Shown here one piece after another: positions 1-21,688 of a DNA stretch of 21,688 nt. A model generated the notes under the pieces. It was not told the origin of the DNA. It ran no database searches and saw only the letters and a list, made by a program, of their open reading frames with translations. Each line of letters begins with the position of its first letter. Position 1 is the first letter of the stretch. This stretch comes from a virus: positions 1-21,688 of IMG/VR virus record IMGVR_UViG_3300025110_000157; one strand, 5' to 3'. Position numbers and translations under genes: made by a program.

Positions 1-96
1 CAGTCGCCGACGCTCGCACCTTTTATGCATATAGGTCAAAAAGCCAAAAGTGACAAAACGGCGCAGCGCACCCCCCCCGACCCCAAAACGTAAACC

Positions 97-618
97 ATGA
101 GCAGCAACGCAACCGATCTGAAACCAGATGCGTCACAACCTGACAAACTGACCGCGACCAATTTAGCCAAGGCTCTGGGCATCGCCCGCAAGACGCTTTA
201 CCATCTGCGCAAGACCGAAGGCGGCCCGAAGGCAAACGACTTGCGAGCTTGGCAAGCCTACCTTGAAGAGCGCGCCTTGACCACACGCGACGGCAAGAGT
301 GATGAACACCTGACGCAAGACTTACAGACGCTCAAGCGGCGACTGCTCTCGGCCCAAGCTGGCAAAGAGGAGGCGGTCAGGCAACTGAAGGAATTGCAGT
401 TGCAGCGAGAGCGTGACGGGCTTGTGCCGATGTCGGAGGCACGCGAGGCAATCAACCGGACGTTACAGCCTTTGCGCCAGTTGCTCGATGCCTTGCCGAG
501 AGCGGCGGCACTGGCAGCCAATCCAACCGAACCAGCGCACGCCGAGGAGGCAATCCGAGAGGAATTAGACAAGGTTTTCCGCATGATCCAAGAGGGGGAA
601 AATGAGCAAGACGCTTGA
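97..618 (+). CDS. Terminase small subunit (Nu1-like)
   Basis: This 173-residue protein probably recognises the packaging site on phage DNA and recruits the large terminase. Residues about 18-56 look like a helix-turn-helix: LTATNLAKALGIARKTLYHL followed by a GGP turn, the pattern of lambda Nu1-type small terminases. Residues about 70-170 are helical and rich in Glu, Lys and Gln, as expected for oligomerisation and contact with the large subunit. The gene overlaps the large terminase gene by 17 bases, which supports the call. The start is ATG with no clear Shine-Dalgarno; an 8-C run and a C/A-rich stretch lie just upstream. The codons after the start resemble those of the leaderless genes elsewhere in the window, but the promoter palindrome is absent here. 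Context and the N-terminal motif make the role likely. Confidence 0.8.
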   Translation: MSSNATDLKPDASQPDKLTATNLAKALGIARKTLYHLRKTEGGPKANDLRAWQAYLEERALTTRDGKSDEHLTQDLQTLKRRLLSAQAGKEEAVRQLKELQLQRERDGLVPMSEAREAINRTLQPLRQLLDALPRAAALAANPTEPAHAEEAIREELDKVFRMIQEGENEQDA

Positions 619-2404
619 CGAGTTCGCACGCGAGGCGTTTGCGTATCGCGCCCCGTTATCGGTCGAGGATTGGGCGACTAAATCGGTTGAGCTTTCGGAG
701 CGAGTGACCGAACAGGCTGGCCCCTATACGACCAAAAATCACCCATACGTTTGCGAAATAATTGAGGCAATCCGCAACCCAAGGATCAACAGAGTTTCGC
801 TTTGCTGGGGATCGCAGACGGCAAAGACAACCAGCTTTTATGTCATGCTCGGCTTTGTAATTGATCAAAAGCCGAAGCCGATTTTGTGGGTTTTCCCCAA
901 TGAGAAATTATGCAAAACGTTTGCGGCTGATCGCTGGATGCCATTTTGCCGCGAGTCGAGCGTGATCGCAAAACACTTGCCGCTTAACGGCGAGGGCGGG
1001 ATTGATTCGGACAAGTTCACGCTGACGAAACAAGAGTTTTCACGCTGCACAATGAACCTTGTCGGAGCGGGATCATCGGCCAACGTGCGCAGTTATCCAG
1101 TCAGCGTTTTGGTGTTGGATGAGATCGACGTGATTCCCGAAGGCACGCGCCGCGAATGCCTAGACCGAACGAAGGGAAAGCAGGATTTTACAATCCTCCA
1201 AAGCTCGACCCCCATCAGCGAAACGGGGGGAATCTGGCAAGAGTTCATGGAAGGCGACCGCCGCCGCTTTCATATCCCATGCCCGCATTGCGGGGAGCGT
1301 TTTGTTTTCCGCTGGCTCAATGATGAGGGCAAGCGCAATCTGCAATGGAGCGAGGAGGCAAAAGGCAAGGGTGGCGAGTGGAATATGCGCGAGGTCGAGA
1401 GGTCTGCGCGATACGTCTGCGAGCAGTGCGGGGAACCCATCAGCGACATTCACAAGATGAAAGCACTGCGCGCGGGCAAGTGGATCGCGGGCAACAGCAA
1501 CTCTGAGCGGGGCGTTCGGTCTTATCATCTCAATAGCTTTTATTCGCCTGTTTTGACCTTTGGGCGGATCGCTGTTGAATACCTCAAAGCATCAAAGACA
1601 ATCGAGGGCGAAAAGGCTTTCACCAATGGCTGGCTTGCCGAGCCTTGGCGGCCTGACATTGAGGGGCCAGTTGACGCCAAAGCATTCAGGGAGCATGAGG
1701 GCGAATTTGAGCGGGGCGAAATCGCTGGCGATTATCGGTTGATCGCTGCCGACGTTCAACGCGATCACTTTGTTTGGATTGTGCGCGGCTTTGATCGGGA
1801 CGGGCGCAGCTATTTGATCGACAACGGGCTTGCGTATACGTTTGAAGATTTGCACGCCATCGGCCAAAAATACGCGTGCGCAAAAGGCATCATTGACACG
1901 GGGTATCGCACCCAAGAAATTTACGAAGCGATCTTCAACTTTCGCCCGTTTTGGTTTGGCGCAAAGGGCCAAGACAAAATGCAAACCAGTTACCGGATCA
2001 ACAACCTTGACCCGTTCGCGCATGACCAAAGAAACGGCAAGGCCACGGTCGTATTGTGTCACCTAAATAAAGACATCTGGCAACAAGAGATGTTGCGCAA
2101 GCGATCTGGCGCGGCGATGAATTGGCACGTATACAGGGGGCCAGACTCGGAATATATCCGTCAAATGCTTTCAACGAATTTAGTCGAAAGCACAAACAAA
2201 CGCGGCCAGATTGTGCGCGAATGGAAAGTTGCGGGTCACAAACAGGATCACTTTTGGGATTGCGAAACCTATTGCCTCGCGTTGGCCCATATCTACGGAC
2301 TGACCGGAGCCAAAGCAAAACAGCGGGACGAAGCCCACAAGGTTGAAAAGACAAAGCGACGCGCACCGCGTCGGCAGTCTCAAGACGAAGAAAGTATTTG
2401 GTAA
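602..2404 (+). CDS. Terminase large subunit, GpA family (ATPase-nuclease)
   Basis: This 600-residue packaging motor is the lambda GpA type, near the usual length. Residues 69-76 (WGSQTAKT) form the variant Walker A loop of this family. Residues 169-176 (VLVLDEID) are Walker B, with D173 and E174. Two Cys pairs, C227/C230 (CPHC) and C273/C276 (CEQC), make the zinc-knuckle insertion common in GpA proteins. The C-terminal RNase-H-like nuclease has candidate metal ligands D384 (AADVQRD), D432 (IIDTGY) and D553 (DHFWD). The family feeds DNA into a procapsid docked at the portal and cuts concatemers, in many members at cos. No cos site could be recognised here. The stop is followed directly by the next ATG. 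Confidence 0.95.
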   Translation: MSKTLDEFAREAFAYRAPLSVEDWATKSVELSERVTEQAGPYTTKNHPYVCEIIEAIRNPRINRVSLCWGSQTAKTTSFYVMLGFVIDQKPKPILWVFPNEKLCKTFAADRWMPFCRESSVIAKHLPLNGEGGIDSDKFTLTKQEFSRCTMNLVGAGSSANVRSYPVSVLVLDEIDVIPEGTRRECLDRTKGKQDFTILQSSTPISETGGIWQEFMEGDRRRFHIPCPHCGERFVFRWLNDEGKRNLQWSEEAKGKGGEWNMREVERSARYVCEQCGEPISDIHKMKALRAGKWIAGNSNSERGVRSYHLNSFYSPVLTFGRIAVEYLKASKTIEGEKAFTNGWLAEPWRPDIEGPVDAKAFREHEGEFERGEIAGDYRLIAADVQRDHFVWIVRGFDRDGRSYLIDNGLAYTFEDLHAIGQKYACAKGIIDTGYRTQEIYEAIFNFRPFWFGAKGQDKMQTSYRINNLDPFAHDQRNGKATVVLCHLNKDIWQQEMLRKRSGAAMNWHVYRGPDSEYIRQMLSTNLVESTNKRGQIVREWKVAGHKQDHFWDCETYCLALAHIYGLTGAKAKQRDEAHKVEKTKRRAPRRQSQDEESIW

Positions 2405-3298
2405 ATGGCTTTACCTTTGGCAGCAATAGCGGGGCGGGCATTAGCGGGCGGCGCGGGGCGTGCGCTTGGCGGATTGGGTCGCGGATTGCGTGGCGCATTG
2501 GGGGGCGGAAAAGGAAAAGGAAAAAGCAGATCGCAAAATGCCAAGGTTGATTTTGAGCCTTTCAAAAAAGCATTGGCGAAGCTAAAGAAACAACTCTCCC
2601 CGAAGGTCACGGATAAGCAGATGCTTGAGGTCACGCGCTTAATTGCTGGCAGAATTTTAGGGCAAGCGGCAAACAAGACAGGCGTTACAAACAAGCGCGG
2701 GAAATTTTCAACAAGCCTTGGGTCGGGTCGCGCTCACATCAAAAGAAAATACAAATGGCCCGCGCCAGCGACGCGCGGAAAAAACAAGGGCAAAATCCCT
2801 CCTGTCAATCCGTCTGTCGTTAAGTCGATCAAATACAATCGCAAGGTCTACACTTATTCGGGTTGGGTCACTGGCAGAATTTACGCCGACCGAACGCGCA
2901 ACGGGATTCGGGCAATCGTTCAAAAGGGATTGACCAAAGCAAAAAACCGCGCGCTCAAAAGGTTGGGGTCAGGCAAGGCGGCTTGGTACTCGATCGCCAA
3001 GGCGCATCGTCTACCGCTTCAGTCTTTCAAAGACAAAGGACAACTCGGCGTTGCCTTGCGCGCAGTTACTGGCCGATATAAAAACGCAATCAAATCAAAA
3101 CAGGTCAACGCCAATGGGCGCACTGGCATCGAGTTCACAAATTCGGTTTTCAATAGTCTGAACCCGCACACGCGCGGTCTTGATGTTTTCAAAAAAGCAA
3201 TCAAAGGGCAGTCAAGCCAAGTCAGTACCCTAATCCGCAAAGGTTACATCAAAAGCCTTTCAACGGCATTCTCGCACCTCAAGCACACCGCAAAATAA
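2405..3298 (+). CDS. Very basic protein of unknown function between terminase and head genes
   Basis: This 297-residue protein was not recognised. The N-terminus (about 1-45) is a low-complexity Ala/Gly/Arg stretch, LGGLGRGLRGALGGGKGKGK, followed by a body rich in Lys and Arg with few acidic residues, so the calculated charge must be strongly positive. No signal peptide or catalytic motif is evident. The ATG touches the terminase stop, so it is cotranslated with packaging genes. Position and charge would fit a virion morphogenesis or neck protein, or a DNA-binding internal head protein. A distant relative of the minor-tail or virion-morphogenesis families is possible. The hairpin at 3299 and a new promoter follow it, so it closes the first transcription segment. 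Confidence 0.6.
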   Translation: MALPLAAIAGRALAGGAGRALGGLGRGLRGALGGGKGKGKSRSQNAKVDFEPFKKALAKLKKQLSPKVTDKQMLEVTRLIAGRILGQAANKTGVTNKRGKFSTSLGSGRAHIKRKYKWPAPATRGKNKGKIPPVNPSVVKSIKYNRKVYTYSGWVTGRIYADRTRNGIRAIVQKGLTKAKNRALKRLGSGKAAWYSIAKAHRLPLQSFKDKGQLGVALRAVTGRYKNAIKSKQVNANGRTGIEFTNSVFNSLNPHTRGLDVFKKAIKGQSSQVSTLIRKGYIKSLSTAFSHLKHTAK

Positions 3299-3314
3299 CC
3301 CTGTTTTTTCAGGC
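3299..3314 (+). terminator. CCTG-T6-CAGG hairpin ahead of promoter 1
   Basis: A short inverted repeat, CCTG / CAGG with a six-T loop, lies just after the stop of the basic protein and just before an A-tract and promoter. It is the same design as the A6-loop hairpins at 20482 and 21588. The stem is only 4 bp and a downstream T-run is lacking, so it would be a weak terminator on its own. It may mark a boundary between transcription units. Confidence 0.35.
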
Positions 3315-3337
3315 TCAAAAAAAAGTGAAATTTTCTC

Positions 3338-3366
3338 TTTACACGCAAGCGGTTTGCCTATACCTT
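3338..3366 (+). promoter_or_regulatory. Promoter 1 of the palindrome family, near-leaderless start
   Basis: TTTACA (3338-3343), a 17-base spacer and TACCTT (3361-3366) form a sigma70-like promoter. AAAAAAAAGTGAAA upstream resembles an UP element. The spacer carries CAAGCGGTTTG (3346-3356), an imperfect copy of the palindrome CAAGC-S-GCTTG. The ATG at 3379 is 12 bases after the -10 box, so a normal start site leaves a leader of about 5 bases. TATACC at 3359 is an alternative -10 with a 15-base spacer. Confidence 0.65.
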
Positions 3367-3378
3367 GACATCAACATT

Positions 3379-3780
3379 ATGAACGACAGCAACAACAACA
3401 ACAGCAGCAACGAACAAGTGATGAACATCAAGGGAATGAAAGTCCGGATTGACGATCCTCTTTATAAGGTTGGCGAGGCCGATGACGGCAGCGATTTTTC
3501 CGCCGAGTGTTATGTTGTGCAGGTCGAAACGCCTTGCGGTCGTCGGTTCAGCCACAAACACGGTTTCCCAACCTCGGAGCTTTGTTACACAGAGGATGGC
3601 CACGAGGCATTTACAGACGAGCGCGAAGAAAAGCGCGCCCAAGCCGAGCGTCTCGCCGATCGTATTCGCTCCGCTGGTCGTATTAACTTAGATCACTGGT
3701 TTGAGGTTCAACCAGTTTACGGCAGCCAAGCCTATGTTGGGCAAGGCGGCGACGCCGCTTTCTTGAGCCAGTACGATTAA
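3379..3780 (+). CDS. Small phage protein of unknown function with an Asn-rich start
   Basis: This 133-residue protein begins MNDSNNNNSSNE; its function was not recognised. The body has a beta-rich part with KGMKVRIDDPLY and CYVVQVETPCGRRF, then a helix (DEREEKRAQAERLADRIRSAG) and a tail GRINLDHWFEVQPVYGS. An in-frame ATG at 3325 would give a longer protein but would run through promoter 1, and the added residues are only a translation of the promoter repeat, so 3379 was chosen. The gene is first in a cassette set between the terminase and portal genes. A regulatory or host-takeover role is possible but cannot be shown. Confidence 0.7.
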   Translation: MNDSNNNNSSNEQVMNIKGMKVRIDDPLYKVGEADDGSDFSAECYVVQVETPCGRRFSHKHGFPTSELCYTEDGHEAFTDEREEKRAQAERLADRIRSAGRINLDHWFEVQPVYGSQAYVGQGGDAAFLSQYD

Positions 3781-3818
3781 AGCAACCCAAACCCAAAACC
3801 AAAAAAGGAAAAAAGAAA

Positions 3819-4085
3819 ATGTTAATTTGCGACCCCAGCCCAATGAGCATCGGACTTGACGAGTTTGAAGCCTTACACGTCCGCGAGGTAATTTTAGAGA
3901 AAGCAAATCAGTTGCACGAAGAGCGTAAACAGTTGCCAGCTTGGAAAGACTTGCGACATCCATCCGAGGAGGAATTGACCAAGGAACAACTGCTAGACGA
4001 TCGCATTGCAACCTTGCGCGGCGTCGCTTCAAAAATCGGCTACGAGCTTGAAAAATTAGAAAGAAAATTAGAAAGGACAAAATGA
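3819..4085 (+). CDS. Small helical protein of unknown function
   Basis: This 88-residue protein is mostly charged helix: EALHVREVILEKANQLHEE, then a loop with PAWKDLRHPSEEELTKEQ, then a helix DDRIATLRGVASKIGYELEKLERKLE, which could form a coiled coil. No enzyme motif is present. AAGGAA at 3805-3810, 8 bases before the ATG, is a reasonable ribosome site, unlike the leaderless first gene of the cassette. The end overlaps the next gene by ATGA, so the two are probably translationally coupled. Confidence 0.65.
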   Translation: MLICDPSPMSIGLDEFEALHVREVILEKANQLHEERKQLPAWKDLRHPSEEELTKEQLLDDRIATLRGVASKIGYELEKLERKLERTK

Positions 4086-4336
4086 AGTATTGCGAAATCA
4101 ACGGCAGACGATTCAAGATGGAAAAACTCAAGGGCGTAAACTACGACATCGCAATGAGGGTATCAAAGGCGTTGCGCAGCAATGGCGTCAAGGCTCGCGT
4201 CAAAACATCATACCATCACGAGCCGACGATTCACATTTACAATCACGGCGATGAATCAACTCGGCAGAAAATCAAAGAGGTTCGCGAACAGCTTGGGGAA
4301 GATTGGGCGCAAACCCAGCAAGTTCTTTGGGGATAA
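4082..4336 (+). CDS. Small basic protein of unknown function
   Basis: This 84-residue protein has a plausible alpha/beta fold. MKYCEINGRRFKMEKL is followed by a helix (YDIAMRVSKALRSNGVKARVK), a strand-like PTIHIYNHG and a final helix ending QVLWG. It was not recognised as a named family. AAAGGA lies just before the ATG, and the start overlaps the previous stop (ATGA). Promoter 2 starts within about 25 bases of its end. Confidence 0.65.
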   Translation: MKYCEINGRRFKMEKLKGVNYDIAMRVSKALRSNGVKARVKTSYHHEPTIHIYNHGDESTRQKIKEVREQLGEDWAQTQQVLWG

Positions 4337-4359
4337 CTAAAAAAAAGTGAAAGTTTCTC

Positions 4360-4388
4360 TTTACACGCAAGCCGCTTGGCTGTATCGT
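4360..4388 (+). promoter_or_regulatory. Promoter 2 of the palindrome family, leaderless start
   Basis: TTTACA (4360-4365), a 17-base spacer and TATCGT (4383-4388). An A8-GTGAAA tract lies upstream, as at promoter 1. The spacer holds a perfect odd-centred palindrome, CAAGCCGCTTG (4368-4378), at the same offset from the -35 box as in promoters 1 and 3. Only 9 bases separate the -10 box from the ATG at 4398, so transcription would begin within about 2 bases of the start codon. Confidence 0.7.
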
Positions 4389-4397
4389 GTCCGAACA

Positions 4398-4661
4398 ATG
4401 AACGACAGCAACAAACAAACCAAAACAAACTTCGTGTCTGATAAAATTCTGCGCGATGTCGCCATCGAACTACAACCCGCATTTGAGTTTAGCCTAACCA
4501 GCGCATCGCCCTTGCCAGAAATTGCAGAGGCCGCGCAGGATTTATTTGCTGACAGAGGGATTCGCCCCCGCTGGTCTGCTCTACTGCTGACCGCCAAGAT
4601 CGCAAAAGCGATTTGGATGGGGACAATCGACCGCACAAAGCAGGAAATCCAAAATAACTAA
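4398..4661 (+). CDS. Small protein of unknown function, leaderless gene
   Basis: This 87-residue protein begins MNDSNKQTKTN, almost the same first residues as the gene at 3379, which reflects the repeated promoter-start unit rather than a shared fold. The rest is mainly helical (EIAEAAQDLFADRGIRPRWSALLLTAKIAKAIWM). No family was recognised. The longer reading from 4347 was rejected because it translates the promoter itself. The gene stands alone between promoter 2 and the terminator at 4682, the layout of a moron. Confidence 0.65.
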   Translation: MNDSNKQTKTNFVSDKILRDVAIELQPAFEFSLTSASPLPEIAEAAQDLFADRGIRPRWSALLLTAKIAKAIWMGTIDRTKQEIQNN

Positions 4662-4681
4662 GCCTTGACCCCAAAAAACAC

Positions 4682-4706
4682 GCCCGCCATTTGGCGGGCT
4701 TTTTTT
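4682..4706 (+). terminator. Rho-independent terminator closing the small-gene cassette
   Basis: GCCCGCC, loop ATTT, GGCGGGC and then seven T (4700-4706) make a classical strong terminator with a 7-bp GC-rich stem. It sits 33 bases before the gpW-like gene, and no promoter is evident in that gap, so transcripts reaching the head genes must read through it, be antiterminated, or start at a promoter not recognised here. Confidence 0.9.
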
Positions 4707-4714
4707 GTGCCGTA

Positions 4715-4819
4715 ATGGGACAAACTCGCCAAGAATACAGTGGCGGCCAACCTGACATTGACCCAGATCAAAACGTTGCGCGACAACCTCGTGACAGCGT
4801 ACACGACGTTGAGCGATAA
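4715..4819 (+). other. Out-of-frame MGQT reading frame at the gpW start
   Basis: An ATG in TAATGGGACAAACTCGCC opens a 34-codon frame starting MGQTRQEYSGG, which overlaps the beginning of the gpW-like gene in another frame. Its first 14 bases match the start of the small frame at 10190 exactly, including the base before TAATG. Skipping the single A at 4739 would fuse MGQTRQEY to the gpW-like protein. It may be the true N-terminus, a leader peptide or a relic. The later part of the frame looks like an ordinary out-of-frame reading. Confidence 0.3.
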
Positions 4820-4979
4820 CCCAACCAAGCAATATCTGCTTGGTGATCGTCAATTTATGTATGAGGATCGAGCGGCAATCTGGGAGGAGATCGGCCATCT
4901 CACGCGCTTGGCTTGCTTACTCGACCCGACCGAAAAAGCCAAGGGATCAAACCGCGCTGATTTACGTTATTGGTCATGA
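4740..4979 (+). CDS. Head-tail joining protein, gpW-like
   Basis: This 79-residue protein resembles lambda gpW (68 residues): an N-terminal helix LTLTQIKTLRDNLVTAYTTL, a short beta hairpin KQYLLGDRQFMYED and a second helix AAIWEEIGHLTRLACLL. The gpW family plugs the portal after DNA packaging and lies just before the portal gene in lambda, as here. The start is GTG with no good ribosome site; an upstream ATG at 4715 (MGQTRQEY) is in another frame. The stop overlaps the portal start by ATGA. Family placement rests on length, secondary-structure pattern and position. Confidence 0.7.
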   Translation: MAANLTLTQIKTLRDNLVTAYTTLSDNPTKQYLLGDRQFMYEDRAAIWEEIGHLTRLACLLDPTEKAKGSNRADLRYWS

Positions 4980-6406
4980 GCATAATCGACAGAGCAAAAA
5001 CGGCGGCCCGTGTGCTGTTCGGCTACGAGGCAATCGCAAACACACGTTATCGCCGCACGCGCGGCGTTGACCCGTTGCGCGGTGAAGAGGTCGAGTTGCA
5101 GGGATACGACCGTGATCGGTTGGTTTCTACCCTGCTAAACCTCAAGCGCAACGATCCTGTCGCAAAGGCAATCTCGCGACTGCGACGCACCGACGTTGTG
5201 GGCGGCGGCATAATCCCCCAGCCATCAACGGGCGACGATTCGACTGACGATCAGATTAGCGAGTTGTGGGCGCAATGGTCGGCCATGCCTGAAGTAACTT
5301 GCACGATGGACATGACCCAACTGCAACAAGAGATTGCAGACGCGCCGCTTTTCTTTGGTGACATTGGCGTGCTGCTGACTCGTGGCGGGCGCGTGCAGCT
5401 AATCGAGGGCGACCGCATCGGGTCGCCTACGCTTTCGGCGTCGGAAAGCAACCCCAACAAAAACGGCGTAATCGTCGGCCCAGCGGGCAAGCCGCGCACT
5501 TACCAGATCGGCGACCGGATCAACGGCACGCTGAAAAATTTCAGAGACGTTCCCGCGCGTAATTTTCTTTTGTTTTACAAGCGGATGAGGCCGCAGCAAT
5601 GGCGAGGGATTCCGGAGCTTGCGCCGTGCGTCAACAGTTTGCAAGACGTTCGCGAATACGAAGCCATCGAAATGATTTCGGCCAAGGTTAGCGCGTCGCT
5701 GGCTGCCGTTATCAAGCGACAGGATTCGGTGCAGTTTGAGCTTTCAAACCGACTTGACGCAAACGATCAAGATGACGTTGGCCGCCTTGAAAGATTTGAG
5801 ACAGGCAAGTTTCATTACCTTGAGCCAAACGAATCAATCGAAACAATCAGCGCAAACGGTCGGCCAAACGTGGACGGCATACAGTTTGTGATGTATCACC
5901 TGCGCAAGGTCGGCGCGGCGGTTGGCATTCCGGTTGAGATGATCATGTCAACAATCGGCGAGTCATCTTTCAGCGCGTCGCAAGGTTTGATCTTGCAATA
6001 TCAAAGCGCGATCGAGGACAACCAAAGACAGGTTGCCGCTTTCCTCAACCGGATTTATCGGTGGAAACTCGGCCAATGGGTTGCCAACGGAATGCTGACA
6101 CCGCCGCAAAATATCAACCTATTTTCCTGCCGCTGGCAGACGCCAGCCTTTCGCTGGGTAAACAAGGCCGCGCAGGTCAAAGCCGATGCCGCATACGTTC
6201 AAATGGGCGCGCAATCCCTTGACGATGTGGCGAGTCAATTCGGGTACACCGCAGAGGCGTCAATGAGGCGTAAAGCGCAAAACATTCGGCAAGCTCAACA
6301 GATCGCCGAAGAGTTTGGCCTTGATGATTGGCGCGACCTGTTCAATCAATTTAACACAACCGCACAAGTCAACTTGACAGAGTTGATGGGAACCGAGGAG
6401 CAATAA
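4976..6406 (+). CDS. Portal protein, lambda gpB family
   Basis: This 476-residue protein forms the dodecameric ring at one capsid vertex through which DNA passes. The N-terminus (RYRRTRG, then DRDRLVSTLLNLKRNDPVAKAISRLRRTDVVGGGI) and the middle segments QLIEGDRIG, ARNFLLFYKRMRPQQWRGIPELAPCVNSL and FHYLEPNESIETIS are typical of the lambda-type portal family, as is VGIPVEMIMSTIGESSFSASQ near residue 320. The ATG at 4976 overlaps the gpW-like stop (ATGA) and is preferred to TTG at 4970. Length fits the family. Confidence 0.92.
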   Translation: MSIIDRAKTAARVLFGYEAIANTRYRRTRGVDPLRGEEVELQGYDRDRLVSTLLNLKRNDPVAKAISRLRRTDVVGGGIIPQPSTGDDSTDDQISELWAQWSAMPEVTCTMDMTQLQQEIADAPLFFGDIGVLLTRGGRVQLIEGDRIGSPTLSASESNPNKNGVIVGPAGKPRTYQIGDRINGTLKNFRDVPARNFLLFYKRMRPQQWRGIPELAPCVNSLQDVREYEAIEMISAKVSASLAAVIKRQDSVQFELSNRLDANDQDDVGRLERFETGKFHYLEPNESIETISANGRPNVDGIQFVMYHLRKVGAAVGIPVEMIMSTIGESSFSASQGLILQYQSAIEDNQRQVAAFLNRIYRWKLGQWVANGMLTPPQNINLFSCRWQTPAFRWVNKAAQVKADAAYVQMGAQSLDDVASQFGYTAEASMRRKAQNIRQAQQIAEEFGLDDWRDLFNQFNTTAQVNLTELMGTEEQ

Positions 6407-6407
6407 G

Positions 6408-6581
6408 ATGGCACGACCTAAAGTTGAAAAATACATTGAAACCAAAAACGCAAAACTCTGGGCGCAGTTAACGACCTGCGAACAAAACGCATTACGAAAG
6501 AAAAACCTTGCGCCAGATTCGGCGAAAGAAAAAGCCGAGCGCAAACCCGCAAGGGTTGAGCCGCCGAAAGGCAAAAAATGA
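6408..6581 (+). CDS. Small basic protein between portal and protease
   Basis: This 57-residue reading frame starts MARPKVEKYIETKNAKLWAQ one base after the portal stop and ends KGKK with its stop overlapping the protease start (ATGA). It is rich in Lys, Ala and Glu, without membrane segments. Tight packing on both sides and continuous phase argue that it is expressed. Function was not recognised; small proteins at this place are often head assembly accessories. Confidence 0.6.
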   Translation: MARPKVEKYIETKNAKLWAQLTTCEQNALRKKNLAPDSAKEKAERKPARVEPPKGKK

Positions 6582-7690
6582 GCGAAGAGAACCAGAAAAG
6601 ATTTACCTTTCAAGTCAACGTTGGAAACGTAGACCGCGAGAGCGGCGTTTTGCGTGACGTTGTGATAATCGAAGCGGGCGAAGCGCGCGGCCATCGCATG
6701 ATGGTATCGGAGCGCACGCTTGACGCAGCGGTTGACCTTTTGGCCGACGATATTTTGCCCGCGTACATTACGCACAACGGCGCATTTCAAGATCGGCTCT
6801 TGAATGAGATTGGAGCGTTTGAAGGATTTTATCGGGACGGCGACAAGATACGCGCCGAACGGTTTGAAACTCTGCAATCGTGGCGCAAGGCCGAGCCTGA
6901 CAAATACGAGCGACTGTTTGACTTGGCCGAAAAAATGCCCAAGACATTCGGCATCAGTATTGTTTTTGAGGGCGCGCTTGCTTGGGAAACTGACGGGGGC
7001 GAAGTGCCCTTTGCCAGCCTTAACGAAAAACCAGAGGATTCACTTTTTGACCTGCCAACAATCACGCCGTCAAAAATACAGTCGGCGGATTTCGTTGATA
7101 CACCCGCAGCAACGTCGGCCCTGTTCGCGGAGAATTGGGACAAACCCGCAAACGTTGAAGAGGCTTTTATCATGCCCGAAGATATTGAACAAAAAATTGA
7201 GGTCGCTGCGAGCGAATCGGCCAGCGCGGAGTTAGAGCGACGCCAAGCCGAAGAGTCTGTTGCCAGCGAAGAACCGAAAGCCGAAGCCGCTGAAGAAAAG
7301 CCGAAGCGAAAGAAAAAGCTGGAAGAGGCCGAGACTTTAGAAACCGAGCAAGTCGAGCTTGAGGAAATCGAAGAGGAGCAGACCGAAGCCATTGAAGAGG
7401 TCGAGCTTTCCGAACACGCCGCGCAACTTAACGAGCGCGACTCTATGATTTCCGAACAGCAATGCAGAATTGCCGAGCTTGAAAACCAAGTTGCCACGCT
7501 CAAAGCAGTGTTTGGCGGCGAAGAGGAAATTGCTGACGATCTAGCTACTGAAGTCGAGCCAGAGAAAACAAACGATCAACTCAAAGCCGAGTTTATCAAA
7601 GAGCATTTGCGAGCCAATCCGAGCGATTCACCAATGACCGCCGTGCTGGCCGCATACAAAACCAAGCCTGAGTTATTCAGCGCAAACTAA
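6578..7690 (+). CDS. Prohead protease fused to a scaffold-like coiled coil
   Basis: Residues about 1-185 look like a herpesvirus/HK97-type (U35/S78) serine protease: H66 in AYITHNG, S127 in KTFGISIVFEG, and SADFVDTPAATSALF (169-183), which matches the family's conserved VDxPA segment. Residues about 200-330 are highly acidic, rich in Glu, Lys and Ala, with a coiled coil (SMISEQQCRIAELENQVATL). The C-terminal ending is helical, ending YKTKPELFSAN. Such a protease-scaffold fusion, as in P2 gpO, would shape the procapsid and then cleave itself and its partners. Position just before the decoration and capsid genes agrees. Catalytic residue assignment is by pattern and not proven. Confidence 0.8.
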   Translation: MSEENQKRFTFQVNVGNVDRESGVLRDVVIIEAGEARGHRMMVSERTLDAAVDLLADDILPAYITHNGAFQDRLLNEIGAFEGFYRDGDKIRAERFETLQSWRKAEPDKYERLFDLAEKMPKTFGISIVFEGALAWETDGGEVPFASLNEKPEDSLFDLPTITPSKIQSADFVDTPAATSALFAENWDKPANVEEAFIMPEDIEQKIEVAASESASAELERRQAEESVASEEPKAEAAEEKPKRKKKLEEAETLETEQVELEEIEEEQTEAIEEVELSEHAAQLNERDSMISEQQCRIAELENQVATLKAVFGGEEEIADDLATEVEPEKTNDQLKAEFIKEHLRANPSDSPMTAVLAAYKTKPELFSAN

Positions 7691-7699
7691 AACAAAAAA

Positions 7700-8077
7700 A
7701 TGGGTGATACTACATATAACGACGGGGCGCGGACGTTTCAAGCAACCGCTGTCGCAATCGCCGCCCATGCTCTTGTTGCCGTTGATAGTGACGGCAAGAT
7801 TAGCGTGGCAGGTGACAACGCAACTGATAAAGTAATCGGTGCAACACTTGAGCCAATCGCCGCGAGCGGTTACGGCGCGGTGCGCTTGCTGAATACTGGC
7901 GGCACTTCCGAGGTGTTAGCTTCGGGCGACACGATCGCAGTCGGTGACACGATTTACACGGACGGTTCCGGAAAGGTCGGCACTGACTCAAGCAACACAA
8001 AAATCGGTTACGCACTCGGCGCATCTGCCGCCGATGGCGACGTGATCGAGGTGTTGGTTCACGCGCACTTTATCTAA
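7700..8077 (+). CDS. Capsid decoration (cement) protein, DUF2190-like
   Basis: This 125-residue, Gly/Ala/Asp-rich beta protein has the repeating VGD and IGYA pattern of DUF2190 capsid cement proteins: FQATAVAIAAHALVAVDSDG, then VIGATLEPIAASGYGAVRLL, SGDTIAVGDTIYTDGSGKVG and KIGYALGASAADGDVIEVLV. These bind the outside of the shell at its local symmetry axes. It lies between the protease and major capsid genes, as lambda D and its analogues do. No clear ribosome site precedes the ATG, which follows an A7 run. Confidence 0.8.
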   Translation: MGDTTYNDGARTFQATAVAIAAHALVAVDSDGKISVAGDNATDKVIGATLEPIAASGYGAVRLLNTGGTSEVLASGDTIAVGDTIYTDGSGKVGTDSSNTKIGYALGASAADGDVIEVLVHAHFI

Positions 8078-8100
8078 TCATTTAACCAAGGAAGAAACTA

Positions 8101-9030
8101 ATGAGCTTTTTTGCATCATCCGCCGCCAGCTTCCAACCCGTTGTTGGCGAAGCAATCAACGAAGTAGATCGCCAACAATTTGTTGGCGCGCAAATCCTGC
8201 CGCTGCAAGGCGTTGCCTCCAAGAAAGGCACTTACGTCAAAATCAAAGCGTCGCAGTTTGACAACGATATAAGCAAGCCGCGCTCCGCTGGGGCCAGCTT
8301 TTCGCAAACGTCCAGCGAGTACGAGAGCGCAACTTTTGAATGCCAAGAATACGGCGTTGAAAATATGCTCGACGATCTCGACGTTGCCGAGGCTGAGACT
8401 GACGCCTTGCTTGACATCGTGACCGTGACCAGCAACCAGCTTGCCGACAACATCATGGTAGGCCACGAGATTCGTGTTGCCAACGCTTTGAGCGGCGCGA
8501 GCTTCAACGGCACTGCCGCGACTGCGGTGATGTCCAACGCTGGGGCCGCGACTCCGATCGCTGACATCAACGCCGCCGTGCAACGCCTGAACGGCAACGG
8601 CATATTCAACAACATTCAGTTGATCATGGAAGCCTCTCTCTATCAAGAGATGACGCAGACCGACGATATGCGCAACCTAATCAACGGCAGCGGCGCGCTG
8701 GCTTACAGCCAAGACCAAGTTGCCCGCGTGTTGGGTGTTGACGGTGTTGTGCTTTGTAACTCGCGTTACAACTCGGCCAAGAAAGGCCAGACCGGAAGCC
8801 GCACCAAAATCTGGCCGACAACCAGCTTTTACGTTGCCAGCATCGCCAACGGCCCGCTGTCAAATGGTGGAGTAGGTCGCACGTTGTTTTACAACGCTCG
8901 CGGAAACGGCGCGTTCACAAGCGAAACCTATCGCTCCGAACAACCCCCCGCCAACGTTGTGCGCGTTCGCTCAAACCTTGACGAGTTAATCGTCAACGAG
9001 TTTGCTGGCGAAAAGATCACCGGAGCCTAG
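8101..9030 (+). CDS. Major capsid protein, HK97 fold
   Basis: This 309-residue protein is the shell subunit. It begins MSFFASSAASFQPVVGEAINEVDRQ without a long scaffolding N-terminus. The fold is suggested by an E-loop-like GTYVKIKASQF and YESATFECQEYGVENML, a helical spine from about 85 to 130 (AEAETDALLDIVTVTSNQLADN), an A-domain stretch with IQLIMEASLYQEM, and a C-terminal FTSETYRSEQPPANVVRVRSNLDEL. AAGGAA lies just before the ATG. Its gene ends shortly before a strong terminator, as is usual for the most abundant virion protein. Confidence 0.88.
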   Translation: MSFFASSAASFQPVVGEAINEVDRQQFVGAQILPLQGVASKKGTYVKIKASQFDNDISKPRSAGASFSQTSSEYESATFECQEYGVENMLDDLDVAEAETDALLDIVTVTSNQLADNIMVGHEIRVANALSGASFNGTAATAVMSNAGAATPIADINAAVQRLNGNGIFNNIQLIMEASLYQEMTQTDDMRNLINGSGALAYSQDQVARVLGVDGVVLCNSRYNSAKKGQTGSRTKIWPTTSFYVASIANGPLSNGGVGRTLFYNARGNGAFTSETYRSEQPPANVVRVRSNLDELIVNEFAGEKITGA

Positions 9031-9053
9031 AGAATCCGCAGGGTGGAGAACAG

Positions 9054-9084
9054 GGGGCGGGTGCAAATGCGCCCGCCCCTTTTT
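9054..9084 (+). terminator. Strong hairpin terminator after the capsid gene
   Basis: GGGGCGGG (9054-9061) pairs with CCCGCCCC (9072-9079), and T-G, G-C and C-G pairs can extend the stem to 11 bp with an AAAT loop. Five T follow. It lies between the capsid and tail genes; partial read-through would make tail proteins less abundant than capsid protein. Confidence 0.9.
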
Positions 9085-9096
9085 AGGATTTAAGAA

Positions 9097-9432
9097 ATGG
9101 CAAGTATAACGCAAGCGCAACTGTCGGCGGATATGAATCACGCCCTTGAGGATTTCGGCGTGACGTTGACGGTTGTGCTGCCGTCCGGATACACGGGCAC
9201 GACATTCAGCGCAACGCGCACTTCAATCACAACAGGCTTTATCTTGGAGACAAACGGGCGCGACGTTCAAATTGATTCGGCCTTTTATCTCAACCTCGTG
9301 AGCTTGTCGCCCGTGCCTGAAAAAGGTTGGATTGTGAACGATGGCACGCGCGACCTAAAGATTGCAATGACCGACAAAGACCCAAGCCGCAGCAGCTTAA
9401 AAATCGACTGCGTTCGGAGGCATTCAAACTAA
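9097..9432 (+). CDS. Head-tail connector or tail attachment protein
   Basis: This 111-residue protein is predicted to be mostly beta: FGVTLTVVLPSGYTGTTFSATRTSI, a loop, FYLNLVSLSPVPEKGWIVNDG and DLKIAMTDKDPSRSSLKIDCVRRH. That pattern and size resemble head-closure and attachment proteins of the lambda FII kind, which cap the portal and receive the tail. Position after the capsid gene and before the tail terminator agrees. Sequence identity with a named family could not be established by eye. AGGA lies just before the ATG, and the stop overlaps the next start (TAATG). Confidence 0.55.
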   Translation: MASITQAQLSADMNHALEDFGVTLTVVLPSGYTGTTFSATRTSITTGFILETNGRDVQIDSAFYLNLVSLSPVPEKGWIVNDGTRDLKIAMTDKDPSRSSLKIDCVRRHSN

Positions 9433-10190
9433 TGGCGGCAACAAAACTCTGGGAAGTGTACGACATAGAAACGCCTTTTGAAAAGGCGGCAGTCGCGCAC
9501 ATGGCAAACGTGTTTTCCGATGACCTTGCGCAATACTCGATTGTGCGCACGATAAACGATGACACGTTATTGACCCCCCGCATTGAGGTTAGGTTTGAGC
9601 TTGGCGACGCAATGGAACCGATCCCGCAGCGCGGCGGCGGGGCGTCGGCATCCACCCTTGATTATAGAAATTTCAACGCGCAGTTTTTTGCGCGCGTGGT
9701 GACAGACAACGCCCAAGATCAAGAGGACGATCACCACAAGGCGCGCGGAACGGTGCGCCAATGCCTTGCCGTTTCGAGCGACATATTCAGCACGACAGGA
9801 TCAGGAGGCGCGCCGCAGTTGACAGGAACGGTTGACGGCAACACCGCGTTGTCAAACGTGGTAAACGGAGACGGCACGGAGTTCAGCGACGAGCTTGCGG
9901 TTGGCGACACAATCCGGATCGAATCAAGCGCGGGAAACGATACCAAGGTTGTGCAGACAATCAACAGCAACACCCAGTTGCTAGTCACAAGCGACTTTGC
10001 CCTAAACCATAGCGGCGGCAATATCTTTCGGGTGCAGTCTTTTACCTATGGCCCAGCCTTGGAATTGTTCACAGTCAACTACATCAAGCCCGAATCAACA
10101 GTCTACGAAACCGACGGCACGTTTAACGTTTCAGAGTTGAGTTACAACATGGTGATCGGCATCCGGTCGGATGCTTGGCCCGCAAGTTAA
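9432..10190 (+). CDS. Tail terminator or completion protein with an inserted beta domain
   Basis: This 252-residue protein starts MAATKLWEVYDIETPFEKAA, with ATG overlapping the previous stop. Residues about 15-115 (helix, then TPRIEVRFELGDAMEP, then YRNFNAQFFARVVTD and HKARGTVRQCL) resemble gpU-like tail terminators, which cap the tail tube and set its end. Residues about 130-200 are a separate beta module (QLTGTVDGNTALSNVV, GTEFSDELAVGDTIRIE, VVQTINSNTQLLVTSDFAL) of a type seen in several phage virion proteins. Residues 205-252 return to the terminator-like fold (YGPALELFTVNYIKPES). So the small beta module interrupts a gpU-type protein. An earlier in-frame ATG at 9327 lies inside the previous gene and was rejected. 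Confidence 0.65.
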   Translation: MAATKLWEVYDIETPFEKAAVAHMANVFSDDLAQYSIVRTINDDTLLTPRIEVRFELGDAMEPIPQRGGGASASTLDYRNFNAQFFARVVTDNAQDQEDDHHKARGTVRQCLAVSSDIFSTTGSGGAPQLTGTVDGNTALSNVVNGDGTEFSDELAVGDTIRIESSAGNDTKVVQTINSNTQLLVTSDFALNHSGGNIFRVQSFTYGPALELFTVNYIKPESTVYETDGTFNVSELSYNMVIGIRSDAWPAS

Positions 10191-10252
10191 TGGGACAAAC
10201 TAGCGAAGAGTGGAAAGAATACGCGCCGAAAAGGCCGACCCAAAAAAACTAA
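10190..10252 (+). CDS. Possible 20-residue micro-protein, MGQT family
   Basis: A 20-codon frame, MGQTSEEWKEYAPKRPTQKN, starts at an ATG overlapping the tail terminator stop (TAATG), an arrangement that favours coupled translation. The same 14-base start unit occurs at 4714, and a decayed copy precedes the metallophosphoesterase. The peptide is charged and hydrophilic with no membrane segment. It fills part of the 85-base gap before the tail tube gene. Function is unknown, and the frame is short enough that it could be chance or a remnant. Confidence 0.35.
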   Translation: MGQTSEEWKEYAPKRPTQKN

Positions 10253-10275
10253 TATCAAATTGGAGGAAATGAATA

Positions 10276-10629
10276 ATGGCAGTTACAAGTGATGGCACGC
10301 AAAGTTTCGGGATTGAAGTGTCGCCCGTCGCAATCAATAGCGTGGACTATATTGCGGAAGATTTCAATGTCACTTACGCGGGAAACCGTGTTGACATCAA
10401 CGACAGCAACGGCGAGCCGCTAGGCTCAACGACCGTGCCGCAGCGTGTCGAGTTCAGTGCGACCTTGCAATATGCAACATCGTCAACCGCAAGCCCAACC
10501 ATCGGCCACGAAATGACGCTTGCAACTGGACGGAATGCGGCAACCTATGTGATCACCGAAATTGGCGACGCTCAAACGCAAGGCGACTATGCCAAGTGCA
10601 GTGTTTCCGGTTACGAAAAAATCAACTAG
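10276..10629 (+). CDS. Probable tail tube protein
   Basis: This 117-residue protein is beta-rich: SFGIEVSPVAINSVDYIAEDF, a DIND turn, RVEFSATLQYATSS and YVITEIGDAQTQGDYAKCSVSGYE. It lies between the tail terminator and the chaperone plus tape measure genes, where the major tail protein is found in lambda-type clusters. At 117 residues it is short for a tail tube protein. GGAGG at 10262, 9 bases before the ATG, is the best ribosome site in the tail cluster, consistent with high expression. A competing ATG at 10269 is out of frame. Confidence 0.6.
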   Translation: MAVTSDGTQSFGIEVSPVAINSVDYIAEDFNVTYAGNRVDINDSNGEPLGSTTVPQRVEFSATLQYATSSTASPTIGHEMTLATGRNAATYVITEIGDAQTQGDYAKCSVSGYEKIN

Positions 10630-10637
10630 GTTTTTGA

Positions 10638-11258
10638 ATGACCGCGCAAGAGCTTTGGGCCGAGTATCGGCCCAAGCTCGACGCCGCGCGGGATCGTGAC
10701 CGAAAAGAGCAACAAGGGGTTTTTCTTTCTGTTCCCGAAAATGTCGGCGGCGTCTGGCTTGAGCCTTTGACCATCGAGCGTTTTTTGCTGCTCGACGGTA
10801 TTGATCATCCTATGCTTACGGGCCGAGGCGTGACGCCTGAGTGCGTTGCGTCTTTCTGTTATATTCTATCCCCTGAATACAGACACGGCGACCAGAAAGC
10901 GGCGCGCGATTTCATCAAATCATTTTCACCTCCAGACGCAAAAGAGTTTGCCGAGCAACTGGCCGAATACGTTCAAGATCAATTTGACCTTGGCGGGGCA
11001 GACTCAAAAAAAGAAAACCAAAGCGGGGCGGGTCAAAGTTGGGTTTGCTCAACGATTGACTTGCTGGCGTCTGAATACAGTTGGAGCGAGCAAGAGATTT
11101 TGCGGCTCCCAATCAAGCGAGCGTTTACCTACGCGCGCGCAATAGTGGCGCGCAAAAGTGAGGGCAACGTTGCGACATTTAGCAAACACCAAGATCGTGT
11201 GAAATCAGAATACCTTGAAGGCATGCAAAAAATAAGGAGCGAAAAAAATGGCGGGTAA
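10638..11258 (+). CDS. Tail assembly chaperone with internal slippery site
   Basis: This 206-residue protein lies between tail tube and tape measure, the position of lambda G/GT. The first part (about 1-120, with GGVWLEPLTIERFLLLDGIDHP and AEQLAEYVQDQFDLGG) and the second part (about 135-206, STIDLLASEYSWSEQEILRLPIKRAFTYARAI) are joined by a polar linker, ADSKKENQSGAGQ. That linker is encoded by A-AAA-AAA in frame, so a -1 slip would make a 140-residue product. The chaperone family coats the tape measure and recruits tube subunits. The end overlaps the tape measure start by 11 bases. Confidence 0.7.
   Translation: MTAQELWAEYRPKLDAARDRDRKEQQGVFLSVPENVGGVWLEPLTIERFLLLDGIDHPMLTGRGVTPECVASFCYILSPEYRHGDQKAARDFIKSFSPPDAKEFAEQLAEYVQDQFDLGGADSKKENQSGAGQSWVCSTIDLLASEYSWSEQEILRLPIKRAFTYARAIVARKSEGNVATFSKHQDRVKSEYLEGMQKIRSEKNGG
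11006..11012 (+). promoter_or_regulatory. Candidate -1 ribosomal slippery heptamer A-AAA-AAA
   Basis: Seven A, read as TCA-AAA-AAA in the zero frame, form the canonical X-XXY-YYZ heptamer. After slippage the frame reads RKPKRGGSKLGLLND and stops at TGA 11057-11059. A weak hairpin, GTTGG / TCAAC (11038-11053), lies about 25 bases downstream, farther than usual. No obvious Shine-Dalgarno-like stimulator is present. Confidence 0.5.
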
Positions 11259-13839
11259 AATCACCTTAATGGCTTTTTTGGGCCTCGACACTTCACAAAT
11301 GAAGGAGGGAATGAGCAAGGCGGAAAAATCTGCGGCCAAAGGCTCCGAAAAAATTGGGCAGAGTTTACGCAAGGGCGTTAACGTGCTTGCCACTGCGGCG
11401 GCTGCCGCTGCCGCTGCCGCTGCCGTTGCGATAACGGCATTCGTCGCCAAGTCGATCATGGAATTTGTAGAGTTTGAGGAAAAGATGAACGAGGTGTTCA
11501 CCTTGTTGCCAGATCAAAGCGCGGCGGCGGAACGGAAGATGACGAAAGACGCAAAGAACCTTGCGCGAGAGTTTGGCGTTTTACCGAATGAAGTTGTGCC
11601 CGCGCTTTATCAAGCAATATCTGCGGGCGTTCCGAAGGAAAATGTTTTTGAGTTTATGGCAGTCGCCAGCAAGGCGGCAATCGGTGGAGTCTCTACCGTA
11701 GAGACTGCGGTTGATGGATTGTCTACCGCAATGAATACATACGGGCAAGACAACTTGAGCGCGAAGGATGCGGCGGACGCAATGTTCACGGCGGTCAAAC
11801 TTGGCAAAACAAACTTTGAATTATTGAGCGGCTCAATGTCAACCGTGCTGCCTATTGCGAAAGCGATGGGTGTTGATTTCGATCAAGTCATGGCGGCGGT
11901 TGCGACACTCACAAAACAGGGCGTTCCCACTGCGCAAGCCATGACCCAAATCCGCGCAGCGATGCAAGCCTTGGGTTCGCCGACAACGAGGCAATCGGCA
12001 TATTTGCAAGAGCTTGGCGTTGATACTGAGAAGATGAAGGCGGCACTTGCTGGCCCAAATGGGTTAGCGGTCGCAATGGGGATGATGGAAAAAGCGGCGG
12101 CTGGGGACAACGAAAAGCTGCGCAAGATGGTTGGAAGTGTTGAGGCTCTAGGCGGCATTCTTGCAGTGACCGCGCGCGGCGGTCTAATTATGGCCGAGTC
12201 AATGGACGAGATGAGTAAGAAAGCGGGCGCAAACGATGTTGCATACGGCAAAATGAATGAATCGCTTAAACGCACGTTTGAAGCACTCAAGGCAACGGTG
12301 AGCGTTGGCCTTACCAATGCAGGTTCGGCGTTCTCGCGTTTGCTTGTTTCGATGGGGCCAGCACTTCAAAGGCTGGCTGACATCTTTGCCGATTTTGATT
12401 GGGGCGGCGTTACTAAAGCGATGAGTGATTTAGGCAAAAGCCTTGCGCCCACTTTGATGAAACTTGCGAACGCTGTCGGCGAATTGATGCGCGAAGTGTT
12501 TGGCTTGTTTGAAGGTATCGGCGCGGGCAAAGGCATTATTGAATCCATTGTTGGCGTGATTATAAAAATAGTTCACGGGGTCAAGGGTGTTGTTCAATTT
12601 GTTAAACAGCTTTTGATTGCGTTTGAAGCGTTGCCAGACGGCGCAAAATCCTTTGCAAAAATTATCGCTGGCTTTGCCCTTGGGCCAATCAAAGCACTGT
12701 TTTCAATCGCTGGTTTTTTACTGAAAACATTTGGCGATCTCGGCATGGCGTTCGGCATTGCAATGGGCGACATAATCGCCGCCACAACAAAAACAATCGG
12801 CAAGTTGCTTCAGCACATTGCGCCGCTTGTCATGGTTGTTGATGAGAGCCAAGGGACGGCGTTGATGAAAGCTGCACTCGAAATGGAAAACGCCGAGCGT
12901 GATCTTGACGCAAAGCGTAAACAGCTTGAAGAGGAACGCAACCAGCGCGCGAGGGAAGCGCACCGCGAGCGCATGCAAATGATAAAAGAGGAAAAGGCCG
13001 CAGAGATAAAAACCGTACAGCAAAAAGAGGAAGCCAAGGTCAAAGACGTAAAAGCAGAGATTGCAAAAAAACGGCAAGCAATGATTGCGCTGACGGGCAA
13101 GCCTTTCTGGACGGTGGCAACCGTAAAGGAATTGGAATCTGTGCCGGATGCAATAATGAAGAAAGCAATGATTGCGCTAACGGCAAAAGGAATAGGTCCG
13201 TTAAAAGAATTGAAAATGGGAAGTGACACTTTTGATCGCAAGACAATTATGGAGGCAACAGGAATGACTCCCGAAATGATTGCCGCAACTAAAAGAAACA
13301 TTTCAATAACTGAGGGGAAAAAGTTGGATGAAATGGTGAAGCACAAAGTAAAGGAATTAGAAGACAAACTTAAAGCAAGTGGTGATCGTATTAAGGAAAA
13401 CGAAGAGTTACGCATGAAAAATTTCTTTTCAATGATTGCTTTGGCTGGCGGCCCATCAGGCCAAGATCATGCGGAAATCCGCGCAAGGTTAAAAACAGCA
13501 GAGCAACGCGCGGCGTTTGATGCAAGAATGGTTGCGCTTTATCAAAGAGGTGTTGCAATACATAGAAGAAACATTGAGCAAAAAACTCGCAAAGCGTTCG
13601 GACAAAAAATGGCCCCTCTTCCTAAAATGGCACCACTTCCGCCAAGCGGGATTTCACTAGGCACGCAGTCGGCTTTTACGCCGCGACCAGTTGGGGCGGC
13701 GCAAACTCCAACAGTGAAAATCGACGCAAACGATATGCTTAAAAAAATGAACACGTTTTATGGCACGGCAATAAAAGACATCCAAAAAAGTTTGCGCTCG
13801 ATTGATTACAGTTTGAAAGGTAAATTTGTAAACCAGTAA
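11248..13839 (+). CDS. Tail tape measure protein
   Basis: This 863-residue protein sets tail length. Residues about 85-270 match the conserved TP901-1/TIGR01760-type core: LPNEVVPALYQAISAGVP, AAIGGVSTVETAVDGLSTAMNTYG, GKTNFELLSGSMSTVLPIAKAMGVDF and TQIRAAMQALGSPT. An Ala-rich hydrophobic segment lies at 48-65, and hydrophobic helices lie at about 455-530. A coiled coil follows at about 547-612. The C-terminal 250 residues include repeated MIAL motifs (codons at 13081, 13168, 13432) and a tandem KMAPLP (about 13607). AAGGAG 8 bases before the ATG is a strong ribosome site. Base composition turns AT-richer from about 13080 to 13600. Confidence 0.93.
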   Translation: MAGKITLMAFLGLDTSQMKEGMSKAEKSAAKGSEKIGQSLRKGVNVLATAAAAAAAAAAVAITAFVAKSIMEFVEFEEKMNEVFTLLPDQSAAAERKMTKDAKNLAREFGVLPNEVVPALYQAISAGVPKENVFEFMAVASKAAIGGVSTVETAVDGLSTAMNTYGQDNLSAKDAADAMFTAVKLGKTNFELLSGSMSTVLPIAKAMGVDFDQVMAAVATLTKQGVPTAQAMTQIRAAMQALGSPTTRQSAYLQELGVDTEKMKAALAGPNGLAVAMGMMEKAAAGDNEKLRKMVGSVEALGGILAVTARGGLIMAESMDEMSKKAGANDVAYGKMNESLKRTFEALKATVSVGLTNAGSAFSRLLVSMGPALQRLADIFADFDWGGVTKAMSDLGKSLAPTLMKLANAVGELMREVFGLFEGIGAGKGIIESIVGVIIKIVHGVKGVVQFVKQLLIAFEALPDGAKSFAKIIAGFALGPIKALFSIAGFLLKTFGDLGMAFGIAMGDIIAATTKTIGKLLQHIAPLVMVVDESQGTALMKAALEMENAERDLDAKRKQLEEERNQRAREAHRERMQMIKEEKAAEIKTVQQKEEAKVKDVKAEIAKKRQAMIALTGKPFWTVATVKELESVPDAIMKKAMIALTAKGIGPLKELKMGSDTFDRKTIMEATGMTPEMIAATKRNISITEGKKLDEMVKHKVKELEDKLKASGDRIKENEELRMKNFFSMIALAGGPSGQDHAEIRARLKTAEQRAAFDARMVALYQRGVAIHRRNIEQKTRKAFGQKMAPLPKMAPLPPSGISLGTQSAFTPRPVGAAQTPTVKIDANDMLKKMNTFYGTAIKDIQKSLRSIDYSLKGKFVNQ
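11401..11424 (+). repeat. Four tandem GCTGCC units inside the tape measure gene
   Basis: Four perfect copies of GCTGCC encode part of an 11-Ala run at residues about 49-59. Such tracts change length easily, but here each unit keeps the frame and adds or removes two alanines. Confidence 0.9.
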
Positions 13840-13849
13840 GGGCGACACT

Positions 13850-14491
13850 ATGCCAAGAAACGACGACGCACCAAATACCGGATGGCAAACCGCTGTTGAA
13901 GTTTCCAGCGTGCCAAGAATCCTGACCCCGTTTTCAGGCATTGGAGACACGAGCGCGAAAATTTACGAACGTGACTTCATTCAAAACGGCGATTACTGGA
14001 CACCCCTCGCGCTTGATACCGCTGACGGTGTTTTTACTAGCGCGTTTCTTATCGAGGAAACGCAGCCGCAACAATTTGGAAATGGGCTTGTGAAATGGAC
14101 TCGACGTTTCGGAACAGTGCCCAGCACGTTTTCACATTATAGCGCGGAGCAGTTCACTTTTTTTGGCTATTATGATAGCTATGAGACAAACACCAGCTAC
14201 CGCGACCCATACCCGCGCGCAACTGTCACCGAAATAACAAACACATTCATCAAGTCAACCGATCCGGAAACTGATTTTCCTTTTGCGTCTGGGGATCAAA
14301 AGTTATTAAGTCAAAACAATCGCGGCGAATTTGTTGGATACGTTGACGGCAACACGACGCCGACAATCTCAACTTATCAAGGCTATGTTTCGGCCAACAC
14401 TCAAATCGTTATTCGTGACCCACTAATCGAGCGTTGTTACGGAAGCGGAAACATCTGGCGCAAACAAGTTTACAAAGCCGAAGCGCAATAA
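13850..14491 (+). CDS. Tail-tip structural protein of unknown fold
   Basis: This 213-residue, aromatic- and Thr-rich beta protein was not assigned to a family. Its segments include IYERDFIQNGDYWTPLALDT, FLIEETQPQQFGNGLVKWTRRFGTVP, FFGYYDSYETNTSYRDPYP and GYVDGNTTPTISTYQGYVSANT. It lies between the tape measure and the fibre genes, so a distal tail or fibre-attachment role is likely. AAGGG stands before the ATG. No large lambda J-like tip protein occurs in the window, which suggests a simple tail tip. Confidence 0.6.
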   Translation: MPRNDDAPNTGWQTAVEVSSVPRILTPFSGIGDTSAKIYERDFIQNGDYWTPLALDTADGVFTSAFLIEETQPQQFGNGLVKWTRRFGTVPSTFSHYSAEQFTFFGYYDSYETNTSYRDPYPRATVTEITNTFIKSTDPETDFPFASGDQKLLSQNNRGEFVGYVDGNTTPTISTYQGYVSANTQIVIRDPLIERCYGSGNIWRKQVYKAEAQ

Positions 14492-14494
14492 AAA

Positions 14495-16387
14495 ATGTCT
14501 GTCCAAAATTCAACAGGTTTGTCATCTCGTGCAAATGAGGGTTACAAGTTTGGCGGCACTTTCTCCCTTGGCACTTCTCCGACATTGCTGGACAGCATTG
14601 AAGCGCGGCGCGTCCAGCGGTTTATTGAAAGCATGGTTTTTAGGTCAGCGTTTGACATTAACACGGGAACGCCCGCAGCAAATCAATTCATTGCAGACTT
14701 TTCAAACAGCGAGGCGGTCAAGTGGCGGCTCGATCTTCAAACAGCTTTGCGTTACGACCGCGAGCCGAGGCTAGGCGCAAATCTAGACTTGCGCGGGCAT
14801 GATATACTTTTTCGCGAGCTTTCGCGCTTGGTTCAATGGGGCGCAAATGGTTTTCAGTTTCACCCGCAAAACTACCCAGCCAACACCGACGCCGATTTGC
14901 GCGTGATCCTCAAGTTGTTCGCTTGGGATTCTGACAACCCTTATCACGTCGGTTTCAAAACTGCATCGGCAAGCGACTTGGCGGGGAGCGGATCACTTGA
15001 CGCAGACAACGGGATTGTGTGGACGTTGCCGCACGAGGACGGCACAAGTGGGCAAGTGCTGCAAACGGACGGCAGCCGAATCTTGTCTTGGGTTGACGGA
15101 GGCAGCGGGCAAAACTTTGGGATCATTTCAATCGCGGGGCAAAGCGATGTTGAGGCTGATCAAAGCAAGGACACGCTCACGCTGATTGCTGGCACTGGCA
15201 TCAGCTTGACGACAGACGCCGCAGCGGATTCGGTGACGATAACAAACACCGACTATGGCGGCGGCACGCTTACGGTTACAGAGCAAGACGGCACGCCCAG
15301 CGTTGCCAATGTCACGACAATCAAATTCAATAACGGCAGCGTGACAGATGACGGCAGCGGAGTTGTTTCTGTTTCCAGTGGCGGCCCCAATGTTGGTGAT
15401 GGAACAATAACAGTAACTTCTCCTTCTTCTTTAAGATTTTCAAATGATTGTGTAACAGAATCGCCAACAGGCGTTGCTAGAGTTTATACAGGTAGGCCAA
15501 TAAATCTTGCTACTACGGGCAACGGCGTAGCAGTAGGCACTTCAGTTGAAACTTACAAATCGGCATCTGTTGGTTATGAGCAATATCATTTCATTGCGGC
15601 AGATGGAATGAAATTTGAGGCCACTGGCAGCGGCACCTCGCAATCGCTTGAAATAAGCGCGCAGTATACAACCGTAGGCACAGACGGCAATAGTTTTGAT
15701 TTTCGTTGCGGCGATGAACTTGCATTCAAAGGCGGCAATGGAATCACTACCTCTTACACCGCTGCGTCATATCCTTATTGGGTAAATCTTGAGGTGAGTG
15801 ATGACGTTGTGCAAAACATCAATTCGATTGCAGCGGTTGGAAATAATTTTGACATTACCGCAGGGTCAGGAATTTCAATAACTGGCGGTACTGCTGAAAT
15901 TACTATTGATTCAGACGTTGCAAATATAGTAGCGGGGACAAATATATCTGTCTCGCAAGATGGGTCAGAGTTCACGATCACCAACGACAAAAGCGCAATC
16001 GTCAAAAGCGTAGACCCTGACCCTGACGCATACGTTGCGGTTTACTGCGATGAATCTCCAGAGGTTAGGTTCAACGATATTCTAACAATCGACAACATTT
16101 CAGAGCATGAAATTGAAACCAAACTTTGCGCGGAGTACGTCCATTCATGTGAGGAGAATACGATCAAAGTCATTGGTCATGCGGCAAGTGATCCTTGCCT
16201 TGTTGGGTTTGCTGTTGATGGTGATTCTCTCTTGCTAAAATTTGCGCACGCAATGCCGTTGCCTGAATCTGTCAACGTTCACTTGTCCGGAATCCGCAAA
16301 GGCTTTGACGGCAAAAGGCATCAACCGAAAACGCTTGAACAAGCGAAACAGAATGATGCATTTTGGGGGTCGGCATATTCTAAATGA
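14495..16387 (+). CDS. Tail fibre protein
   Basis: This 630-residue protein has an N-terminal part (about 1-175) that may anchor to the tail, then VLQTDGSRILSWVDGG (188-203), a sequence common in phage fibres, then beta repeats such as AGTGISLTTDAAADSVTITNT (232-252), TDDGSGVVSVSSGG (284-297), AGSGISITGGTAEITIDSD and AGTNISVSQDGSEFTITND. This pattern suggests a trimeric beta-structured fibre. The stretch encoded by about 15390-15960 is AT-richer than both flanks, as if a shaft segment had been exchanged. The C-terminal 120 residues (from about IVKSVDPDPDAYVAVYCDE) form a distinct region with four Cys. The stop overlaps the glycosyltransferase start by ATGA. Confidence 0.8.
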   Translation: MSVQNSTGLSSRANEGYKFGGTFSLGTSPTLLDSIEARRVQRFIESMVFRSAFDINTGTPAANQFIADFSNSEAVKWRLDLQTALRYDREPRLGANLDLRGHDILFRELSRLVQWGANGFQFHPQNYPANTDADLRVILKLFAWDSDNPYHVGFKTASASDLAGSGSLDADNGIVWTLPHEDGTSGQVLQTDGSRILSWVDGGSGQNFGIISIAGQSDVEADQSKDTLTLIAGTGISLTTDAAADSVTITNTDYGGGTLTVTEQDGTPSVANVTTIKFNNGSVTDDGSGVVSVSSGGPNVGDGTITVTSPSSLRFSNDCVTESPTGVARVYTGRPINLATTGNGVAVGTSVETYKSASVGYEQYHFIAADGMKFEATGSGTSQSLEISAQYTTVGTDGNSFDFRCGDELAFKGGNGITTSYTAASYPYWVNLEVSDDVVQNINSIAAVGNNFDITAGSGISITGGTAEITIDSDVANIVAGTNISVSQDGSEFTITNDKSAIVKSVDPDPDAYVAVYCDESPEVRFNDILTIDNISEHEIETKLCAEYVHSCEENTIKVIGHAASDPCLVGFAVDGDSLLLKFAHAMPLPESVNVHLSGIRKGFDGKRHQPKTLEQAKQNDAFWGSAYSK

Positions 16388-17484
16388 TCCACGAAAACCC
16401 CAAGTTGTTTGTTGTCATTCTTGGCGACCTTGGCGAGCGTTGCTTTGACGCTTTAGATTCGCGCTTTCCCGCGCTCCAGAATGGCGCACAAGCGTTTTTG
16501 TTTGCTTCCGCTAGTGGGAACAAGGTTGACATATTGAACGCCTCACAATGGGCATCTCATCGCGGGCAAGAGCATTTGACCGCGTGCTTTGATTGTGGTG
16601 ACGAATCGGTTGCGCTGGGCGCGGCTTGCACGGTCGCCCGTCCTTTCACAAGTCGAGGCTATGAGATCGAGCCTGTTTGGGTTCGCGGCAAGATTGAAAA
16701 GCCAAAGCGTATCAAATCCTTTTCCGTTGTTGCAACTCAGGAGGTTGCGCAAGAGGCCGCGATTTTGATCGCGTCGCTGCGAACATTCCACGCCGACCCG
16801 ATTTTTGTTTTCTGCGATGAGGACGCAAAGGCGTTGATCAAGTCGCACAATTTTGACGGCGTAGAGTTCAAGACTGAGGCAGACGAAAAAACACTGGCAG
16901 CGCATAGCGACCGCTTGGCTGGCAAGGTCGCAGCCAAAAACAGCTTTCATCGTGTCGATTGTATCGCCGCGAAAATGGACGCTTGGCAATGGGCGATTGA
17001 TGAAGCGGGCGCGAGTCTATTCCTTGACGCTGATATTGTTGCCGTCTCAAACCTCAACGGCGGAATGCGGGGCGAGGTTATTTTGTCGCCGCACTATCAT
17101 GGCGTTCCGAAGCTGGAACCCGCGCGCGACTTTGGAATTTTTAACGCGGGCTACATCTGGAGCGACCAACCGGACGCACCAAAAGTTTGGCGTGAAATCT
17201 ACGAGGGCAAGTCTAGGTTTTTTGAACAAGAGGGCATGACACTTTTTGCGCAGCACTTTGACGTCAGCTTTTACTCGCCAGATCACAACGTTGGCTTTTG
17301 GCGCGATCCAGATTTTGATTTGAACGTGCGAAGCTGGCACGCGCACATGACCGACGCGCTCGACGAAAAAGCAAACAACGGGTTGCGCGTCAAATACCAA
17401 GAACACCGCAAGCGCGTTTTTGATTGGCTCGAATATCAAGGGCGCGACGATCTGATTGATTTTATCGAATGCGTGAAAAAATAA
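16384..17484 (+). CDS. Glycosyltransferase-like protein, GT-A type
   Basis: This 366-residue protein has a GT-A signature: an N-terminal nucleotide-fold strand (KSFSVVATQE, IASLRTFHADPIFVFCDED, 129-146) and ASLFLDADIVAVSNL with D215-A-D217, the metal and nucleotide-sugar binding DxD motif, as in GT8-like enzymes. Downstream FNAGYIWSDQP (253-263) resembles the acceptor-side NAG motif of that family. The first 110 residues form an unassigned region. It would be a cytosolic sugar transferase. The start overlaps the fibre stop (ATGA) and the end overlaps the next gene by 16 bases, so all three are coupled. The acceptor could be the fibre itself or a host surface glycan; the sequence does not decide. 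Confidence 0.75.
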   Translation: MIHENPKLFVVILGDLGERCFDALDSRFPALQNGAQAFLFASASGNKVDILNASQWASHRGQEHLTACFDCGDESVALGAACTVARPFTSRGYEIEPVWVRGKIEKPKRIKSFSVVATQEVAQEAAILIASLRTFHADPIFVFCDEDAKALIKSHNFDGVEFKTEADEKTLAAHSDRLAGKVAAKNSFHRVDCIAAKMDAWQWAIDEAGASLFLDADIVAVSNLNGGMRGEVILSPHYHGVPKLEPARDFGIFNAGYIWSDQPDAPKVWREIYEGKSRFFEQEGMTLFAQHFDVSFYSPDHNVGFWRDPDFDLNVRSWHAHMTDALDEKANNGLRVKYQEHRKRVFDWLEYQGRDDLIDFIECVKK

Positions 17485-18170
17485 TCTTTTGCCATTACGG
17501 GAAGGCGGGCGGCGTTTGGGTCAACGAATACTTGTCAAAGATGTTGCGCCGCGAAGGCTACGCAATCCGCAACTCTTTTTATATGGGCCTCGGCAGAGAC
17601 TTCACAGAGGATGAAGTCATGCACGTTGCCAACACCTGCGAAGGCTTCAAAACCTACATTCACCAACAGCACCTTTCTGTCACAAGTAAAGCCTTGTCGC
17701 ACCTGAAGAGCAAAGGCTTTTGGTCTTTCATGTTTTTGCGCCCGCCTGAAGATGTGATTTGTTCAATTTATTTTTGGGCGTTGCGAAAGATTGAGGACGG
17801 CCAGCCTTGCCCGATTGCGCCACACTTAAACCCGACCGCGATCGAGCTTGGCGATTTCTTTGAAGAGGTGTCGAAAAATAAAAAAGCACTCTGGGCGTTG
17901 CCGCCTTGGGTGAATCAAGTTGATAATGTCGCGATGATTTCAGATAATAATTTAAGGGCATTCTTGCGGCAGCATTTCGCGCATGAATACGATCCGGACA
18001 AATACGAATTGAAAGAGCGGCACATGAACAGATCAAGCAATGAAGGCTTTGCAGAGTACGCGAGGCAAGGGCGCATTACATTGGCGCAGCAATCCGCGCT
18101 TGTGGGGTCGGATGAGTTTGCGGAATTTTCAAACCTAGCGCGGAGGCTGGGACATCGGAGGGAATGGTAA
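17469..18170 (+). CDS. Sulfotransferase-like protein (PAPS-binding)
   Basis: This 233-residue protein carries the sulfotransferase pattern. IIFCHYGKAGGVWVNEYL (5-22) is the 5'-phosphosulfate loop, with K12. R91 and S99 in FLRPPEDVICS have the 8-residue spacing of the 3'-phosphate-binding Arg/Ser pair. FKTYIHQQHLS (60-70) sits where the catalytic His of cytosolic sulfotransferases lies, so H65 or H68 is a candidate. NRSS (about 187-190) resembles the Asn-Ser region near the C-terminus. The donor would be host PAPS. The gene overlaps the glycosyltransferase by 16 bases, so a sulfated sugar product is a plausible joint outcome. A family fold without activity remains possible. Confidence 0.75.
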   Translation: MREKIIFCHYGKAGGVWVNEYLSKMLRREGYAIRNSFYMGLGRDFTEDEVMHVANTCEGFKTYIHQQHLSVTSKALSHLKSKGFWSFMFLRPPEDVICSIYFWALRKIEDGQPCPIAPHLNPTAIELGDFFEEVSKNKKALWALPPWVNQVDNVAMISDNNLRAFLRQHFAHEYDPDKYELKERHMNRSSNEGFAEYARQGRITLAQQSALVGSDEFAEFSNLARRLGHRREW

Positions 18171-18383
18171 ATGGATTTGGCAAGCATTATGCAAGCGGGC
18201 TTTGCGATAGCGATCGCGGTTGGCGGGTTTTTCTTTCGGCGAATACAAAGCACGATTGACGATCAAGCTCGCCGTTTGATCGGCCTTGAAATCAAGGTTG
18301 CGAGGCAGGAACAACAAACCGAAAACTTGATTGACAGATTGGATCGAATAGAGCAAAAGATTGATCAGCTACTTAAAACATGA
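18171..18383 (+). CDS. Small membrane protein with coiled coil, lysis cluster
   Basis: This 70-residue protein has an N-terminal hydrophobic segment (MQAGFAIAIAVGGFFF, about 7-22) and then a charged coiled coil of heptads (RLIGLEIKVARQEQQTENLIDRLDRIEQKIDQLL). Start follows the sulfotransferase stop directly, and its own stop overlaps the next start (ATGA). The layout of one transmembrane helix plus a cytoplasmic or periplasmic coil fits an antiholin or XhlA-like partner, or an i-spanin-like protein. The role is inferred from neighbours. Confidence 0.6.
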   Translation: MDLASIMQAGFAIAIAVGGFFFRRIQSTIDDQARRLIGLEIKVARQEQQTENLIDRLDRIEQKIDQLLKT

Positions 18384-18577
18384 GTTTCGACCCTATCAAC
18401 GCAAGTGCTGGCTTTTTGGTCGGCGTGACATTGACCGCCCTGCTGTTTTTGCTTTTCGGAATGCTCACGCATTTTTATCAACTGGCGGATCAAGTCCAAG
18501 ACATAATTCAGCAAGTAAAAGGTGATGAAGCCCATGACCCCACAGGAGATCAAGAAAATGGAACAACCGAAAAATGA
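18380..18577 (+). CDS. Small single-span membrane protein
   Basis: This 65-residue protein has one strong membrane segment (AGFLVGVTLTALLFLLFGML, about 10-29), then a helix (HFYQLADQVQDIIQQVKG) and an acidic, hydrophilic tail. The start overlaps the previous stop and its last 20 bases overlap the next gene. It could be a holin, an antiholin or a spanin-like partner; no family was recognised. Confidence 0.6.
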   Translation: MSFDPINASAGFLVGVTLTALLFLLFGMLTHFYQLADQVQDIIQQVKGDEAHDPTGDQENGTTEK

Positions 18578-18794
18578 CCCCGCGCGCAAAGGCGCATTCA
18601 CAAGCGAATTTATTTTTGCAATCCTTTCGTGCGTGATGACGCTCGCAATCGTTGGCGGATGGGTAGACCCTGAAGGCGGCGCGAGCATGACCGACAAAAT
18701 CGCCGCAATCGTTGGCGTTGCCCTGACAAGTTGCGGCTACACCTACGGACGTAGCGCGATCAAGCGCGAGCAGATCAAGGCAGACGCTGAATGA
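18558..18794 (+). CDS. Probable holin, two membrane segments
   Basis: This 78-residue protein has two hydrophobic segments, EFIFAILSCVMTLAIVGGWV and DKIAAIVGVALTSCGYTYG, separated by DPEGGASMT, and a basic tail SAIKREQIKADAE. That is the size and topology of a class II holin, and the GYTYGRSAIK ending is like several phage holin-type proteins. The ATG at 18558 has AGGAG 9 bases upstream, so it was preferred to GTG at 18522 or ATG at 18525, which lie deeper in the previous gene. A holin would form the membrane lesion that releases or activates an endolysin. Confidence 0.65.
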   Translation: MEQPKNDPARKGAFTSEFIFAILSCVMTLAIVGGWVDPEGGASMTDKIAAIVGVALTSCGYTYGRSAIKREQIKADAE

Positions 18795-18940
18795 AATTGC
18801 TTTTGGCTTTCTTCAATTCATTGCTCAATCATTTGACCAATCTGCTGCTGAAAGACAAATCTGCAACCGATGCCACCACTCCTGAAGATATGCGCCGCCG
18901 CTGGGATAATCATGTGCGCGACAGCTTGCGGGACGACTAA
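18791..18940 (+). CDS. Small hydrophobic-start protein overlapping a lipoprotein gene
   Basis: A 49-codon frame starts at an ATG overlapping the holin-like stop (ATGA): MKLLLAFFNSLLNHLTNLLL followed by KDKSATDATTPEDMRRRWDN. The first 20 residues are amphipathic or weakly hydrophobic; the rest is polar. The lipoprotein gene begins inside it in another frame (71-base overlap), which recalls nested Rz/Rz1 spanin pairs, although this protein is shorter than usual i-spanins. The call as coding rests on start-stop coupling and compact context. Confidence 0.5.
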   Translation: MKLLLAFFNSLLNHLTNLLLKDKSATDATTPEDMRRRWDNHVRDSLRDD

Positions 18941-19097
18941 AGTCGTTTTCGTCGATACCCAAGCCGACCTTGTGAGACTCGGCCCAGACGTGCGCGGCAC
19001 GGTGTACGTCAACCGAGGCGGCGAATGGATTAAATCAAAAAACAAAGTGACCTTGCCCGAAGGCTGGGTTGCTGGCCCCTTACCAAAAAATGATTAA
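18870..19097 (+). CDS. Small lipoprotein, possible outer-membrane spanin
   Basis: This 75-residue protein has a short signal peptide (MPPLLKICAAAGIIM) and a lipobox-like ATAC with Cys20 as the likely lipidated residue; C16 is a weaker alternative. The mature part is a beta-like segment, TKVVFVDTQADLVRLGPDV, RGTVYVNRGGEWIKSKNK and LPEGWVAGPLP. A start nested in the preceding gene and a place in the lysis cluster fit an o-spanin, but mature o-spanins are usually Pro-rich, so another envelope role is open. Its end overlaps the next tiny gene. Confidence 0.6.
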   Translation: MPPLLKICAAAGIIMCATACGTTKVVFVDTQADLVRLGPDVRGTVYVNRGGEWIKSKNKVTLPEGWVAGPLPKND

Positions 19098-19194
19098 GTT
19101 TTTGACCTATTGCTTTTGTCTACTTGTCCCCGCCTCGTTTCTCGCGGGCTTGATCGCAAGCGCGATCTTGCTCTGGCGCGCTGTTCTTAATTAG
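19090..19194 (+). CDS. 34-residue membrane peptide
   Basis: MIKFLTYCFCLLVPASFLAG and a following hydrophobic LIASAILLWRAVLN make a single long membrane span with little else. The ATG overlaps the end of the lipoprotein frame, and the stop TAG is at 19192-19194, just upstream of the metallophosphoesterase. Too small for family assignment; position suggests a role in lysis or in membrane control. Confidence 0.45.
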   Translation: MIKFLTYCFCLLVPASFLAGLIASAILLWRAVLN

Positions 19195-19214
19195 GACAAA
19201 CCGCCCAAGGGTGG

Positions 19215-19976
19215 ATGGGCAAGGCGTGGAAAAAATTCGTTGCCGTTGGGGATAATCACGGCGCACTGATCGACCAAGACACTGCGCGCGCGGTGTTGAA
19301 GTTTTGCGATCATTGGAAACCTGACGCGCGCATTCATCTCGGCGATTGTTTTGACTTCGCAAGCCTCCGCGCTGGAATCAATCCAGACTCTGACGGCGTT
19401 GCGTGCGACGATCTCAGCGAGGATTTATTTCAGGGGTTCAAATTCTTGGAGCAGTTCAGGCCGCACGTTTATCTTGTCGGAAATCACGAGGACAGGCTTT
19501 GGCGGATTGCCTCAAGTCACACTCAAGGCGTGATGCGTTACGCTGCGCGCGATGTGATCGACCGAATCGAAAAACAGTGTAAGCGGATGCGCTGCAAGTT
19601 GTACCTGTACCATGCAGAGAACGGAGTTCATCACGAGGCAAATGGCAAGCTGGCTTTCGCGCACGGATACAGTGCCAACCAAAACGCCGTCAAGGAACAT
19701 GCCACACATTTCGCATCTGAAGGCGGCAGCGTTATCATCGGCCACTTGCACCGCGTAGAAATCCAAACAGGCAAACGCAAAGGCGGCACTCATGGATATT
19801 CTGCGGGATGCCTCGCAAACTTCGCCTCAATGGACTACGCCAAGAACAGGCTGGCAACGGCAGGTTGGGAAAACGCTTTTGCGTTTGGCGTGTGGAAAGG
19901 TGAGACTGCAAACGTGTGGATCGCGCGCAAGTGCGGCCCGCGCTGGTTACTGCCGACAGGCGTGGAGGAGTTTTAA
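19215..19976 (+). CDS. Metallophosphoesterase (calcineurin-like)
   Basis: This 253-residue protein has the full set of metal ligands of the calcineurin-like family in order: D13 and H15 in VGDNHG, D44 in LGDCFD, N90 and H91 in VGNHED, H150 in FAHGY, and H177 and H179 in IGHLHR. It should be an active two-metal phosphatase or nuclease; the substrate is unknown. The ATG has no well-spaced ribosome site. The eight codons upstream, after TAA at 19188-19190, read LGQTAQGW in the same frame, matching the MGQT start module at 4715 and 10190 but with TTA instead of ATG, so the native start may have been lost or shifted. Confidence 0.88.
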   Translation: MGKAWKKFVAVGDNHGALIDQDTARAVLKFCDHWKPDARIHLGDCFDFASLRAGINPDSDGVACDDLSEDLFQGFKFLEQFRPHVYLVGNHEDRLWRIASSHTQGVMRYAARDVIDRIEKQCKRMRCKLYLYHAENGVHHEANGKLAFAHGYSANQNAVKEHATHFASEGGSVIIGHLHRVEIQTGKRKGGTHGYSAGCLANFASMDYAKNRLATAGWENAFAFGVWKGETANVWIARKCGPRWLLPTGVEEF

Positions 19977-19978
19977 CA

Positions 19979-20215
19979 ATGGACAAAAAGACCGCTTCAA
20001 AATTTGCGCAAGCACTTGGCTCGATTGGCAAGGCCGACGTGATCCCTGAAGGCTGGGCGACCGCAAGAGACATTGCCGAAAGCCAAGACGTTTCAATGCC
20101 GCACATGCAAAAAAAGATTCGTGTGCTTGTCGAGTCAGGCAAAGCAGAAATGAAGAGGTTTAAAATTGAAACCTCGCGCGGCTTTTATCCCGTGCCGCAT
20201 TACCGAATCAAATGA
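19979..20215 (+). CDS. Small winged-helix-like DNA-binding protein
   Basis: This 78-residue protein has GWATARDIAESQDVSMPHMQ, a helix-turn-helix-like segment, then a recognition helix KKIRVLVESGKAEM and a strand-turn-strand wing (KRFKIETSRGFYPVPHYRI). GGAGGAG lies just before the ATG. It is the only clear DNA-binding regulator in the right-hand part of the window, so it is a candidate to act at the palindromic promoters, but no direct evidence links them. Small HTH proteins with RGFYPVPHYRI-type ends can also be accessory factors without a repressor role. Confidence 0.6.
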   Translation: MDKKTASKFAQALGSIGKADVIPEGWATARDIAESQDVSMPHMQKKIRVLVESGKAEMKRFKIETSRGFYPVPHYRIK

Positions 20216-20466
20216 AACGCTTGCCGCCCATTGGAACGCTTGCCCGTTTTCATTGGGATGATATTTGCGCGCACACAAACGCACTCGCCAGCGAGGCCAA
20301 GGTTTGCCGCTGCGTGACGATCGGATTGTTGCACGCAGCAAAGCGCGATCACATCGTTGTTGCAACTTCACTTTTTGAGGGCGACCAAAAAGGGCCAGAG
20401 GCTTGCGGCGATTTTGTCGCAATCCCGCGCGGAGTGCTGCGCAAGATTGAGCCAATCAAAAGCTGA
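20212..20466 (+). CDS. Small conserved phage protein of unknown function
   Basis: This 84-residue protein has a beta-rich pattern: GTLARFHWDDICAHTNAL, VCRCVTIGLLHAAKRDHIVVATSLFEG and DFVAIPRGVLRKIEPI. The WDD, VTIGLL and AIPRG.LRKIE pieces resemble a common class of small phage proteins of unknown function. It starts by overlapping the previous stop (ATGA) and ends just before a run of nine C and hairpin 2, where this transcription unit seems to finish. Confidence 0.6.
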   Translation: MKRLPPIGTLARFHWDDICAHTNALASEAKVCRCVTIGLLHAAKRDHIVVATSLFEGDQKGPEACGDFVAIPRGVLRKIEPIKS

Positions 20467-20481
20467 CCCCCCCCCGTTTGA

Positions 20482-20497
20482 CCCTGAAAAAACAGGG
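20482..20497 (+). terminator. CCCTG-A6-CAGGG hairpin, unit 2
   Basis: A 5-bp inverted repeat with a six-A loop, followed by CCAAAAA and later a T6 run in CTTTTTTC. The hairpin with its flank is repeated base for base at 21588 (23 bases). It lies between the end of the 20212 gene and promoter 3, as if closing the upstream unit. T-rich RNA is spaced 8 bases from the stem, so termination is plausible but not classical. Confidence 0.5.
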
Positions 20498-20532
20498 CCA
20501 AAAACTTTTTTCAAAAAAAGTGAAATAAACCC

Positions 20533-20561
20533 TTTACACACTGGCGGCTTGCCTGTACGCT
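20533..20561 (+). promoter_or_regulatory. Promoter 3 of the palindrome family, leaderless start
   Basis: TTTACA (20533-20538), 17 bases and TACGCT (20556-20561), with the ATG 9 bases later at 20571. The spacer holds CTGGCGGCTTG (20541-20551), in which only the right half of the palindrome is kept. AAAAAAAGTGAAA lies upstream as in promoters 1 and 2. Confidence 0.7.
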
Positions 20562-20570
20562 GTAAGCACA

Positions 20571-20912
20571 ATGAAGGCAGCAAACAACAAACTCCAAGCA
20601 ACCAAATCCGACAACAACCGCGTGAAGGTCGGCCACTCCCTAACCTTCAGCTTTGGCGAATACGACAACACCGTGATCGCGCTGGCTGGCGAAAAATACT
20701 TGCGCCACAAGCTCGGCCTTGATTGCGATGACAAGGCTTTCAATCTCTTGTGCGATATTCAAGAGGTTGAGTCCATCAACCCAATCCACTGGCGCGAGCT
20801 TACGGAATCAGAGCAACGCGCTTTTTCTGAGGAAATGGAATATCACGTCGCCGTCGATGAAATGGAGCAGCAGCAGTATCATCAAGCGATCGGCCTTGCT
20901 GAAGGAATCTAG
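20571..20912 (+). CDS. Small acidic protein of unknown function, leaderless gene
   Basis: This 113-residue protein starts MKAANNKLQATKSDNNR, again rich in Asn and Gln codons, then has VGHSLTFSFGEYDNTVIALAGEKYLRHKLGLDCDDKAF and an acidic helical end (TESEQRAFSEEMEYHVAVDEMEQQQYH). It was not recognised. The predicted transcript start is within about 2 bases of the ATG and no Shine-Dalgarno is present, whereas the two genes downstream are leadered. Early expression is likely from the promoter, but it is not proven. Confidence 0.65.
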   Translation: MKAANNKLQATKSDNNRVKVGHSLTFSFGEYDNTVIALAGEKYLRHKLGLDCDDKAFNLLCDIQEVESINPIHWRELTESEQRAFSEEMEYHVAVDEMEQQQYHQAIGLAEGI

Positions 20913-20947
20913 TAACAAACCCAAACCCAAACAGGAGCATAAAGACA

Positions 20948-21277
20948 ATGAGAATACAAAACCAATTCGGAGCAATGGAACAGAACCCAATCAGCGATCA
21001 ACAACTGGCCGACCGCAAGAAAGTCAAGCGGCACGTCGATTGGACAGAGCGCGGCCTTGTGATTGACCGGATCAGATTGATTGGCGACCCGTCCCCGTTC
21101 ATGCCTTTCTACGATGTGAGTTATTGCACCGGACACATCAACGGCGAACCTGTCAAAGTGAGTTTGCCGTTTTCCCAAGTGCCGAAGAAATACAAAACAT
21201 TTTTATATCAAGAGGCAAAAAAGACGGGCCAATTTATCAACGGCATATTTGACCCCGCAACCGTTTCGATCCTGTAA
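20948..21277 (+). CDS. Small protein of unknown function
   Basis: This 109-residue protein has a polar N-terminus (SDQQLADRKKVKRHVDW) and a beta-like core: RGLVIDRIRLIGDPSPFMPFYDVSY, NGEPVKVSLPFSQVPK and FINGIFDPATVSIL. No family was recognised. AGGAG lies 11 bases before the ATG, and the gene is second in the unit driven by promoter 3, using ordinary ribosome binding. Confidence 0.65.
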   Translation: MRIQNQFGAMEQNPISDQQLADRKKVKRHVDWTERGLVIDRIRLIGDPSPFMPFYDVSYCTGHINGEPVKVSLPFSQVPKKYKTFLYQEAKKTGQFINGIFDPATVSIL

Positions 21278-21296
21278 CCCCAAACACAAACGACCA

Positions 21297-21593
21297 ATGC
21301 AAAAAGAAATCACCAAGAACGGGTTGCGCATCCTGCGCGAAGAGATCAACGGATTCCAGATTTGGGAAACCATACCGCGCCGCAATCATATCGGCGGAGT
21401 CATGCGCGAGGTTGGCGACGCCGTAACGATCGACGGCGAGGCGTTCACAGTGACCGACCTCGCCGAAGCTGGGGCGCGTTGCCAGATCACAACCAAGCGC
21501 GTTGTGGACTACGAAACCGTAGCGGGCAAGCGCGTCCACTTCACAACGACCAAAGGCAAGACCGCCCTCGTGTCGCTCTACAAATACCCCTGA
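21297..21593 (+). CDS. Small protein of unknown function
   Basis: This 98-residue, beta-rich protein has GLRILREEINGFQIWE, AVTIDGEAFTVTDLAEAGARCQI and VVDYETVAGKRVHFTTTKGKTALVS. It resembles a small phage protein of unknown role; no enzyme motif was seen. The in-frame ATG at 21249 lies inside the previous gene, so 21297 was preferred, though no strong ribosome site marks it. Its stop lies within the hairpin at 21588. Confidence 0.55.
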   Translation: MQKEITKNGLRILREEINGFQIWETIPRRNHIGGVMREVGDAVTIDGEAFTVTDLAEAGARCQITTKRVVDYETVAGKRVHFTTTKGKTALVSLYKYP

Positions 21594-21603
21594 AAAAACA
21601 GGG
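21588..21603 (+). terminator. CCCTG-A6-CAGGG hairpin, unit 3
   Basis: The same 5-bp stem and six-A loop as at 20482, followed by the same CCAAAAA. The TGA stop of the 21297 gene is inside the left arm. An A-rich region and promoter 4 follow, so hairpin plus promoter is a recurring unit. Confidence 0.5.
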
Positions 21604-21637
21604 CCAAAAATTATTTGAAAAAAAATAAAAAAAACGC

Positions 21638-21666
21638 TGGACAGATTACAGGCAAGCGGCTAGAGT
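21638..21666 (+). promoter_or_regulatory. Promoter 4 of the palindrome family
   Basis: TGGACA (21638-21643), a 17-base spacer and TAGAGT (21661-21666), with the ATG 9 bases later, give the same geometry as promoters 2 and 3. The palindrome CAAGCGGCTAG (21653-21663) has shifted 7 bases toward the -10 box. ATTACA at 21645 matches the -35 of the other copies relative to the palindrome, but then the -10 would lie too near the ATG. The upstream A-tract lacks the GTGAAA element. Confidence 0.6.
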
Positions 21667-21675
21667 GTACGAACA

Positions 21676-21688
21676 ATGAGCAACGCAA
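21676..21688 (+). CDS. Start of a further small gene, cut by the window end
   Basis: The ATG follows promoter 4 by 9 bases and reads MSNA before the window ends. Its first codons, ATGAGCAACGCA, again resemble the Asn-rich starts of the other leaderless genes and of the small terminase. Function cannot be judged. Confidence 0.5.

Follow-up and report, generated by a model that had tools for sequence, protein, structure and literature searches.

Conserved fibre, glycosyltransferase and sulfotransferase genes suggest a late sulfated-glycan decoration cassette in small siphovirus-like phages

Phage sulfotransferases have been described as auxiliary metabolic genes in the OM43-phage group, whose MVGs carry PF13469 proteins, and the part of that report consulted calls the role of such enzymes in phage genomes unclear (PMC10580990). 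Sulfotransferases are also reported in glacier-ice viruses (PMC8290583, in the part consulted). Glycosylation of the virion is described for mycobacteriophages, whose capsids and tails are O-glycosylated (Freeman 2023, as described in the consulted part of PMC11652166). Here, we analyzed a window of 21,688 nucleotides of viral DNA, which matches base for base the start of a contig of 34,336 bases (G001) and in which a tail-fibre gene is followed by a putative glycosyltransferase (GT), a putative sulfotransferase (ST) and a holin-like gene, as listed below.

13850..14491, + strand: tail protein of 213 aa that precedes the fibre, a module marker kept in all four lineages
14495-16387, + strand: fibre ORF, with N-terminal homology to Peptidase_S74-type fibres
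14495..15418, + strand: N-terminal/shaft part of the fibre, approximately aa 1-308, common to the lineages
15419..16387, + strand: distal half of the fibre, type A (KSAIVKS...HLSGIRKG...FWGSAY)
16384..17484, + strand: putative GT, 366 aa, orthologs 48-50% identical
16384..16695, + strand: N-terminal beta-alpha domain of the GT, kin to the front half of the GT2 fold (pLDDT ~70-90)
17026..17034, + strand: GT DxD motif D215-A216-D217, invariant in the three-lineage alignment
17469..18170, + strand: putative PAPS-dependent ST, 233 aa, orthologs 91-100% and 33-37% identical
17493..17516, + strand: ST 5'-phosphosulfate loop HYGKAGGV with K12, from the alignment
17661..17672, + strand: ST H65-Q66-x-H68, invariant in the alignment
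17739..17765, + strand: ST 3'-phosphate site R91-P-P-E-D-V-I-C-S99, from the alignment of three lineages
18171..18383, + strand: holin-like gene, 70 aa, closing the cassette and directly behind the fibre in the GT-less relative

The initial annotation had read fibre, GT and ST as a coupled trio, and the ORF coordinates agree with the overlaps that it gave (4 bases, ATGA, between fibre and GT; 16 bases between GT and ST). As evidence of coupling, overlap was set aside as generic, given that 10 of the 28 consecutive gene pairs in the window overlap. The order of the three genes and their overlaps recur in three distantly related lineages (GT 48-50% and ST 33-37% identical), a recurrence that, at such protein identities, exceeds chance. 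Both enzymes are under strong purifying selection, with dN/dS within the window's lineage of 0.05-0.07 for GT and 0.08-0.09 for ST. The direct neighbours of the pair are the fibre and holin-like genes, and the 213-aa tail protein upstream is 64% identical in one ortholog-bearing genome (G011), 38-44% in the third lineage (G012/G013) and 32% in a GT-less relative (L060). Together, these observations support fibre, GT and ST as a conserved late unit. Scanning viral sequences with the ST alignment of the three lineages added no other lineage, two scans of genome contigs with GT alignments found no bacterial relative, and neither window protein had a tblastn match in 50,697 phage records. The GT-less relative is collinear with the window's phage and equally close in capsid, and it has the same holin-like gene 40 nt behind its fibre. 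Because this close relative is without both enzymes, we regard the GT-ST pair as accessory; the enzymes are therefore dispensable for assembly in this phage group.

The window fibre had no family match of its own, and the fibre call was made because its N-terminal part is common to proteins ending in a Peptidase_S74 fibre chaperone, including that of G013, a fibre of the S74 type (PF13884 at 60.8 bits, with phrog matches to fibres). Residues 3-201 retain 41% identity even with the fibre of the GT-less relative. The distal half behaves differently: type A is replaced by the Peptidase_S74 type in G002, G003 and G013, so that two unrelated types are exchanged among phages that retain 91-97% identity in GT and ST. 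Given this swap beside a near-constant GT-ST pair, the fibre tip is unlikely, as far as the sequences indicate, to be the specific substrate of the enzymes. Both the swap and the GT-less relative, which still has the same tail module, were counted against the explanation that we favour.

Neither window enzyme matched a Pfam or PHROG family (for ST, 0 Pfam families at E<=1 and no PF03567 match), and family assignment of both therefore rests on orthologs. For the GT, the initial annotation had pointed to D215-A-D217, and the residues stand at those positions: D215 and D217 are invariant in three lineages, as is the surrounding LFLDADI, which places the DxD in a hydrophobic strand. Glycos_transf_2 (PF00535) matched the G012 ortholog in its N-terminal half (E=1e-4), reaching 23.7 bits (22.6 by hmmscan) there and 22.0 bits in G013/G014 against a cut-off of 23.3; it had no match in the window GT. 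Glyco_transf_8 (PF01501) gave a weak E=0.007 for the G011 ortholog, and its best score, 17.1 bits in an ortholog only, missed the cut-off of 24.3. An AlphaFold (AF2) model of the GT had a pLDDT of 52, with only residues 1-100 good, and a PDB fold search with it returned no match at E<=0.001. Profile-profile comparison with Escherichia coli WaaJ/WaaO aligned the DxD stretch only (probability 8.9%, weak), and GT-B and kinase controls scored lower. These data support GT-A-type features in the predicted protein of the second gene; its placement in a particular family is weak. Neither GT nor ST has a transmembrane stretch (maximum KD19 for GT, 1.44), which was counted in favour of our explanation, since O-antigen conversion by lipid carrier differs in this respect.

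The third gene is better placed through its orthologs. The ortholog at the same place in another lineage (33% identical) matched PF03567 (Sulfotransfer_2) at 28.3 bits against a cut-off of 22, those of G006 and G011 scored 27.5 bits, and the 33%-identical ortholog also matched phrog_3347, "Galactose-3-O-sulfotransferase" (2.4e-8). The initial annotation expected an HMM search to place this protein among sulfotransferases; the ortholog passed the PF03567 cut-off, whereas the window protein itself had no match. The GKAGG loop, K12 and R91/S99 were confirmed at the positions that had been given. K12, G15, R91 and S99 are invariant in three lineages with R91 and S99 spaced as R-x7-S, as are P93, D95, I97 and C98 and both H65 and H68; H65-Q66-x-H68 may be the region of the catalytic base. 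Position 16 of the phosphate loop, usually Thr, is Val in the window ST and in G012/G013, and Thr in two 91-93% identical relatives and in G011/G006. A PDB sequence search with an ST profile returned sulfotransferases in 7 of 9 matches (E 0.14-0.18), all of them hydroxysteroid, bile-salt or alcohol sulfotransferase entries that seem to be one protein, presumably SULT2A1, and count as a single weak match. The AlphaFold model of ST, built from four near-identical sequences, was unusable (pLDDT 34.6). Taken together, the ortholog matches and invariant residues support a sulfotransferase-family protein. The failure of the window ST in profile searches and its V16, together with the weak placement and poor model of the GT, were counted against our explanation.

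Beyond the window, G001 encodes an APS-kinase-family protein (PF01583, 43.9 vs 21.1 bits) approximately 15 kb from GT-ST, at G001:32733-33167 in the replication half. This protein scored below the NCBIfam cut-offs (TIGR00455 equivalog, 40.8 vs 138.7 bits), and its match stops at residue 93 of 144, without the C-terminal lid; it is a candidate PAPS-pathway kinase. Searches of G011 and G013 for an APS kinase returned none, and this absence, the sub-equivalog score and the missing lid were also entered against the favoured explanation. G011 has genes for a nucleotide-sugar epimerase (204 bits) and for a homolog of UDP-glucose/GDP-mannose dehydrogenase, and in lineage 3 a methyltransferase gene lies behind ST, with a homolog elsewhere in G001; these genes were counted in favour of our explanation. 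A PAPS_reduct ORF in G013 was dropped as evidence of sulfation, since phage proteins of this kind may have a part in DNA metabolism, as was argued for phage P8625 (PMC4642752). Host assignment from TerL was also rejected: its weak likeness to verrucomicrobial phage P8625 (22% identity, 1e-17) is not decisive because TerL also resembles phages of many other hosts.

We consider the chances about even that GT-ST is a late, accessory sulfated-glycan decoration cassette whose acceptor is most likely a virion tail component. According to this explanation, the pair is an insertion, present in one group of small siphovirus-like phages, with the tail-fibre gene ahead of it and the lysis genes behind. 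The first step would be transfer of a sugar by the soluble GT, with a nucleotide sugar as donor; ST would next sulfate the resulting glycan with PAPS, the supply of which would be raised in the window's phage by the APS-kinase-family protein. The acceptor would be a tail component made simultaneously, the exchangeable tip being a less likely one than the conserved shaft of the fibre or a different tail protein. A charged, sulfated coat may tune adsorption, for example through less binding to debris or competing polysaccharides. Enzyme activity, reaction order, acceptor and benefit are what we infer from the gene content. More tentative is the fuller version, in which the phage itself produces the sulfate donor and, in two steps, coats its tail with a sulfated glycan, with a methylation cap possible in the sister lineage. 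The initial annotation had proposed that sugar and then sulfate are added to the fibre or to a host glycan; the chemistry gained from the ST family, the GT-A features, the conserved late unit and the candidate PAPS kinase, whereas the fibre as target lost ground, with a distal half that swaps and a close relative that is without the enzymes. None of our observations speaks for the escape from polysaccharide-binding defence that it had also raised.

It is rather unlikely that the acceptor is a glycan of the host surface, or the cytoplasmic precursor of one, though several observations would suit this. Modification there would be a sulfated analogue of serotype conversion, and GT-ST stays constant while fibre tips swap, the nucleotide-sugar enzymes of G011 are typical of surface polysaccharide synthesis, and variable methyltransferases occupy the same slot, as in glycan decoration loci. 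The benefit would then be progeny that adhere neither to debris nor to siblings, or exclusion of other phages. However, no flippase or GtrABC-type membrane GT lies beside the pair, GT and ST have no transmembrane segment, and the genes belong to the late module, where fibre and GT overlap. Lysogenic conversion in particular is unlikely, because none of the ORFs scanned in the latter half of G001 was recognised as an integrase.

Action on DNA, nucleotides or a small metabolite, with the fibre adjacency accidental, is improbable. Nucleotides have been proposed as substrates of phage sulfotransferases and GTs (PMC10829341), and the replication half contains the APS-kinase-like gene; however, in three lineages the pair stays where it is within the tail/lysis module, and the scanned ORFs included no recognised DNA-hypermodification gene. 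Least probable is an inactive pair, in which GT would be degenerate, with half of a GT2 domain, and the sulfotransferase fold would serve another purpose, e.g., binding. Although V16 and the lack of profile matches in the window ST would fit this, the N-terminal GT2-like half of GT is degenerate in two lineages and the APS-kinase-like protein has no lid, selection is strongly purifying and the motif residues are invariant over 33-50% identity.

The sulfated-glycan decoration that we favour differs from each described system. The OM43-group and glacier-ice enzymes and AAY80_051 of Stenotrophomonas phage DLP6 are likewise phage-encoded sulfotransferases, of unknown role in the parts of the reports consulted, in which we saw none placed in a fixed fibre-GT-ST unit alongside an APS-kinase homolog. 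AAY80_051 lies among replication genes, whereas the window ST lies behind fibre and GT, and the OM43-group enzymes belong to PF13469 (in the part consulted), whereas the ortholog of the window ST belongs to PF03567. With PF03567 and phrog_3347 the ST shares the P-loop lysine, the R-x7-S site and an ortholog above the curated cut-off; the window protein itself falls below detection, and its context is the fibre-GT-ST unit. The GT8 LPS glucosyltransferases WaaJ/WaaO have an LDAD motif in a comparable place, but the alignment spans 25 residues only and the window GT has an extra N-terminal GT2-like domain. Mycobacteriophages also encode GTs, with O-glycosylated capsid and tail; sulfate is not mentioned in the consulted part of that report (PMC11652166), and the glycan of the window system is a predicted one. 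GtrABC O-antigen conversion is likewise phage-borne glycan modification, and phrog_841 (GtrB-like) weakly matches the N terminus of the lineage-3 GT (E 0.13), but the window has no GtrA or membrane Gtr and no transmembrane segments in the pair, which belongs to a late module. The conserved unit, the empty-site relative and the APS-kinase homolog thus suggest a concrete role, sulfated glycan decoration. On the virion, this would be a phage surface chemistry that bears on adsorption, and our literature searches returned no report of it or of a sulfated phage particle; on the host, it would be a sulfated counterpart of O-antigen conversion.

The window record is a linear IMG/VR entry. It matches positions 1-21688 of a longer contig (IMGVR_UViG_3300010149_000067, hereafter G001; 34,336 bases) without a single base difference. 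The three open reading frames that the initial annotation had described as a coupled trio were re-derived from the sequence as claimed:

14495-16387 (+), fibre
16384-17484 (+), putative glycosyltransferase (GT)
17469-18170 (+), putative sulfotransferase (ST)

The fibre/GT overlap of 4 bases (ATGA), the GT/ST overlap of 16 bases, and the motifs D215-A-D217 in GT and K12, R91, and S99 in ST were likewise recovered. However, overlaps are frequent in the window, where 10 of the 28 pairs of adjacent genes show one, so that they alone are no proof of a functional trio. Coupling gains support from related phages, found via the terminase and by profile search, which formed three lineages: lineage 1 (window/G001, G002, and G003; GT 96 to 100%, ST 91 to 100% identity), lineage 2 (G011 and G006; GT 48%, ST 33% identity to the window), and lineage 3 (G012, G013, and G014, the last ending inside ST; GT 50%, ST 37%). 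The order tail protein, fibre, GT, ST, holin-like gene was kept in all three, with a methyltransferase between ST and the holin-like gene in lineage 3 only. The overlaps recurred as well (fibre/GT, 4 to 19 bases; GT/ST, 11 to 16 bases); in G013, where the GT ATG lies at position 5830 of stretch L037, fibre and GT overlap by 14 bases.

The window GT and ST proteins had no matches in Pfam, PHROGs, or NCBIfam, nor by tblastn among 50,697 phage records. The claimed sulfotransferase family was instead reached through the lineage-2 ortholog, which scored above the PF03567 Sulfotransfer_2 cut-off (28.3 versus 22 bits; 27.5 bits in a six-frame search) and matched phrog_3347, Galactose-3-O-sulfotransferase (2.4e-8). 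Across the three-lineage alignment, ST K12, R91, S99, and an HQxH motif (H65, H68) were invariant; the loop Thr position is Val16 in the window and lineage 3. LFLDADI was invariant in GT, one ortholog matched Glyco_transf_8 below cut-off (E 0.007), and the N-terminal half of the lineage-3 GT matched Glycos_transf_2 (E 1e-4; 23.7 versus 23.3 bits in a separate search); GT is therefore, with moderate confidence, a predicted GT-A-like glycosyltransferase. Its structure model was of poor quality. The GT N terminus (window 16384-16695) resembles a degenerate GT2-like half-domain fused ahead of the part that carries the DxD motif; lineage 3 is the only one in which this half-domain can be recognised.

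GT/ST GC content tracks each lineage (52/49, 31/29, and 60/59% versus 51, 35, and 57.5%), so the pair shows no sign of recent acquisition, and dN/dS among lineage-1 members was 0.05 to 0.07 for GT and 0.08 to 0.09 for ST. A fourth, collinear lineage (L060/L061), with a capsid as close as that of lineage 2 (MCP 72% versus 70%), carries the same holin-like gene 40 nt after the fibre. GT and ST were absent there by searches, run without a positive record alongside, and by the gene map, which itself has no space for the pair at the fibre/holin-like site. The pair is thus an accessory insertion, or was lost in L060/L061, and is dispensable for building a virion of that kind. Nearby, a Calcineurin-like metallophosphoesterase (window 19215-19976; PF00149, phrog_221) is 73% identical in G011, with no match in the L036 (G012), L037, or L060 stretches.

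In the alignment, the fibres have about 300 N-terminal residues in common, followed by one of two unrelated distal modules exchanged between near-identical phages:

window 15419-16387 (+), type A distal half; window, G011, G006, and G012
Peptidase_S74-type distal half (Pfam match in G013, others assigned from alignment); G002, G003, G013, and GT-less L060

The type A end matched no INPHARED record. The switch occurred within lineage 1 and within lineage 3, while GT/ST there stayed about 91 to 97% identical. If the two enzymes were dedicated to the fibre tip, they should vary along with it. More probable acceptors are therefore the constant shaft, another tail protein, or a host glycan.

Further genes with possible roles in donor supply or sugar decoration were found in these phages:

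G001:32733-33167 (L043:12834-13268), beyond the window end, APS-kinase-family protein, 144 aa, best Pfam match APS_kinase
G011:2070-2969 (stretch L044), between terminase and portal genes, GalE-like epimerase, lineage 2
G011:21709-22605 (L045:5709-6605), nucleotide-sugar dehydrogenase homolog, lineage 2
L036:7700-8464 (G012) and L037:7700-8335 (G013), methyltransferases next after ST, with a four-base overlap

The first protein (APS_kinase, 43.9 bits versus a 21.1 cut-off; best PDB and NCBIfam matches likewise adenylylsulfate kinases) keeps the P-loop, DGDELR, and R-x-EN motifs. It is a candidate supplier of the sulfate donor PAPS, its activity uncertain because it lacks the C-terminal lid and falls below equivalog cut-offs. 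The G012 and G013 methyltransferases are different proteins in the same slot of otherwise near-identical phages, the former 34% identical (2e-34) to one at G001:30036-30755. This phage group thus repeatedly collects enzymes that make and decorate a sugar, and this pattern favours glycan chemistry over action on DNA or small molecules, although class I methyltransferases are generic. Separately, a PAPS_reduct-domain frame downstream of the cassette (L037:9831-10700) may be a DNA-metabolism enzyme, a role argued for such a protein of phage P8625 (PMC4642752).

Gene position suggests late expression. In the favoured reading, late in infection the fibre message would also yield GT and ST; GT would add a sugar, and ST would sulfate it using PAPS. 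We give even odds to the virion as target. The host surface, for instance a host glycan precursor, is a less probable target, and another activity, or none, is unlikely.

Phage sulfotransferases are reported as auxiliary genes of unclear function (PMC10580990, PMC8290583, and PMC10829341), and O-glycosylation has been described for virions of mycobacteriophages (Freeman 2023, cited through PMC11652166). A literature search of partial coverage returned no report of sulfated virions or a fibre-GT-ST unit. Among host-surface mechanisms, GtrABC conversion uses a flippase and a membrane-spanning glycosyltransferase, whereas in the window cassette no flippase adjoins the pair and GT and ST are without membrane segments, which speaks against conversion of that type.
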